DNA from: Mesorhizobium sp. NZP2077
GTDB lineage: Bacteria > Pseudomonadota > Alphaproteobacteria > Rhizobiales > Rhizobiaceae
DNA: 64,000 nt
Direction of reading: 5' to 3'
NCBI RefSeq assembly: GCF_013170805.1
Contig: NZ_CP051293.1
Coordinates: 5,028,001 to 5,092,000, forward strand
In this document: in pieces, positions 1 to 64,000 of the stretch
Layout: each line of letters begins with the position of its first letter
Position numbering within the stretch: position 1 is the first letter of the stretch
The notes under the pieces: generated by a model
The model's database searches: none
What the model was told of the DNA's origin: nothing
What the model saw: the letters and a program-made list of their open reading frames with translations, nothing else
Position numbers and translations under genes: made by a program

Positions 1-741
1 GCGGCCATCGATGCCGAATTGGGCGCCAAGCGGCTCCAGGAACGCCCAGACCGAGCCGAAGAACATGAAGTAGCAGAAGACGCACAACAGTGCGGTGATC
101 GAAGGAACCGTCAGCACATTGGCGAGGTTCTCGTCCTTGGGCAGGTCGGCGTAATCAGCAGGGACAACGAAGGCGACGAAGAGCGACAGGACGCAGACGA
201 CCGCGAGAATAAGGAAGCCACCCGCCGAACCGGCGTCCGGGATGACATAGAGCGCCAGCAGCAGCGCCAGCGCGCATTGCGCCAGCGTCTGCATGGTGAC
301 GAAAAAGCCGCCGATGCGTTCGGCCCGCCGCGAACGGGCAATCAATTCGGTGGCGACCGCGACCAGGCCGCCTTCGGCAAGGCCGGCCAGGGCGCGTGCC
401 GCTATCAACGCACTGGCGCCGGCGGCATAGGCCGTCCAGACATTCGCCAGCGCCAGCAGGAGCAGGAGGATCGCACTTTTCCAGCGCATGTTGTGGGCCG
501 ACAGCAGCATCGCAACGATCGCCGAGCCGATCGCAATGGCGATCATCTCGGCGGTGGCGACCAGTGCCAGTCCATCGCCGCTGACATGGCCCTCGGTGTA
601 GAGGGCGCCGAGCAGGACGGGTTGCAGACCGAGAATGAGCAGACCGACCGAGCCGATCCACAAGGCCGAGGCAAGCTGCCCGCCGGTCGGATTGCCGACC
701 AGCCAATCGCCGCTTCCGGTATATGCGTCACCAGATGCCAA
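1..741 (-). CDS. MFS transporter, partial (runs off window start)
   Basis: The reading frame is open from 741 to the window edge, giving 247 residues of a very hydrophobic protein with at least six membrane segments, for example around ALWIGSVGLLILGL and LLCVFCYFMFFGSVWAF. The alternation of helices and the loop AARALAGLAEGGL fit the major facilitator superfamily; the substrate cannot be told. There is no ATG; the best start is TTG at 741 with GGGAGG a few bases upstream. It diverges from a TetR-family gene with an imperfect palindrome between them, so it is probably the target of that repressor. The C-terminal part lies outside the window. Confidence 0.75.
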   Translation of the reverse strand, partial: MASGDAYTGSGDWLVGNPTGGQLASALWIGSVGLLILGLQPVLLGALYTEGHVSGDGLALVATAEMIAIAIGSAIVAMLLSAHNMRWKSAILLLLLALANVWTAYAAGASALIAARALAGLAEGGLVAVATELIARSRRAERIGGFFVTMQTLAQCALALLLALYVIPDAGSAGGFLILAVVCVLSLFVAFVVPADYADLPKDENLANVLTVPSITALLCVFCYFMFFGSVWAFLEPLGAQFGIDGR

Positions 742-792
742 AGCCGCCTCCCAACGTCTCTTGCCGGATCACAAAAAAGCTGACAACCTGTC

Positions 793-813
793 AGTATTTC
801 AGAAACTGATACT
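793..813. promoter_or_regulatory. Imperfect palindrome, probable TetR operator
   Basis: AGTATTTCAG-AAA-CTGATACT is an inverted repeat with a two-base bulge, between the divergent MFS gene and TetR gene. Position and symmetry suggest the TetR protein's own operator. No binding data. Confidence 0.45.
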
Positions 814-866
814 TGATCACATTTCTTGTCAACCAGAATTTGCCAATGCGTGCGAAAGACCGGTGC

Positions 867-1493
867 ATGACGGAAGCAAGGCGAACAGGGACCGAACCGA
901 GGCGCAAACCCAAGCAGGAGCGCAGCCGCGAGCGCATCGACGCCATCCTGTCGACGACCATGCGGCTGATCGGCGAGAAGGGCATCGATGCTGTCACCAT
1001 GAAGGAGGTCGGCATGCTGGCGGGCGGGCCGATCGCCACCGTCTATCACTACTTCCCCAACAAGTCGGCGATCCTGGCGATGCTCTATGAGCGGTTTTCA
1101 GAGGTCAGCCGCGCGCGATTGACTGATATCATCGCCGATGTCCGCGAAGCCAAGGACGTCATCGCCGCCGCCGACCGGTTGCTTGACGACTACCTCAGCC
1201 GCGTCGCCGGCGATCCGGCCATCCAGGATCTGCAGAACGCCATCCAGGCCGACAAGGCGCTGAAGAATCTCGACATCGCCGAAACCCGATATCAGGCCAA
1301 GATGTTCTGCGACCATGTCATCGCCTTGCTCGAGCCGGGCAAGCACGAGCAGTTCGAACGCATGGTTCTTTTGATCTTCCAGCTCGCCGGTGGCGTGGTG
1401 CGTCTGGCGCTTGCGGAAGGCGAAGCGGAAAGCCGTCGGACCATCGAGGATTACCGGTCGATCATCCACACCCAGTTGCGGCTGTTTTTGTAG
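867..1493 (+). CDS. TetR/AcrR family transcriptional regulator
   Basis: This 208-residue protein has an N-terminal helix-turn-helix at about residues 25-70, with the typical TVYHYFPNK recognition-helix motif at 58-66, and a helical C-terminal domain for ligand binding and dimerisation. Length is normal for TetR repressors. The ATG at 867 is preferred because the basic lead-in PRRKPKQERSRER then precedes the HTH directly, as in relatives; upstream starts at 813 and 846 would overlap or lie next to the putative operator. It is divergent from the MFS transporter, suggesting ligand-relieved repression of an efflux pump. The effector is unknown. Confidence 0.85.
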   Translation: MTEARRTGTEPRRKPKQERSRERIDAILSTTMRLIGEKGIDAVTMKEVGMLAGGPIATVYHYFPNKSAILAMLYERFSEVSRARLTDIIADVREAKDVIAAADRLLDDYLSRVAGDPAIQDLQNAIQADKALKNLDIAETRYQAKMFCDHVIALLEPGKHEQFERMVLLIFQLAGGVVRLALAEGEAESRRTIEDYRSIIHTQLRLFL

Positions 1494-1559
1494 CGCTGGC
1501 GATCGTCGGGAGCTGCGCCGAATGAGAGGTGTCGGGCGGCGTGAGCATCAGAGCGCCCG

Positions 1560-2411
1560 CTATGCGACCTGGCGGATAAGGCCTTCGAAGCCGTCGGCAA
1601 GGTTGGCATTGCCGGCAGCCACAAACGCAGAAAGGTTACGGGCGCCGCCGGGCGTTTTGTTGGCATCCAGCAGCACCGCCCTGCCCTCATGCATGACGAA
1701 ATCGAACTTTCCGTAGTCGAAGCCAAGCTGGCGCCTCAGCGCGCGAAGCTCCTCGGGAACCGGTACCGGCTCACGGCGGATCGTGTCGTCGCCCTTGACG
1801 AGGCTCTGCGGCGAGACATGGCGAGTGCAGCGCTCGCGCTCGCCACAGAATATCCAGAAGCGGGCGCCAAAGCCGTCCGACTCCGGCTCCGGAATGAATT
1901 TTTCGACGACGAGATCGCCGCGGGCGAAGACCGCCGGCGCAACATCCGAAAGGGATGCATAGACGCGATAGCCCTCGATAGGCTCGACACCGGGAAACGG
2001 CTTCGGCTTTCCGGCACGCAGCGATCGCCGGTTGAGCGCCTGCTCCCGCATCCCGAGATTGTTGAGATTGCTCTTGACGATGACCGACCCTAGCCAGCCG
2101 TCATCCTTGCCGATCACGGCGCCACTGACGCGTCGCTTGGAGATGTCTGCAGCCCCGATATTCAGGCAGAAGGGAAAAGCGCGTGCGTATTCGACATATT
2201 CGGGGGGCGTCACGGTCGCATCGACGTGCAGCACAGCGATGTCGGCCTCCGGCTTTGCCGACGTTCCGGGGATTATGCGGACGGAATGGCCGCGTCGCTT
2301 CAGTTCCTCCAGCAGATCGAAAAGCATGTAGGGACTGTCGCGGCGAAACAGCGGGCCGCGCCGGCGTTCGAACCTGTCGAACTCATGCGTAATAACCGCG
2401 ATGCGTGTCAT
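1560..2411 (-). CDS. ATP-grasp family protein
   Basis: This 283-residue protein resembles the RimK/ATP-grasp group that couples ATP to ligation of a carboxylate with an amine or thiol. Support comes from the C-terminal metal and ATP site GKFDFVMHEGR...LLDANKTPGG (residues 234-256, with D237, D249 and N251) and a central VIVKSN segment near residue 112. The ATG at 2411 is chosen because the protein then begins with a beta strand (MTRIAVITHEF), as pre-ATP-grasp domains do. It is divergent from a methyltransferase 72 bases away, and the two may act on one small molecule or peptide. Substrate unknown. Confidence 0.7.
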   Translation of the reverse strand: MTRIAVITHEFDRFERRRGPLFRRDSPYMLFDLLEELKRRGHSVRIIPGTSAKPEADIAVLHVDATVTPPEYVEYARAFPFCLNIGAADISKRRVSGAVIGKDDGWLGSVIVKSNLNNLGMREQALNRRSLRAGKPKPFPGVEPIEGYRVYASLSDVAPAVFARGDLVVEKFIPEPESDGFGARFWIFCGERERCTRHVSPQSLVKGDDTIRREPVPVPEELRALRRQLGFDYGKFDFVMHEGRAVLLDANKTPGGARNLSAFVAAGNANLADGFEGLIRQVA

Positions 2412-2483
2412 GCGCCCCCCGAGCTTGGTTTCATTAGCGTCCTCGATTATGCCTGCAAATACAATGCCGGCTTGGGGGTGTGG

Positions 2484-3281
2484 ATGACCGACCATTGGAA
2501 TGCCATTCGAGAGCACTGGCAATTGCTCGGGCCACCGTTGCGGCCGCCGGCGGAAGCGGTTGAAGCCTATGAGCGTGAGCTCGACCTTTCGAAGGCGCAC
2601 GTCATTCTGCTCGGCGTGACGCCGGAACTCGCCGGGCTCGGGACGACGATGACGGCCGTCGACGAATCCGCCGACATGATCGCCGGTATCTGGCCAGGCG
2701 ACACCGCGTTGCGAAAGGCAATCAACGGCGACTGGCTCGACTTGCCGATGTCGGACGCAAGCGTCGACGCGGTGATCGGCGACGGCTGCCTGTCGGCGCT
2801 CGGCCTTTCAACCGCGCGCCGGGCGCTGTTTGCGTCAATCGCCGGCGTACTGCGCACCGACGGCCGAGCTGGACTGCGTCTCTTTGCCGGTCCCGAAACA
2901 CCGGACGATCCGGCGGCGGTGCGAGCGCTTGCACTGTCGGGCAGTGTCTCGACCTTCCACGAACTCAAATGGCGCGTCGCCATGACCGCGACGGGCGATG
3001 AGCCCGACCATGCCATTCCGGTCAGGACGATCGCGGAAAGATTCGATACACTGTTTCCCGACCGCGAAGTGCTTTCGGCTCGCACGGGCTGGGACCTGCT
3101 CACCATTGGCACCATCGATGTCTATCGGAACTCGCCGGCCATCTACAGCTTCGCGCCGGCGACTGCACTGGTGAGCGAGGCGCAAGCCTTCTTTGGTGAT
3201 GTCCGCATCGCTTTGACCGGTAGCTATGGGCTCGCCGAGCGGTGCCCGCTGTTGGTGCTTGGGTCGCCGAGGCACCGGTAA
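2484..3281 (+). CDS. Class I SAM-dependent methyltransferase
   Basis: This 265-residue protein has a Rossmann-type methyltransferase core: motif I VILLGVTPEL (about 40-49), the acidic end of strand 2 at TAVDES (D60), and NGDWLDLPMSDASVDAVIGD, the usual motif that marks bound S-adenosylmethionine. The C-terminal third is less typical. The ATG at 2484 fits the start of the domain (MTDHWNAIREHW); a purine-rich GGGGGTGTGG precedes it. It is divergent from the ATP-grasp gene. The methyl acceptor cannot be read from sequence. Confidence 0.75.
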   Translation: MTDHWNAIREHWQLLGPPLRPPAEAVEAYERELDLSKAHVILLGVTPELAGLGTTMTAVDESADMIAGIWPGDTALRKAINGDWLDLPMSDASVDAVIGDGCLSALGLSTARRALFASIAGVLRTDGRAGLRLFAGPETPDDPAAVRALALSGSVSTFHELKWRVAMTATGDEPDHAIPVRTIAERFDTLFPDREVLSARTGWDLLTIGTIDVYRNSPAIYSFAPATALVSEAQAFFGDVRIALTGSYGLAERCPLLVLGSPRHR

Positions 3282-3405
3282 GCTTTTTGGGACGGCTGTT
3301 GTCGAATGATAATCGGTGGGTAACGCCGGCACATCGAAGTCTCGGCCGACATGAATATCCGGCCTGTTTCGCCGCAACGGACCCGGTCCGCCACGCTCAA
3401 CAAAC

Positions 3406-3433
3406 TTTACATCGGCCAGCCGCAAACTAGACT
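3406..3433 (+). promoter_or_regulatory. Possible sigma-70-like promoter
   Basis: TTTACA and TAGACT are separated by 16 bases, placing a transcription start near 3440, just upstream of the pepsin-like gene. Consensus match only. Confidence 0.3.
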
Positions 3434-3466
3434 TTCTCCGGCAGTTCAGTCCTGCGGGGGGATATT

Positions 3467-4540
3467 TTGGAGATTCGCTTTCGATGCTTTGCACGTCTGA
3501 TGGCAATCGCCTTGGCGCTTGGGGCCACATTGTCACCAGCCCAATCCGGAGACGAACGCGCATCGACCGTACCCCTGATCAAATTGGAGTACCCGGGAAG
3601 GCCAAGGAATGTTCGCATGCTTTACGTGAAGGTCCTTTCGCTCGGCAATCACACGGTAAACCAGCCGATCCTGTTTGATGCCGGATCGAGCGGAATGACG
3701 ATCGAATGCCAATCGGTGCTCCCAGCAGAGATCTGCTCGGACACGGGAATCAAGATCACGCACGATCTGGAGATAGACGGGATAAGGGTCAGCACCCAAC
3801 AGGCTGTTATGAACTACGCAACCTACGATGAGTATGGCAACATCGCCTACGCTCGCGTGACTTTCGGTTCGCCGAAATCCCCAGTCTCCACCGACACCAC
3901 GATCCCATTCCTCATCCGCTACAAGCAAGTCAGGCGCAGCACCGGAGAAATCGTTGGTGGCCCGCTCTGGCCCAAGGGCATTTTCGGCATCTCGCCAGTT
4001 GGCGGAGGCGGGCCAGATCGGATGATCAAATCGCCGCTCGCGCTTGTAAGCGTCGGCCCGGGCCTGGACAGGGGCTATTACCTCTCGCCGATAGGAGCAA
4101 AGTGGAAAATCTGCACGAATGAGGCCGGCAATTGTCCGCAAGTGGAGGCGCTCCACATCGGCGTGCCGCAGGACGTAAAAAAGGACTTCAGGGTGCAAAG
4201 ATGGAAAGAGGCCAGCCGGCGATACAATTTTCCCACTATCGACGCCTGTATCTCATGGGGATTTGAACCGACATGTCGGCCGACGCTTTACGATACGGGC
4301 AACTCAACAATTATGGTCCCTGCCGACGCCTCGGCGCCGTACTCATCGCTGAACCCCGGCACAAAGGTCCTGGTAAAAGCAGACGGCCAGGAGGATTGGA
4401 ATTTCAAGACAACCTACAATCCCGAAGTGGAGGTCATTCCCGGGCTTGAACACAACATCGTCGGCATCCGGTATTTCGAGAAGAACAGCCTGCTGCTTGA
4501 TTTTGAAACCCGGGAAATCGGCTTAAGTCTCGGACACTGA
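3467..4540 (+). CDS. Secreted pepsin-like aspartic peptidase homologue
   Basis: This 357-residue protein shows the two-lobe plan of family A1 aspartic peptidases. Lobe 1 carries ILFDAGSSGMTIE with D71, and lobe 2 carries PTLYDTGNSTIMVP with D276; these match the paired DTGSS motifs of pepsin. GIFGISP (171-177) corresponds to the pepsin GILGL segment, and the C terminus IVGIRYFEKN...LDFETREIGL matches the closing ILGD...FD...GLA strand. A signal peptide (basic start, hydrophobic LMAIALALGATL, cleavage near PAQS) implies export. Six cysteines in the mature part (C81, C90, C216, C223, C261, C270) could form three disulfides. The start is TTG at 3467 after GCGGGGGGA; starting at ATG 3500 would remove the basic n-region. 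Ala replaces Thr after the first catalytic Asp, which may lower activity. Confidence 0.7.
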   Translation: MEIRFRCFARLMAIALALGATLSPAQSGDERASTVPLIKLEYPGRPRNVRMLYVKVLSLGNHTVNQPILFDAGSSGMTIECQSVLPAEICSDTGIKITHDLEIDGIRVSTQQAVMNYATYDEYGNIAYARVTFGSPKSPVSTDTTIPFLIRYKQVRRSTGEIVGGPLWPKGIFGISPVGGGGPDRMIKSPLALVSVGPGLDRGYYLSPIGAKWKICTNEAGNCPQVEALHIGVPQDVKKDFRVQRWKEASRRYNFPTIDACISWGFEPTCRPTLYDTGNSTIMVPADASAPYSSLNPGTKVLVKADGQEDWNFKTTYNPEVEVIPGLEHNIVGIRYFEKNSLLLDFETREIGLSLGH

Positions 4541-4651
4541 TTGCCGATCGGCAGGACGGCATTCGGGCAGAGTTCGGGCGGCAGCCCTTATTTTGCGCAA
4601 TCGCCCGGCAGCACGAGAAAAATTTCCTGCGATTGCCCCTTCCCGCGCGCC

Positions 4652-4680
4652 TTGACTCTCTGAGGTCGGCAGCCTATTTC
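4652..4680 (+). promoter_or_regulatory. groESL promoter
   Basis: TTGACT (4652-4657) and TATTTC (4675-4680) are spaced by 17 bases and lie just before the CIRCE element, so the start point should fall near 4687. It fits a housekeeping sigma promoter repressed by HrcA. Confidence 0.6.
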
Positions 4681-4689
4681 AGCGCTACG

Positions 4690-4716
4690 TTAGCACTCGC
4701 CCTTGGTGAGTGCTAA
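4690..4716. promoter_or_regulatory. CIRCE operator (HrcA binding site)
   Basis: TTAGCACTC, nine bases, GAGTGCTAA: a perfect match to the CIRCE inverted repeat bound by the heat-shock repressor HrcA. It sits at the expected transcription start of groESL. Confidence 0.95.
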
Positions 4717-4779
4717 CCACATGTCCGGCTTCGCCGGACGGAGGAACTGTTTCTCACCGTTCTCATCGAGGAAGAAAAA

Positions 4780-5076
4780 ATGGCAAAGTCGAAGTTCCGC
4801 CCGCTTCATGACCGCGTGGTCGTTCGCCGGGTCGAATCCGAATCCAAGACCGCCGGCGGGATCATCATCCCGGATACGGCAAAGGAAAAGCCGCAGGAAG
4901 GCGAAATCATCGCCGTCGGCTCCGGCGCTCGCGACGAAGCTGGCAAGCTGGTCCCGCTGGACGTCAAGGCTGGCGACCGCATCCTGTTCGGCAAGTGGTC
5001 GGGCACCGAAGTCAAGCTCAATGGCGAAGACCTTCTGATCATGAAGGAATCCGACATCATGGGCATCATCGGCTGA
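4780..5076 (+). CDS. groES: Co-chaperonin GroES
   Basis: This 98-residue protein is a clear Gro[16 protein letters not shown] at the start, the mobile-loop region with [22 protein letters not shown]-type strand [13 protein letters not shown] and the ending [15 protein letters not shown]. It forms the heptameric lid of the GroEL cage in the cytoplasm and lets ATP-driven folding proceed. GAGGAAG precedes the ATG. It is the first gene of the groESL operon, 61 bases upstream of groEL, behind a CIRCE operator, so it should be induced when HrcA loses activity during heat stress. Confidence 0.98.
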
Positions 5077-5134
5077 TTATCGGCCTCACCGTCAACTGAA
5101 TTCGGGCTTACCCCAAGCCCCTGCCAGGAGCTAA

Positions 5135-6793
<1,659 letters not shown>

Positions 6794-6823
6794 TCCAGCC
6801 CTATCAGCCTTCAGATACGGAAA

Positions 6824-6847
6824 GGGCGCCGAAAGGCGCCCTTTTTT
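6824..6847 (+). terminator. Intrinsic terminator of groESL
   Basis: A 7-bp stem GGGCGCC/GGCGCCC with GAAA tetraloop is followed by six T residues, 30 bases after the groEL stop codon. Confidence 0.9.
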
Positions 6848-7065
6848 GTTGTGCCTTTGCTGATATCTCACGAGCGCGGAGTGATCTCACCTTTTTGGAA
6901 CTGCCTCCTTCTTGTGCAGTTTTCTAAGCAAAATCAGCGACTCCGACTACGCCTTGGCGGCGCCGCGCAAATTTGTCGGACAATATTTTTTAACATATTT
7001 GCGATTACTAAAGGGCGAGAGCACGGAGAGGTTGCTCCAGCGTGTAGCGTGTCGGGTAACCATCG

Positions 7066-9141
7066 ATGCAGTTTTTCCGGCGATTTTTGCGGAACCGCGA
7101 CGGCAACGTGCTGATCATCTCGGCACTGGTGATGCCGGTGCTGATCGGCATGGCCGCCCTGGTGACCGAATATGGCGCCGCTCTGGTCGAGCGGGCCGAC
7201 AATCAGCGCGTGGCCGACCTGTCGGCCTATGCAGGGGCGCTTGCCTACAATGTGAACAAGTCCACCGACCAGATGACTGCGACCGCCGTCAGCGTCGCGG
7301 TGCTCAACGGCGTCACCGCCGCCAATGTACAGGTCAGCCTGGTTGCTTCCCCGAAAACGACCAGCGTCAACGCCGTCTCGGTGTCGATCAACACCTACAG
7401 GACCCTGTTCCTGGCACGCGTCCTCAATGATCGCCAGCAACTGCAGATCTACGCAAATTCCGTGGCAGAGGTTGGCGCACAGCCGCAGACGCCCGGATGC
7501 ATGCTTGCGCTCGACGGCATACAGACCGGCCTGACGCTGAGCGGCGGCACCTCGATCTCGGCACCGAAATGCACCGTCTCTTCCAACAACACGGTGACCG
7601 TCCCGTGCGGCACCAGCATTTCGGCGCTCGGCGTCAACTACAATTCCGCCGCCGCCCCGAGCCAGCCTTGCAACGGCATCACCGGCCCAGGTGGGGCGAC
7701 CGCGGTGATCACCAAGAAATCAACCCCCGACCCGCTGGCCAGCAATGCCGCGGTCACGGCCGCGGTGGCCCGCATTGCAACGGTTGCCGCGCTTTCGACA
7801 ACGGCCGCGCCAACAGCGCCGACCACTCCCAACGGCAAAGACATCGACTTCGGCTGGAACCAAGGCCCCACTCAGGGCCAGGCGAACGCAGTCGGCTGCA
7901 CCGCCAGTTGGGCATCGTCGTCATCGACCTGGACGCTGGACTGCGGCGGCAAAACCACGGTCAACCTGGGCATCGTCACCATCGGCGGCGGCATCAACCT
8001 CAACTTCGCCACAAGCGGCGCGGCAACGACCGTCTACAATATCGCCGGCGATCTCACGACCAGTGCCACCACCAATTTCGGGCCAGGCACCTACAACTTC
8101 GCCAAGACCCTCACCACGGCGGGAACCACCACGTTCGGGGCCGGCACCTACAATTTCGGCAAGCAGGTCACCACCGCCGGAACAACAAGCTTTGGCGCCG
8201 GCACGTTCAACTTCGCCAAGGGGCTGACCACGGGTTACGGCACCACGACCTTCGGCGCCGGCACCTTCAAGATCGGCCGCAGCGATAACGCCTGCAACGG
8301 CGGGGGGCAGGTCAGCATCTGCAACGCGTCTACCTTGATCTTCGGCGGACCGAGCATTTTCGAGCTCCCCGGCGGCTATACCAACACCGGCGGTTCGACG
8401 CTCACCTTTGGCTCGGGCACGACCAATTCCTACAAGATCGGCCCGGGCAGCAATGGCGATGCCATCACGCTGGGCGGGGGTTCGACGACGATCATGGCCG
8501 ACGCGACCGGCGCCAACAGCGTTTTCCAAGTCGTCGGCAATGTGAATGGCGGCGGCGGCGGGAGTTGCTTTGTGGTGCCGGCCGCGGCCCAGCACGACAT
8601 CTCCGGCAACTTCGCCGGCTCGGGCGCCATCCTGCTCGGCGCCGGCGTCTACACCGTGGATGGCTATTTCGCGCTAGGCGGCAATGGCGGCGGCAGCGCT
8701 AACTGCAACGGCAGCACGATCAGCGTCAGCGGCGCCAATGTAACGCTTGTCCTGTCAGGCAAGACCAAATCCAGTTCGGGCAGTTGCAACGGCTATGTCT
8801 TCTGCGTCGCCGCCGGCTACAGCAACATCGTGCTCACCGCACCTCAATCGGGAGCGACGGCGAAGCTTGCAGTGATCGGTCCGACAGCAACCACAAACAC
8901 TGGCGGCGCGACCTTCGCCGAGGGCGGCTCCAACGCGCAGATATCAGGCGCATTCTACTTTCCCTACGGCCCGATCGTCATGAATGGCGGCTCGAGCGTG
9001 CTGGGATCGAAGACCGACACGACCAAGTGCTTGCAGATGATCGGCTCACGCATCACGCTATCGGGCGGCACCGCGGCCGCGTCGGAATGCATCGCCGCCT
9101 CGAGCACCAGTGCCAGCAGCAAGGTGAGTCTCGTGCAATGA
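7066..9141 (+). CDS. TadG-like surface protein with tandem 19-residue repeats
   Basis: This 691-residue protein begins RRFLRNRDGNVLIISALVMPVLIGMAALVTEYG, the prepilin-like membrane anchor of TadG/TadE proteins, so it should sit in the inner membrane with a large exported part. The rest is rich in Gly, Thr, Ser and Ala with scattered cysteines. Residues 331-404 (8056-8277) hold four repeats built on TTxxTTxFGAGTxNFxK, of a regularity that suggests a beta-solenoid. The repeats differ mostly at silent positions, so the protein pattern is under selection. The stop overlaps the next start (ATGA). No Tad ATPase or secretin lies nearby; secretion must use machinery encoded elsewhere. Role in adhesion or the envelope is inferred. 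Confidence 0.7.
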   Translation: MQFFRRFLRNRDGNVLIISALVMPVLIGMAALVTEYGAALVERADNQRVADLSAYAGALAYNVNKSTDQMTATAVSVAVLNGVTAANVQVSLVASPKTTSVNAVSVSINTYRTLFLARVLNDRQQLQIYANSVAEVGAQPQTPGCMLALDGIQTGLTLSGGTSISAPKCTVSSNNTVTVPCGTSISALGVNYNSAAAPSQPCNGITGPGGATAVITKKSTPDPLASNAAVTAAVARIATVAALSTTAAPTAPTTPNGKDIDFGWNQGPTQGQANAVGCTASWASSSSTWTLDCGGKTTVNLGIVTIGGGINLNFATSGAATTVYNIAGDLTTSATTNFGPGTYNFAKTLTTAGTTTFGAGTYNFGKQVTTAGTTSFGAGTFNFAKGLTTGYGTTTFGAGTFKIGRSDNACNGGGQVSICNASTLIFGGPSIFELPGGYTNTGGSTLTFGSGTTNSYKIGPGSNGDAITLGGGSTTIMADATGANSVFQVVGNVNGGGGGSCFVVPAAAQHDISGNFAGSGAILLGAGVYTVDGYFALGGNGGGSANCNGSTISVSGANVTLVLSGKTKSSSGSCNGYVFCVAAGYSNIVLTAPQSGATAKLAVIGPTATTNTGGATFAEGGSNAQISGAFYFPYGPIVMNGGSSVLGSKTDTTKCLQMIGSRITLSGGTAAASECIAASSTSASSKVSLVQ
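8056..8277 (+). repeat. Four in-frame 57-bp repeats inside the TadG-like gene
   Basis: Units begin at 8056, 8113, 8170 and 8227 (the last slightly shorter) and encode the TTxxTTxFGAGTxNF pattern. Divergence is mainly at third codon positions. Confidence 0.8.
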
Positions 9142-9743
9142 GAAAGCTGCCACGCGCCGACAGCAGCCAGCTTGCCAACGGACGTTCCTCGTTCACGGAC
9201 TTTCTGCGGCGCCAGAAAGCAGGCGTGTCGGCGGTCGAGTTCGCTTTGGTCAGCCCTGTACTGCTGATTATCCTGGCGGGAACCGTCGACATAGGCGGTT
9301 CGCTGAAGGCGAAATTCGAATTGAGCTCGGCGGTCTCGGCCGGTTCGAACTACGCGCTGCTCAATGGCGACAAGGTCAATTCCTCCGGCGGCAGCGCGCT
9401 GGCCGGCAACATTGCAACAGTGGTGACGAGCGGCCTGAGCGGCAATGGCGGCGGCATTCAGGTCGTCATCAACAATGGTGCGACGCTTGCCTATAACGCT
9501 ACCACATCCACGGCGACCCAAAGCGGCACGGCCGCCAATGCCGACCTCTGCTACTGCCCAGGCAGTTCCGGGGCCGTGGCCTGGAGCACCCCGGTGGCAT
9601 GCGGCAGCATCTGCAGTGCCGGCGGCATCGCCGGAAAATTCGTGACGATCACGGCCAGCAAGCCCTATACGCCGCTTTTCGGCGGTTTCGGCATCGTCAG
9701 CAACGGCAACATCACCATCCAGGCAGTGGTGAAACCGCAATGA
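9138..9743 (+). CDS. TadE-like pseudopilin family protein
   Basis: This 201-residue protein has the TadE signature near its start: KAGVSAVEFALVSPVLLIIL (about 28-46), a short basic lead, a conserved Glu and one membrane helix, followed by an exported Gly/Ser/Asn-rich domain with five cysteines (LCYCPG, ACGSICSAGG). The ATG at 9138 overlaps the previous stop and the gene's own stop overlaps the next ATG, so all three genes are translationally coupled. TadE proteins are minor pseudopilins of tight-adherence systems. Here it belongs to a small trio without the core machinery. Confidence 0.8.
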   Translation: MRKLPRADSSQLANGRSSFTDFLRRQKAGVSAVEFALVSPVLLIILAGTVDIGGSLKAKFELSSAVSAGSNYALLNGDKVNSSGGSALAGNIATVVTSGLSGNGGGIQVVINNGATLAYNATTSTATQSGTAANADLCYCPGSSGAVAWSTPVACGSICSAGGIAGKFVTITASKPYTPLFGGFGIVSNGNITIQAVVKPQ

Positions 9744-10180
9744 GCCCTCGCCGATCCTTCCTGCGCGACAGATCCGGTGCGCAAGCCGTCGAGTTCGCGC
9801 TGCTGTCGGTGCCGCTGCTGATGGTGCTGATGGGCACGTTCGAGTTCGGCCGCATGTACTGGGCCCAGCATGTGCTGAATGAAATCGCCGCGGCCGGCGC
9901 GCGTTGCGTCGGCGTGCTGCAGAGCGGATGCACCCAGAACGGCGTCTACGACGCCACCAGCGCGATCAGCTATATCAGCACCAGGGCGGCAACCGACGGC
10001 ATCGTGCTCAGCAACGCCAACATCACCATCAGCAACAACACCACCTGCTCGGGCCTGTCCGGTTTTTCGAGCGTTCAGGTCTCCTACACATTCCAGACCG
10101 TGCTGCCGGCCTTCCTCACGTCGCTGGCGAATGGCCCGAACCTCAGCGCCCAGGCGTGCTTCCCGAACCAAGGTGCCTAG
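9740..10180 (+). CDS. TadE-like pseudopilin family protein
   Basis: This 146-residue protein has a basic start and the TadE helix RSGAQAVEFALLSVPLLMVLMGTFEFGRMYWAQH (residues 11-44, including the conserved E18 and FEFGR). The exported part carries four cysteines. It starts within the previous stop codon (ATGA) and is the last gene of the trio. Its stop overlaps the convergent LysE gene by four bases, leaving no room for a conventional terminator. It probably works with the two preceding proteins in a surface structure. Confidence 0.85.
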   Translation: MSPRRSFLRDRSGAQAVEFALLSVPLLMVLMGTFEFGRMYWAQHVLNEIAAAGARCVGVLQSGCTQNGVYDATSAISYISTRAATDGIVLSNANITISNNTTCSGLSGFSSVQVSYTFQTVLPAFLTSLANGPNLSAQACFPNQGA

Positions 10181-10788
10181 CGGTCCGCCAGCGCGAGCTT
10201 GGCGCCGAGCATGACGAAGGCGCCGGCAAATGTCCTGCGCATCCAGGTCAGCACCATTGGCCGCGAGGCGACGTGGCTGCGGATTGAAGCGGCGAAGATG
10301 CCGTAGCCGACGAAAACCACGAAGGTCAAAAGCATGAAGACGCTGCTGAGTTCCAGCATCTTCGACAGCGCATTGGGCTCGGTGGTGCTGACGAATTGCG
10401 GCAGGAAGGCGAAAAAGAAGATCGACAGTTTCGGATTGAGTACATTAACGAGGATGCCGGTGGCGATGACCTTGCCGGCCGAGCGCGGCGCGACATCGTC
10501 CTCGACGCTGAGGCCGCCCTTCTCCTTCAGCGTGTTCCAGGCCATGTAGAGCAGATAGGCGACTCCGAGATATTTCAGCGTCTCGAAGGCGACCGCACTG
10601 GTGTGCAGCAGTGCCGCAAGGCCAGTGATGGCGGCAGCCATGTGCGGGATGATGCCGAGCGTGCAGCCGAAAGCGGCAATGATCGAGGCCCGCGCACCGC
10701 GCGAAAGGCCGGCGCTCAGCGTGTAGAGAACGCCGGTGCCGGGCGAAGCCACGACGATCAGCGACGTCAACAGAAATTCGATGCTCAC
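10177..10788 (-). CDS. LysE/RhtB family amino-acid exporter
   Basis: This 203-residue inner-membrane protein has the six-helix LysE/RhtB pattern: VVASPGTGVLYTLSAGLSRG at the start (close to the family PGP.. and G..G motif), GLAALLHTSA, LKYLGVAYLLYMAW and GILVNVLNPKLSIFFFAFLPQFV, the hallmark NPK.. segment. Such proteins export amino acids or related small molecules by proton exchange. The start is GTG at 10788 with AGGA upstream. It faces the TadE-like trio, overlapping its last four bases. Confidence 0.9.
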   Translation of the reverse strand: MSIEFLLTSLIVVASPGTGVLYTLSAGLSRGARASIIAAFGCTLGIIPHMAAAITGLAALLHTSAVAFETLKYLGVAYLLYMAWNTLKEKGGLSVEDDVAPRSAGKVIATGILVNVLNPKLSIFFFAFLPQFVSTTEPNALSKMLELSSVFMLLTFVVFVGYGIFAASIRSHVASRPMVLTWMRRTFAGAFVMLGAKLALADR

Positions 10789-10866
10789 GATGGATTTCCT
10801 CCGACGCCCTGCCCTGTTGCAGCGTAGTCAGCAAGGAGGGTGCGCACAAGCCACCGGCAATCGTTG

Positions 10867-11220
10867 CTAAGAGGTCGGAAATCCGTGCGCCCGGCGCGCC
10901 ATCAGGCACTCCTCGTCGCCAGGCATGCAGGCGCGGCAGACGTCGGGGCGCAGTTCGTAGATGCCGCAAGCGGTCGATTTGCCGACTTCGCCCGACAGGG
11001 CCGAGCAGCGCGCGCCGTCACAGCGCATGCCCGACAGGTCGGCCGCCACATATTTTTCCGGGATCCGCTCCAATTGCGCTTCATCCTCGGTGGAGAAGCG
11101 AGGCCATTCGGCCGAATAGGAACAGCAGGCGCCGCAGCTCTGGCAGTCAAAAAGCGGAGCAGTCTCGCGTTGCGACGACACAAGGTTTGCGGCGGCGACC
11201 AGGGCGAGCAGGCCCGGCAT
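10867..11220 (-). CDS. YkgJ-type cysteine-cluster protein
   Basis: This 117-residue protein has the YkgJ arrangement: FDCQSCGACC (C26, C29, C32, C33), then C67, C72, C85 and the ending YELRPDVCRACMPGDEEC. The family is thought to bind zinc or an iron-sulfur cluster; its activity is not established. The ATG at 11220 is favoured because it begins just before the conserved part; upstream residues in frame are low-complexity Arg-rich sequence. It follows three small genes on the same strand and may be cotranscribed with them. Confidence 0.8.
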   Translation of the reverse strand: MPGLLALVAAANLVSSQRETAPLFDCQSCGACCSYSAEWPRFSTEDEAQLERIPEKYVAADLSGMRCDGARCSALSGEVGKSTACGIYELRPDVCRACMPGDEECLMARRAHGFPTS

Positions 11221-11254
11221 GGCCGGATTGCGTTCGGCGTCCTGCGGCAAGGCG

Positions 11255-11419
11255 CTATTTCTTCTTGGCCGTCTTGCCCTTCGGTGCGTCCGCCGGCGAC
11301 TTGAACAGGTCGGTCGCGGCGTCGGCGAGTTCACCGGCCTTCGCGGCAACCGGCTTGGCCGGCTTTGCAGCGGGGACCGGCGCTGCCGGCTGATCCTTGG
11401 TGGAGAATTTTATGGCCAT
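11255..11419 (-). CDS. Small Lys/Ala/Pro-rich protein of unknown function
   Basis: A 54-residue frame from ATG 11419 to TAG 11255 begins MAIKFSTKDQPAAPVPAA and ends GKTAKKK. Composition resembles small basic nucleic-acid-binding or histone-like tails, but no family is recognised. The start lies two bases from the end of the upstream gene at 11421, which suggests translational coupling and supports it being real. Confidence 0.55.
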   Translation of the reverse strand: MAIKFSTKDQPAAPVPAAKPAKPVAAKAGELADAATDLFKSPADAPKGKTAKKK

Positions 11420-11420
11420 G

Positions 11421-11828
11421 TCAGTCCTCGTCGACGAAACGCGATGATGGTGCGCGCGGATTGCGCAAGCGGCCGATCAGCGCCGAAACCGCCGTGATGT
11501 TCATTTCCTCGGGCGACCAGTTCTTTACCGCCTCGATGTGATGCGGCGCCAATTCACGATGCGTGCTGCCGCTATAGGCGGCATCCTGGTAGGTCACCCG
11601 CTCATGGGTCTTGGCGTCCTCGCGGACATATTCGATCAGATAGTTCGGGCACTCGGCACGGCCGCGCACACCGACGCGCACCTGGGCATCGCCATGGGCG
11701 CGCTTGCAGCGTTCGAGTTTTTCCAGCACGCGCCGGACGTACTCGACCGGCTTGTCGAGACCTTCGACCATGTCGGCGATGGTCGCATCGGCGGCGATCG
11801 GCGTTGGCGGTACGCGCTTGGTGGCCAT
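11421..11828 (-). CDS. Conserved unknown protein, 135 residues
   Basis: A soluble 135-residue protein with a helical N-terminal half (ADMVEGLDKPVEYVRRVLEKLERCK) and a more polar second half (YLIEYVREDAKTHERVTYQDAAYSG...). No catalytic motif or membrane segment is visible and I do not recognise the family. Its ATG shares a base with the stop of the upstream 75-residue gene (TGATG), and a third small gene follows two bases later, so it is the middle gene of a compact operon. Confidence 0.6.
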   Translation of the reverse strand: MATKRVPPTPIAADATIADMVEGLDKPVEYVRRVLEKLERCKRAHGDAQVRVGVRGRAECPNYLIEYVREDAKTHERVTYQDAAYSGSTHRELAPHHIEAVKNWSPEEMNITAVSALIGRLRNPRAPSSRFVDED

Positions 11829-12055
11829 CAGCGTTTTCCGGCTCGTTTCGGCAGCGCCGCGAGTGCTGCGGCCGCGGCCATCTCGTCAGCTTCCTTTTCC
11901 AGGCGCAGTTCGCGCAAGCGTGCGGTCTTGGCTTCCCGCGCTTCGCTGACGGCATCGCGCTCGGACATGATGCGGCCGAGCGACATCGACTGGGTTTGCG
12001 TCTTGCTGAACAGCGACACCGCCGGATCGGCGGCTGTCTTCGAATGGGCGGTCAA
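11828..12055 (-). CDS. Small unknown protein with predicted coiled coil, 75 residues
   Basis: The protein is charged and lacks hydrophobic segments. Residues about 34-62 (RDAVSEAREAKTARLREL and following) look like one long amphipathic helix, possibly a coiled coil. No family is recognised. The start at 12055 is preceded by AGGAGAAAG. It is the first of four genes on the minus strand reaching down to the YkgJ-type gene; tight overlaps argue for common expression. Confidence 0.6.
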   Translation of the reverse strand: MTAHSKTAADPAVSLFSKTQTQSMSLGRIMSERDAVSEAREAKTARLRELRLEKEADEMAAAAALAALPKRAGKR

Positions 12056-12230
12056 AATCTTTCTCCTGTCAGGAGCCTGGTGCCGTCAGGGCCAGACCGG
12101 GTCTTCGGTCAGGACCACGCACTAAGCAAACGGCATCGGGGCAATACGGCAGCGGATTCTAATTGCTGGAGCGTCCCTTAGCACGTTCAGCCCGATGCGC
12201 AGCGCATTTTCGGCGGCAGCAAGCGTAAAA

Positions 12231-12400
12231 TGAAAAAGGCCAGGCACCGCCTGACCTTCCATGGGAGCACCGCGCATCCAGATGGATGCACAGGAGACAC
12301 TCCTCTTATGGCGCATGATGTGCCTTGGAAACTCAGGTTTCCGTGGCCACGCGCGAGAATTCGCCAATCACCGGTGCCAGTACATCCGTGGTCACCGGGA
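12231..12400 (-). ncRNA. Candidate structured RNA downstream of cspA (3'UTR or sRNA)
   Basis: Between the cspA stop and the small-gene operon there is no convincing frame, but five consecutive inverted repeats: 12371-12398 (CCGGTGCCA with TGG-T-CACCGG), 12327-12342 (GGAAAC/GTTTCC), 12292-12304 (AGGAG/CTCCT), 12274-12289 (GCATCC/GGATGC) and a terminator at 12236-12258. On the minus strand the last forms AAGGTCAGGC-GGT-GCCTGGCCTT and runs into T residues. This could be a long cspA 3'UTR or an sRNA cut from it. The remainder, 12056-12230, holds only the upstream region of the gene starting at 12055. Confidence 0.4.
12233..12258 (-). terminator. Intrinsic terminator of the cspA transcript
   Basis: On the minus strand, a 10-bp stem (one G-U pair) with GGT loop ends in a T run (CCTTTTTC). 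It lies about 160 bases past the cspA stop. Confidence 0.7.
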
Positions 12401-12416
12401 CAGCTGAATTCTTTCT

Positions 12417-12626
12417 TCAGGCCGCCTTCAACTGGTCGGCGGACATCTTGCCCGACTTGTTGTCGCGGACCATCTCGTAGCCGAGCTTCTGGCCCTCGAC
12501 GATGTCGCGCATGCCGGCGCGCTCTACGGCCGAGATGTGGACGAAAACGTCGGCCGAGCCGTCGTCAGGCTGAATAAAACCAAAACCTTTGGTGGCGTTG
12601 AACCATTTAACTGTGCCGGTGCTCAT
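12417..12626 (-). CDS. cspA: Cold-shock domain protein
   Basis: This 69-residue protein is a complete cold-shock domain: [20 protein letters not shown] carries RNP1 (KGFGFI) and [11 protein letters not shown] carries RNP2 (VFVHI). Such proteins bind single-stranded RNA or DNA and melt secondary structure. The ATG at 12626 is preceded by AAAGGGTTC. A good promoter about 150 bases upstream implies a long leader with a hairpin, typical of cspA mRNAs controlled after transcription. An upstream in-frame extension is not supported. Confidence 0.95.
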
Positions 12627-12719
12627 GACGAACCCTTTCCATGGCAAATATTCGTTAACCGCGGTGCGAATGCACAACGATTTTTGTCTCGATTTTTGAT
12701 GTGGGAAGTTCGTCAAAGA

Positions 12720-12735
12720 CGCGCTCGAAAGCGCG
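12720..12735 (-). promoter_or_regulatory. UUCG-type hairpin in cspA leader
   Basis: On the minus strand CGCGCT-TTCG-AGCGCG is a perfect 6-bp stem with the very stable UUCG tetraloop, inside the presumed cspA 5' leader. Confidence 0.5.
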
Positions 12736-12772
12736 GATAACAAAAGTCAGTCAAACAAATATCGACGAAGTT

Positions 12773-12801
12773 CTTGTAGAGGCATTTCGCGACGATGTCA
12801 A
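12773..12801 (-). promoter_or_regulatory. cspA promoter
   Basis: On the minus strand TTGACA (12801-12796) and TACAAG (12778-12773) are spaced by 17 bases, a near-consensus promoter. The start would be near 12766, giving a leader of about 140 bases. Confidence 0.65.
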
Positions 12802-12948
12802 ATTCTACGCGTTTGAGCTTGAAACCATGTGCTCAAGCCGCCGCCCGGTGCAGCCATAATGCCGGGCGGCGAATGTCTTGGCGCCAACCTCATGCCTTTT
12901 CCAGCAGTCTGCTATTACCCATGGGCTAGGCTGCCCATGCCGGCCTCG

Positions 12949-13278
12949 TTACAGGATCGCGCTGATCAGCGGCAGGATTTCGTAATGGAAGCCGCGGCCC
13001 GAACGCGACAACGGATCGCCTTCGGTCACGGCCCTTGCCTCGGCCTCGCTCCCGACACGCAGGATCAGCAGCCCCCAAGGGCCGGCCGGGTCGGCGACCG
13101 GGCCAGCCAAGATCATGGTCCCCTCGCGCAGCTTGCCGCGCAGATAGTCGGCATGCCGCCCCATCAGTTCCCTCTCCTCCTCCGTCATGGTGAAAGCGAA
13201 GTCCGGCCGCGGCGGAATCAGCCGGCAATGGAATATCAATGGCGCAGTAGTTTCGTGCGGTCCATCATTGTTGGCCAT
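12949..13278 (-). CDS. YciI family protein
   Basis: This 109-residue protein matches the YciI/YCII fold, a small dimeric alpha-beta barrel: FTMTEEERELMGRHADYLRGKLREGTMILAGPVAD followed by GLLILRVGSEAEARAVTEGDP. The family has a conserved His/Asp pair (here H42 in RHADYL) and is thought to be enzymatic, but substrates are mostly unknown. It stands between the GST gene and cspA on the same strand, with a spaced start, so it may be expressed with GST. Confidence 0.8.
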   Translation of the reverse strand: MANNDGPHETTAPLIFHCRLIPPRPDFAFTMTEEERELMGRHADYLRGKLREGTMILAGPVADPAGPWGLLILRVGSEAEARAVTEGDPLSRSGRGFHYEILPLISAIL

Positions 13279-13317
13279 GGGCCCTCCTTCAGAGTGCCGT
13301 CAGTCGACGTCTGCATC

Positions 13318-13971
13318 CTATTCGTCCGGACCCGGTTCCGGCCACGGCTCTTTCGCCGCTTCCGCGTACCATTGCCGCATCGCTGGCGTTGCCAGCACGG
13401 CATCGACATAGGCGCGTGTATCCGGGGCCAGTTCGCCGCCATAGGTGTCGAAGCGGGTGACGACCGGCGCGTACATGGCATCGGCCGCGGTGAAATGGCC
13501 AAACAGGAAGGGGCCGCCCTTACCGTATTGTTCGCGGCACTCACGCCAAAGCGCCTCGATGCGAGCCCGCTGCACTTCCCCTTCGGCGTCGAGCGGCTTG
13601 TGCCCCTTCGGCCGGCGCAAATTCATCGGCCAGCCATAGCGGACGTCGCGAAAACCGGAATGCATCTCGGTCGCCGCCGCGCGAGCCAGCGCGCGGGCGT
13701 CGATATCGGCCGGCCAGAGTTTCTTGTCCGGAAACAGGTCGGCAAGATACTCAAGGATGGCAAGGGTTTCCCAGATGATCCTGCCATTGTGATTCAAGAC
13801 CGGCACCTGACCGGTCGGCGACACTTTTGCCAGGTTGGCAAAGGTTTCGGGCGTGCGCAGCCGCACAAAGCCTTCCTCGAACGGGATTTCCAGATGCCTC
13901 ATCGCCACCCATGGCCTTAGCGACCATGAGGAGAAGCATTTGTTGCCGATGTAGAGCTTGAATTCCGCCAT
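13318..13971 (-). CDS. Glutathione S-transferase
   Basis: This 217-residue cytosolic GST has the thioredoxin-like N-terminal domain KLYIGNKCFSSWSLRPW with likely catalytic Ser/Cys near 12-15, the cis-proline and glutathione-binding segment SPTGQVPVLNHNGRIIWETLAILEYLAD, and the helical C-terminal domain with FLFGHFTAADAMYAPVVTRF, the N-capping motif. It conjugates glutathione to electrophiles or acts in a related thiol reaction; substrate not evident. The ATG at 13971 follows GGGAGAAAA and matches the fold boundary. Confidence 0.9.
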   Translation of the reverse strand: MAEFKLYIGNKCFSSWSLRPWVAMRHLEIPFEEGFVRLRTPETFANLAKVSPTGQVPVLNHNGRIIWETLAILEYLADLFPDKKLWPADIDARALARAAATEMHSGFRDVRYGWPMNLRRPKGHKPLDAEGEVQRARIEALWRECREQYGKGGPFLFGHFTAADAMYAPVVTRFDTYGGELAPDTRAYVDAVLATPAMRQWYAEAAKEPWPEPGPDE

Positions 13972-14152
13972 TTTTCTCCCCTTGCGCACGATCGGTCGGC
14001 GCATGTCCACAGCCTAGCCTGCCAGCCTTGCCGGCGGAAGCAATTGTGCGCGTTTGGTCTGCTTCCGGGTTGCCGGAACCTAAACGATGCCAGTCCGTTT
14101 TATCCGCGCGGATGAATTCCCCGGAATTCAAGGACTCCCAGGAGATGCGAAA

Positions 14153-14332
14153 GTGGTGAACAGGGATCAGGTTGCCGGTGTGGCCAAGCAGATCAAAGGA
14201 TCTGTCAAACAGGCCGCCGGCAAGGCGACCGGCAACAGGAGGACCCAGGTTGAAGGCATGGCCGACAAGATCGCCGGCAAAGTGCAGAAGGCCTATGGCG
14301 ACGTGAAGGCCAAGGTCAAGAAGGCGTTCTGA
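14153..14332 (+). CDS. CsbD family stress protein
   Basis: This 59-residue protein is a CsbD-type polypeptide: VNRDQVAGVAKQIKGSVKQ, AAGKATGNRRTQVEGMADK and IAGKVQKAYGDVKAKVKK are the two family repeats. CsbD-like proteins are small, abundant, helical proteins induced under general stress; their biochemical role is not known. The start is GTG at 14153 with CAGGAGA eight bases upstream; the in-frame ATG at 14087 adds sequence unlike the family. It ends before a bidirectional terminator shared with the phosphoesterase gene. Confidence 0.85.
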   Translation: MVNRDQVAGVAKQIKGSVKQAAGKATGNRRTQVEGMADKIAGKVQKAYGDVKAKVKKAF

Positions 14333-14357
14333 TATCGCATCGAGAAATGCTCCCATG

Positions 14358-14386
14358 AAAAAGGCGGCCGCCAAGGCCGCCTTTTT
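14358..14386. terminator. Bidirectional intrinsic terminator
   Basis: GGCGGCC-GCCAA-GGCCGCC is flanked by A residues on the left and T residues on the right, so it can terminate both the CsbD gene and the convergent phosphoesterase gene. Confidence 0.85.
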
Positions 14387-15516
14387 CATGTGCTCCAGCC
14401 CTTGCTGAAGGCGTTGGTGAAGGTGACCCCGCCACGGTCATCGGTTGCCTCGCCCAACACGACGTCCATGCCATCGCTGGTCACCCTGGCCACGGCGAAA
14501 CCTCCCATATAGGCGGCCTTCGGCTTGAACAGGTCGAGCCCGTTACGACGATAGATCAGCGAAGCGTCATGCTGATGGCCGTGGAAAATGCCGACGACAT
14601 TGTAGCCCTTCAGCGCCGCCAGAAGCGCCTGCCTGTCGGCCTCGCCCCACCAGTGCGGCGGGCCGGCGCCGTCATCGTCGTAGGTGCGCCTGGCAGGATC
14701 CCACCGCTCCGTCGAAAACGTGTCCCAGCCATAGTGCTGGAACAGGATGACCGGGCGGCCATCCGCCGCATAGGTCGCAAGATCCTGCTTCAGCCATGGC
14801 AGGCTGCTGTCGGCGCCATGGCCGGTGTCGCCGGCAAAGCGGTGCGTCTGGACGAGATGCAGGCCGCCCCAGTCCCATGAATAGCAGTCGGTGTCGACAT
14901 CATAGTCAGTGGCCGGCACGGGTGGCTTGAAGAAGACGCCGGCGCGGTGGTTGACCTCAACATAGTCGCGCAGTTCGCGCCGATACCAGTCGACATGGTG
15001 CGACGGACCGTTCTGGTCGAGATCATGGTTGCCGAGCCCGACATAGACCGGCATATGCACGCGATCCGGGCCGACGCCCTGGCTGTAGCGCTGGCTGAAT
15101 TGCAGCAATTGCGTGCCCTCGCTCGGCTGGGTGATCTGGCCGCCACCATCGTCGGTGATGTCGCCGCCAACGACAAGGCCGAGCGGCATGCCGATCCTGT
15201 TGCCGGCCGAACGCAGGCCGGTGGCAACGCCGTTGATCTCGGCCGGCCAGTCCTTGTCAACGATGGCGTTCAGCGCCGCCACGTTGCGCAGCAGTGCCGC
15301 GTCGGTCTTGCCTTCCAACTGGCAGTTGGGGCTCAGGCCACTCGCCATGCGGCAGGCATGGACATCGGCAATGAACAGGAAGGTGGCGTCGATGGGCTGG
15401 ACGCGCTGTCCGGTCTGGCTGAACGCCGGGCGCGAAAGCGCGCCAGCCGCGGCAAGACCAGTTGCTTGAATGAGAAAGCTGCGTCGTGAAAGCAATTTTG
15501 GCCACCGGTGATTCAT
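14386..15516 (-). CDS. Tat-exported metallophosphoesterase
   Basis: This 376-residue protein starts with a twin-arginine signal, LLSRRSFLIQATGLAAAGAL (about residues 8-27), so it should be folded with its metals before export to the periplasm. The calcineurin-like phosphoesterase motifs are present in order: FIADVHA (D51, H53), VVGGDITDD, YVGLGNHDLD, LFQHYG and GIFHGHQHD. These bind two metal ions for phosphomonoester or diester hydrolysis. It stands alone, convergent with the CsbD gene. Substrate unknown. Confidence 0.85.
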   Translation of the reverse strand: MNHRWPKLLSRRSFLIQATGLAAAGALSRPAFSQTGQRVQPIDATFLFIADVHACRMASGLSPNCQLEGKTDAALLRNVAALNAIVDKDWPAEINGVATGLRSAGNRIGMPLGLVVGGDITDDGGGQITQPSEGTQLLQFSQRYSQGVGPDRVHMPVYVGLGNHDLDQNGPSHHVDWYRRELRDYVEVNHRAGVFFKPPVPATDYDVDTDCYSWDWGGLHLVQTHRFAGDTGHGADSSLPWLKQDLATYAADGRPVILFQHYGWDTFSTERWDPARRTYDDDGAGPPHWWGEADRQALLAALKGYNVVGIFHGHQHDASLIYRRNGLDLFKPKAAYMGGFAVARVTSDGMDVVLGEATDDRGGVTFTNAFSKGWST

Positions 15517-15617
15517 CGTCGATGGAGTTTCAGCACAAGCGGCGTCTGTCCGTCCAGTTCAGCAACATCACGGCTGGCTGAGCCATCGGAATGAGGTCCG
15601 GCACGGTATCGCCGGGT

Positions 15618-16457
15618 CTAGGCGCTCGTGAACGTCCTGTCGATCACCTCAGCGACAAAGGCCGGATCCTCCCAATGCGGATTGTGGCCACACTTCTCGG
15701 CGCGCACCATGCTTGCCCCAGATAGAGAACGCGACAGCGTCTCTTGGTGCGCGTCGCTGAACAACGGGTCGAGGACGCCGGCGATGATCAACGTTTTGAC
15801 GGCAACCTTTTGTGCCGCATCGGTCAGGTCAGCACGGCAAATCTCCTCCAGGATGGTGCGCCAACGCGCCGCGGGCATTGCCGAGGCGTCTTTCGCCAGG
15901 CCGCCGAGAAACGGTTGGGGTACCCCGGGCCGGCACGCATGCCACCAGTCATAGAACGGGTCGGCCGGTGATATCGGGTCGCGCAAGGCCTGCACACCCG
16001 CAACGAGCGGATGATCGCGCGCGAAACGGGGCTTCAATGTGCCGGCCATGACCACCAGCCCGCCGATACGGTCGTTGTGCCGCGCTGCCAGAGCGATGGC
16101 CACCATGGCGCCCAGCGAATGGCCAACGACAACAGGTTTATCGAGCTGCAAATGCCGGATCAGTCCGGCAATGTCGTCGGCGAAGTCGTCAATGCCGAAG
16201 CCTTTGCCCGCTGGCGATGCACCGTGACCGCGCAGGTCGGGCATGATCAGCCGGCGGCCGGCCAGATGCGGCGCCAGCAGCGAAAAGCTGCGGCTGGTAT
16301 CGGTGAAGCCATGCACCAAAACCAGCGCCGGTTCGGCGCCTGCGATCTCGACATAGGCGGTCTCGAGGCCAGCGAGATCGACGAATTGCTTGCGGCCGGC
16401 CCAGGCGTCCTGCTCCGCCCAGGAATCCGGAGCCGCTTCCAGCACGACCGATGTCAC
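15618..16457 (-). CDS. Alpha/beta hydrolase
   Basis: This 279-residue protein has the alpha/beta-hydrolase core: VLVHGFTDTSRSF oxyanion loop, GHSLG nucleophile elbow (112-116, Ser114), an acid in GVLDPLFSD, and His in CGHNPHWEDP. The sequence resembles small-ester or C-C bond hydrolases without lid domains large enough for lipases. Its ATG overlaps the stop of the choX-like gene (ATGA), so translation is coupled to a choline-binding protein; hydrolysis of a choline ester such as acetylcholine or a phospholipid derivative is a reasonable guess, not shown. Confidence 0.8.
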   Translation of the reverse strand: MTSVVLEAAPDSWAEQDAWAGRKQFVDLAGLETAYVEIAGAEPALVLVHGFTDTSRSFSLLAPHLAGRRLIMPDLRGHGASPAGKGFGIDDFADDIAGLIRHLQLDKPVVVGHSLGAMVAIALAARHNDRIGGLVVMAGTLKPRFARDHPLVAGVQALRDPISPADPFYDWWHACRPGVPQPFLGGLAKDASAMPAARWRTILEEICRADLTDAAQKVAVKTLIIAGVLDPLFSDAHQETLSRSLSGASMVRAEKCGHNPHWEDPAFVAEVIDRTFTSA

Positions 16458-17392
16458 AGGCCGAGCTTCTCCTTGACCGCGGCAAGGCCGGGCTTGCCGT
16501 CGAAAGTGGTGACGCCGGCGAGCCAGGCATCGAGGCGGGTCTTGTTCGCCGTGATCGCCTTCAGCGCCCCGTCCTCCGGCTTCAGGCCGTCATTGATCAG
16601 ATAACCCATGCCGACATTTTCGAAATCGATGTCGAAGGTGAGGTTTTTGAGGAATTGCGCGACGTTCGGGCATTGCTGCAGATAACCCTTGCGCACCTGC
16701 GTCGTCACCGTCGCGGCGCCGAAATTCGGGCCGAAAAACTTGTCGCCTCCGGTCAGGTACTTGAAGTCGTACATGGTGTTCATCGGGTGCGGCGCCCAAC
16801 CTTGGAAGACGATGAACTGCTTCTCCTTGATCTCATAGCCGACCTCGGAAAGCATGCCGGCTTCACTCGACTCGACCACTTGCCAGCCGCCGAGACCGAG
16901 CGACGGGTCGGCGATGGCGTCCATCATCAGCTGGTTCGAACCGGGCTCGATGCCGTACATCTTCTTGCCGAACTTGTCGGCAAACTTGTGCAGATCGGCA
17001 AAATCCTTGACGCCGGCATCCCAGACATAGGTCGGAACGGCGAAGGTGTATTTGGCGCCTTCGAGATTGACGCGCACATTCTCGGCCGAGCCGTCCTTCT
17101 TGTAAGGTTCGTAATAGGTGACCATGGCCGGGTCCCAATAGCCGAGGAACAGGTCCAGATCGTTGTTCTTCATGCCTTCGTAGATGACGTTGATGCCCAG
17201 CACCGAGCTTTGCGGCTGGTAGCCGAGCGCGCCGAGCAAGACATTGGCGACGCCGGTGGTGAAGGCAAGATCGTTCCAGCCCGGTTCGGCCATGCGGACC
17301 GCCCTGCACTGCTCGGCCTCGGCCGCTTGAGTCGCCTGAGCGCTCAGCATCAGGGCTGCAAGACAGACGCCATTTGCAAGCATGCGGACCAT
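16454..17392 (-). CDS. choX: Choline ABC transporter substrate-binding protein
   Basis: This 312-residue protein has a signal peptide (LANGVCLAALMLSAQATQA) and the OpuAC/ProX fold of quaternary-ammonium binding proteins. Aromatic residues that in Sinorhizobium ChoX cage the trimethylammonium group have counterparts here: W39 in EPGWND, W86 in GYWDP, Y115 in AKYTF and W199 in FQGWAPHPMN. It should deliver choline to an ABC importer for glycine-betaine synthesis. The usual permease and ATPase genes (choW, choV) are not adjacent; a coupled hydrolase follows instead. AGAGGAG precedes the ATG. An operator for the divergent BetI-like repressor lies upstream. Confidence 0.88.
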   Translation of the reverse strand: MVRMLANGVCLAALMLSAQATQAAEAEQCRAVRMAEPGWNDLAFTTGVANVLLGALGYQPQSSVLGINVIYEGMKNNDLDLFLGYWDPAMVTYYEPYKKDGSAENVRVNLEGAKYTFAVPTYVWDAGVKDFADLHKFADKFGKKMYGIEPGSNQLMMDAIADPSLGLGGWQVVESSEAGMLSEVGYEIKEKQFIVFQGWAPHPMNTMYDFKYLTGGDKFFGPNFGAATVTTQVRKGYLQQCPNVAQFLKNLTFDIDFENVGMGYLINDGLKPEDGALKAITANKTRLDAWLAGVTTFDGKPGLAAVKEKLGL

Positions 17393-17414
17393 TTCGATTC
17401 TCCTCTATCGCTAG

Positions 17415-17452
17415 ATTGACCAGTTGGTTTTCTTATTGTCCCATTGGTCAAT
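17415..17452. promoter_or_regulatory. Inverted repeat between choX and betI-like gene, probable operator
   Basis: ATTGACCA and TGGTCAAT are perfect 8-bp arms 22 bases apart, in the 81-base divergent region. They could be two half-sites or two dimer sites of the BetI-like repressor. Confidence 0.55.
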
Positions 17453-17473
17453 TGTTGATCTCGGCGGACGAAA

Positions 17474-18112
17474 ATGTCAACGTGGATTCGTAATGCCTGG
17501 ATCGAAGCCGTGAAACTCAAGCGTCTCAGTGACATACGCCGCAAGGAGTTGCGGCAGGCCGCCTTCGCGGTGCTTGAGCGCGAGGGCATTGCCGGTGCGA
17601 CGCTGGAAAAGGTTGCCGCCCATGCGGGCGCCTCCAAGGGCATCGTGCTGCACTATTTCCGCAACAAGCAGGAATTGTTCGAGCATGCGATGCGCGAGGC
17701 CAACGCCGTGCTGCGCGACGCGGTGGTCGCCCGGCTTCGCCAGGCGCGCACGCCGATGGAGCGGCTCGATGCGGTGATCGACGGCAATTTCGAGGAGCAT
17801 CTGTTCCTGCCGCCTCTATGCCATGCCTGGCTTTCGCTCTGCGCCGAGGTGCCGCGCGACGAAAAGCTGGCGCGCATCCAGAAGGTGCTGCACGCACGCA
17901 TGCGCTCGAACCTGTTGTCCGGCCTGCACGGCCTTGCCCCGCCCAGCGAGGCCGACGACATCGCGCTTGGCGTCACCGCGCTGATCGACGGGCTTTGGCT
18001 ACGTCTTGGCCTGGAGCCGGGCAGCGTGTCGCGCGAACAGGCGATCCGCCAGGTCAAGGATTTTGTCGCCGCCCGACTGGCGATGCACCAGCCTGCGACC
18101 GTCGGCGCATAA
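17474..18112 (+). CDS. betI: BetI-like TetR family regulator
   Basis: This 212-residue protein has an N-terminal TetR HTH (RRKELRQAAFAVLEREGIAG and KGIVLHYFRNKQELFEHAM) and a C-terminal domain with HAWLSLCAEVPRD and LIDGLWLRLGL, both typical of BetI, the choline-sensing repressor of betaine synthesis and choline uptake. It is divergent from choX with an inverted repeat in between. Rhizobial BetI usually heads a betICBA operon; no bet dehydrogenase genes follow here, so this may be a dedicated local paralogue rather than the main BetI. Confidence 0.8.
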   Translation: MSTWIRNAWIEAVKLKRLSDIRRKELRQAAFAVLEREGIAGATLEKVAAHAGASKGIVLHYFRNKQELFEHAMREANAVLRDAVVARLRQARTPMERLDAVIDGNFEEHLFLPPLCHAWLSLCAEVPRDEKLARIQKVLHARMRSNLLSGLHGLAPPSEADDIALGVTALIDGLWLRLGLEPGSVSREQAIRQVKDFVAARLAMHQPATVGA

Positions 18113-18165
18113 GACCGCCCTGGGCCGGGCAGCAGGGTTTCATACGATGTGACAGGCGCGGTCTA

Positions 18166-19137
18166 TCAGGGCGGCCAGCCGGTGGCACGCTTGCGCCCCT
18201 GCAGACCGGATTTGAGATTGCCACCGGCGGCGATGTGATCCCGTAGGAGCTTCGCCCATGCAGCCACGGCCGCCGCGCGCGTCAGGCGAACTTGCGCGAA
18301 ATGCCGCGCCTCGGCGGCTATTTCGGCTTCCAGCTTCGGATTGGCGCGCAGCCACTCGATGCGTTCGGCCAGATCCGACATGTCGCGCGCCACAGGGACA
18401 TAGTGGCGGAACGGTTCGATATCGTCAAAGAACCACTCGCGCCACGGCCGATCCTGCAGCAGCACGACGCGCTTGGTGTGAAGCAGCATCTTGAAACGGC
18501 CGCTGTAACCCGCCCCTTCGACATCGATCATGTATCTGTAGGTGGCAACCTGGTCTTCCATCGTCATGAATTTGGTGGAATACCTGTTAGTGGCGACATC
18601 GTAATTCGCCTCGGTGTCGTACGCCTCGACGAGGTCCGGACGGGCCGACGCGATCTCGACGATTCTTTTGCGGGCAGCGTTCATGCAGCGCCCCGCCCAG
18701 AACAACCTGTTATCGCGCGGCGGCTGTTCCGACGCAGCCGCCATCGCTTGCGTTTTCTGGTCATAGTCGTCGAACTTCGCGTCCGGCCAACCATCGAAGA
18801 CGAAATCGGGCGCGGCCACTTCGCCATAGCCGTCGGCTTGGGAGAAGGCGAAACGCGTGCGGAAATGGCGATGCCTTCGGCGCGACGGCGTGTCGCCAAG
18901 CAGCATATAGAACGGCGGCAGGCTACGGACGCCCAGGGATGCCAACGCCTCGGCTATCAAAGTCAGGACCTGCACATGCCTTTCAAGCCAGGCGGCGCGG
19001 GAGCGCACCTTGAGCTTGCCGCCTTCGAAACGGCAGTGGATCTCGCCGCGATTGAGGCCGGGCAGCAAGCGCCTGCCGACCTCGACGACGTCGACAGCCA
19101 TCGGAAGCGCCTTTGGTCCGGTCTTGAGTGATCCCAT
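18166..19137 (-). CDS. Glycosyltransferase family 90 (CAP10-like)
   Basis: This 323-residue protein resembles the GT90/CAP10 group, which transfers xylose or related sugars and in bacteria is linked to LPS or capsule modification. The diagnostic part is the C-terminal half: YSGRFKMLLHTKRVVLLQD, REWFFDDIEPFRHYVPVARD and LAERIEWLRANP. The central region has FVFDGWPDAKFDDYD. The ATG at 19137 is the first in-frame Met before recognisable sequence; the frame is open further upstream but runs into non-family sequence that belongs to the divergent SDR gene. No signal peptide is seen. Confidence 0.75.
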   Translation of the reverse strand: MGSLKTGPKALPMAVDVVEVGRRLLPGLNRGEIHCRFEGGKLKVRSRAAWLERHVQVLTLIAEALASLGVRSLPPFYMLLGDTPSRRRHRHFRTRFAFSQADGYGEVAAPDFVFDGWPDAKFDDYDQKTQAMAAASEQPPRDNRLFWAGRCMNAARKRIVEIASARPDLVEAYDTEANYDVATNRYSTKFMTMEDQVATYRYMIDVEGAGYSGRFKMLLHTKRVVLLQDRPWREWFFDDIEPFRHYVPVARDMSDLAERIEWLRANPKLEAEIAAEARHFAQVRLTRAAAVAAWAKLLRDHIAAGGNLKSGLQGRKRATGWPP

Positions 19138-19327
19138 TTTTAAAGACGCTTTCGCCGCGACCCGTTTTCGATCAACGCGGCTATCCCGTTGGCGCGGCGG
19201 ATGCAAGGGCAGACGATCCGAACGTCGGCAACTGGCGAAGTTCATACCGTGGGATAGGCCAGCGGCTTGACCCGAGCCGCGACTGTGCGGTGCTCTGGCC
19301 TTGGCCAAGGCGAGTTCGGAGTGCCCG

Positions 19328-20114
19328 ATGAGACTGCAAGACAAACGCACCCTGGTCACAGGCGGCTCGGACGGCATCGGCCTGGCAATCGCGGAAGCGT
19401 TCCTGCGTGACAGCGCCGATGTCCTGATCGTCGGCCGCGACGCCGGCAAGCTCGAAGCCGCGCGCCAGAAGCTGACGGCTCCCGGCCTGATCGGCCAGGT
19501 GGAGACGGTGTCCGGCGACCTTGCCACCAGCCCCGGCATCGCGGCTGTTATATCGCGGCTGTTATAGAGCATGTGGAAGAGACCGGCCGGCCGCTAGACG
19601 TTCTCGTCAACAATGCCGGTGTTGCCTACCTCGTGCCGTTCGAGACCGTCAGCGCGGCGCAGTTCCAGCACTCCTTCGCGCTCAATGTGACGGCGGCGTT
19701 CTTCCTCACCCAGGGGCTGCTGCAGCATTTCGGCGCCGGCGCATCCGTCATCAACATCTCCTCCTATTTCGCCAGCAAGATGATCCCGAAGCGGCCCTCC
19801 AGCCTCTACTCCCTGTCCAAAGGCGCATTGAACCGCTGACCAGATCGCTGGCCTTCGAGCTTGGGCCGCGCGGCATCCGCGTCAACGCCATTGCGCCCGG
19901 CACGGTGGATACGGCGATGCGGCGCAAGACCGTCGACAATCTGCCGGCCGAGGCGCAGGCGGAGCTGAAGGCCTATGTCGAACGCAGCTACCCGCTGGGG
20001 CGCATCGGCCGCCCCGACGACCTCGCCGGGATGGCGGTTTATCTGGCCAGCGCCGAGGCGGCATGGACCAGCGGCGGTATCTTTGCCATCGACGGCGGCT
20101 ATACGGCAGGGTGA
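19328..20114 (+). pseudogene. SDR family oxidoreductase, broken by two frameshifts
   Basis: Three reading-frame pieces together make a complete short-chain dehydrogenase: VTGGSDGIGLAIAEAF (NAD(P) site) in the first, DVLVNNAGVAYL and YSLSKGALN (catalytic Tyr-Lys) in the second, and SLAFELGPRGIRVNAIAPG to FAIDGGYTAG in the third. The first break is an exact 14-bp tandem duplication at 19538-19565; deleting one copy restores a continuous frame into HVEETGRPLDVLVNN. The second break is a missing base near 19831-19836 before CTGACCAGATCG. Two independent lesions, one not typical of sequencing error, indicate a genuine pseudogene. Confidence 0.8.
19538..19565 (+). repeat. Perfect 14-bp tandem duplication
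   Basis: ATCGCGGCTGTTAT occurs twice in direct succession (19538-19551 and 19552-19565) and shifts the SDR frame by two. Confidence 0.95.
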
Positions 20115-20261
20115 GATGCGCCCTGCCCTTCTTCTGTCGCGGGAGAAGAAGGAAGCGCCCATCTTCAACCGATTTGCATCCTCACCGCCCGCAATCTCCG
20201 CTTGAAGCCATTTGTGCAACGCGATACGCCGTTGCCCAAATCGACAGACTGGAGACTTGCC

Positions 20262-21659
20262 GTGAGCACGCCAAAGACCAGAACCGAAACCGATACGTTC
20301 GGCCCCATCGAGGTTGCCGCCGACCGCTATTGGGGCGCGCAGGCGCAGCGCTCGCTCGGCAATTTCAAGATCGGCTGGGAAAAGCAGCCGGTTTCGGTCG
20401 TGCGCGCGCTGGGCATCGTCAAGCGGGCAGCAGCGGAAGCCAATATGGAGTTGAAGCGGCTCGATCCGGCAATCGGCAAGGCGATCATCGCGGCCGCGCA
20501 AGAGGTCATCGACGGCAAGCTCAACGACCATTTCCCGCTTGTGGTTTGGCAGACCGGCTCGGGCACGCAGTCCAACATGAACGCCAATGAGGTGATTTCC
20601 AACCGGGCGATCGAGATGCTGGGCGGCGTCATGGGCTCGAAGAAACCGGTGCATCCCAACGACCACGTCAATATGAGCCAGTCGTCGAACGACACCTATC
20701 CAACGGCCATGCATATCGCCTGCGCCGAGCGCATCGTGCACGACCTTCTCCCGGCGCTGAAGCACCTGCACAAGGCGCTCGCCGCCAAGAGCCGGGAGTT
20801 CAACCACATCATCAAGATCGGCCGCACACACACGCAAGATGCCACCCCGCTTACGCTGGGCCAGGAATTCTCGGGCTATGCGGCGCAGGTCGCCTCGTCA
20901 ATCAAGCGCATCCAACTGACGCTGCCCGGCCTGCAGGAGCTGGCGCAAGGCGGCACCGCTGTCGGCACCGGCCTCAACGCGCCGGTCGGCTTCGCCGAAA
21001 GAGTGGCTGATCGCATTGCCGCCATCACCGGCATCGCCTTCGTCACCGCGCCGAACAAGTTCGAGGCACTCGCGGCACACGATTCCATGGTCTTTTCGCA
21101 CGGCGCCATCAACGCGGCGGCCGCCGCACTGTTCAAGGTCGCCAACGACATCCGCTTCCTCGGCTCCGGCCCGCGGTCGGGCCTTGGCGAGTTGTCGCTG
21201 CCGGAAAACGAACCCGGCTCGTCGATCATGCCGGGCAAGGTCAACCCGACGCAGTGTGAAGCGATGACACAGGTCTGCGTGCAAGTGTTCGGCAACAACG
21301 CAGCAGTCACCTTCGCCGGCAGCCAGGGTCATTTCGAACTCAATGTCTACAACCCGCTGATGGCCTACAATTTCCTGCAGTCGGTGCAGCTGCTCGCCGA
21401 CGCATCGGTCTCCTTCACCGACAATTGCGTCGTTGGCATCGAGGCGCGGGAAGACAACATCAAGGCGGCCCTCGACCGCTCGCTGATGCTGGTGACGGCG
21501 CTTGCGCCCACCATCGGCTACGACAGCGCCGCCAAGATCGCCAAGACGGCGCACAAGAACGGCACGACGCTGCGCGAGGAGGCGCTGGCCACCGGACTGG
21601 TCAGCGAAGCCGACTATGACCGACTGGTGCGGCCGGAGGACATGACGCATCCGGGGTAA
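20262..21659 (+). CDS. fumC: Class II fumarate hydratase
   Basis: This 465-residue enzyme interconverts fumarate and malate in the TCA cycle without an iron-sulfur cluster. It has [20 protein letters not shown] at the start, [17 protein letters not shown], the [13 protein letters not shown] segment, [16 protein letters not shown] and the superfamily signature [16 protein letters not shown]. Length is usual for FumC. The GTG at 20262, preceded by GGAGACTTGCC, is chosen over the ATG-like upstream position because it gives the family N terminus. A GC-rich hairpin follows the gene. Confidence 0.97.
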
Positions 21660-21671
21660 GGTGTTTTGCGG

Positions 21672-21689
21672 CGGGAGAATTTACTCCCG
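21672..21689 (+). other. Stem-loop after fumC
   Basis: CGGGAG-AATTTA-CTCCCG, extendable by GCGG/CCGC across a small bulge. There is no T run, so it is a weak terminator candidate or an mRNA 3' stabiliser. Confidence 0.35.
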
Positions 21690-21836
21690 TCACCGCGCTA
21701 CCCGACACGAATTTCGCGCTACTTGGCCGATCACGGAAATGTACAGCCTGTGAACGATGTGTCGCCGGATAGGCGGCTTTGGTGAACAGTCGGCATCGTC
21801 TATCTCATGGGCATTCAACCCATTCGGAGAGTCACC

Positions 21837-22259
21837 ATGTCCATCAACGCTTCCACCGCCGGCGCCGGCACCGCGTCCAACAGTTCTGTCACCATCCTGC
21901 TCGGCCGCATCCTGCTCGCGGTCATTTTCCTGCTTTCCGGTTTCGGCAAGCTCAGCGCGATTTCCGGTACCGCTGCCTATTTCGGCGGTCTCGGCCTGCC
22001 CCTTCCGACCGTAACCGCAGTTGTAGTCGGCCTGATCGAACTGCTCGGCGGCCTCGCCATCCTCGTCGGTTTCCAGACCCGGATCGCCGCCTGGGTGCTC
22101 GCGGTCTTCACGATCGCCACCGGGCTTGTCGCCCACACCGGCTGGGCCGACCAGATGCAGATGATCCAGTTTCTCAAGAACGTCGCTATCACCGGCGGCT
22201 TCCTGCTGCTGGCTTCGTCGGGCGCCGGCGCCTACTCGATCGACGCCAAGCGCGGCTGA
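21837..22259 (+). CDS. DoxX family membrane protein
   Basis: This 140-residue protein has four membrane helices and the DoxX pattern: LLGRILLAVIFLLSGFGKL, YFGGLGLPLPTVTAVVVGLIELLGGLAILVGFQTRIAA and KNVAITGGFLLLA. The family is linked to respiratory-chain or redox functions (for example thiosulfate:quinone oxidoreductase subunit), but most members are uncharacterised. Translation should begin at ATG 21837 with GGAGAG upstream. A paralogue follows 166 bases downstream. Confidence 0.85.
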   Translation: MSINASTAGAGTASNSSVTILLGRILLAVIFLLSGFGKLSAISGTAAYFGGLGLPLPTVTAVVVGLIELLGGLAILVGFQTRIAAWVLAVFTIATGLVAHTGWADQMQMIQFLKNVAITGGFLLLASSGAGAYSIDAKRG

Positions 22260-22425
22260 ACCTTACTCCTAAGCCCCTCCCGGGCCTTGACAGAAGCGGC
22301 GCGGAATTTTCCGTGCTGCTTTTTCGTTGTCTGAAATAGCCGGTTCGGTTTCGGCCGCGGCCTCACAGGTATAGACTGCGCGGCTGCCGGCGCGAGCCAA
22401 TCTGGCGCAGGCAAGGGAGGTGGCC

Positions 22426-22848
22426 ATGACCCGCAACGCATTGCTTCTGGTTTCGCGGCTGCTGTTTGCCGTGTTGTTCGTACCATCCGGCTTCCAGGCG
22501 CTCGCCAACATCGCCGGTACATCAGGTTATTTCGCCGGCCTCGGTCTGCCGCTGCCAACGCTCGCCGCCTGGGGCACGGGCCTGTTCGAACTGATCGCCG
22601 GGTTGCTGATCCTCATCGGCTTCCAGACCCGGATCGTCGCGCTGCTCTTGGCGGCCTTCTGCGTCGTTGCCGGCTTCATCGGCCATTACGGCCAGGGCGC
22701 CGGCGATGCGATGCTTGCCTTCCTGCACCAGCAGATGCTGATGAAGGACATTGCGATATCAGGCGGTTTCCTGGCGCTGGCGATGGCTGGTGCCGGAGCC
22801 TGGTCGGCCGACGGACGCGGTTTCGGCATCGGTGCGGACGCGACCTGA
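22426..22848 (+). CDS. DoxX family membrane protein (second copy)
   Basis: Also 140 residues and clearly paralogous to the preceding gene: SRLLFAVLFVPSGFQAL, YFAGLGLPLPTLAAWGTGLFELIAGLLILIGFQTRIVA and MLMKDIAISGGFLALAMAGAGAWS. Four membrane helices are expected. The ATG at 22426 has AAGGGAGG at the right spacing. An 85-residue stretch between helices 3 and 4 (YGQGAGDAMLAFLHQQML) differs most from the first copy. Function unknown. Confidence 0.85.
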   Translation: MTRNALLLVSRLLFAVLFVPSGFQALANIAGTSGYFAGLGLPLPTLAAWGTGLFELIAGLLILIGFQTRIVALLLAAFCVVAGFIGHYGQGAGDAMLAFLHQQMLMKDIAISGGFLALAMAGAGAWSADGRGFGIGADAT

Positions 22849-22869
22849 GCCCCCGCCTACCAGAATACG

Positions 22870-24405
22870 CTATTTCACCGAAACGCTCGGGCCTCCCTCG
22901 ACCGCCAGAACCAGCCGGCGGTTGGTGATCCGCGCCAGCTGCGCCAGGCGGCCGGCCGGCCGCTCGCCGTAGAGGTCGGAGAGCGACGCCGGCAGTACCA
23001 GTGCCAGCACGCCATTGGCGCGCTGTTCCCATTTCAGCCTCGGCATGATGCCCGGCATCGAGGCCGTCAGCAGATAGACCACACGCATCATCGCCGCCAG
23101 AACGCGGGCCCGCTCAAGGTAGCGCGGGGTCGCCAGCGCTTTGATTTCGGGTGCGATGGATTCGTTGAAGATGCCGTCGTGACGATAGGCGCTGGCCAAT
23201 GCCAGGAAAGCACGGCCGGGATGGTCGACGCCGTAGAAAGAGGCATGGGCAATGATGTTGAGCGACTGCCTGCCGCGGTATTCGGGATGCGCGCGCCAGC
23301 CGATATCGGCCAGCAATGCGGCGGCGTGGCGGTAGCGCGCCTCGTCCTCGGTCTCGTCGATGCCGAAGGCGGCGAAGGACTTGGCCGTCCAGTCCACCAG
23401 CTCATGCGCATGGGTGACGGAGCGCGAGCGCAACCTAGCGAGTTCCTCGGACGCCGAGATCAACGGATCGGCCTTCTGCTCGGCCTCGTCGAGCAGCGAA
23501 TAGAGAAACCCTTCTCGCACACCGAGCGCCGAGACGATGATCTTCGACGGCTGCATCGCCGCCATGATCTCCTGCAACACGATGGCGCCATAGGGCAGCA
23601 GCGAGCGACGATTCTTCGAAACGCCCTCGATACCCTTGACCTTCTCTATCTCGGCTCTGGCCACCTGCTTGAGAAAATTCGCCGCACTGTCGACCGACAT
23701 CTCGTAATGGTGCATGACGCCGAGCGGGTAGTTGTTCATCTCCATATGCAGACGGGCGAGGTTTCGCCAGGTACCGCCGATGGCATAGAAGGGCCGGCCC
23801 TGCCCGCCTTTCAAAAGCTTGGCACGCGCCAGCTCGTCACGCGCGATCTTCTGCGCCTGGGTGAGCGAATTCTTCGCCATATCCTGCAGGCGCAGGCCAC
23901 CGAGCGGCAGCGTTATGCCGTCGCCGATCGCCTCGCCATTGACGTCGACCAGTTCGAGGCTGCCGCCACCCAGATCGCCGGCAATGCCATTGGCCGGATG
24001 GAAGCCGGAAATGACACCAAGGGCCGAATAATAAGCCTCCTGACGCCCGCTGATCACCCGGATTTCGGTTTTCAGCACCTCTTCGGCGCGGTGGATGAAA
24101 TCGGGACCGTTGATCGCCTCACGCGCCGCGGCGGTGGCCAGAACATACATATGCTCGGAGCCCGCCTGGTCGGACAGCGCACGAAAGCGACCGAACTCTT
24201 CCATCGAGCGCGTCACCGCCTCGGGGTCGAGTTTGCCGGTCGAAACGATGCCGCGGCCAAGACCAGCGAGCATCTTTTCGTTGAACAGCATGGTCGGCGA
24301 GCGCGCCAGCCCTTCATAGACAACGAGGCGGATCGAATTCGACCCGATGTCGATGATGGACAGCGGTCGGCGGTCCTGCAGCCGGCCCTGGGAATCAGAC
24401 AGCAT
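22870..24405 (-). CDS. ppx: Exopolyphosphatase (Ppx/GppA family)
   Basis: This 511-residue enzyme removes terminal phosphate from polyphosphate (and, in relatives, converts pppGpp to ppGpp). The sugar-kinase/actin fold is visible: IIDIGSNSIRLVVYEG (phosphate-1 loop, 17-32), YVLATAAAREA, VISGRQEAYYSALGVISG and GIAGDLGGGSLELVDV, followed by a helical HD-like C-terminal domain (LAALLADIGWRAHPEYRG). Its start overlaps the ppk stop by one base (TGATG), so polyphosphate synthesis and hydrolysis are translationally coupled. Confidence 0.95.
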   Translation of the reverse strand: MLSDSQGRLQDRRPLSIIDIGSNSIRLVVYEGLARSPTMLFNEKMLAGLGRGIVSTGKLDPEAVTRSMEEFGRFRALSDQAGSEHMYVLATAAAREAINGPDFIHRAEEVLKTEIRVISGRQEAYYSALGVISGFHPANGIAGDLGGGSLELVDVNGEAIGDGITLPLGGLRLQDMAKNSLTQAQKIARDELARAKLLKGGQGRPFYAIGGTWRNLARLHMEMNNYPLGVMHHYEMSVDSAANFLKQVARAEIEKVKGIEGVSKNRRSLLPYGAIVLQEIMAAMQPSKIIVSALGVREGFLYSLLDEAEQKADPLISASEELARLRSRSVTHAHELVDWTAKSFAAFGIDETEDEARYRHAAALLADIGWRAHPEYRGRQSLNIIAHASFYGVDHPGRAFLALASAYRHDGIFNESIAPEIKALATPRYLERARVLAAMMRVVYLLTASMPGIMPRLKWEQRANGVLALVLPASLSDLYGERPAGRLAQLARITNRRLVLAVEGGPSVSVK

Positions 24406-26606
24406 CAGGTGGTCGCTGCAGTGTTCTTCTTGCGGCGCTTGAACTGCGCAATGCGCTTGGGCGCATGCGACTTCAGCGCGTCACCCCGTCCCGACAGGCT
24501 CGGATTGGTCATGAAATATTCCTGCGCGTTGAACGGTTCCTCGCCCTCCTCCAGCACCACGCGCCGGGAGGTTCCATCTGCCAATACGTCGAAACTTTGC
24601 TGATTGTCCATGATGTTGCCCAGCATGATCTGGCCCAGGATCTGTTCATGCACAGTTGGATTGGTGATCGGCACCATGGTCTCGACGCGCCGGTCGAGAT
24701 TGCGCGGCATCAAGTCGGCTGAGGAGATGTAGACGATCGCTTCATCCGAGGGCAGGCCGTGGCCGTTGCCGAAACAATAGATGCGGCTGTGTTCGAGGAA
24801 GCGGCCGACGATCGACTTGACCCGGATGTTTTCCGACAGGCCCGGCACCTGCGGCCGCAGGCAGCAGATACCGCGCACCACGAGGTCGATTTCCACCCCG
24901 ACGCGGCTGGCATCGTAAAGCGCGTCGATGATGATCGGGTCGACAAGCGCGTTCATCTTCATCCAGATACGGGCCGGCCTTCCTTCCAGTGCATGGGCGA
25001 CTTCGTCGGAAATGTGCTTGAGGATGCGGCTTCTCAGCGTGAATGGCGAGATCGCGATCCGCATTTCATCGGTCGGCTCGGCATAGCCGGTGATGAAGTT
25101 GAACAGCTGGGCGACGTCGCGGGCGATCGTCGGATCGGTGGTGAAAAAGGACAGGTCGGTATAGATGCGCGCGGTGACCGGGTGGTAGTTGCCGGTGCCG
25201 AGATGCACGTAGTTGCGCAGCTTGCCGTCTTCACGCCGCACCACAAGCGACATTTTCGCGTGGGTCTTGAGTTCGAGGAAGCCGAACACGACCTGCACGC
25301 CGGCGCGCTCGAGATCGCGCGCCCAGCGGATGTTGGCTTCCTCGTCGAAGCGGGCCTTGAGCTCGACAAGCGCGGTGACCGACTTGCCGGCCTCGGCCGC
25401 GTCGACCAACGCGCGCACGATCGGGCTGTCGTTGGAGGTGCGGTAAAGCGTCTGCTTGATCGCCACCACTTCGGGGTCGGCCATCGCCTGCCGCAGGAAC
25501 TGCACCACGACATCGAAGGATTCATAGGGGTGGTGGACGACGATGTCCTTCTCGCGAATGGCGGCGAAACAGTCGCCGCCATGCTCGCGGATGCGCTCGG
25601 GAAAGCGCGGATTGTAGGGCGTGAACTTCAAATCATCGCGAGGGATGGAGACGATTTCGGAGATCTGGCTGAGCGCCAGCGGACCGGTGAGCACGCTGAT
25701 TCGGCTCGACGACACGCCAAGCTCGCCAGCCACGAAGTCGCGCAATTCGCCTGGCATCAGCTTGTCGAATTCGATGCGGATCACTGAGCCGCGGCGGCGG
25801 CGCTTCAGCGCCGTCTCGAACAGGCGCACGAGATCTTCCGACTCCTCCTCGACCTCGATATCGCTGTCTCGAATGATGCGGAACGTGCCGGAACCCTTGA
25901 CCTCATAGCCCGGAAACAGCTTGCCGATATAGAGACCGACCGCCTCTTCCAGAGGAATGAAGCGGACATGGTGCTTGCGATCAGGCAAACGGATGAAGCG
26001 CTTCAGCGCCACCGGCAGGCGCAAGAGCGCGCTCATCTCCTCGCCATTCTTTCGATGGCGAAGCTGCAGCGCCATCGAGAAGCCGAGATTGGGTATGAAC
26101 GGGAACGGATGCGCCGGGTCGATCGACAGCGGGGTGAGCACCGGAAACACCTGTTCCTGGAAATGATCTTCCAGCCAGACCTTCTCGTCCTTGGTCAGGG
26201 CATCGCGGGTGATGGTTTCGATGCCTTCCTTGTTGAGCAGCACGACGAGCGCCGAAAGGCTCTTCTGCTGGTCTTCCTGCAGCCGTTCAACCTCGCGCAG
26301 CAATTGTTCGAGCTGCTGCTCGGGCGTGCGGCCATCGGGGCTTTTCAGCGTGATTCCTTCGCGCACCTGGCCAGCGAGGCCGGCGACACGCACCATGAAG
26401 AACTCGTCGAGATTGGCTGCCGAGATCGACAGGAAGCGGACACGTTCCAGCAGCGGATGATGGGTGTTCAGCGATTCCTCGAGCACGCGGCGATTGAATT
26501 GCAGCCAGGAAAACTCGCGGTTGACGAAGCGATCGGGGTTGCCGCCCTCCGAACTGGCCACCTCGACATTGACGAATTCGCTCTGCACCGGCTTCAGTTC
26601 GTTCAT
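24405..26606 (-). CDS. ppk: Polyphosphate kinase 1
   Basis: This 733-residue enzyme polymerises the gamma-phosphate of ATP into polyphosphate. Features in order: [19 protein letters not shown] at the N terminus, the [18 protein letters not shown] segment, [26 protein letters not shown], the phosphorylated-His region [15 protein letters not shown] and [17 protein letters not shown], and [20 protein letters not shown] near the end. The ATG at 26606 follows GGCAGGAACC. First gene of the ppk-ppx operon. Confidence 0.97.
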
Positions 26607-26835
26607 GGTTCCTGCCCGCAACCGTTCCTTTTGGAGCGTCGCCAGATGGCGATGGACGCTCTAACATGTTTTTGTGACGCGTGATCGGTCGCGGAATCGC
26701 TTGGCGTCCGCAGTCACACGCTTAACCGGCTCAACTTATCCTCTGACAGGCTTTTGCGACAGTTTCATTTCATCGATCTTGCAAAGAGACCTGTTATGAT
26801 CCAGATGCATGCGAGACTGCGTTAAGGAGACGACG

Positions 26836-27081
26836 ATGGCAGGCGGTTCCATTCCCCATTTCCAGAACGATGCGGGCCATCCGGCGATCGACATCGGTGT
26901 CAGGGAATTCATGTGCACGGGCGCCAACCCGCCTTTCGACCACCCGCATGTGTTTCTCGACATGGGCGACGACAATGAGAAAGTCTGCCCCTATTGCTCG
27001 ACGCTCTATCGCTATTCGCCGAAGCTGAAGGCGTCGGAAACGCTGCCGGTCGGCTGCCTCTACGTCGACCAGGCCGCCTGA
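26836..27081 (+). CDS. Zinc-finger CHCC domain protein
   Basis: This 81-residue protein carries the CHCC zinc finger related to the mitochondrial complex I subunit NDUFS6: FMCTGANPPFDHPHVFLDMG and KVCPYCSTLYRY, with metal ligands C27, H36 or H38, C51 and C54. Bacterial relatives are conserved in alphaproteobacteria and may aid complex I assembly, but this is inferred. TAAGGAGAC precedes the ATG. A flavin monooxygenase follows after 19 bases and may be cotranscribed. Confidence 0.85.
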   Translation: MAGGSIPHFQNDAGHPAIDIGVREFMCTGANPPFDHPHVFLDMGDDNEKVCPYCSTLYRYSPKLKASETLPVGCLYVDQAA

Positions 27082-27100
27082 TTCTTTCGCGACAGAGCTG

Positions 27101-28339
27101 ATGGACGACACGCGCTCCCGGCAAGTCGTCATCGCCGGAGCGGGCGTCGCCGGGCTGACGGCGGCCATCGCCTTTGCCGAACGCGGCTATTGCGTGCAGG
27201 TTTTCGAACAAGCACAGCGCCTCGAAGCCGTGGGTGCCGGCCTCCAGCTCTCCCCCAACGCAACACGCATCCTGCGCCAACTCGGCGTGCTCGACCGGCT
27301 GTTGCCGGCGGCGGTTCAGCCGGAGGCCGTGGTGCTGAAGGACGCAAGGACGTTGCGCGAATTGGCGCGGGTGCCGCTGGGGCAAGCTGGCGAAACGCGC
27401 TGGGGCGCTCCCTATCTCGTCGCGCACCGGGCGGACCTGCAGAGCGCGCTGATGGCGCGTGTTGCCGAGATGCCTGATATTCGTCTCACTCTCGGAGGGC
27501 GCGTCGAGAAAATTGCTACTGGCAGCCATGGTGTCACGGCGACTGTCGAGATCGGCGGCAAGACGGCAGAGGAACAAGGCTCGTTGCTGGTCGGTGCCGA
27601 TGGCGTCTGGTCGTTGGTGCGCGCGCTTGTCGATTCAAACAGGATGGCATCGCCAAGAAGCCGCTTTTCGGGAGAGTTGGCCTGGCGCGCCACCGTCGCA
27701 GCCGATAGCGGCGCTGGGCAAGCCTTTGCCGCGATCGGTGCGGTCGATTGCGTCACGACTTTTCTCCATCCGGGTTTCCACATGGTCGCCTATCCCGTCA
27801 GCAAGGGCGACGCCTTCAACGTCGTCGCCTTCACAAAAGGTGAGCGCGTCGCCGAGGGCTGGTCCGGCCGTGCCGATCCAAGCATCCTCGCCGCCGCCAT
27901 GCGCGGCACCGCGTCAAGCCTTGCAAAGCTGGTGGAACGGGCCGGTCCATGGCTGACGTGGCCACTCCATACCGTTGAGCAGAAGCAGCCCTGGACAACG
28001 CCAGCCGGCATCGCACTGATCGGCGATGCCGCGCATGCGATGACGCCGTTCGCGGCGCAGGGGGCAGCGATGGCGATCGAGGATGCAGCGACGCTTGCCA
28101 ATGTCATAGCCGACTTCCCTGGCTGTCCAGTGGAAAGTCTTCGGATGTGGGAGAACCTGCGACGGCCGCGTGTGGCGAGAGTGGCTCGCCGCGGTGCCAT
28201 CAACCGCCTTGCCTGGCATGCTGCCGGCCCCATCGCTATGGCCCGCAATCTTATCCTGGCGACACGGCCTGGAGAAAGGCTCGCGGCCGATCTCGACTGG
28301 CTTTATGGCTGGGAGGAACGGGAGGTTGTGAGGCGCTGA
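27101..28339 (+). CDS. FAD-dependent monooxygenase
   Basis: This 412-residue protein is a group A flavoprotein monooxygenase (PHBH/UbiH/salicylate-hydroxylase type). The three family motifs are present: GAGVAGLTAAIAFAERG (GxGxxG, 13-18), LLVGADGVWSLVR (DG motif) and GIALIGDAAHAMTPFAAQGAAMAIEDA (GD motif). Such enzymes hydroxylate aromatic rings using NAD(P)H and oxygen. A short uncharged C terminus argues against membrane association. Being next to a respiratory zinc-finger gene hints at quinone chemistry, but a salicylate-type substrate is equally possible. Confidence 0.88.
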   Translation: MDDTRSRQVVIAGAGVAGLTAAIAFAERGYCVQVFEQAQRLEAVGAGLQLSPNATRILRQLGVLDRLLPAAVQPEAVVLKDARTLRELARVPLGQAGETRWGAPYLVAHRADLQSALMARVAEMPDIRLTLGGRVEKIATGSHGVTATVEIGGKTAEEQGSLLVGADGVWSLVRALVDSNRMASPRSRFSGELAWRATVAADSGAGQAFAAIGAVDCVTTFLHPGFHMVAYPVSKGDAFNVVAFTKGERVAEGWSGRADPSILAAAMRGTASSLAKLVERAGPWLTWPLHTVEQKQPWTTPAGIALIGDAAHAMTPFAAQGAAMAIEDAATLANVIADFPGCPVESLRMWENLRRPRVARVARRGAINRLAWHAAGPIAMARNLILATRPGERLAADLDWLYGWEEREVVRR

Positions 28340-28400
28340 TCGTCCTGGAGCTGCGGGCAGCCGGTCCCTTCTCTCCTGCTGCAAAGCTCTCGAAGATGCG

Positions 28401-29108
28401 TCACGAGAACAAAGCACCCGGCGTCATATTCCAATAGATGTGGTGATAGCGGGCGAAGAAAAGCAGTGCAGCAGCAACGGAGCACGCCATCGCGGCAGCC
28501 AAAGTTACCGCCACAGCCACGAAAACATTCGCTCTCAATGCATACTTCGATACCAGGACGAGTTGGACCGCGATTGCGATCGACGAGAAGCTTGAGACAC
28601 CGTATGCACTCAGCACCTGCAATCCTTTGATAACCGGCCCAAGTACCACCGCAACGGCTGCAAACAGATACCAGCCAATCGTCATTCCGGTTTCTTTTGG
28701 CAGCAGGCTCAAAAAGCCGAATGCAGCGTATTTTATGCCCAGTATCGACAGCGAAAATGCCACCGCTATGGGAAACTTTAAAATCACGCCGCGATAGATG
28801 GCCTCGAAGTCGGCACCTGCCCCTGTCACACGGGAGAATAGAAAAATGACTACGGAAGCAACAACGGCTATCGCCAAGCTTGAAATGAACTTATAGATAA
28901 TCGGGAAATGCGGGATTGAATTGCCCCAGTGACCTAGGAGATCCAGATATCCTACGCACTGTTGGGCAAGTGCGAATACAGCAGCGATGGCTGCGATCGC
29001 GTACCAGGTATCGTCTCGCTCCGATATTTTACGAATGACGGCGCCCGGTTTTATATAGAAAGTGAATCCGCCAACAAAATATTTTATAAGCGCATCAAAA
29101 AAAGACAC
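28401..29108 (-). CDS. Multi-pass membrane protein of unknown function
   Basis: A 235-residue protein with about five to six hydrophobic helices, for example WYAIAAIAAVFALAQQCV, FISSLAIAVVASVVIFLFS and VFVAVAVTLAAAMACSVAAALLFFA. The general look resembles Yip1-like proteins, but I do not recognise a family. The start is GTG at 29108 with GGAGAG upstream. Base composition is visibly more AT-rich than its neighbours, particularly around the start, which may mean recent acquisition. Confidence 0.6.
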   Translation of the reverse strand: MSFFDALIKYFVGGFTFYIKPGAVIRKISERDDTWYAIAAIAAVFALAQQCVGYLDLLGHWGNSIPHFPIIYKFISSLAIAVVASVVIFLFSRVTGAGADFEAIYRGVILKFPIAVAFSLSILGIKYAAFGFLSLLPKETGMTIGWYLFAAVAVVLGPVIKGLQVLSAYGVSSFSSIAIAVQLVLVSKYALRANVFVAVAVTLAAAMACSVAAALLFFARYHHIYWNMTPGALFS

Positions 29109-29173
29109 AACACTCTCCGCGCCATCGCCAATATGTATTTCTACATATAAAAACTAATAGCGCGTTATGCGGA

Positions 29174-29842
29174 TCACCTACTGTACAGCTTCAGCGACCA
29201 CCCCAGCGACACCGGCAGCGGGTTCCACCAACCAGTTCGCAGCCCAGCGGTGCGCAGTGCGGCGGCGGTCCAGGTGTTGCAGCCGACCAGTGCGTTGAAA
29301 TGGCCGTTGGCTTCGAAAAAGCCATCGAATTTGGAATAACCGGCATTCGGGATATGGATCGGACCACTCGGCCCCTGCTGAAAACTGGCCTGGATGAAAT
29401 CGAGCAATGCCGCGAACTGGTCGTCTCCAATATCGAAGCCAGCGACATCCGGATGTGATTGGTCGATATCGCCGGCGACATCGACATGCATGACCGACGT
29501 GTCGAGGGTCAGTGCCTTCATCACCGGCACGGCCTTCAGCTGCGACCAGGTCGGTGTTTCCAGATAGAAGGCGCGGCCGCCCCAACCGAAGACGATGTAG
29601 CGCACCTCGGGGATGTCGGCCGGAATGCCGGCTGCGACCAGGAAATGAAAGCGCTGGCGCACCGCATCGTCGACCGGAATGGCGATGTCGGTATGGATCG
29701 GGTTCCTCAGCACCAGGATATGACGCGTCGCTGATTTGCCGACGGCAGTTTGCCAGAGCGGGCGCGGCACCAAGGTGCCGAGCGTCACGGCGAGCACGAC
29801 CGCGATCAACAGCAAACCAAGAAAACGGCCGAGCTTTTTCAT
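29174..29842 (-). CDS. DUF2459 / TIGR02117 family exported protein
   Basis: This 222-residue protein begins with a membrane anchor or signal (MKKLGRFLGLLLIAVVLAVTLGTLV) and matches the DUF2459 family: ILVLRNPIHTDIAIPVDD, VRYIVFGWGGRAFYLETPTW, and FNALVGCNTWTAAALRTAGLRTG near the end. The conserved His and Cys-Asn-Thr-Trp suggest a papain-like NlpC-type thiol hydrolase fold, which is inference. Members are often found with lipid or PHB-related genes. The ATG at 29842 places the hydrophobic segment right at the N terminus. Confidence 0.8.
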   Translation of the reverse strand: MKKLGRFLGLLLIAVVLAVTLGTLVPRPLWQTAVGKSATRHILVLRNPIHTDIAIPVDDAVRQRFHFLVAAGIPADIPEVRYIVFGWGGRAFYLETPTWSQLKAVPVMKALTLDTSVMHVDVAGDIDQSHPDVAGFDIGDDQFAALLDFIQASFQQGPSGPIHIPNAGYSKFDGFFEANGHFNALVGCNTWTAAALRTAGLRTGWWNPLPVSLGWSLKLYSR

Positions 29843-29971
29843 GAATGGCGGCCCCGCAAACACATCCCGGCGCGGCACGAACCGCACGCCTATCTCTTTG
29901 CTCTGACGCAATTCCGGACGGAAAACCGCTTCACACTTTTCCTGGAATTGCTCTCGTCATCCATACGCAAA

Positions 29972-30000
29972 AGAGCCCGGCACTGTTTCAGCCGGGCTCT
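29972..30000 (-). terminator. Intrinsic terminator of the aap operon
   Basis: On the minus strand a 10-bp stem AGAGCCCGGC/GCCGGGCTCT with a 9-base loop runs into TTTT. It lies 20 bases past the aapP stop. Confidence 0.85.
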
Positions 30001-30019
30001 CCTCAGTTCACTGAAAAGG

Positions 30020-30823
30020 CTAGTGCAGGATCTGGCTGAGGAACAGTTTCGTGCGCTCGTGGCGCGGGTGGTCGAAGAATTCGGCCGGCGTGTTCTGCTC
30101 GACGATCTGGCCTTGGTCCATGAAGATCACCCGGTTGGCGACCTTGCGGGCGAAGCCCATTTCGTGCGTGACGCACAGCATGGTCATGCCTTCTTCGGCC
30201 AGGCCGACCATGGTCTCCAGCACTTCCTTGATCATCTCCGGGTCGAGCGCCGAGGTCGGCTCGTCGAACAGCATGATGCGCGGGTTCATGCACAGCGAGC
30301 GCGCGATCGCCACGCGCTGCTGCTGGCCGCCGGACAACTGGCCCGGATATTTGTTGGCCTGCTCGGGGATTTTCACGCGCTTGAGGAAATGCATGGCGAT
30401 TTCCTCGGCCTGCTTCTTCGGCGTCTTGCGCACCCAGATCGGCGCCAGCGTGCAGTTCTCCAGGATAGTCAGATGCGGGAACAGGTTGAAGTGCTGGAAC
30501 ACCATGCCGACCTCGCGGCGCACCTCGTCGATCTTCTTCAGATCGTTGGTCAATTCCTTGCCGTCGACGATGATCTTGCCCTTCTGGTGTTCTTCCAGCC
30601 GGTTGATGCAGCGGATCATGGTCGACTTGCCGGAGCCTGACGGACCGCAGATGACGATGCGCTCGCCGCGCATCACCTTGAGGTTGATGTCCTTCAGCAC
30701 ATGGAACTCGCCATACCATTTGTGCATGGCGATGATGTCGATGGCGACATCGGTGGTCGAGATGTGCATCTTGGCGGCGTTGACCTTGATCTCTTCCGCG
30801 CTGACGGCGTTTTCGGTGGCCAT
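30020..30823 (-). CDS. aapP: General L-amino-acid ABC transporter ATPase AapP
   Basis: This 267-residue ABC ATPase has Walker [10 protein letters not shown] (60-68), Q-loop [12 protein letters not shown], signature LSGGQQQR, Walker [15 protein letters not shown] and the switch His in CVTHEMG. The fold and the sequence [16 protein letters not shown] are typical of polar amino-acid importers. In rhizobia AapP powers uptake of a broad range of L-amino acids and affects efflux. It is the last gene of aapJQMP, with an 84-base gap after aapM, and is followed by a terminator. Confidence 0.95.
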
Positions 30824-30907
30824 GACAGGGGTCCCCTTGTTTTCTTATCTTTGGTTATGATGCATGTCGTTACCCCAAAACCGCAACACGCTTTTGGGCG
30901 ACGTGCA

Positions 30908-32065
30908 TCAGCGTTTGTGGCCGGTGTCGAGCCGGCGTTCGGTGTACATTGAATAGCGCGACATGCCGAAGCAGAACAGCCAGAACACGAAGGCGGCAAA
31001 GAGCAGACCCGACTTGGCCGTCTGCGCCGTCGCCCAGTTAGGGTCGGCGAAGTTCTGCTTGATGATGCCGAGCAGGTCGAACATCGAGATGATGAGGACC
31101 AGGGTGGTGTCCTTGAACATGCCGATGAAGGTGTTGACGATGCCCGGGATGACGAGCTTCAGCGCCTGCGGCATGACGATGAAATACATCTTCTGCCAAT
31201 AGCCAAGACCGAGCGAATCGGCGCCTTCATACTGGCCCTTGGGGATCGCCTGCAGGCCGCCGCGTACGACCTCGGCCATATAGGCGGCGGCAAACAGCGA
31301 CACGCCGATCAGCGCGCGCAGATACTTGTCGAAAGTGACGCCCGGCGGCAGGAACAGGGGCAGCATGACGCTGGCCATGAACAGAACGGTGATCAGCGGA
31401 ATGCCGCGCACGGCTTCGATGAAGATGACGCACAGCATCTTGACAACAGGCATTTTGGAGCGCCGGCCAAGCGCCAGCACGATGCCAAGCGGCAACGACA
31501 CGACGATGGCCACAAAAGACAGCGACAGCGTCACCAGCAGGCCACCCCAGCGCGCGGTTTCGACATGTTCCAGACCAAACGAACCGCCGACCAACAGGAA
31601 GAACGCCACAACAGGCAAACCGACGAACAGCAGCAACGCGTTGAGGCCCTTGCGCGGCACACGCGGCATCAGCATCGGCACCAGAAGCGCTACGAACAAT
31701 ATGCCGGTCAGGATCGGCCGCCAGCGCTCCTCGATTGGATAGGTGCCGAACATTATCTGGCCGAACTTGGCATTGATGAAAGCCCAGCAGGCGCCATGCC
31801 AGCCGTCGGGCTGAATGCCACCTTGCGCCACCGTGGCGCACACGGTCCGATCCGGTCCGCTCCACACAGCGTTGATGAAGGCCCAGTTGATGATCTGCGG
31901 GAGGATCATTACCACCAGCGCGATACCGATTATGGTCATAATGGCATCGCCTGTCGAGGCGATCAGGTTCTTGCGCACCCAGGCACCGAAGCCCACGACG
32001 CCAGCTGGCGCCGGTTGTGCCAGCGCCATTTCAGTGCGCACCCAGGACATATCATGTTCTTGCAT
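30908..32065 (-). CDS. aapM: General L-amino-acid ABC transporter permease AapM
   Basis: This 385-residue inner-membrane permease has an extended N-terminal half with additional helices, as known for AapM, and a C-terminal HisM-like domain with the EAA loop [27 protein letters not shown] that docks the ATPase. The segment [22 protein letters not shown] opens the conserved core. The start at 32065 is four bases after the aapQ stop, with GAGAGG within the end of aapQ, so the two permease genes are coupled and should form a heterodimer. Confidence 0.95.
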
Positions 32066-32069
32066 GTCC

Positions 32070-33257
32070 TTACCTCTCCACCAGCGCCATTTTGGCGTTG
32101 AACCAGTTCATCAGCAGCGAGGTCAGGAGGCTGATGGCCAGATAGATCACCATCATGATGACCACGCATTCCACCGCCTGGCCGGTCTGGTTGAGCACCG
32201 TTCCGGTCGTCGCCGTCAGGTCGGGATAGCCGATGGCGATGGCGAGCGATGAATTCTTGGTAAGGTTGAGATACTGGCTGGCCAGCGGCGGAATGACGAT
32301 GCGCATGGCCTGCGGCACGACCACCAGCCGCAGCGCCTGGCCGGCACGTAGGCCAAGGGCCGCCGAGGCCTCGCTTTGGCCCTTGGCGACGCCGCGGATG
32401 CCGGCGCGCACGATCTCGGCGATAAAGGAGGCCGTGTAGCAGGACAGGGCCAGATAGAGCGACAGAAATTCCGGCTTCACCACGAAACCGCCGCTCAGGT
32501 TGAAGGTCGACTGTTTGGGAAAATCGAAGGTTACCGGAAAGCCGCTCAGCACATAGGCGAGCACCGGCAGCCCGACAATCAGCGCCAGCGATGTCCAGAA
32601 CACCGGGAATTGCTGGCCGGTCGCCATCTGTCGCTGCTTGGCCTTGCGGGCGACGAACCACGACATGGCGATGCCGACAAGCAGACCCACCAGGATCAGC
32701 CAGGAGCCCTCGCCCCAGATAGCGCGCGGAAAATAGATGCCCCGCTGGTTGAGGAACGAGCCGAAGGGCAGATGATAGCTGTCGCGCGGCGCCGGCAGCA
32801 CGGCCAGCACGCCGGAATACCAGAAGAAGATGACCAGCAGCGGCGGGATGTTGCGGAACACCTCGACATAGACGGTGCAGATCTTCTGGATCAGCCAGTT
32901 CTTCGACAGCCGGCCGATGCCGACGATAAAGCCGATGATGGTGGCGGTGATGATGCCGACAAAGGCGACAATCAACGTGTTGATCAAGCCGACGATGATG
33001 GCCTGGCCATAAGTGGAGTCCGACGTATAGGCGATCGCCGAGTCGGAAATGTCGAAGCCTGCGCGCCCCTTCAAAAAAGCAAAGCCGGAGGCAATATGGA
33101 GGTTCGTGAGGTTCACAATGGTATTGTGGACAATCCACCAGACACCCGACACCAGCAAAGCAACGACCAGGCATTGATAGAAAATGCTGCGGACTTTGGG
33201 ATCGTTTATAAGAGAAGCGCGACTTGGCGCCTCGCGAAGAACTTCCTGCGATGCCAT
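32070..33257 (-). CDS. aapQ: General L-amino-acid ABC transporter permease AapQ
   Basis: This 395-residue permease pairs with AapM. It has the long central insertion seen in AapQ (helices around [18 protein letters not shown] and [14 protein letters not shown]) and the EAA loop [27 protein letters not shown]. The core helix [21 protein letters not shown] lies near residue 95. It follows aapJ after 63 bases that hold a strong hairpin, so its expression is probably lower than that of the binding protein. Confidence 0.95.
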
Positions 33258-33281
33258 TCGACCGTCCCCTGGAAAGAGAAA

Positions 33282-33308
33282 CCGGGAGGCAGAGAATCTG
33301 CCTCCCGG
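33282..33308 (-). other. Intercistronic hairpin between aapJ and aapQ
   Basis: CCGGGAGGCAG-AGAAT-CTGCCTCCCGG is a perfect 11-bp stem without a T run, 12 bases after the aapJ stop. Position and form suggest partial termination or protection of the aapJ mRNA from 3' decay. Confidence 0.75.
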
Positions 33309-33320
33309 ATCACATTTCGG

Positions 33321-34349
33321 TCAGCGGATAGGTGGAGCGTATTGCAGGCCGCCCTTGGTCCACAGCGCGTTGATGCCGCGGGCGATCTTCAGCGGGCTAC
33401 CGGAGCCGACATTGCGGTCGAACAGTTCTCCGTAATTGCCGACAGCCTTGACGATGTTGACGACCCAGTCGTTGGAGACACCGAGATCGGTACCGATCTT
33501 GGTGTCGGCTTCCTGGCCGAGCACACGCTTGATCTCCGGGCTGGGCGAGTTCTTCATTTCATCGACGTTGGCCTTGGTGATGCCGAGCTCTTCAGCCTGC
33601 AACAGCGCGAAATAGGTCCACTTGACGATGTGATACCACTGGTCGTCGCCCTGACGCACGGCCGGGCCGAGCGGCTCCTTGGAGATGATCTCGGGCAGCA
33701 CGACGTGATCGGCCGGTGACGCCAGCGTCAGGCGGATGCCGTACAGGCCCGACTGGTCGGTGGTGTAGACGTCGCAGCGGCCGGCATCATAAGCAGCGTT
33801 GACCTCTTCGAGCTTTTCGAAGACGACCGGATTGTACTCCATCTTGTTCGCCTTGAAGTAGTCGGCGAGATTGAGCTCGGTGGTGGTGCCGCTCTGCACG
33901 CAGACCGCGGCGCCGGAAAGCTGCAACGCGGAATTGACGCCCGGCAGCTTCTTGGCGTTGATCATGAAGCCCTGACCGTCATAGTAGGTGACGCCGACAA
34001 AGTTCAGGCCAAGTGCGGTGTCGCGGTTGATGGTCCAGGTGGTGTTGCGCGACAGGATGTCGACCTCGCCGGACTGCAGCGCGGTGAAGCGTTCCTTGGC
34101 GCTGAGCGGCGTGAACTTGACCTTGGTGCCGTCACCGAAGACGGCGGCGGCCACGGCGCGACAGAAATCCGCATCGATGCCTTGCCACTCACCCTTGTCG
34201 TCCGGCGCCGAGAAGCCGGCCAGACCGGTCGAGACGCCGCATTGGATGAAGCCCTTCGCCTTGACGGTATCGAGCGTCGTAGCCGAGGCGGCCGACGCCA
34301 TCAATCCGAGCGTAGCGGCGCCAAGAATGCCGATAGCAAAATGTTTCAT
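33321..34349 (-). CDS. aapJ: General L-amino-acid ABC transporter binding protein AapJ
   Basis: This 342-residue periplasmic protein has a signal peptide (HFAIGILGAATLGLMASAASA) and the SBP family 3 pattern: VKAKGFIQCGVSTGLAGFSAPDDKG, WQGIDADFCRAVAAAVFGD, FTALQSGEVDILSRNTTWT and ISKEPLGPAVRQGDDQWYHIV. It captures L-amino acids for AapQMP. The ATG at 34349 is taken because the signal peptide starts there; the long frame upstream is not protein-like. The 385 bases upstream (34350-34734) contain no other gene and must include its promoter, which I cannot define with confidence. Confidence 0.95.
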   Translation of the reverse strand: MKHFAIGILGAATLGLMASAASATTLDTVKAKGFIQCGVSTGLAGFSAPDDKGEWQGIDADFCRAVAAAVFGDGTKVKFTPLSAKERFTALQSGEVDILSRNTTWTINRDTALGLNFVGVTYYDGQGFMINAKKLPGVNSALQLSGAAVCVQSGTTTELNLADYFKANKMEYNPVVFEKLEEVNAAYDAGRCDVYTTDQSGLYGIRLTLASPADHVVLPEIISKEPLGPAVRQGDDQWYHIVKWTYFALLQAEELGITKANVDEMKNSPSPEIKRVLGQEADTKIGTDLGVSNDWVVNIVKAVGNYGELFDRNVGSGSPLKIARGINALWTKGGLQYAPPIR

Positions 34350-34734
34350 GACCCACAGACCCTTTTCTCTGTTTTTCAGGCAAACCCTGATCTTTTTTCC
34401 CGTGTGAACGCAGCTCCCATTCCAGCCCATTCCCGGAATCCCGCATCGTAACCGACGCGCCGCCTCCCATTCACGAACAGCATCGAAGGCGATAATTCTC
34501 GTGAGGTCAAGGGAAATGACCGAATCCGAACGTGTTTGAAAATCGATTGCCGGAAATGCCCGAATTGCAGACAAACGCGCCCGCGATTTAGTCACGGCGC
34601 AAATAAAGTCGGCAAAGCGCATTCAACGCAAAATGCGGGCCAGCGGCGAAATCCATCCCTGGCACCAGCCTGGCGTGACTGATCTGGATGCGGGATGGAT
34701 TGGCACGTCCGAAGACTGCATCAAACGTGCGCCG
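34350..34734. other. Intergenic region upstream of aapJ
   Basis: No convincing gene on either strand. A weak minus-strand TTGACC lies near 34510, but no good -10 follows. Nothing else stands out. Confidence 0.4.
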
Positions 34735-35595
34735 TCAAAGCGCGCGCGAGATGAGCCACGCGCCCGCGGCCACCATCAACATGCCAGAAATGCGCGGGAT
34801 CCACTGCCCGACCGTGACTGTCTTTTCCAGGAGAACGAGGATGGCGATGCCGGCGATCCACAGGATGTTCATGACGCCGCCGACGAACAGCAGGGCCATC
34901 AGCGCCCAGCAGCAGCCCAGACAATAGAGGCCATGATCAATGCCCAGCCGAAGCGCGCCGAGTGGCGCCGAGCGAAACCCGCCGTGACTGGCCAGGAACG
35001 CGATTGGCCCCTGACATTGGCGCAAGCAGGCTCCTTTGATCGGCGTCCATTGATAGAGGCCGGTGGCGATCAGGACGAGGCCGCCGAGGATCGTGCTGCC
35101 GGTCGCCATTGAGGGATCGAGCAAAGCGAGGCGCGCGAGCAGCCATTGCGCAACGGTTGCCACGATGCTGAAGACGATCCAGACGGCGAGATAGCCGGTA
35201 AAGAACCATCCGGTCGAAGCGAAAGGCCGGCCATCCGCCTGCGCCTTGCGGCCAACGCCGGCATAGAGCAGCAGCATCGGCGCAACCGAAGGCGTCATCA
35301 TGCCGACCATCATCACCGCCCACATCGTGAAAATGAAAGCGAAATCGGCCGGTGCCCAGGCTCGGAACCCGGGCGCCACGGCGGTACCCATATCCATGCC
35401 GCCCATATCCGTCTTCGACATGTCCATTCCGGCCATGCCGCCGCTCGCTCCGGCCGGCATGGGGGAAGCAGGCATGGCCATGTCGGTGGCGAGCCACAGC
35501 ACATAGGCCCAGGCGAGCACGGCGATCACGACGAGCGCGGTCATCACGACCCCGCGGTCGCGCCGCAGCACCGCCTCTAGGGCTGTGTCACTCAT
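34735..35595 (-). CDS. DUF2182 membrane protein, Met-rich loop
   Basis: This 286-residue membrane protein matches DUF2182, annotated as a predicted metal-binding integral membrane family. Helices include TALVVIAVLAWAYVLWLA, FIFTMWAVMMVGMMTPSVAPMLLLY and WALMALLFVGGVMNILWIAGIAILVLLEK. Between the first two helices residues 39-69 hold nine methionines with GMDM-type motifs, like copper-binding segments. It starts nine bases after the DUF1326 gene, so they form an operon. A role in copper or other soft-metal handling is inferred from composition only. Confidence 0.85.
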   Translation of the reverse strand: MSDTALEAVLRRDRGVVMTALVVIAVLAWAYVLWLATDMAMPASPMPAGASGGMAGMDMSKTDMGGMDMGTAVAPGFRAWAPADFAFIFTMWAVMMVGMMTPSVAPMLLLYAGVGRKAQADGRPFASTGWFFTGYLAVWIVFSIVATVAQWLLARLALLDPSMATGSTILGGLVLIATGLYQWTPIKGACLRQCQGPIAFLASHGGFRSAPLGALRLGIDHGLYCLGCCWALMALLFVGGVMNILWIAGIAILVLLEKTVTVGQWIPRISGMLMVAAGAWLISRAL

Positions 35596-35604
35596 TGGCT
35601 CAGG

Positions 35605-36240
35605 TCAATGGACGACGCCGCTCTGCGTGAGGTGCAGATTGGCGAAATGGCTGTGCGTATCGGCCACCTCGAACTTGATCGGGCCCGTCGTCTTGGTCCA
35701 GCCACGGCCGATTTCGGCAATCGCGTATTCGAAGCCGCGCGGCAGGTCGATGCGTGCCCGATGCTCGGCCCCGGTGACCGGATTCTTGATCGGTTCGCCA
35801 TGACCGTCGGTTACGCCCTTGACGTGCAGCCGTCCGGTTCGCGCGTCAACATCGACCTCGAACTCGATCGGGGCAAAGATGGGGTCATGGAATTTCTCCA
35901 GCGTGGTCGAGAACACCTGGAATATTGTCGCGCCTGGTTCAGTGTCCTGACCGCCCAGTATGCGCAGCAGCGCCTCACGCTGGGCCTCGCTCGCCCGCTC
36001 GTCGATGACCACCGCGGCTTCGCCCTTGCCCTGGTGTATCGCGCCGGGCCAGCTGAAAATCCCGACGAACCGCAATCCATCGAGCTTGGTGCTGCCATGG
36101 TGGCCGCTCTCGATCTCCATGCCGGCAACCGCCTGACAGAAGCCGTATGTCGGCAAGGCGTTGAACTGGCATGGGCAGCCATAGGCGCAATTGCAGTTGA
36201 TGAATTCGCGCGCCTTGATTGTCCATTTGACGTCGGGCAT
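35605..36240 (-). CDS. DUF1326 domain protein with CxCx3CxC motif
   Basis: This 211-residue soluble protein begins WTIKAREFINCNCAYGCPCQF, in which C16, C18, C22 and C24 make a compact CxCx3CxC cluster suited to bind metal or a thiol ligand. The rest (FVGIFSWPGAIHQGKGEAAVVIDE, FEVDVDARTGRLHVKG) matches DUF1326. It precedes the DUF2182 gene, a pairing that recurs in bacterial genomes to my knowledge, implying a shared function. The ATG at 36240 is set by the conserved N terminus. The biochemical role is not known. Confidence 0.85.
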   Translation of the reverse strand: MPDVKWTIKAREFINCNCAYGCPCQFNALPTYGFCQAVAGMEIESGHHGSTKLDGLRFVGIFSWPGAIHQGKGEAAVVIDERASEAQREALLRILGGQDTEPGATIFQVFSTTLEKFHDPIFAPIEFEVDVDARTGRLHVKGVTDGHGEPIKNPVTGAEHRARIDLPRGFEYAIAEIGRGWTKTTGPIKFEVADTHSHFANLHLTQSGVVH

Positions 36241-36560
36241 GGCATTCCTCCCCTTGCCGCGCTCATCCTCTGCAAGCACGATGCCCGGATCGAAGGGACC
36301 AACAGGCCAGCCCGCAAAAACCATCCGGCAGCATCTGATCGAGGCAATCCGGCGATTAATATTATAGGTTGATTATATACCATCCAGGACCGCCCACAAT
36401 AGGCCGATCGGTGCGCTTCATTCAGGACGCGACCTCGGCTCGGTGTCCTCCTCACGCAGAATTGGCATATCCGAAGTCCGCGCCCTGGCGGACGGTGTGC
36501 TGTTGCACGGTCCATGACGCCGCACTATGGCTAGCGCCTTGTCAAACAAGGCGACGAAGA
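36241..36560. other. Divergent intergenic region DUF1326/metC
   Basis: No gene fits here: the frame open from 36369 into metC is not protein-like. It includes an AT-rich patch around 36355-36385, a likely promoter area, and at 36535-36553 a perfect 8-bp hairpin CGCCTTGT-CAA-ACAAGGCG ending eight bases before the metC ATG. Confidence 0.5.
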
Positions 36561-37742
36561 ATGGCGAAAGACGGCAACGACCAGCTTAGCGGCAAGATGG
36601 GCATCAACACGCGGCTTGCCCATTCGGGCAACAATCCGCACGACTATTTCGGCTTCGTCAATCCGCCTGTCGTGCACGCCTCGACCGTGCTCTTTCGCAA
36701 TGCCGCCACAATGGCGGACCGCAACCAGAAATACACCTACGGCACGCGCGGCACGCCGACGACGGACGCCCTTGCCCACGCCATTGACGCGCTCGAGGGA
36801 TCCGCCGGCACGATCGTGGTGCCGTCGGGCCTTGCGGCGGTGACCATTCCGCTGCTCGCCTTCGTATCGGCGGGCGATCATCTGCTGATCGTCGATACCG
36901 TCTATCACCCGACGCGAAACTTTGCCGACACGATGCTGAAGCGGCTGGGTGTCGAGGTCGAGTACTACGCTCCCGACGTCGGCGCCGGCATCGCAGCGCT
37001 GATCAGGCCCAACACCAAAGTGGTGTTCACGGAATCGCCAGCCTCCAACACGTTCGAGCTGCAGGACATCCCGGCGATCGCCAAGGCGGCGCATGCGGCC
37101 GGCGCCATCGTCATGGTGGACAACACCTGGGCGACGCCGCTCTATTTCCGGCCGCTCGACCACGGCGTCGATATCTCCATCCACGCGGCGACCAAGTATC
37201 CGGCCGGCCATTCCGACGTGCTGCTTGGCACCGTCTCGGCCAATGAGAGCCACTGGAAGCAGCTCTACGAGAGTTTTTGCACGCTCGGCTGCTGTGCGGG
37301 ACCCGATGATGTCTACCAGGTGCTGCGCGGCCTGCGCACGATGGGCGTGCGCCTGGAGCATCATCAGCGCAGCGCACTCGCCATCGCGTCGTGGCTCGAA
37401 GGCCAGAAGGGTGTGGCGCGCGTGCTCCACCCTGCCCTTCCCAGCCACCCGGACCACGATTTGTGGAAGCGCGACTTTTGCGGTTCGAGCGGCATCTTTT
37501 CCATCGTGCTTGCCGGCGGCGGCCAGAAGGAGCAGCACGCCTTCCTCGACGCCCTCAAGATATTCGGGCTCGGCTATTCCTGGGGCGGCTATGAGAGCCT
37601 CGCGGTGCCGGTCTGGCTCGGCGACCGCGTCGTCGCCAAAGCCCCTTACGAGGGTCCGTTGATCCGCCTGCAGATCGGCCTCGAGGATGTCGACGACCTG
37701 AAAGCCGATATTTTGCGTGGTCTGGCCGCTGCCGCCGCCTGA
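36561..37742 (+). CDS. metC: Cystathionine beta-lyase
   Basis: This 393-residue PLP enzyme cleaves cystathionine to homocysteine in methionine synthesis. Evidence: the cofactor-binding segments YTYGTRGTPTTDAL, GSAGTIVVPSGLAA, VMVDNTWATPLYFRPLDHG and the Schiff-base lysine in ISIHAATKYPAGHSDVLLG, and the C-terminal GYSWGGYESLAVP, which marks the MetC branch of the Cys/Met metabolism family. The ATG at 36561 has GAAGA just upstream. A hairpin ending close to the ribosome-binding site may influence translation. Confidence 0.92.
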   Translation: MAKDGNDQLSGKMGINTRLAHSGNNPHDYFGFVNPPVVHASTVLFRNAATMADRNQKYTYGTRGTPTTDALAHAIDALEGSAGTIVVPSGLAAVTIPLLAFVSAGDHLLIVDTVYHPTRNFADTMLKRLGVEVEYYAPDVGAGIAALIRPNTKVVFTESPASNTFELQDIPAIAKAAHAAGAIVMVDNTWATPLYFRPLDHGVDISIHAATKYPAGHSDVLLGTVSANESHWKQLYESFCTLGCCAGPDDVYQVLRGLRTMGVRLEHHQRSALAIASWLEGQKGVARVLHPALPSHPDHDLWKRDFCGSSGIFSIVLAGGGQKEQHAFLDALKIFGLGYSWGGYESLAVPVWLGDRVVAKAPYEGPLIRLQIGLEDVDDLKADILRGLAAAAA

Positions 37743-37969
37743 CGGCGGCGCATACGGGCTAACTGCCGGAGGGAATCAGCAAACGGCCGCATGGCTCTGA
37801 CGCTGATGACAAAGTGCGAGCCGTTCGCGGCATCCCAGCAAGGGCTGTCGCGGAATATTATTCTGCCAGGCCGTGACTTTGCGGATTTGTTTGACTTTCA
37901 AATCTGTGGGTTCGGCCGCATTGCGTGTTGGACGGCATAGTCAGAAATCCATTTGTCACAAAGCTTGCC

Positions 37970-39049
37970 ATGGCCTTTCGTCTTTTTGTCCCCATCCTTG
38001 CCGGCGCGACGCTGCGTGAGCGGCTGCTTGCCTGCATCGGAGCCACGATCGGCATCGCGCTGACCGGCGTGATCAGCGGGCTGGCGATGGGCGGCGGCCC
38101 GCATGTGGCGCTGCTGGTGGCCCCGATGGGCGCTTCGGCCGTGCTTCTGTTCGCCGTGCCCGCGAGCCCGTTGGCGCAACCCTGGTCGACCATCGGCGGC
38201 AATTCCATATCGGCGCTGGTGGGCGTGACCGTAGCGCATTTCGTCCATGATCCGGTCTTTGCCTCGGGCCTTGCGGTGGCGCTAGCCATCGCGGCGATGT
38301 CGTTCACGCGTTGCCTGCATCCGCCGGGCGGAGCGGCAGCACTGACGGCGGTGCTCGGTGGGCCGGCCGTTCTCAACGCGGGCTTCCTGTTTCCGTTCGT
38401 GCCAGTGGCCCTGAATTCGATCATCCTGGTCACACTCGGCTTGCTCTTCCACAGGCTGGCGCGGCGCAACTACCCGCATGTCGCAGCACCCGCCGCCAAC
38501 AGCCACGGCACCGCCGATCCGCCGGCGCAGCAGCGCGTCGGCTTCCGGCCCGAGGATATCGATGCAGCGCTGACCACGCTCGACGAGACCTTCGACATCG
38601 ACCGCAACGACCTCGAACGGCTGTTGAGGCAAGTCGAGCTGCAGGCCATGGTGCGCTCGCACCGGACGCTGCTGTGCGAGGACATCATGTCCCGCGACGT
38701 GATTTCAGTGCCCGAGCAAGCCACCGCCGACGAGGCGCGCCGGCAGTTGCTCGATCACAACATCCGCACCTTGCCGGTGGTCGACGCGGATGCAAGGCTG
38801 GTCGGCGCGGTCGGCCTGCGTGAGCTGACGAAAGCCATCGACACGGTGAAGGGCGTGATGTCGCCGGCCGGCACCGCCTCGCCCGAGACGCCGGCGATGA
38901 GCCTGCTTCCGGTTTTGACCGACGGCCGCAGCCATGCCGTGGTCATCGTCGACGGAGAACGGCGCATTCTCGGCCTGATCACCCAGACCGACCTTCTGGC
39001 AGCGGCTGCACGCGTGCAAACGACAGACAAGGGACTGGCGGCGGCTTAA
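37970..39049 (+). CDS. HPP family membrane protein with C-terminal CBS domains
   Basis: This 359-residue protein has an N-terminal HPP membrane domain, with four helices and the name-giving CLHPPGGAAALTAVLGGP near residue 115, and C-terminal tandem CBS domains (EDIMSRDVISVPEQATADEARRQLLDHN..LPVVD and the later VIVDGERRILGLITQTDLL). HPP proteins have been linked to nitrite transport in plastids and cyanobacteria; CBS pairs bind adenine nucleotides and may gate the channel. Starts at GTG 37925 or TTG 37928 are also possible; none has a clear ribosome-binding site. Confidence 0.85.
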   Translation: MAFRLFVPILAGATLRERLLACIGATIGIALTGVISGLAMGGGPHVALLVAPMGASAVLLFAVPASPLAQPWSTIGGNSISALVGVTVAHFVHDPVFASGLAVALAIAAMSFTRCLHPPGGAAALTAVLGGPAVLNAGFLFPFVPVALNSIILVTLGLLFHRLARRNYPHVAAPAANSHGTADPPAQQRVGFRPEDIDAALTTLDETFDIDRNDLERLLRQVELQAMVRSHRTLLCEDIMSRDVISVPEQATADEARRQLLDHNIRTLPVVDADARLVGAVGLRELTKAIDTVKGVMSPAGTASPETPAMSLLPVLTDGRSHAVVIVDGERRILGLITQTDLLAAAARVQTTDKGLAAA

Positions 39050-39123
39050 CACAGGAAAGCCGGGCAGGGCCGGAGCGATCGACTATTTCTGCCGCTTCAA
39101 TCCCAACAAGGCCATCTCGACGT

Positions 39124-39987
39124 TTAGCCCTGACCCGCCGCATGGTCGAGCCGCAGCGAGGCGCGCCTTGCCTCGTCCGGCCTTGCGATGTGCGTCCAGT
39201 AGCCGTCATAGCCAGGCTTGCGCCGCTCTATCCAGGCGCCAAGCCCTTCCCTGAGATCGACGGTCGGGGCCATGCGGGCGAACTGCTCGGCTTCGACCAG
39301 CAACCCTTCGGCGATGCTGAGGTTGATCCCGCGCGCCACCGCAGTGAGGATGCTGGCGAGCGCTGCCGGCGAATGGGTGATGATGCGGCGGGCAAGGTCG
39401 TGCGCCGCCCGCATCAGCTCGGCATGCGGCACGACCTGATTGACGAGACCAAGTTCGAGCGCCCGCGGCGGCGGAAACCAGTCGCCCGTCAACAGCAGTT
39501 CGAGCGCCCGCTTGCGTCCGGCAAGCCGCGGCAGCCGTTGCGTGCCACCAAAGGTCGGCGGCATTGCAAGGTTGATCTCCGGCTTGGCGAACAGCGCGCG
39601 GTCGCTGGCGATGGCCAGCGGCACGGCTTCCGTGATCTCGCAGCCGCCACCGAAGGCAATCCCGTTGACGGCGGCGATGATCGGCTTACGGAAGGCCTCC
39701 AGCCGCGCCGTCAGCCGCTGGCCGCGCATGACGAAGTCGCGCAGCGCCACATCCGTGCCTGCGGCGACACTCGATGAGAATTCGTTGATATCACCACCGG
39801 CGGAAAAGGCGCGTTCCCCGGCCCCGGTCAGGATGACGGCGCGCACCGCATCGTCGGTCTCTATCGTGTCGAGGATCGCGAGCAGGCGATCGATCAGGGC
39901 ATAGTTCATCGCGTTGAGTTTTTCCGGGCGGTTGAGTGTGAGGACGGTGACCCGGTCGCGGGTCTCGCTCAGGACAAGATCGGCCAT
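39124..39987 (-). CDS. Enoyl-CoA hydratase/isomerase family protein
   Basis: This 287-residue crotonase-fold protein has VLTLNRPEKLNAMN, the first oxyanion segment ERAFSAGGDINEF, and the second GIAFGGGCEI plus FAKPEINLAMPPTFGGTQRLPRLAGRKRALELLLTG. The Glu in PEI is a usual catalytic position. Substrate may be a branched or aromatic acyl-CoA. The ATG at 39987 follows GAAGAAACA; the frame upstream is artefactual. It is divergent from a TetR gene with a perfect palindrome between them, so its expression is likely inducible. Confidence 0.9.
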   Translation of the reverse strand: MADLVLSETRDRVTVLTLNRPEKLNAMNYALIDRLLAILDTIETDDAVRAVILTGAGERAFSAGGDINEFSSSVAAGTDVALRDFVMRGQRLTARLEAFRKPIIAAVNGIAFGGGCEITEAVPLAIASDRALFAKPEINLAMPPTFGGTQRLPRLAGRKRALELLLTGDWFPPPRALELGLVNQVVPHAELMRAAHDLARRIITHSPAALASILTAVARGINLSIAEGLLVEAEQFARMAPTVDLREGLGAWIERRKPGYDGYWTHIARPDEARRASLRLDHAAGQG

Positions 39988-40035
39988 TGTTTCTTCCTTT
40001 CCAGATACGACGGAAAGGGGATCATGCTTCGGGTT

Positions 40036-40065
40036 GCGTGTATATTCACTAGTCGGTATACACGC
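40036..40065. promoter_or_regulatory. Perfect palindromic operator
   Basis: GCGTGTATA, twelve bases, TATACACGC: a perfect 9-bp inverted repeat between the enoyl-CoA hydratase and TetR genes, covering possible -10 elements of both. Centre contains ACTAGT. Confidence 0.75.
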
Positions 40066-40068
40066 TTG

Positions 40069-40653
40069 ATGTCTGACCCTGCCAGCCCGACCCGTAAACG
40101 CATCGTCGATGCCGCGACGAAGCTGTTCTATGCCGAGGGAATCGGTCGCGTCAGTGTCGATGCCATTGCCGAAAAGGCTGGCCTGACCAAGCGCACGCTG
40201 TACTACCATTTCAAGAGCAAGGACGACCTGATCGCCGCCTATCTCGATGGTCGCGATCAGCCCAACCTGCAGCAGATGGCCGGCTGGTTCGACGCGGCGG
40301 AAGGTGGAGCGGACCGTAGGGTCGAGGCGATCTTCAGCAATCTGGGGCGGGTTGCACGCCATCCGAAATGGAAGGGATGCGGCTTTCTGCGCACGGCCGC
40401 GGAACTTGCCTCGATGCCCGGCCACCCGGCGGTCAAGGTCGGGTCGCGACACAAGTCAAATTTTGAAACATGGTTGGCTGGCGAATTGTCCGGGCACGAC
40501 ATTGAGGAGCCGCAAGCCTTGGCCCGCGAGATCGTGCTGCTGATAGATGGCTGCTTTTCGATCATGCTGATCCACCGCAATCCTGACTACATCGAGGCAG
40601 CAGGACGAGCTGCGGCCACGCTCGTTCGCGCGAGATCCCGGAACAACGACTGA
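40069..40653 (+). CDS. TetR/AcrR family transcriptional regulator
   Basis: This 194-residue regulator has an N-terminal HTH: TRKRIVDAATKLFYAEGIGRVSVDAIAEKAGLTKRTLYYHFKSK (about 8-51). The C-terminal domain includes KGCGFLRTAAELASMPGHPA, seen in a subgroup controlling aldehyde or electrophile responses. The ATG at 40069 lies three bases after a perfect palindrome, implying a very short leader; an alternative ATG at 40024 has a better ribosome-binding sequence (AAGGGG) but would put the palindrome inside the gene. It likely represses itself and the divergent hydratase. Confidence 0.88.
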   Translation: MSDPASPTRKRIVDAATKLFYAEGIGRVSVDAIAEKAGLTKRTLYYHFKSKDDLIAAYLDGRDQPNLQQMAGWFDAAEGGADRRVEAIFSNLGRVARHPKWKGCGFLRTAAELASMPGHPAVKVGSRHKSNFETWLAGELSGHDIEEPQALAREIVLLIDGCFSIMLIHRNPDYIEAAGRAAATLVRARSRNND

Positions 40654-40711
40654 CTGGCCGCCCCTTGGAGCGGGGCCGGCAAGCATGGTATCGCAAGGCC
40701 AGGAGGCGGCG

Positions 40712-41428
40712 ATGCGTGTGATTTTCCGATGCGATCCAATGCTGGTCGAGCATTTGCCGCGCCCGATCCTGGCGCGCGGCGCCCTGCCGGATTGGCTGCG
40801 CGCAATGCCCGCCACCGCCTACTCGGCGATCCATGGCCGCGACATTCGCACGCTCAAGCAGTGCCCCCCGGTGGTTGACGCGATGACATATGGCTTCATG
40901 ATCCTGCTGCCGTGCGACGTCGTCGTCGACAAGGGCACTTTTTCCTGGGACTGGACGATCCCAGATCCGGTCACTAAAAACCACCCCAGGGCGCCGCTGA
41001 GCTTCCATACGCCGGGCCAGCTCGCCGGCAGCCCGTTTGCCAACCCAAGCCAGGCAGCCCTTAAATTCAACAGCTTCTGGACCATCGAGGTCGAGGATGG
41101 CTGGTCGCTGTTCGCGACCCATCCGGTCAATCGCGAGGATCTTCCCTTCAGGCTGGTGACGGGCCTGGTGGATTCCGACCGGTTCAGCGATGGCGGCATC
41201 AATTTCCCAGCGGTCTGGAAGGAGCCCGAATTCTCCGGCGTGCTCCGGAAAGGAACTCCGGTCGCGCAATGCTTTGCAGTTCCGCGAGCTGCGCCTCAGC
41301 TCGAATACGAGGTGTTTGACGAGAAACGGCGGGCATCCTATGCGCAGACGGTCGCGGATGTCCTGTCAACGCCCGGCGTCTATCGCAAGCGGTTTCGCGC
41401 TAGGCGGGGGCGCGCCACCGCCGAGTGA
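40712..41428 (+). CDS. DUF6065-like protein of unknown function
   Basis: This 238-residue soluble protein resembles DUF6065: FRCDPMLVEHLPRPILARGALPDWLRAMP, KFNSFWTIEVEDGWSLFATHPVNREDLPFRLVTGLVDSDRF and PAVWKEPEFSGVLRKGTPVAQCFAVPR. The recurring pattern suggests a small-molecule or sugar-binding beta structure, but no activity is known. The ATG at 40712 has AGGAGG at good spacing. Its last 63 bases overlap the end of the convergent TPR gene. Confidence 0.65.
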   Translation: MRVIFRCDPMLVEHLPRPILARGALPDWLRAMPATAYSAIHGRDIRTLKQCPPVVDAMTYGFMILLPCDVVVDKGTFSWDWTIPDPVTKNHPRAPLSFHTPGQLAGSPFANPSQAALKFNSFWTIEVEDGWSLFATHPVNREDLPFRLVTGLVDSDRFSDGGINFPAVWKEPEFSGVLRKGTPVAQCFAVPRAAPQLEYEVFDEKRRASYAQTVADVLSTPGVYRKRFRARRGRATAE

Positions 41429-42235
41429 GCGACGCAACGCCTCCTCATCAAGCCATAGACGGCCGTTCGGCGCCGATGTAAGCGCCATGGCGATGACGCC
41501 GAAGGTGGATGGGCTCAGACGATAGGCCATCGAATACGCCGCCATGGCCCCGTCGAGGTCACCGGCTTCCTGCAAGACGACGCCCAGATTGACGGCAGCC
41601 TCCGGCGCGTCTGGGCTCATCTCCAGCACCCGTCGATAGGCCTGGGCAGCACCGCCGAACTTGCGAATGTCCTGGCGCACCAGCCCGAGGTCAAACCAGG
41701 CAGCCGGGTGTCCACCGCCGGCGACGGCGCGTTCGAGGAAGCCCTCTGCCTCAACAGACGCACCGCTCTGCCAGGCAAGGCGCCCGAGGCGCGCTGCAGC
41801 CTCCGCGGATTCCGGATCCTGCCGCAAAACAAGTGTCCAACATTCGCGCGCAGCCGAGGCATCGCCGGCCTGATCGAGGGTGCGTGCCCGCTCGATCAGG
41901 ACCTCCGCCTGCGACGATCGCCCTGCCGCGCGGTCCAGAAGCTGCAACGCCGCTTCGAACCGGCCCTCGGCCCGGGCAATCCGGCATGCGAGAATCAAGG
42001 CTGGCACATTGTTCGGACGAGCGGCAAGGCTCGCTTCGATGCGCGTACGAGCCTCCGGCAAGTTGGCCCTCGCGAAGAGGACCGCGGCCATCAGATGGCA
42101 AAGCGCCGGATCGCCCGGATGCTGCTTCAAGCCCAGCTCACACAGATCCACCGCCTGACCGTGATTGCCGGAATTGAAAGCCGCCACGGCGCGGCGGATC
42201 AGATCTCCGCTTTCACCTTGATTGGCGCTCACCAT
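41366..42235 (-). CDS. Tetratricopeptide-repeat protein
   Basis: This 289-residue protein has repeated TPR units, for example AFNSGNHGQAVDLCELGLKQHPGDPALCHLM, ARAEGRFEAALQLLDRAA and the last FGGAAQAYRRVLEMSPDAPEAAVNLGVVLQEAGDLDGAMAAYSMAYRLSP. About six to seven repeats fill residues 15-250. TPR arrays bind partner proteins; no enzyme domain is seen. The gene overlaps the convergent DUF6065-like gene over 63 coding bases, and its start lies close to the end of the anion transporter gene on the same strand. Confidence 0.75.
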   Translation of the reverse strand: MVSANQGESGDLIRRAVAAFNSGNHGQAVDLCELGLKQHPGDPALCHLMAAVLFARANLPEARTRIEASLAARPNNVPALILACRIARAEGRFEAALQLLDRAAGRSSQAEVLIERARTLDQAGDASAARECWTLVLRQDPESAEAAARLGRLAWQSGASVEAEGFLERAVAGGGHPAAWFDLGLVRQDIRKFGGAAQAYRRVLEMSPDAPEAAVNLGVVLQEAGDLDGAMAAYSMAYRLSPSTFGVIAMALTSAPNGRLWLDEEALRRSLGGGAPPPSAKPLAIDAGR

Positions 42236-42251
42236 TGCCTTGCCGCTCCCT

Positions 42252-43478
42252 CTAGAACCCAAACGCCAGCCATGCCGTCCCGACCACGAGCGTGATCAGC
42301 GTCAGCGGCAAGCCGACCTTGAAGAAGGCACCGAAAGACAATGGCGTCCCGGCGGCCTTGGACTGCTCGGCGACGATCAGATTGGCGACCGAGCCGAGCA
42401 GCGTGAAATTGCCGGCCAACGTCGAGCTCATCGCCACCACCAGCCAGGCGCGTTCGGGGTTTTCCAGCCCGGGTATGAACGGCCGCAACGCCAGCACCGC
42501 CGGCACATTGCTCATGATGTTGGAGAGCACCGCGGTAAACCCGGACAAGCGCCAGACGTCGTCGAGGCCGAGATTCTTGGCCGAGGCGATGAGATCAGGC
42601 GTCAGCAGCGTCCTTTCGGCGCCGGCAACCACGACGAACAGACCGGCGAACATGAACAGCAGCGGGCCGTCGATCTCACGGTAGATGCGTTCCGGCTTGA
42701 TGGCGCGGGTGAGCAGGAGAATGGCGCCGCCGATCAATGCCGCCTTGGCAACGGGAACGCCGGCGAAGAAGGCAATGGCCAAGCCGATGCAGACAATCAC
42801 GGCCTTGAGCACCTGCCCGCGATGCATGCGGCCGCGCGCGACATGCGGCGTCAATGCGGCGGTGCGGGTGAATTCGGCCCGATAGATGATGCGCACTATG
42901 ACGATGACCGCGACGAGGCCAAACAGGGCGACCGGCGCCAGCGCCGCCGAAAAGGCCGGATAGGAAATGCCCGACAGCGCGCCGATGACCATGTTCTGCG
43001 GATTGCCGGTGATGGTGGCGACGCTGCCGCAGTTCGACGCGGTGGCGGTGGCGATCAGATAGGGGATCGGGTTGCGGTTGATGACGCGAGTGACGTGGAC
43101 GACGATCGGCGCCATGACCAGGCAGATGGCATCGTTGACGAGGAAGGCCGACAGCACGCCGGTGAGCAGCGTCACCATCACCAGCAGCATGAACGGCGCG
43201 TGCGCATGTTCGATGGCGATGGCGCCAAGGCCACGAAAGGCGCCCGACACCTTCAGATGCGCCACCACGATCATCATGCCTAGCAGAAGCGTGATGGTGT
43301 CGAAATTGATCGCGCGGTATGCATCCTCCATGCTGATCGCGCCAATGGCGATCATCGCCGCGCCGCCAAGCAGCGCAATCCCCGCCCGGTCGAGACGCAG
43401 GCCAGGTATACGGCCAATGGCGACGCCGGCATAGGTCAGGACCAGGATCAGCAGTGCCGCCGCGCCCATCAATGTCAT
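42252..43478 (-). CDS. SLC13/ArsB-type anion transporter
   Basis: This 408-residue protein has about eleven membrane helices. The IT-superfamily features are two similar halves, each with a re-entrant loop: NDAICLVMAPIVVHVTR with TATASNCGSVATITGNPQNMVIG in the first and SNIMSNVPAVLALRPFIPG with STLAGNFTLLGSVANLIVAEQ in the second. Members carry dicarboxylates, arsenite, sulfate or sodium-proton exchange; I cannot say which. The downstream TPR gene begins 16 bases after the stop and may be cotranscribed. Confidence 0.85.
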   Translation of the reverse strand: MTLMGAAALLILVLTYAGVAIGRIPGLRLDRAGIALLGGAAMIAIGAISMEDAYRAINFDTITLLLGMMIVVAHLKVSGAFRGLGAIAIEHAHAPFMLLVMVTLLTGVLSAFLVNDAICLVMAPIVVHVTRVINRNPIPYLIATATASNCGSVATITGNPQNMVIGALSGISYPAFSAALAPVALFGLVAVIVIVRIIYRAEFTRTAALTPHVARGRMHRGQVLKAVIVCIGLAIAFFAGVPVAKAALIGGAILLLTRAIKPERIYREIDGPLLFMFAGLFVVVAGAERTLLTPDLIASAKNLGLDDVWRLSGFTAVLSNIMSNVPAVLALRPFIPGLENPERAWLVVAMSSTLAGNFTLLGSVANLIVAEQSKAAGTPLSFGAFFKVGLPLTLITLVVGTAWLAFGF

Positions 43479-43608
43479 CGATAAGGAGCCCCGCTCGATC
43501 TGGTGGCGCCGATGCGGTCCGCCCGATGGTTCATTTGCATGTCAGCTTTGGCGATGTCGAGATTGTTGACAAACGGATTGGACAAGTTGTCGTTCCGGGT
43601 CGGTATCG

Positions 43609-44571
43609 CTAACGTCGATAGAAATCCAGCCGCTGCCGCAATGCCTGTGGCGAAAACAGTTGCTCGACGGTCTGCCGCGCCTTGTGGCCCACCCTCTCCC
43701 GCAGCGCCGGATCGGCTTTGAGTTCGGCCAGGATTAGCGCCGCCTGTTGCGTCGTCTCGAACAGAAAGCCGTTTTCGCCATGGCTGATATGGTCGGCGTA
43801 GCCGCCATGCGAATGGCAAACCACGGGCAGACCGCAAGCCATCGCCTCGAACACCACCCGGCCGAACGTCTCCACATGCGAGCCGGTGCGATAGTAGAAC
43901 GCGTCGAGCGTCGTCAGGAACTGTTCGGCGGCAAATTGGCCCTGCGGCAGGAGTTCGAGTTGCGGATGCGGCGCGAGCCTGTCCTTGAGCGGCATGCCGC
44001 CCTGGATCCGCACCGCAACGCCGTCGGCCAGCAAGGCCTCGTAGAGCACAACGTCGTCGGCATGATGCTTGTCCGCCGTGTCGCGGCTCAGTCGCCCCAC
44101 TGTGAACGGACCATCAGGCCTTGCCAGCCGCGGGACGAAGCGATCGATATCGATCGGCGACGGATGCACGACACCTTTGACCTGCAGCATGCGTTTCTGG
44201 AAGTCGGAGATCAGTACCAGTTCGGCGTCGGGCCAGCCCAGCAGGCGCGGCATGCGCGTCGTCAGCGCGACGATCTTCGGGTGAAAGGTGTTGAAGACAT
44301 AGATCAGCCGGCGTGGCCGTCGGATCAGGTAAGGCCAGATTTTGTTGCGCCAATGCGCGCCGAGGAAGACATAGGTGCCGCCGTCCGGCACGTCGCGCGT
44401 AGCCGGCGAGACGCGGTGAAGCGGAAATTGCCGCATCAGGTCGTCGGACACGCGCGATGAGGTTGCCCACAGACGCACCGGCGAGTCGGCTTTCAACAGC
44501 CGATACAGCTCCAGGGTTTCGCGTTCACTGCCGCCAAACGGGTTCTGAAAGCCGTTGAACAAATGGATCAT
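43609..44571 (-). CDS. Glycosyltransferase family 4 protein
   Basis: This 320-residue protein has a GT-B fold: an acceptor half starting HLFNGFQNPFGGSERETLELYRLL and a donor-binding half with FTVGRLSRDTADKHHADD and the GT4 signature HVETFGRVVFEAMACGLPVVCHSHGGYADHI, where the Glu contacts the nucleotide sugar. It lacks a signal peptide and membrane helices. The ATG at 44571 begins the first beta strand. No other polysaccharide genes are adjacent except, further off, a GT90 gene; the product is unknown. Confidence 0.88.
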   Translation of the reverse strand: MIHLFNGFQNPFGGSERETLELYRLLKADSPVRLWATSSRVSDDLMRQFPLHRVSPATRDVPDGGTYVFLGAHWRNKIWPYLIRRPRRLIYVFNTFHPKIVALTTRMPRLLGWPDAELVLISDFQKRMLQVKGVVHPSPIDIDRFVPRLARPDGPFTVGRLSRDTADKHHADDVVLYEALLADGVAVRIQGGMPLKDRLAPHPQLELLPQGQFAAEQFLTTLDAFYYRTGSHVETFGRVVFEAMACGLPVVCHSHGGYADHISHGENGFLFETTQQAALILAELKADPALRERVGHKARQTVEQLFSPQALRQRLDFYRR

Positions 44572-44664
44572 GCGTTGTGCTACCTGGGCGGGCTGGACGC
44601 CGGAGGAAGCACACCAACAAGAAAGCGTCAAGGAAAGCAGCCTTCATGCGCAGCAAGGCCGCGG

Positions 44665-45453
44665 TCAATGCACCGTGGCGACGCTGGGCTGAGGCACCTG
44701 CGAGGCTTCCGTCGGGTCGAAGCTGACCTGATCGCGTCCATTCGACTTGGCAGCGTAGAGCCGTCTGTCGGCGGCGGAGAAGATCGCCTCGTAAGTCGTC
44801 GGCCCGCTGAAGCTGGTGCCGCCGATCGAGACGGAAAGCGGACAGGCGCGGCCGCCGGGTGAAAAGTCCATTTCGCGAATGCGGCGGCGGATACTTTCGG
44901 CAACCAGCCAGGATTGCGAGGGGTCGACACCGGGAAGGAACACGCCAAACTCCTCGCCGCCGATGCGGCCGACGATATCGCTGCCGCGCAGCTGTCCCTT
45001 GATCGCCTGTGCGATCAGCTTGAGCGCCTGGTCGCCGCAGTCGTGGCCGAGGCGGTCGTTGATCAGCTTGAAATGGTCGGCGTCGATGATCAGCAGCGCG
45101 CCGGAATGGGTCTGCTCTTGTTTGCGGGTCTGCTCGAGATAGGCCTCGACCAGCATCGAGAAGGCGCCGCGGTTCAACACTGCGGTCAGACTGTCCGTCG
45201 CGGCAACGATGCTGAGATCACGCTGGGCTATGGCCAGCTGGCGTATCTTCCACATGAGGAAGAACAGAAACGACCCGCCGAGCACCAGCGGCAGCATCAG
45301 ATCCGTCATTTGCGCGCGCCAGACGGCCTCGGGCGAGAGATAGGGGAAGTTGAACGAATCGACGAAAAACGCCACGGCAATGAAGAATGCCGTACCGGCA
45401 GCGGTGACCGCGATCACCCTGCGCCAGCTCGTCGGCGACAGATCGAGCTTCAT
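44665..45453 (-). CDS. Membrane-anchored diguanylate cyclase
   Basis: This 262-residue protein has two membrane helices (VIAVTAAGTAFFIAVAFFV and LMLPLVLGGSFLFFLMW) enclosing a short periplasmic loop, then a GGDEF domain. The active site is GGEEF (165-169), an accepted variant, and the inhibitory I-site RGSD lies five residues before it (156-159). LLIIDADHFKLINDRLGHDCGD shows the metal-binding Asp. It should make cyclic di-GMP from GTP with product feedback. The periplasmic loop is too short for a known sensor domain. Confidence 0.93.
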   Translation of the reverse strand: MKLDLSPTSWRRVIAVTAAGTAFFIAVAFFVDSFNFPYLSPEAVWRAQMTDLMLPLVLGGSFLFFLMWKIRQLAIAQRDLSIVAATDSLTAVLNRGAFSMLVEAYLEQTRKQEQTHSGALLIIDADHFKLINDRLGHDCGDQALKLIAQAIKGQLRGSDIVGRIGGEEFGVFLPGVDPSQSWLVAESIRRRIREMDFSPGGRACPLSVSIGGTSFSGPTTYEAIFSAADRRLYAAKSNGRDQVSFDPTEASQVPQPSVATVH

Positions 45454-45635
45454 TGCGTTCCACTCCGTTAGCCGCCGCTACTATGGCGTACCAACGCAAA
45501 CAAAATGATAAGACTTTCCTTTCAATTCGAGATCAGATGAGCGGAAGCCGGAGCATGCTCGCCGAACAGGCGGCCGTGCTCCGGCTATGAAGGCAGCTCG
45601 TTCACTGAATTGCAGGGCGCAGGGAATCCCTGACA

Positions 45636-45857
45636 TCAACGGCTGGACGTCGGTCCACTCGCCTCGACGACGAAGGATGCCGCGATCAGGTCGTCTGCAT
45701 CCAGTCGTAGCGAACCGTCGCCTCCCCCAATGATGGCGGCGACCTTGTGGAAGGTCTTCATCTCATGATCGGATATTTCGGCATCCCGTATCCTGGCCTT
45801 GAGTTCAGCGATACGCCGCCCCAAGGCAGGGGACGTTCCAATTTCACGTTTCGACAT
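45636..45857 (-). CDS. Small unknown protein, 73 residues
   Basis: A soluble, mildly helical 73-residue protein: LGRRIAELKARIRDAEISDHEMKTFHKVAAII is a likely long helix and the rest is GGGDGSLRLDADDLIAASFVVEA. No family is recognised. The ATG at 45857 is preceded by GAGGAGAAAACCAGGCC-type purine-rich sequence. It stands alone between the diguanylate cyclase and another small gene. Confidence 0.5.
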   Translation of the reverse strand: MSKREIGTSPALGRRIAELKARIRDAEISDHEMKTFHKVAAIIGGGDGSLRLDADDLIAASFVVEASGPTSSR

Positions 45858-46029
45858 GGCCTGGTTTTCTCCTCCCCCAACCCGCTTTTGTTTTGTCCCA
45901 CCCATTCGCCGGCCCACGTTGCCCTTTTATGAGGCACCGCGAATACAAGGCCCCGAACGCCTCACATGGGCTAAGGTTCCAATCCCGACAGATCACGAAA
46001 TAATTACGGGCCGCCCCGCGGGCTTTGTC

Positions 46030-46317
46030 TTATTGCCCGGCCATCAGCACTAGCGTCGAAACAGAGTTCCGCGCCTCAACCCGCTCCAGGCACCGACCCG
46101 GAATGTTCGGCCAGGTCGCGGTGGGGCATTCCTTGTCACTGACCGCAACGGATTCACTGGGCTGGACGTCGGCGGCTTGAGTAGCCGTGGATGCGAAAAG
46201 AACGGTCTGCGTTATCAGCGCCGAGAAAACGGCAACCTGGAACAGCACGGCGGCGAAGGCGATCTTCTTGAGCATGCGAGGCAACGCGCCGGCAGGCATC
46301 AGGTTCCCGTTGGTCAT
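46030..46317 (-). CDS. Small exported unknown protein
   Basis: A 95-residue frame with a hydrophobic segment KKIAFAAVLFQVAVFSALITQTVLFA that could be a signal peptide or anchor, followed by a short polar tail with two cysteines (KECPTATWPNIPGRCLERVEAR). The Cys-Trp-Pro-x-Ile-Pro-Gly-Arg-Cys arrangement is also seen in small periplasmic proteins of rhizobia. Starts at 46317, 46299 and 46275 are all possible; none has a decisive ribosome-binding site. Confidence 0.5.
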   Translation of the reverse strand: MTNGNLMPAGALPRMLKKIAFAAVLFQVAVFSALITQTVLFASTATQAADVQPSESVAVSDKECPTATWPNIPGRCLERVEARNSVSTLVLMAGQ

Positions 46318-46413
46318 TTCTCGCGGCGCAGACCGACACTGTGCCGGCACGACGACAGACGCCCTGCGCTCCCAAAATATGAAAGAAATAGCTCAGTAAA
46401 AACAGAAGTTTAT

Positions 46414-46490
46414 TGGCGATCCCGACAGGATTCGAACCTGTGACCATCGGCTTAGAAGGCCGGTGCTCTATCCAGCTGAGCTACGGGACC
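46414..46490 (-). tRNA. tRNA-Arg (anticodon TCT)
   Basis: The minus strand folds as a full cloverleaf: acceptor GGTCCCG/CGGGATC, D arm with AGCTCAGCTGGATAGAGC, anticodon loop CTTCTAA, T arm with GGTTCGAATCC, discriminator G and an encoded CCA end. The TCT anticodon reads AGA and AGG. Confidence 0.97.
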
Positions 46491-46537
46491 GCTGGCCGGC
46501 CCAAGGGGCCGGCTGGATATCTGGCGCTGGCCGCCGT

Positions 46538-46843
46538 TCAATGCGTCCAGGGCGTCCTGCGGTCATAGCGGAAATTCTCCGCATAGGAAATCTGGCGGCG
46601 CTTGGTCTCTTTTGGCTCCTCGACGCGGAAGGCAAGCCCTTCCTTTTCGGCGTAAGCCACGGCCTCTTCCCGCGTGTCGAAGGTGAGCCTGATCTGGCTT
46701 CTCATATCTCCGGACGTGGTGTAGCCCATCAAGGGATCGATCTTCTTGCGCATCTCGGGGTCGAATTCCAGCACCCAGTGGCCGGTCTTGGCCTTACCGG
46801 ACTGCATGGCGGTTTTGGCTGGGCTGAAAATGCGCGCGGACAT
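46538..46843 (-). CDS. NDUFS4-like complex I accessory protein
   Basis: This 101-residue protein matches the ETC complex I conserved-region family (NDUFS4/18 kDa): ARIFSPAKTAMQSGKAKTGHWVLEFDPE, DPLMGYTTSGDMRSQIRLTFDTREEAVAYAEKEGLAF and the ending RRQISYAENFRYDRRTPWTH. In alphaproteobacteria it is a supernumerary subunit of NADH:quinone oxidoreductase on the cytoplasmic side. The ATG at 46843 gives the family N terminus. It lies between two tRNA genes. Confidence 0.92.
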   Translation of the reverse strand: MSARIFSPAKTAMQSGKAKTGHWVLEFDPEMRKKIDPLMGYTTSGDMRSQIRLTFDTREEAVAYAEKEGLAFRVEEPKETKRRQISYAENFRYDRRTPWTH

Positions 46844-46967
46844 GGCCACCTCGTTGTTGTGCAAGGCAGCATCGCCACCCGTCGCCCGTCATTACTGCGC
46901 AATGCGCATGGCGGCAAGGTTTTTGCACTTGCCATGTAGCACCGAAATGAATAGGCAACAGACCGTT

Positions 46968-47044
<77 letters not shown>

Positions 47045-47368
47045 TCCCCTCGAAAATGCTGCATCGGTAGTGGCGTGACCACCTTGCGCCGCTCGGGTCG
47101 CAGGCCTTGCCGCGACGATCAATCTGCCCGATGTCGACGACACCCAACTCGCCGGCTACCGCCGCGCCTGACTGCTCAAGGCACATGAAAGGCAAGCTCG
47201 CCGGGCGAGAACCCCAAACCTCATTCCCGGCGAGCCTACAACCTGATTTGGAACGCAATCAGGACCGGGGTCAGCCGGCAAGCTGGTGTAGCAAGGCGGA
47301 TGCCAGTTGTTGCTTCCCGAAATGGCACAGGGCAGTCCGTTTGCCAGTCGTCTGTACGTCGAGTTTCT
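47045..47368. other. Non-coding region after tRNA-Pro
   Basis: No full gene. A perfect 10-bp inverted repeat GCTCGCCGGG/CCCGGCGAGC sits at 47196-47205 and 47226-47235. A short plus-strand frame ending TINLPDVDDTQLAGYRRA near 47169 reads like the tail of a protein and may be a gene remnant. tRNA 3' ends are common integration sites, but no integrase or att repeat is seen. Confidence 0.4.
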
Positions 47369-48073
47369 CTAAATTTCGAACTCGCGCTGCCCCTCATCCA
47401 TGGCGTTGACCGTTTCGGCGGCGAGCGCCCGCGTGATCGGTGTCTTGCGCTCGAGCGCGGTGCGATCCAGCCGCTCGACCACGCGCATGGCAGTCGCCAG
47501 CGAGCGTTCGATGCGCCGCACCAGATACTGCACGACATGCGGTTCGACCTCGACTTGGCGGTCGGCGAACAGTTTGGTGATGACACCGGCCAGCAGCAGG
47601 TCATCGGGCTCGTGGATCTCGACCGTCGCCGCCGCCTTCAGCCGCGAGGCCAGATCGGGCAGCGAGACGCCCCAGGCCGAGGGAAAACGCCGCGCGGTCA
47701 ACAGCAGCGTCGAGCCGGCACCGCGCACCGCGTTGATCAGATGGAACAGGCCTTGTTCGTCGATCGCGCGCGCATCGACATCGTCGATCAATGCCGGCCG
47801 GGCGCCGAGAATGGCGATGCTGTCGCCAATACGCCCGGCGTCGACAGCCATCGCGTTGGCGCGTGCACGCCAGATGGCGGCCAGATGCGTCTTGCCGGAG
47901 CCGGCGGGACCTGCGAGCACCACCACCGGTGAGGGCCAGTCCGGCCAGCGGTCGACCAGTGCCGCCGCCTGGTTGTTGGTGCCGGAGACAACGAGTTCGT
48001 CGCGCGAATAGCCGGTGCCGTGGCCGAGATCGAGCGGCAGTTGGCGCGGCGGATCGGTTTTTTGGGCAGTCAC
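47369..48073 (-). CDS. hdaA: DnaA-related protein HdaA
   Basis: This 234-residue AAA+ protein resembles DnaA domain III, as do Hda proteins that stimulate DnaA-ATP hydrolysis after replication starts. Residues 11-16 (QLPLDL) form the sliding-clamp binding motif expected of Hda; Walker A is GPAGSGKT (55-62) and ALIDDVDA is Walker B. No DNA-binding domain IV follows. The start is GTG at 48073, one base after the perM stop, so translation is coupled. This order is common in Rhizobiales. Confidence 0.9.
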   Translation of the reverse strand: MTAQKTDPPRQLPLDLGHGTGYSRDELVVSGTNNQAAALVDRWPDWPSPVVVLAGPAGSGKTHLAAIWRARANAMAVDAGRIGDSIAILGARPALIDDVDARAIDEQGLFHLINAVRGAGSTLLLTARRFPSAWGVSLPDLASRLKAAATVEIHEPDDLLLAGVITKLFADRQVEVEPHVVQYLVRRIERSLATAMRVVERLDRTALERKTPITRALAAETVNAMDEGQREFEI

Positions 48074-48074
48074 G

Positions 48075-49277
48075 TCAGCGACGCGGTTGCGTGCGGTGGC
48101 CGCCGACGCGATCGGCCGGCAGCGGCGGCGCTGGCTCTGTCGCGTGGCCCTTGTAGAGCGGCGATTCGAGATAGCGGGCGATGGCAAAGCGCACCAGAAC
48201 CGCGACAGCGGCGGAAGCCGGCACGGCAATCAGCAGGCCGACGAAACCGAACAGCGCGCCGAAGGCAAACAGCGCGAACATCAGCCATACCGGATGCAGG
48301 CCGACGCTTTTGCCGACCAACCGCGGCTGCAGGATGTTGCCTTCCATGAACTGTCCGATGAAGAAGACCACCGCGACGGCGACGATCATGGTCCAGTCCG
48401 GCCAGAACTGGACGAAGGCAACGCCAACGGCCAGCACCAGCCCGGTCAGCGAGCCGACATAGGGAATGAAGGAGATCAGCCCGGCGAACAGGCCGATGAG
48501 GATGCCGAAATTCAGGCCGGTCAGCGTCAGGCCGGTGGCATAGATGGCGCCGAGCACCAGGCACAGCGTGCCCTGGCCACGCACAAAGCCGGCCGTTGCG
48601 GTGTTGATGTCCTTGGCGATGGCGCGCACCGTCGCGACATTGTCGCGCGGCACCCAGTTGTCGATGACCGCCACCATGCGATCCCAGTCGAGCAGCATGT
48701 AGAAAGCGACGACAGGCGTTACTACGAACAGGCTGACCACCGAGACCAGCGCCATGCCGGAACTCCACAGCGAGGTGAACACGGTGGTGATCAGGCCAAA
48801 GCCGGAAGTCAGCAGTGAATTCAGTCCGTCGCGCAAGCCATTGGCATTGACGCCGAATTTCTGTTCCAGCCATTTCGGATCGAACGACGTGATCAGGCTC
48901 TGCAGCCGGGTCAGGTACTCCGGCAATTTGCCGGCGAAATCGGCCATCTGCGTGGCCAGCACCGGAATGAGGATGACAAAGGCCAGTACCAGCACGATGA
49001 GGAAGGTGATGAGGATGACCACCGTCGCCATGAAGCGGGACAGGCCAAGGCGCTGCAGCCGGTCGGCGACCGGATCGAGGAAATAGGCAAGCACCATGCC
49101 AGCGACGAAGGGCAGCAGGATGGCACTGAAGACATAGAGGAACAGCGCGAGCCCGGCGACACCGGCCAGCCAGAAGAAGATCTGCCGGCGGAACGCGGAG
49201 GCCGCGGCAAGATCGGCGGCCGCGGCCTCGATCACCGCCGCTTCTTTCTCAGATGTCCGGATTGGAGCCTTCGCCAT
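48075..49277 (-). CDS. AI-2E/PerM family permease
   Basis: This 400-residue membrane protein has about eight helices in the PerM pattern: IFFWLAGVAGLALFLYVFSAILLPFVAGMVLAYFLDPVADRL at the N terminus, a periplasmic middle part, and the conserved IPYVGSLTGLVLAVGVAFVQF and GNILQPRLVGKSVGLHPVWLMFALFAFGALFG near the C terminus. Family members act as exporters or ion exchangers; the substrate is unclear. It overlaps the end of the upstream phosphatidyltransferase gene by 29 bases and is coupled to hdaA. Confidence 0.9.
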   Translation of the reverse strand: MAKAPIRTSEKEAAVIEAAAADLAAASAFRRQIFFWLAGVAGLALFLYVFSAILLPFVAGMVLAYFLDPVADRLQRLGLSRFMATVVILITFLIVLVLAFVILIPVLATQMADFAGKLPEYLTRLQSLITSFDPKWLEQKFGVNANGLRDGLNSLLTSGFGLITTVFTSLWSSGMALVSVVSLFVVTPVVAFYMLLDWDRMVAVIDNWVPRDNVATVRAIAKDINTATAGFVRGQGTLCLVLGAIYATGLTLTGLNFGILIGLFAGLISFIPYVGSLTGLVLAVGVAFVQFWPDWTMIVAVAVVFFIGQFMEGNILQPRLVGKSVGLHPVWLMFALFAFGALFGFVGLLIAVPASAAVAVLVRFAIARYLESPLYKGHATEPAPPLPADRVGGHRTQPRR

Positions 49278-49806
49278 AGCCGCTCATATGCCTCAGCCAA
49301 GCCACGAGATAGGCCGCGGCCGAAGCCACGGTCAAGACCCCGGACAGCAATATGAGGGCCGGCCGCAGCGGGTCGAGGTGCACGGCAAAGGCAAGTTCGC
49401 CCAGCACGACAGCCGCCAGCACGATCTGGACGGCGGTATTGGCCTTCGACACCAGAAACGGTTTTATCTCGACCGGATGGGCCATCACCGTGGACAGCAG
49501 CACCGCGCAGACGATCAATGCGTCGCGCGACACCATGGCGACGACCAGCCACAGCGGCAATTGCCCGATGAAGCCCAAGACGATGAAAACCGACACCAAA
49601 AGCAGCTTGTCGGCCATCGGATCGAGATAGGCGCCGAGCCTGGACTGTTGGTTGAAACGGCGGGCAATGAAGCCATCGACGCCATCCGAGACGCCGGCAA
49701 TGACGAAGCCGGCGAAAGCCCAGTCCCAGCGCGCCTGAAGCATGGCCAGCACCACGGCAGGCACAAGAAGTAGACGCAGGATGGTGATCAGGTTGGGGAT
49801 GGTCAT
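49249..49806 (-). CDS. CDP-alcohol phosphatidyltransferase
   Basis: This 185-residue inner-membrane enzyme has the CDP-alcohol transferase motif SDGVDGFIARRFNQQSRLGAYLDPMADK (residues 40-67), whose Asp residues bind the metal and CDP-diacylglycerol. Five to six helices are expected. Relatives include PgsA (phosphatidylglycerophosphate synthase) and cardiolipin synthases; the sequence does not decide between them, so no symbol is given. The ATG at 49806 starts the conserved MTIPNLITILRLLL. First gene of the minus-strand cluster, divergent from purM. Confidence 0.88.
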   Translation of the reverse strand: MTIPNLITILRLLLVPAVVLAMLQARWDWAFAGFVIAGVSDGVDGFIARRFNQQSRLGAYLDPMADKLLLVSVFIVLGFIGQLPLWLVVAMVSRDALIVCAVLLSTVMAHPVEIKPFLVSKANTAVQIVLAAVVLGELAFAVHLDPLRPALILLSGVLTVASAAAYLVAWLRHMSGYGEGSNPDI

Positions 49807-50022
49807 GGCGATGTCCCGTCCTCTCCGGTCGGAGATAGATGATGGAGATGGAGAGGCGCCGCAAGCTCCGCGCCGAGCAATTTGGCCGCCATTGTGTTCG
49901 CCGCGAATGCCGGAAGTTCTGTCCACGCTTTTGTCAGGCCAAATGGCGCTTGGTTCCGCCGTTATCCTTGCCCCCCGAAACCATTCATGCGAAGAGCCCG
50001 CAAACGAGGCAGGAAAATTGCG

Positions 50023-51132
50023 ATGAGCAAGCGCGACACAAGCCAGCCCAAAGCGGGCCAGCCCAAAACGAGCGAGCGCAGGAACGGGCTCACCTACGCC
50101 GAGGCCGGCGTCGATATCGATGCCGGCAATCTCATGGTCGAGAAGATCAAGCCGCTGGTGCGGGCCACGCGCCGGCCGGGTGCCGATGGCGAGATCGGCG
50201 GATTCGGCGGCCTGTTCGACCTCAAGGCTGCCGGCTTCACCGATCCGGTGCTGGTCGCCGCCAATGACGGCGTCGGCACCAAGCTCAAGATCGCCATCGA
50301 TGCCGGCAAACACGACACGATCGGCATCGACCTCGTCGCCATGTGCGTCAACGACATCGTCGTGCAGGGCGCCGAACCGCTGTTCTTCCTCGATTATTTC
50401 GCCACCGGCAGGCTCGATCCCGACCAGGGTGCGGCGATCGTCGGCGGCATTGCCGAGGGCTGCCGACAGGCCGGCTGCGCGCTGATCGGCGGCGAGACGG
50501 CGGAAATGCCCGGCATGTATCATGGCAACGACTATGACCTCGCCGGCTTTGCCGTGGGCGCGGCTGAACGCGGCCAGCTTTTGCCCACCGACGACATCGT
50601 CGAGGGCGATGTGCTCTTGGGTCTCGCTTCCTCGGGCCTGCATTCGAACGGTTTTTCGCTGGTGCGCCGCATCGTTGCCACAAGCGGCCTGGCATGGAGC
50701 GACCCGGCACCGTTCAACGACGAGGCGACGCTGGCCGAGGCGCTGCTCGAACCGACCCGCATCTATGTCAAGTCGATCCTCAAGGCCATTCGCAACACGC
50801 ATGGCATCAAGGCGCTGGCGCACATCACCGGTGGCGGCTTCCCTGAAAACATTCCGCGCGTGCTGCCCAAGGATTTTTCGGCAGAACTCGATCTCGAAGC
50901 CATCGACGTGCCGGCGGTGTTCTCGTGGCTGGCCAAGACCGGCGGCGTGGCGCCGGAAGAGATGATGCGCACCTTCAATTGCGGCATCGGCATGATCCTG
51001 GCGGTCGCCTCCGGCCAGGCGGCGCAAGTCGCCGCCGTGCTGCAGGAAGCCGGCGAGACGGTAATGCCGATCGGCCGCATCGTGCCGCGCCGCGACGCCG
51101 GTGTCATCTATCGGGGCTCGATCGGCCTATGA
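50023..51132 (+). CDS. purM: Phosphoribosylformylglycinamidine cyclo-ligase
   Basis: This 369-residue enzyme makes aminoimidazole ribotide in purine synthesis. Characteristic segments: [94 protein letters not shown] and [16 protein letters not shown]. The N-terminal extension rich in Lys, Gln and Ser before GLTYAEAG is usual for rhizobia. Its stop overlaps the purN start (ATGA). Confidence 0.97.
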
Positions 51133-51842
51133 GCACGCAGAGAAAGCGCACAGTCGTCCTGATATCGGGGCGCGGCTCCAACATGACGGCGCTGATCGCC
51201 GCGGCCAGCGACCCGGCCTTCCCGGCCGAGATCGTCGGCGTGATTTCCGACAGGGCGGACGCCGCCGGCCTCGGCATCGCCGGGGCGCGCGGCATCGCCA
51301 CGCAGGTCATTGCCCGCGCCGACCATGGCAGCAAGCAGGCGCATGACGCGGCGATCGACGCAGCACTCACGGCCTTCAATGCCGAGATCGTGGCGCTGGC
51401 CGGCTACATGCGCATCCTCTCCGGCGGCTTCGTGCAGAAATGGCAGGGCCGGATGATCAACATCCACCCTGCCCTGCTGCCGGCATTCAAGGGCCTCGAC
51501 ACCCATGCGCGGGCGCTGGCCGCCGGCATGCGCATCCATGGCTGCACCGTGCATTTCGTCACATCGGAGATGGATGACGGCCCGATTATCGCCCAGGCGG
51601 CCGTGCCGGTGATGGTCGGCGACAATGCCGATACGTTGGCTGCCCGCGTCCTGAAAGCCGAGCACAGGCTCTATGCCCTGGCGCTCGGGCTGGTCGCAGA
51701 AGGCAAGGCACGCATGGAGGCCGGGCGCACGGTGCTTGCCCACTTTGCAGACGATGCCGACAACGGCACCTCGGTGGTGATGGCGCCCGATCCGCTGCGC
51801 GAGGAAGCCGATCTCGAGCATCTGGCGCGGATTACGCCCTGA
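51129..51842 (+). CDS. purN: Phosphoribosylglycinamide formyltransferase
   Basis: This 237-residue enzyme transfers formyl from 10-formyl-tetrahydrofolate to glycinamide ribonucleotide. It has [14 protein letters not shown] at the phosphate site, [32 protein letters not shown] with the catalytic Asn-x-His, and [19 protein letters not shown] with the catalytic Asp. Translation is coupled to purM. The C terminus is somewhat longer than in enterobacteria, with an acidic tail. Confidence 0.97.
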
Positions 51843-51857
51843 ACTGAGAGTGCGGCG

Positions 51858-52367
51858 ATGAAACAACTGCTTCTTCTGCGCCACGCCAAGTCGAGCTGGG
51901 ACGACGCCGATCTCGATGATTTCGACAGGCCGCTCGCCGAACGCGGGTTGAAGGCGGCCCGAGTGATCGGGCGCGAGCTTGCGGCGCGCGACTGGCTGCC
52001 GGAACTGGCGTTGGTATCTCCGGCGCTGCGCACCAGCGACACCTGGCGGCTGGTGGCCGCGGAACTGCCGGTGCAACCACGGGTCGCGTCTGCCCAGGCG
52101 CTCTACGATGCTTCGGCCGTGGATATTCTGCGCCAGATTCGCAAGGCCGATCCATCGAGCAATTGCCTGCTGATGGTCGGTCACAATCCTGGACTGGAGG
52201 ATCTGGCAAAACAGCTTGCCGCTCCGACATCAGAGGCCAAGGCGCGCAAGAGGCTCGAGGAGAAATTCCCGACCGCCACCCTTGCGCGCTTTGTCTTCGA
52301 GGGCGATTGGTCTGGCCTGTCCTCCGCGCGGCTGACGCATTGCCTGCGTCCGAAGTATCTGAGTTAG
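51858..52367 (+). CDS. SixA-type histidine phosphatase
   Basis: This 169-residue protein has the histidine-phosphatase core: LLLLRHAKSSWDD (R8, H9 with H9 as phosphate acceptor), a second Arg in SPALRTSDTW and the second His in CLLMVGHNPGLEDLA. The short lengths and FDRPLAERG segment fit SixA, which dephosphorylates phospho-His in phosphorelay or PTS proteins. It follows purN by 15 bases and may be in the same operon. Its stop overlaps the convergent DUF680 remnant. Confidence 0.88.
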   Translation: MKQLLLLRHAKSSWDDADLDDFDRPLAERGLKAARVIGRELAARDWLPELALVSPALRTSDTWRLVAAELPVQPRVASAQALYDASAVDILRQIRKADPSSNCLLMVGHNPGLEDLAKQLAAPTSEAKARKRLEEKFPTATLARFVFEGDWSGLSSARLTHCLRPKYLS

Positions 52368-52662
52368 AAATCCGGTGCCGGACAGGTGCAGCAGGCAAGC
52401 CCGCGGCCGAGATCTCGGTTCCCCCAGATGCCCCGACCGGGTTCCGGCCACTCGGTGGTGGTCTTCATCTTGGTGTCGGCTGCCTTGTGCCCGGCCATAT
52501 CCGTGTTCTTGACCGCGCCGGTGACGGCATGATCCACGCCGGCAAACGAAGCAACCGGCTGGTTGGCTTGTCGGAGCCATAATGGTCACTGCCGGCAAAT
52601 GCGTCGCCGGACGCAACGACGAGGGTAGCGGCGGCAGCGAGAGCGATCTTGTCCTGTTTCAT
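52364..52662 (-). pseudogene. DUF680 family small exported protein, frameshifted
   Basis: From ATG 52662 the frame gives a signal peptide (KIALAAAATLVVASGDAFA) and then GSDHYGSD, the start of DUF680 proteins that are numerous in Mesorhizobium. The frame then fails; restoring one base in ACAAGCCAACCAGCCG (near 52567-52571) continues as NQPVASFAGVDHAVTG, then DTKMKTTTEWPEPGRGIWG, and ends at TAA 52364. Family likeness on both sides of the break shows a single-base deletion, or a sequencing error. Function of the family is unknown. Confidence 0.65.
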
Positions 52663-53065
52663 CCGTTGGGCCGCGTCTTGGGAGGACGGTTTCGCTAAGG
52701 ACACGACTCGAGACCGTCAGGTTTTTATTCCTGGAGGAAGCCCACCGCTCTTTGTCGTCTTCCGGGGATTGGAGGAATTAACGGCCCAGATGCCCTGGCC
52801 CGACTGAGCCGGCACGTTGGCACTGGCGTCGCCCTGTGCCCTTCCGGACTTGGCGATCAAACAGAACCGAACCTGTCGGTTCGATTTGTGGGTGAAAACA
52901 GGCTGATCTGAACCTGCAAGGATCTGTTGCTAGCTGTGGTCAAGACCGCATTTGTCTTGCGTTGCGATCGATACTGTCGCTCATTCAGGAGAGATCAGGG
53001 GGTGCCTCGGCTGATCAAGCCCAAGGCGATCCGCTGGAAGACGGGATCCGGACTGTATCATAGCT
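52663..53065. other. Intergenic region before the two-component genes
   Basis: About 400 bases without a full gene. A small perfect hairpin CGAACC-TGTC-GGTTCG lies at 52868-52883. I see no clear promoter. A 27-codon frame from GTG 53002 runs into the regulator gene. Confidence 0.4.
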
Positions 53066-53085
53066 ATGCGACTGCTGCTGGTTGA
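53002..53085 (+). CDS. Possible 27-codon leader frame overlapping the regulator start
   Basis: GTG at 53002 follows CAGGAGAG at good spacing and the frame stops at TGA 53085, 20 bases inside the response-regulator gene, whose own start has no evident ribosome-binding site. Translational coupling could explain this. The peptide (starting PRLIKPKAIRWKTG) is basic and not recognised. Confidence 0.25.
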   Translation: MPRLIKPKAIRWKTGSGLYHSYATAAG

Positions 53086-53743
53086 GGACAATCGCGAACT
53101 GGCCGACTGGCTGGGCAAGACCCTGCGCCAGGCGAACTACGTGGTCGACATCGTCCATGACGGCGAGGATGTCGAGCACGCGCTGGCCGCGGGCGATCAT
53201 GCGCTTGTCATCCTCGATCTCGCACTGCCGCGCATGAGCGGGATGGAGGTTCTGCGCACGCTGCGGGCGCGCGGCAACCGGGTGCCGGTGATCGTGCTGA
53301 CCGCCAATGCCAGTCTCGACGGCCGGGTCAAAGGTCTCAACGAAGGCGCCGACGATTATCTGGCGAAACCCTTCCAGATCGAAGAGCTCGAAGCGCGAAT
53401 CCGCGCGCAATTGCGCCGTGCCAATGACCGCACAGCGCCGCTCGTTGCCTGCGGCGATCTCGTCTTTGACACCAACACGAGGCTGTTTTCGCTGGCTGGC
53501 GAAACACTGGCGCTGACGCCGCGCGAACATGCGGTGCTGGAGCAATTGATGGTCAAGGCCGGGCGCACGGTGAGCAAGGCTGCATTGTCGGCGGCGATCT
53601 ACGATTTCGAGACCGATGCCGACCCCAGCGCCATCGAGATCTATGTGCACCGTGTGCGCAAGAAGCTCGAAGGGTCGCGGGTCTGCATCGTCACGCTGCG
53701 CGGCCTCGGCTATCTGTTGCGTCATGAAGATTTGGCGCCATGA
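53066..53743 (+). CDS. OmpR-family response regulator
   Basis: This 225-residue protein has a receiver domain (LLLVEDNRELADWL acidic pair, phospho-acceptor D51 in LVILDLALPRMSG, conserved Lys in YLAKPF) and an OmpR/PhoB winged helix (LTPREHAVLEQLMVKAGRTVSKAALSAAI and IEIYVHRVRKKLEG). It resembles TctD and QseB regulators. The kinase gene follows after 12 bases. Start at 53066 is fixed by the receiver domain even though no ribosome-binding site is seen. Confidence 0.93.
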   Translation: MRLLLVEDNRELADWLGKTLRQANYVVDIVHDGEDVEHALAAGDHALVILDLALPRMSGMEVLRTLRARGNRVPVIVLTANASLDGRVKGLNEGADDYLAKPFQIEELEARIRAQLRRANDRTAPLVACGDLVFDTNTRLFSLAGETLALTPREHAVLEQLMVKAGRTVSKAALSAAIYDFETDADPSAIEIYVHRVRKKLEGSRVCIVTLRGLGYLLRHEDLAP

Positions 53744-53755
53744 CGATCCGGCGCC

Positions 53756-55117
53756 ATGAGGATTAGCAGTCTCCGCTTGCAGCTTCTGGCCTGGGTGGTG
53801 CTGCCGCTCGCCGGGCTTGCGACCATCAATTTGTGGACCAGTCACCGCAATGCGCTGGCGACAGCCGATCTCGTCACCGATCGCATGCTGATGGGTTCGG
53901 CGCGGGCTATTGCCGAACGTGTCGCCATGACCGATGGCGTGCTCGACGCCACGATACCGCCGGCGGCGATCGAAATGTTCGATACCGGCGACCACGACAG
54001 CGTCTACTACCATGTCAAGACGGCCGGAGGGCGGCTGCTGACCGGCTACCCCGACTTGCCTGAGGCACCGAAGTCTTCCAACACGGAGGCAAGCTATCGC
54101 GACCATCGGCTTAGGCTGCTTACCTTCAACCACACCGTGGTCGGTGCCGGCAACGATTCGCCGATCACCGTTACCGTTGGCGTCTCGCTTGCCGGACACG
54201 ACGCCATGGTGCGGCGTCTTTGGTTCGGCGCCTTTGCCCAGCAACTGGCGCTGGTGGCCATTGCGGGCCTGTTCGTTCTGCTGGGTCTGCATCGTGGCCT
54301 TGCACCCTTGATCCGCTTGCGCGACGCGGTGCGCTCGCCGCGCCGAAGCGACCTTGATCCCGTCGAAGTGCCGGGGGCACAAAACGAGATCCGCCCGCTG
54401 ATCGACGCGCTGAACGCCTATATGGAACGGGTGCGGGCGCAGATGGGGGCGCAGCGCCGCTTCATAGCCAACGCGGCGCACCAATTGCGCACCCCACTGG
54501 CGCTGCTGTCGACGCAGGCGAGCTATGCGCTGCGCGAAACTGTCCCCGACGCGCGCCATGAAGCGCTGGTGGCGCTGCAGGCAAGCTCCGGCAAACTGGC
54601 GAGGCTGGCCGAACAGTTGCTCACTCTGTCCCGGGCGGAGCCGGGCAGCCGGCGACCACGGGCCGACCGCATCGACCTGACCGAGGCCGCCCGCCACGTG
54701 CTGGAAACGCAGGCGCCGACAGCGGTTGCCCGCAACATTGATCTCGGCCTCGAGGAGACCGGCCCTGTGTCGGTGATCGGCGACGGCACCATGCTGCGCG
54801 AGATGATCGTCAATCTCGTCGACAACGCCCTGCGCTACTCGACATCGGCCGGCAGCGTCACGGTGAGACTTGCGGCCGTCGATGGCGAAGCCGTGCTGAC
54901 GGTCGCCGACGACGGACCCGGCATTCCGGTGGACGAGCGGGAGCATGTGTTCGAGCGCTTCTACCGCATCGCCGGCTCAACCGAGGAAGGCAGCGGTCTG
55001 GGACTCGCCATCGTGCGTGAAGTCGTCGAAAATGCCCGCGGTCGCGTTACCCTCGGGGATAGCGCGACCGGCGGTCTGGTGATTGAAGTGCGGCTGCCGC
55101 TGGCGGGCGGTTACTAG
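53756..55117 (+). CDS. Sensor histidine kinase (TctE/2CSK_N type)
   Basis: This 453-residue membrane kinase has two helices (LLAWVVLPLAGLATINLW and LALVAIAGLFVLLGL) around a periplasmic domain of about 140 residues typical of 2CSK_N sensors, a HAMP-like linker, the phosphorylated His242 in NAAHQLRTPLALLSTQ, and ATPase motifs MIVNLVDNALRYS (N box), VADDGPGIP (G1) and GSGLGLAIV (G2). It phosphorylates the preceding regulator. TctE relatives sense carboxylates; the signal here is unknown. It is convergent with an ABC importer. Confidence 0.93.
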   Translation: MRISSLRLQLLAWVVLPLAGLATINLWTSHRNALATADLVTDRMLMGSARAIAERVAMTDGVLDATIPPAAIEMFDTGDHDSVYYHVKTAGGRLLTGYPDLPEAPKSSNTEASYRDHRLRLLTFNHTVVGAGNDSPITVTVGVSLAGHDAMVRRLWFGAFAQQLALVAIAGLFVLLGLHRGLAPLIRLRDAVRSPRRSDLDPVEVPGAQNEIRPLIDALNAYMERVRAQMGAQRRFIANAAHQLRTPLALLSTQASYALRETVPDARHEALVALQASSGKLARLAEQLLTLSRAEPGSRRPRADRIDLTEAARHVLETQAPTAVARNIDLGLEETGPVSVIGDGTMLREMIVNLVDNALRYSTSAGSVTVRLAAVDGEAVLTVADDGPGIPVDEREHVFERFYRIAGSTEEGSGLGLAIVREVVENARGRVTLGDSATGGLVIEVRLPLAGGY

Positions 55118-55129
55118 ATCCGTCGCCGC

Positions 55130-56008
55130 TCACTGCGTCTCGTGCAACGGCTGGGGGCGCCATTTTGCCAGGCGGTTCTCGACCATCGTCATCAGGTACT
55201 CGGCACAGAGCGCCACCACCATGACGATGACGATCGCGGCGTACATGCCGGCGGCGTCGAAGGATCCCTTGGCGATGTTGATCAGCAAGCCGATGCCGAA
55301 GCGCGCGCCGACGAACTCGCCAACGATCGCGCCTATGATGGCAAAGCCGAAGCTGACATGCAGGCTGGCGAAGATCCAGCTCATCGCCGAAGGCACAATG
55401 ACCGAGCGGGTCAGTTGCCAGTCGGACGCGCCGAGGATACGCGCATTGGCGATCATAGCCCTGTCGGCTTCCCGCACGCCCTGAAAGGCATTGTGGAAGA
55501 CGACAAAGAAAACCATCACGAAGGCAAGCGCCACTTTCGACGCGAGGCCAAGGCCGAGGATCATGATGAAGATCGGTGCCAGAACCACACGTGGGATGGA
55601 ATTGATCACCTTGATGTAGATGGAGAAAATATCGGCAGCCATGCGGTTGCGACCGAGCGCGACGCCGACGATGATGCCGGCGACCGAGCCGGTCACGAAG
55701 CCAATGACCGACTCCTCCATGGTGACATACAGATGGTACCAGAGCGGCCCCTCGGACGTTCCTTCCGTCGTCCATTCATAGAGCCGCTGCGCGATCGCGC
55801 TCGGCATTGCATAGAAGAACGGATCGATCCAGGCGAGGCGCGCGGCGACTTCCCAAAGGCCGAGAAAGGCAATGAGGATGGCGACGCGCCAGAAGATTAC
55901 GGTGCGGCGACGGTGCTGCGATGCCTTGGCCGCGGCCGCTTCGATTTCCGCGTCTGATGTACCAGGCTTGAAGGCCCCTGCTCTGATGTCGATGGCAGCA
56001 TCTGTCAT
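55130..56008 (-). CDS. ABC transporter permease (SsuC/TauC type)
   Basis: This 292-residue permease has about six helices and the BPD_transp_1 domain with the EAA loop GVREADRAMIANARILGASDWQLTRSVIVPSAMSWIFASL. GLWEVAARLAWIDPFFYAMPSAIAQRLYEW is typical of nitrate/sulfonate/taurine-type permeases. It is the last gene of a three-gene importer, 11 bases after the ATPase gene. The substrate could be a sulfonate, a pyrimidine or another small organic compound; sequence alone does not settle it. Confidence 0.88.
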   Translation of the reverse strand: MTDAAIDIRAGAFKPGTSDAEIEAAAAKASQHRRRTVIFWRVAILIAFLGLWEVAARLAWIDPFFYAMPSAIAQRLYEWTTEGTSEGPLWYHLYVTMEESVIGFVTGSVAGIIVGVALGRNRMAADIFSIYIKVINSIPRVVLAPIFIMILGLGLASKVALAFVMVFFVVFHNAFQGVREADRAMIANARILGASDWQLTRSVIVPSAMSWIFASLHVSFGFAIIGAIVGEFVGARFGIGLLINIAKGSFDAAGMYAAIVIVMVVALCAEYLMTMVENRLAKWRPQPLHETQ

Positions 56009-56019
56009 GGCGTTCCTCC

Positions 56020-56829
56020 TCAGGCCGCGGCGCGCGCATAGCTGGTCTCGACCTCTTCCTTGAGATCGGCCCAGATGGTGCGCGAGTAATCGATGAAGCT
56101 CTGCTCGTAGCGGATATCGGCGACGATGCGCGGGCGCGGCAGATCGATCGTGTAGACTGATTTCACCGTGGCCGGCCCGGCGGTCAAGACATAGACCTTG
56201 TCCGCGAGTGCTATCGCCTCCTCAAGATCATGCGTGACGAAGACCACGGAAGCCTTCGCCTGCGACCACAGGCGCAGCAGTTCCTCGTGCATCAGCACCC
56301 GTGTCTGCACGTCAAGCGCCGAAAAAGGCTCGTCCATGAGAAGGATTTCCGGCCCGTTTATAAATGTCTGGGCAAGCGCCACGCGCTTGCGCATGCCGCC
56401 GGAAAGCTGGTGTGGATAGTGCTGCTCAAAACGCGACAGGCCGACGCGCGCAAGCCAGTCGCGTGCCGCGGTCGTGGCATCGGCCTTGGCTCGGCCGCGA
56501 AACAGCGGGCCGGCCATCACATTCTCGATCACGGTCCGCCAGGGAAACAAAGCATCGCTTTGGAAGACAAAGCCGATGCGCGGGTCTATCCCCTTGACCG
56601 GCGCGCCCATGACACGGACCTCGCCGGCACTTGGGCTTGCCAGCCCCGTGACGAGGTTAAGGGTCGTGGACTTTCCGCAACCGGTCGGGCCGACGACGGC
56701 GACGAATTCGCCGCGCTCGACGGTCATGGTGAAATCACGCAGTGCCGTCAGCGATTTGCCGGTAGGCGATAGGAAGCGACGGCTGACATTGATCAGTTCG
56801 ATCGCTGGTGTGGTCTTTTCAGGGGCCAT
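56020..56829 (-). CDS. ABC transporter ATPase (SsuB/TauB type)
   Basis: This 269-residue ATPase has Walker [13 protein letters not shown]-loop [11 protein letters not shown], signature [13 protein letters not shown], Walker [14 protein letters not shown] and switch His in [19 protein letters not shown]. The LSGGM(R/K)KR signature and DLEEAI are characteristic of the nitrate/sulfonate/taurine subfamily. It sits between the binding-protein and permease genes and should energise their importer. Confidence 0.92.
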
Positions 56830-56935
56830 GATGAAACTCCGGGTTCGAGCGAACGCCCGCCGTCGGCAAGGGCCGCCGGACGTTAAGAACTGACGACTGC
56901 CGGCGCGATGTCGCGCATCGCGCCGGCTCGGTCTG

Positions 56936-57949
56936 CTACTTGGCGTTCTTGACGAATTCGGAAGTGTAGGTCTTGGAGAGGTCGATCTGCTTGCCCTGCA
57001 GTTCCTTCTTGAAGGCTGAAAGAACCGTCAGCACCGTCTCCGGCCCACCTGCAGGCATGATCCCGTCGGGGGTGAACATCGCCTTGCCGGCATCGAGGGC
57101 CTTCACATAGCCCTCCTTGTCGCCGACATAGTAGTCCTTCGGCATTTTTTCGGCGATCTCGGCGCCGCTATGCGTGTTGATGAATTTCTGCGTCTTGACG
57201 AAGGCATTGGCCAGCTTCTGCACGACGTCCTTATGCGCCTCGACCCAGTCGGTCTGCATATAGAGCGAGGCGGCCGGGTAGGTGCCGCCGAGGGCAGCCT
57301 TGGTGCCTTCCATCGTACGCATGTCGACAAGAACGGACGCTTCGCCGGTCTTCAGCAGCCGCGTGATCGTCGGCTCGGTCGTCATGCCTGCCTGGATCTT
57401 GTCCTGCTGCATGGCGGCGATGAAGGTGGTGCCGGCACCGACCGGAACCGAGGTGAAGTCACCGAGCTTCAAGCCGTTCTTGACGGCGAGATATTCCGTA
57501 AGAAAATTCGTCGATGAGCCCAGACCGGTCACGCCCAGGCTCTTTCCCTTGAAGTCGGCGGGTGATTTGATCTCCGGATGTTTCGTCGAAACCAGCTCGA
57601 CCTCGCCCGGCGCCTGGCTGAACTGGACGACGGATTCGACGAATTTGCCTTTTGCCTGCAGATCGATGCAGTGATCATAGAAGCCGACGACGCCCTGCAC
57701 GGCACCGGCGAGCATCTCGTTTTCGGCGTCGACGCCGGCCGGTTCATTCAGCAATTCGACGTTGAGGCCCTCGTCCTTGAAGTAGCCGAGCGCCTCGGTC
57801 AGCTTGGCGGGCAGATAGATTTGTTTTTCGTAGCCGCCGACCATGATGGAGATTTTTTCGTCGGCGCGTGCGGACGGCGCTGACAAGGCCATAGTGGCGA
57901 TGAGTGCGGTTGTGGCGGCTGAATCAAGCAGAATTCGCGCGAGCGACAT
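56936..57949 (-). CDS. ABC transporter substrate-binding protein (NMT1/SsuA-like)
   Basis: This 337-residue periplasmic protein has a signal peptide (LDSAATTALIATMALSAPSARA) and the NMT1/SsuA-type fold: KISIMVGGYEKQIYLPAKLTEALGYFKDEGLNVELLNEP, LVSTKHPEIKSPADFKGKSLGVTGLGSSTNFLTEYL and QQDKIQAGMTTEPTITRLLKTGEASVLVDMRT. First gene of the importer operon. The ATG at 57949 has GGAAGAGG upstream. The ligand is not recognisable; no TPP-type riboswitch is seen in front of the gene. Confidence 0.88.
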   Translation of the reverse strand: MSLARILLDSAATTALIATMALSAPSARADEKISIMVGGYEKQIYLPAKLTEALGYFKDEGLNVELLNEPAGVDAENEMLAGAVQGVVGFYDHCIDLQAKGKFVESVVQFSQAPGEVELVSTKHPEIKSPADFKGKSLGVTGLGSSTNFLTEYLAVKNGLKLGDFTSVPVGAGTTFIAAMQQDKIQAGMTTEPTITRLLKTGEASVLVDMRTMEGTKAALGGTYPAASLYMQTDWVEAHKDVVQKLANAFVKTQKFINTHSGAEIAEKMPKDYYVGDKEGYVKALDAGKAMFTPDGIMPAGGPETVLTVLSAFKKELQGKQIDLSKTYTSEFVKNAK

Positions 57950-58148
57950 GGCCTCTTCCCTTTGTTTGTTTCCCGCGCCCCTCTCTCTCCCATCGCTTTT
58001 GCACGACAATATGGGGGCGCCAGTCAACAGTTATGGCACCAACCTTTCATCCAGCTTTCAGGGTAACTCCGAAAATCAAAGCTTACAGATGGCAAGCTGC
58101 GGCTGCCCGCCACCAAAGGGCGGATATGCCACGACAACGCACGCATGC

Positions 58149-58925
58149 TCAATCGTTCAGCGCAAGCACGTCGCGCATATCATATTCGCCGGGCGAGCGT
58201 CCCGACACCCAGAGTGCCGCCGCAATGGCGCCACGGGCGAACATCGTTCGGTCGCCGGCGGCATGCGACAAGGTCACAAGCTCGCCCTCGGCACAGAAGC
58301 TGACGCTGTGTTCACCGACAATGCTGCCGCCGCGAACCACCGCAAAGCCGATCTCGCCGGCCGGACGTGCACCGGTGACGCCGTCGTGAACGCGTCTTGC
58401 GACCGTATCCAGTGCGATGCCGCGTCCGCCGGCAACGGCCTGGCCCAGCATCAATGCGGTGCCGGATGGCGCATCGATCTTGTGGCGGTGATGCGCCTCG
58501 AAAACCTCGGCATCCCAGTCCTCGGCGTCGAGCGCCCTCGCCGCCTGCTCGACCAGCCCGACCAGCATGTTAAGCCCGAGCGAAAAACTGCCAGAGCGAA
58601 CAATAGCGATGGCTTTCGCGGCGTCGGCGATAGTGGCCAGTTCGGCGGCATCGAAACCGGTCGAGCCGATCACCAAAGCGGGACCGCTCCGGTTTGCGCA
58701 AAACCTTGCCAGATCGGCCGAAGCGGCCGGCGTGGTGAAATCGATCACCACATCGGCCATGGCAAGCGCTTCGTGGCGGCTCACCAGCCCATCGCTCACA
58801 TTGTCTGGCCTATGGAAGCGTGCGGCAAGCGCCAGCCGCGTATCGGCCTGCACAGCCTCGGCCATCTGGCGGCCCATCCGGCCGAGCGCGCCGGCGATGG
58901 CGATCCTGATCGGCGGTTGCGCCAT
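58149..58925 (-). CDS. dapB: 4-Hydroxy-tetrahydrodipicolinate reductase
   Basis: This 258-residue enzyme catalyses the NAD(P)H-dependent step of diaminopimelate/lysine synthesis. It has the Rossmann start [46 protein letters not shown] and the signature [22 protein letters not shown] with the catalytic His and Lys, ending in [16 protein letters not shown]. The size is slightly below the 270 residues of many homologues. The helicase gene lies 10 bases upstream on the same strand. Confidence 0.95.
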
Positions 58926-58935
58926 GGCCCTTCGA

Positions 58936-61029
58936 CTATTTCCACATGCCGCGCATGCGCGCGCCGATGTCGACGCGCACCTCCGGGCGGGGTGCCCTGC
59001 CCTGTGCCGCTTGCGCGCTGGGCCACGACACCTGCTGGAATGCGGCGAGGATCGAGGCCGGGATGAAGCGGGTGCGCGAGGCATAGAGATGGCGGTCGCC
59101 GCGTGCCGCCTGACCGTGCGGAAAGAAGCGCTGTGGCATGACCAGGTGCAGATTGTCCTTGGCCCGCGTCATCGCGACGTAGAGCAACCGGCGTTCCTCC
59201 TCGATATCCTCCTTGGTGCCAACGCCGAGATCGGCCGGAATGCAGCCATCGACCGTGTTGAGCACGAAGACATTCTTCCACTCCTGGCCCTTGGCCGAGT
59301 GGATGGTCGACAGGATCAAACAATCCTCGTCGCGATGCGGCGGTCCGGCCTGGTCGCTGGTCGCGTCCGGCGGATCGAGCGTCAGTTCGGTCAGGAACCG
59401 TTCGCGCGACGCATACCCCGATCCGATCTGCTCGAGCTGCAACAGGTCGGCGCGGCGCGTGATCGCGTCCTCGTGAATGCGCTCCAGATGCGGCTCGTAC
59501 CACAGCCTGACCTGTTCGAGGTCGGCCGGCCATTTGGCGCCGGCCCGCAGGCCGGAATAGAGCGAGACGAAACCCGGCCAGTCATCCGCGGCGCGTTGCG
59601 GCGGGCGCCAGCCGGCCAAGCCCATAGCCTCATCCAGGGCCGTGGTCATCGTCTCGACAATCTGTCCGGCGGCCGACGGGCCAATGCCCGGCATCAGCTG
59701 CAGGACGCGAAAACCGGCGACGCGGTCGCGCGGGTTTTCGGCAAAACGCAGCACCGCCAGCACATCCTTGACGTGGGCGGCATCGAGGAATTTCAGCCCG
59801 CCGAACTTGACGAAGGGAATGTTGCGCCGCGTCAGCTCGATCTCGAGCGGCCCGCTGTGGTGCGAGGCGCGAAACAGCACCGCCTGCGATTTCAGCGCCG
59901 TGCCGGCCTCGCGCTCGGCAAGGATTGTATCGCAGACGAAGTTCGCCTGCTCGACCTCGTCGCGCACGCTGACCAGCCTTGGCTTGTCGGTTGATTTGCG
60001 CTCCGACCAAAGGTTCTTCGTAAAACGCTCCGAGGCCTCGCCGATGACCGCATTGGCGGCGGCCAGAATGGTTTCCGTCGAGCGATAATTGCGCTCCAGC
60101 ATCACAACATCGGCGGCCTGCGCGAACTGGTTGGGGAAGTCGAGGATGTTGCGCACCTCGGCGGCGCGGAACGAATAGATCGATTGCGCGTCGTCGCCGA
60201 CCACGGTCAGCCCGGCGCCGTCGGGTTTCAGCGCCATGAGGATCGACGCCTGCAGCCGGTTGGTGTCCTGGTACTCGTCGACCAGAACATGGTCGAAACG
60301 CCCCCCCAGATGCGCCGCTATTTCCGGCTCAGCCGCCATCTGCGCCCAATAGAGCAGCAGATCGTCGTAATCGAGCACGTTCTGCGCCTGCTTGGTCTCG
60401 ACATAGCCGGCGAAGAGCAGCTTCAGCTGCTCGGCCCAGCCGGCGCACCAGGGAAAGGCAGAGCCGAGCACTTCGCCAAGCGGAGCCTGCGCGTTGACGG
60501 CGCGCGAATAGATGGCAAGGCAGGTGCCCTTGGTGGGGAAGCGCGCTTCCGTCTTGGAGAAACCGAGTTCGTGGCGCACGAGATTCATCAGATCGGCGGA
60601 ATCCTCGCGGTCATGGATGGTGAAGGCCGGATCGAGGCCGATCTCCAACGCATAGTCGCGCAGCAGCCGCGCACCGATGCCGTGAAAGGTGCCGGCCCAG
60701 GTCAGCGCATCGGTGATGACCGCGGCGTCGCGGCCGAGCACTTCGCCGGCAATACGCTCGACGCGTCTTGCCATTTCGGATGCGGCGCGCCGCGAGAAGG
60801 TCATTAGCAGGATGCGACGCGGGTCGGCGCCCTTGACGATGAGGTGGGCGACGCGATGCGCCAGCGTGTTGGTCTTGCCCGAGCCGGCGCCGGCAATGAC
60901 CAGCAAAGGACCGGCTATCTTGCCGTCACCATGCTCGACGGCCTGGCGCTGGGCATCGTTCAAGCGAGCGAGATAGGCGGGCGCGACGGGCGTTTCCAAA
61001 AACGTCGAATCATGGGCGGCAAGGTTCAT
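58936..61029 (-). CDS. UvrD/Rep-type ATP-dependent helicase
   Basis: This 697-residue superfamily 1A helicase has motif Q/I (LNDAQRQAV and AGAGSGKT, 46-53), motif II DEYQDTN, motif [17 protein letters not shown], motif [13 protein letters not shown], motif [18 protein letters not shown] and motif [19 protein letters not shown]. It unwinds duplex DNA 3' to 5' in repair or replication restart. The C terminus is shorter and different from UvrD, so it is a distinct rhizobial paralogue. It may be cotranscribed with dapB. Confidence 0.92.
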
Positions 61030-61083
61030 CGCCCATCAAGCATCGTTTCCGCTTTGTTCGCAACAAGGAAGCGGCACGACGAA

Positions 61084-61257
61084 TTAGCGCCTGGGATCGA
61101 CACCCATGGCCGCCGATTGTCGGCGCAGAGCGTCGCGGTCGCTTCTCGATGCGGGCAACAGAAGGGGATCGATGTCGCCGGGCACGTCATCGATCATCCT
61201 GCGCGCGAGGCGGTAGGTGAGAAAGGCAAAGGTGCCAGCCAGAAGCAAACGGATCAT
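61084..61257 (-). CDS. Small membrane-anchored unknown protein
   Basis: A 57-residue frame with a hydrophobic N terminus (IRLLLAGTFAFLTYRLARR) and a polar tail MIDDVPGDIDPLLLPASRSDR. It resembles small single-helix proteins but no family is recognised. The ATG at 61257 has AGAGGAG upstream, which supports expression. It is upstream of the helicase gene on the same strand. Confidence 0.5.
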   Translation of the reverse strand: MIRLLLAGTFAFLTYRLARRMIDDVPGDIDPLLLPASRSDRDALRRQSAAMGVDPRR

Positions 61258-61384
61258 GCTGCGGTCTCCTCTAATAGAGATCAACCGCAGGCGTGGCGTT
61301 TTGTTCCCGCAACGCTGGTTCGCAACCAAACCAACATCGCCTCGTTTTGAGATTGAGGCTTGTGTGAGATTGGAGGCCGTAGCG

Positions 61385-61642
61385 ATGAAAAAGCTAGGAT
61401 TTAGCCTCGCCCTGGTGGCTTTGGCTGTTTCGGCTTGCGACAACAAACTGCCACCGACGAAGGCTCCTGCTGCCGAACAAAGTTTTCACGCCAGCAATCC
61501 TGCCGTGAGTGCGGTGCAGTCAGGTGACAGTTGGGATGTCAGGCATTGCCGCGATGCACTCCTCAAGGCGCTCGAGGCGGAACTTGGCGTTGCGCAGTTC
61601 GTGCCCAGCTTCCGGTCGTTGCTGCCGGCCCCGGGACGGTGA
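61385..61642 (+). CDS. Small predicted lipoprotein
   Basis: An 85-residue frame with a lipoprotein signal: KKLGFSLALVALAVSAC with lipobox VSAC and lipidated Cys18. The mature part is Pro/Ala/Ser-rich (DNKLPPTKAPAAEQSF) and then contains DSWDVRHCRDALLKALEAELG. Its second half overlaps a minus-strand frame (61520 to about 61741, RIAELERN..ECIAAMPDIP) that also looks protein-like, so the 3' boundary may be off or one of the two is false. Confidence 0.45.
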   Translation: MKKLGFSLALVALAVSACDNKLPPTKAPAAEQSFHASNPAVSAVQSGDSWDVRHCRDALLKALEAELGVAQFVPSFRSLLPAPGR

Positions 61643-62026
61643 TGCCGCCGTGAGATTTCTTTCAAGTTCAGCGATGCGCGCACGCACCTGACGCGCCTCG
61701 TCCTGACGCAACGCCTTTATCCAGCCCCGCCCGCGCATGTGTCTTCCCGCAAATACCCCAAAGACCTGCGGCTTCCATACCAGAAAGATTTTAACTTCCG
61801 GCAAGTGCGAATATTCTAAATTTAATGAGAACTAATTTAGCAGCCTGGCGCTGCACAGAAGAAGGCCGGCGCCGCTTGGGAGGAGAAGGCGCCGGCCAAG
61901 CGGATAAGAGGTCCGCCGCGTAACGGAGGTTAGCTGAGTCTTGCCGCCGCGTCATGCGGGATCGCGGTTTTCGGCCTTTTCCGCGCGTTTTCCATGCAAA
62001 TCGCGCCAACAAGGACCCGTGGCCTG
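61643..62026. other. Intergenic region with hairpins
   Basis: The left part overlaps the doubtful minus-strand frame mentioned for the lipoprotein. The right part has no gene but three inverted repeats at 61840-61854, 61864-61897 and 61900-61916, described as a candidate RNA. Confidence 0.4.
61840..61916 (-). ncRNA. Candidate RNA with anti-Shine-Dalgarno loops
   Basis: On the minus strand: GCGGA-CCTCTTA-TCCGC, then a perfect 10-bp stem GGCCGGCGCC/GGCGCCGGCC with the loop TTCTCCTCCCAAGC, then GCAGC-GCCAG-GCTGC. Pyrimidine CCUCC loops on stable stems are typical of rhizobial sRNAs that target ribosome-binding sites. No T-run terminator follows, and it could be a 3'UTR of the amidohydrolase gene. 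Confidence 0.35.
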
Positions 62027-63187
62027 TCAAATTCCGAGCCGTTGCCTGACGATGGCGACATGGAAGTTCGTGCCGAACAACAACCCGTCATCGTTGAAGT
62101 CGTAACTGGAATTGTGCAGCGGCGCCGAGGCCTCGCCATTGCCAAGGAAGACGAAGCAGCCCGGCACGTGGTCGAGGAAGCGGGCAAAATCCTCTGATGC
62201 TGTCATCGGCTCGCGGGCGACTGCGATATTGCCGGGCTCGAAGACGTTTCCTGCAGCGGCGAAGGTCGCGTCTACCAGTTCGGCATCATTGCGCAGCGGC
62301 ACGAATTCTCTGGTGTAGTTGACCTCGGCGGCAACGTTGTAGGCGGCAGCTGTACCCTCGGTGATGACGCGCATCTGGCGTTCGATCTCGGCGCTCACCT
62401 CGGGACGGAAACTACGCGCATCGCCGAGGATGCGGGCAAGACCGGGCAGCGTGTTGCGGGTGCCGTCGGTGATCAATTCGGTCACCGAAACCACCGCTAT
62501 GTCGGCGGGACTCAGGCGGCGCGAGACAATGGTCTGCAGATTGGTGACGAGCGCGCAGGCGGCGACCAGCGTTTCGTTGCCCGAATGCGGCCGCGCCGCA
62601 TGGCCGCCGAGCCCCCTGAGCACGATCTCGAAATTATCCTCGGCCGACATTATGGGGCCGGCGCGGGTTTCGAAATACCCGACGGGCAGGCCGGGCATGT
62701 TATGCAGGCCAAAAATCTCGTCGAAGGGGAAGCGCTGCATCAGGCCATCGTCGAGCATGGCCAGAGCGCCTCTGCCCCACTCCTCGGCCGGCTGGAAGAT
62801 GAAGCGCACGGTGCCGTCGAAACCGCCCTCGCCGGCCAGCAGCTTTGCCGCGCCGAGCAGCATGGTTGTGTGGCCGTCATGGCCGCAGGCATGCATGATG
62901 CCGGGATTGCCGGAGCGATAGGACGCGGTCGATTGCTCTGCTATGCGCAACGCATCCATATCGGCTCGGAGCGCAACGGCGCGGTTGCCGCTACCGCGCT
63001 TCAGCGTACCGACGACACCGGTGCCGCCGACACCCTCAGCAACATCGTCGAGACCGAATTCGCGCAGCTTGGCCGCGACAAAGGCAGCAGTGCGCTTCTC
63101 CTCGAAGCCGAATTCGGGGTGCGCGTGCAAGTCGCGCCGCCAATTGGTCATCTCGCGCTTCAGATCACCGGCATTGAAATCAGCCAT
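62027..63187 (-). CDS. M20 family amidohydrolase (hippurate-hydrolase type)
   Basis: This 386-residue zinc-dependent enzyme has the M20D pattern: MTNWRRDLHAHPEFGFEEKRTAAFVAAKLREFG, MHACGHDGHTTMLLGAA with metal ligands, VRFIFQPAEEWGRGALAMLDDG, and the dimerisation domain VLRGLGGHAARPHSGNE, ending in MTASEDFARFLDHVPGCFVFLGNG. Relatives cleave N-acyl amino acids or hippurate. A diaminopropionate ammonia-lyase gene lies upstream on the same strand with a 69-base gap, so an N-acyl-diamino acid substrate is possible. Confidence 0.93.
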   Translation of the reverse strand: MADFNAGDLKREMTNWRRDLHAHPEFGFEEKRTAAFVAAKLREFGLDDVAEGVGGTGVVGTLKRGSGNRAVALRADMDALRIAEQSTASYRSGNPGIMHACGHDGHTTMLLGAAKLLAGEGGFDGTVRFIFQPAEEWGRGALAMLDDGLMQRFPFDEIFGLHNMPGLPVGYFETRAGPIMSAEDNFEIVLRGLGGHAARPHSGNETLVAACALVTNLQTIVSRRLSPADIAVVSVTELITDGTRNTLPGLARILGDARSFRPEVSAEIERQMRVITEGTAAAYNVAAEVNYTREFVPLRNDAELVDATFAAAGNVFEPGNIAVAREPMTASEDFARFLDHVPGCFVFLGNGEASAPLHNSSYDFNDDGLLFGTNFHVAIVRQRLGI

Positions 63188-63256
63188 CGTCCGTCCCTCC
63201 TCGGTGAACTGTCTTCGAAAGGGCGCGCGGTCGCAACCAACGCGGATCGACCGAAC

Positions 63257-64000
63257 TCATGACATAGCGCCAACCGCCACCTTGCCGGCCAGCACATCGG
63301 CCGGGCTCATGCCGACCAGTTCGGCATAGCGATGCGGGTCGGTGGCACCTTCGGTGTTGATCACCAGCACGCGGGATTTGCCGCCGAGGCCAAGACCCGC
63401 CTTGTTCTCGCCCATCGCCCGGATCAGTCCGGCAAGGCCGACGCCGCCGCTCTCGCCAGCGACGATCACCGGATCGCTGCCGGCCGGCCGGGCCAGCCGG
63501 CGCATCACCGCGATGGCATCGTCCTCCTCCACGGTCATGAAGGCATCGGCGACGCGCGCCAGCACCCGCCAGGCGACCGGTGAAGCTTCGTAGCATTCGA
63601 GCATGGCCATCACCGTCGGCTCGTCGTGCGCGACCTTGACCACATGCCCCGCCCGGGCAGCCGCGACAATGCAGGCCGCGCGGGCCGGTTCGACGACAGT
63701 GAAGGTTGGCCTGGCGTCGCCGAGCACGATGGCGAGATGGCCGGCCAACGCGGCAGCAATGCCACCGACGCCCGCCTGGACGAAGACGTGGGTCGGCGGC
63801 TCGCGGAGTTGGCGCAGCGCTTCGCGCACGATCGCCGTATAGCCCTGCATAACCAGGCCGGGGATGCGTTCATAGCCTGTCCACGACGTATCCGACACCA
63901 CGGTCCAGCCCTTCTCGGCCGCGACCTTGGCGGCTTGCCTGACCGAGTCGTCATAATTGCCATCGACACGGACCATCTCGGCGCCGTAGCGGGCGATTGC
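63257..64000 (-). CDS. dpaL: Diaminopropionate ammonia-lyase, partial (runs off window end)
   Basis: The visible 247 C-terminal residues belong to a fold-type II PLP lyase close to DpaL, which converts 2,3-diaminopropionate to pyruvate and ammonia. Key parts: VRVDGNYDDSVRQAAKVAAEKGWTVVSDTSWTGYERIPGLVMQGYTAI, the phosphate-binding loop THVFVQAGVGGIAAALAGHL and VIVAGESGGVGLAGLI. The PLP-binding lysine would be upstream, outside the window. It is followed by an M20 amidohydrolase gene in the same direction. Confidence 0.88.
   Translation of the reverse strand, partial: AIARYGAEMVRVDGNYDDSVRQAAKVAAEKGWTVVSDTSWTGYERIPGLVMQGYTAIVREALRQLREPPTHVFVQAGVGGIAAALAGHLAIVLGDARPTFTVVEPARAACIVAAARAGHVVKVAHDEPTVMAMLECYEASPVAWRVLARVADAFMTVEEDDAIAVMRRLARPAGSDPVIVAGESGGVGLAGLIRAMGENKAGLGLGGKSRVLVINTEGATDPHRYAELVGMSPADVLAGKVAVGAMS

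Follow-up and report, generated by a model that had tools for sequence, protein, structure and literature searches.

A gene of Mesorhizobium sp. NZP2077 encodes a pepsin-like protein. On a balance somewhat in favor of this reading, it would be a two-lobed, pepsin-type aspartic peptidase that is exported, either to the periplasm or out of the cell. The family is small and bacterial, and the copy found here would be a weakened one. The gene lies in a 64,000-nucleotide stretch of DNA, which we analyzed as a whole and call the window. An earlier note, made from the sequence alone, had read this ORF as a pepsin-like protein, and the sequence elements it named are all where it placed them: DAGSSG at residues 71-76, DTGNST at residues 276-281, the GIFGISP segment, and the closing strand IVGIRYFEKN...IGL. 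Its signal-peptide-like N terminus and six mature cysteines were likewise correctly read. If the protein is a peptidase, D71 and D276 would bind a water molecule and activate it for attack on the peptide bond, with the flap that bears Y117 closing over the substrate; the exported protein would be stabilized by three disulfides. The features on which this reading is built are listed in Table 1.

Table 1. Features of the pepsin-like gene and the segment that carries it, in window positions
Feature	Positions	Strand	Basis
Optional segment with the pepsin-like gene, about 1.3 kb	3272..4606		No counterpart in genome G027 (locus L043)
Gene of a putative exported pepsin-like protein	3467..4540	+	ORF with TTG start, 357 aa; 84 homologues
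Signal-peptide-like N terminus, residues 1 to about 27	3467..3547	+	Sequence; cleavage guessed by eye, after ...SPAQS
First putative catalytic motif, D71-A72-G73-S74-S75-G76 (family: DTGSxG)	3677..3694	+	Conservation; D71 on pepsin Asp32 in 30/30 alignments
Putative flap motif, Y117-A118-T119 (family: Y-G-T)	3815..3823	+	Y117 on Tyr75 in 30/30; 0/40 with permuted columns
First hydrophobic-hydrophobic-Gly (psi-loop) segment, GIFGISP, residues 171-177	3977..3997	+	G174 in 88/89; on Gly122 in 29/30
Second putative catalytic motif, D276-T277-G278-N279-S280-T281	4292..4309	+	D276 in 84/85; on Asp215 in 30/30, 0/20 with motif masked
Closing segment IVGIRYFEKNSLLLDFETREIGL, residues 331-353, with second hydrophobic-hydrophobic-Gly (G333), D345 and G352	4457..4525	+	G333 in 80/80

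A search of about 5.8 billion proteins returned 84 homologues at E<=1e-3, and a profile search, which scored the 8,000 candidates sharing most words, returned 81 relatives, five of them new. Conservation was counted over 89 relatives plus the window protein, each wherever a letter is present. The family alignment holds the window protein and 64 of the 84 relatives; the 20 omitted are mostly shorter and also include the full-length P0005, P0007, and P0018. Both Asp residues, the flap Tyr, and both glycines of the hydrophobic-hydrophobic-Gly (hhG) motifs are kept in 94 to 100% of the sequences with a letter at the position. D71 is present in 82 of 84 (Gly in P0034, Ala in P0080), D276 in 84 of 85, Y117 in 83 of 88 (Phe in five), G174 in 88 of 89, and G333 in all 80. 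The earlier note had let its reading depend on orthologues retaining both Asp residues; this largely holds, and the two sequences lacking the first Asp are too few to overturn it. Around these residues, T72 is found in 83 of 84 sequences (the single Ala is that of the window), G73 in all 84, T277 in all 85, G278 in 82 of 85 (three Ala), N279 in 79 of 84 (three Ala, two Ser), and G118 in 77 of 88 (five Ala, the window among these, five Glu, and one Met). Cysteines 81, 90, 223, 261, and 270 are invariant and C216 is kept in 86 of 88; these are the six of the mature part, with C7 lying inside the signal peptide. Furthermore, 14 other congeneric genomes carry the gene, and among their proteins, which partly overlap with the relatives, T72 is kept in all 14, whereas G118 and G278 are each kept in 13, with Ala replacing the former in L009 and the latter in L006.

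The ratio dN/dS lies between 0.083 and 0.149 in 12 of the 14 window pairs where it was computable, and the highest value of any pair is 0.423. Because of the 84 homologues and the low dN/dS, the ORF is not a chance one; it is a pepsin-like gene under purifying selection, present in a single copy in its own genome. A TTG stands at the aligned start point also in L002 and L008, and a GTG in L003, each downstream of a G-rich stretch. Of the 65 relatives examined, out of 89 in total, 64 have a hydrophobic 12-mer (mean Kyte-Doolittle value above 1.6) in their N-terminal part. Three database proteins of 307 aa (P0001, P0009, and P0012) start at a Met matching M51 and hence lack the signal peptide; their short length probably reflects a true start at TTG or GTG.

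The conservation pattern bears on whether the family has kept the pepsin fold and given up proteolysis, serving instead as an exported binding or inhibitor-like protein, a reading we regard as unlikely. The residue usually found after the Gly of the second A1 motif is Ser, Thr, or Ala, and here it is Asn (79/84). D71 is sporadically lost (2/84), the Gly of the second motif is replaced by Ala in 3 of 85 and in L006, and the window copy carries DAG; these departures would fit a family without activity, as would weak matches to TAXi_C in 4 of 65 members. The resulting DTA is the second motif of P0018, P0052, P0061, and L006 (M. prunaredense, genome G040). A comparison of L006 with its near relative L007 gives 13 replacement and 10 silent codons in the 322 of the mature part, a sign of looser constraint in this pair that also counts toward a non-proteolytic family. 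There is precedent in inactive A1 homologues such as a plant xylanase inhibitor and the pregnancy-associated glycoproteins (PMC2761423). However, a binding protein would have no need of D71 (98%), D276 (99%), the flap Tyr (94%), and both psi-loop glycines, all of which are kept. The earlier note had raised the idea of a decoy from Ala72. As a family feature we reject this, because T72 is kept family-wide, Ala occurs in the window copy alone, and the gene is under purifying selection. We favor an aspartic peptidase as the product of the family.

The Thr-to-Ala change that the earlier note pointed out is not a family trait: Ala is found in only 1 of 84 sequences and in none of the 14 other congeneric genomes. 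Between the window copy and its nearest relative (L002, genome G135), codon 72 is GCC versus ACC and codon 118 is GCA versus GGA, and six outgroups have Thr at 72 and Gly at 118. Among the sequences examined, only the window copy has Ala72, which is accompanied on the same branch by the change of the flap Y-G to Y-A; the relatives were clustered at 90% identity, so an Ala72 member of the window's own cluster could be hidden. The dN/dS between the window copy and L002 is 0.113 over the whole ORF and 0.083 over the mature part. By reading of the codon table, seven replacements in the mature part fall on the window branch (positions 47, 49, 72, 118, 215, 286, and 354), and two of them lie on 17 catalytic-core positions (P 0.046, with the position set picked post hoc).

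A further reading, which we hold to be improbable, is that the family is enzymatic and the window copy alone is dead, or nearly so, through DAG plus YAT. Two of about seven branch replacements on the catalytic core would agree with such a loss, as would HIV-1 protease, in which the same Thr-to-Ala change leaves residual activity only, with dimer failure given as the cause (PMC7212762, citing Strisovsky et al. 2000). However, the loss in HIV-1 protease is tied to a failure of the dimer, to which a single chain is not subject. The dN/dS of 0.083 relative to the nearest relative likewise argues against a dead copy, as does the presence of G118A in four other relatives and in L009. A weakened enzyme is our preferred reading of the window copy: the Thr-to-Ala change in the first motif and the Gly-to-Ala change after the flap Tyr probably lower activity without destroying the fold in this strain, and a single-chain enzyme with Ala72 would be expected to have reduced rather than abolished activity.

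To compare the family with pepsin, we assembled an A1 set of 38 rows comprising bacterial PF00026 proteins, porcine pepsin, and endothiapepsin, the last two after a check of their identity. The bacterial A1 proteins came from PF00026 matches in 7 of 398 genomes (6 above the cut-off) and from a protein search started with one such protein (drawing on the best 120 of 1,247 at E<=1e-5). Each profile score was tested against 100 column shuffles. The full-length family profile scored 36.3 against A1 (null mean 15.8, maximum 22.6), and the N-lobe scored 36.6 against the A1 N-lobe (null mean 13.0, sd 2.3, maximum 19.7); the latter comparison placed D71 over Asp32 and Y117 over Tyr75. The C-lobe gave a weak score of 18.5 against the A1 C-lobe, and 3 of 100 shuffles were as high. 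Across lobes, N on C scored 21.1 (3/100 shuffles as high) and C on N scored 30.4 (0/100), and the family's own N half against its own C half reached 34.6 (0/100) over just 23 columns around the DTG motifs. By its own measure, hhalign assigned a probability of 34% to the full-length match, 74% to that of the N-lobe, and 1.4% to that of C-lobe against C-lobe. Other profile comparisons with bacterial A1 sets aligned the N-lobe parts alone, and global hhalign aligned 3 columns, a meaningless result.

As a second method, we ran unconstrained MAFFT on 30 random subsets together with pepsin, endothiapepsin, and bacterial A1 peptidases. In the first half of the protein, D71 paired with Asp32 and Y117 with Tyr75 in all 30 alignments and G174 with Gly122 in 29; in the second half, D276 paired with Asp215 and D345 with Asp314 in all 30, G333 with Gly302 in 29, and G352 with Gly321 in 26. 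Of the cysteines, C81 and C261 never coincided with a pepsin cysteine, C90 did so in 2 of 30, and C270 was never exactly on Cys210, lying no more than three columns away in 30 of 30. Control alignments with unchanged columns paired the landmarks in 16 to 20 of 20. When the columns outside the DTG motifs were permuted (40 alignments), D71 still paired in 38 and D276 in 34, and the remaining landmarks were lost (Y117 0, G174 1, G333 0, D345 2, G352 1). When the DTG motifs were masked, D71, Y117, G174, G333, D345, and G352 paired in 17 to 20 of 20 and D276 in 0 of 20. Together, the permuted and masked controls indicate that the order of the landmarks exceeds the effect of two DTG words, and the loss of D276 on masking means that the second Asp is kept in register by its own motif. 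The want of an above-cut-off family match and the weak C-lobe score might suggest an exported protein of unrelated fold that resembles pepsin in its two short DTG words alone. This is very improbable, given non-DTG landmarks that pair in order relative to permuted controls and, for all but D276, with DTG masked, and given that the N-lobe profile outscored all 100 shuffles.

The pepsin-like reading is well supported at the level of sequence, with the fold and the activity putative, and formal membership in family A1 is unproven. What the earlier note had called the A1 plan is borne out by the N-lobe profile and the seven aligned landmarks and is less evident in the weak C-lobe and in the Pfam Asp model (PF00026), whose matches, in 3 of 65 members, stay below the cut-off (best E 0.048). 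Other below-cut-off Pfam matches among the 65 members were to PE-PGRS_C in 18 (best E 0.0035), TAXi_C in 4 (0.013), and Asp_protease_2 (PF13650) in 4 (0.035). At the cut-off, none of the 65 members, the window protein, and the family consensus sequence matched Pfam, and the window protein had no match in NCBIfam. In the 146 congeneric genomes the Pfam Asp model had no match, but it was equally silent in 14 control genomes. The family is therefore a bacterial pepsin-like one beyond the reach of the domain libraries searched (Pfam, at cut-off). In UniRef, one of the relatives (P0019) carries the name "Peptidase A1 domain-containing protein". Sequence searches of the PDB with the single protein or the profile gave no match beyond chance; the profile search listed plasmepsin V at E 0.72, and designed "Cake" proteins from the single-protein search were set aside as a repeat artifact. 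A match of the window protein to Ntox24 (E 0.21) was below the cut-off and was dismissed as noise. Titles and abstract openings among the matches listed for rhizobial pepsin-type aspartic proteases, shewasins, and bacterial family A1 contained no report on this protein.

Among the closest known systems, the family resembles A1 (pepsin and endothiapepsin; MEROPS clan AA), with two D-T-G motifs in one chain (205 residues apart here), a flap Tyr, two hhG motifs, a signal peptide, three possible disulfides, and the landmarks in order. It differs in lacking a Pfam Asp match at the cut-off, in its DTGN second motif, in the placement of C81, C261, and nearly always C90 off the pepsin cysteines, and in a compact second half, in which Asp and hhG are 57 residues apart versus 87 in pepsin; the window copy further differs in its DAG. 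The A1 motif is worded as hydrophobic-hydrophobic-Asp-[TS]-Gly-[STA] around each Asp (PMC4814920). The first family motif (LFDTGS) agrees with this wording, whereas the DAG of the window copy and the Asn after Gly in the second motif do not.

Shewasins and other bacterial A1 homologues (Shewanella, Colwellia, Sinorhizobium medicae, and Bradyrhizobium relatives) share the bacterial origin, the two-lobed plan, and both Asp residues, but they match PF00026 and the present family does not. The described bacterial pepsin homologues have no signal peptide (PMC2761423), and shewasin D is mainly cytoplasmic (PMC4814920), whereas nearly all relatives examined here have a hydrophobic N-terminal stretch. 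The domain of PE_PGRS16/PecA (Pfam PE-PGRS_C, PF20729) gives the family its best below-cut-off Pfam match, and PecA is described as an exported mycobacterial aspartic protease domain with DTG/DSG (PMC6819658). However, the window protein reaches 14.8 bits against a cut-off of 33, over residues 63-99 alone, and, compared through the Pfam model, it has no PE or PGRS part. Retropepsin-like bacterial proteases such as Rickettsia APRc (family A2 type) are one-lobed and act as dimers. They share the DTG motif and the clan with the family, 4 of whose 65 members match PF13650 weakly, but the protein here has both motifs in a single chain, whereas a retropepsin has one lobe and acts as a dimer (PMC2761423). 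More tentatively, the relatives may constitute a separate family of clan AA: pepsin-like enzymes of bacteria that are exported, disulfide-bonded, optional in their hosts, and marked by Asp-Thr-Gly-Asn as the second motif. In such a family, some lineages would be turning non-catalytic, and the window member would be a natural single-chain test of whether the "fireman's grip" Thr is needed.

The gene is present in 15 of 146 congeneric genomes, the window's own included (13 of the 139 better ones). Across the class, 385 genomes yielded only the window's own as positive, with no more than the five best candidates scored per genome. A degenerate-pattern scan of one genome per species (84,980 species) found 10 loci, nine in Mesorhizobium and one in Rhodobacter sp. 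SW2, and the named protein matches extend the hosts to Dongia and to MAGs of Bradyrhizobium and Dongiaceae. This is a small bacterial family in which every named host is alphaproteobacterial. No match turned up in the plasmid collection and no relative in the viral contigs, and a plasmid or viral origin was rejected on this basis. A role in symbiosis only is not favored by the relatives in Rhodobacter sp. SW2 and Dongia.

In the window, positions 3272-4606 form a clean presence/absence segment between a methyltransferase gene and groESL: blastn against L043 aligned only positions 727-3271 (95.6%) and 4607-6031 (97.1%). The gene adjoins groES in ten of the 15 genomes. Six of these have tetR, an ORF, the methyltransferase gene, and groEL all in order (L036, L037, L041/L019, L020, L021, and L023), and four have only part of this set (L005, L016, L017, and L018). 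In the other five genomes (L038, L039, L040/L025, L022, and L024), tetR, the ORF, the methyltransferase gene, groES, and groEL are all absent beside the gene. The methyltransferase has a match in 79 of 146 genomes; among its best 30 loci, 27 are directly followed by groES and have no match to the pepsin-like gene, two have the gene (one being the window), and one is at a contig end. The GC content of the gene is 56%, versus 60 to 64% for tetR, the methyltransferase gene, and groEL. Furthermore, the segment is missing from G027 (L043), which is nearest in the flanks, whereas in G135 (L036), nearest in the gene itself, the methyltransferase is just 56% identical; this disagreement indicates that the locus is a mosaic. 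No operon partner is constant, and across 17 loci in 15 genomes there is no constant neighbor gene that points to a substrate.

Several other features of the surroundings were recorded. A perfect inverted repeat, TTAGCACTC-N9-GAGTGCTAA, which we take to be a CIRCE heat-shock operator, lies at 4690-4716 upstream of groES (4780-5076) and groEL (5138-6793). Conserved ORFs at 1560-2600 (minus strand) and 2226-3281 (plus strand) overlap on opposite strands; the latter is the methyltransferase, for which many relatives match only from about residue 80, so its start may be near 2466. Further downstream, positions 7066-9141 encode a 691-aa protein whose N-terminal segment is of the Tad type (PF13400, E 5.5e-7) and is followed by Gly/Thr/Ser-rich near-repeats.

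That pepsin-like enzymes exist in bacteria was already known, and the family described here leaves that picture unchanged. For exported enzymes, mycobacterial PecA is a bacterial precedent (PMC6819658). If exported, a family of this kind in Mesorhizobium and other alphaproteobacteria, with its unusual DTGN motif, would broaden the range of pepsins known from bacteria. In addition, the DTG and DAG forms occur as a natural pair of about 96% identity, which would allow a direct test of what the active-site Thr does in a one-chain enzyme.
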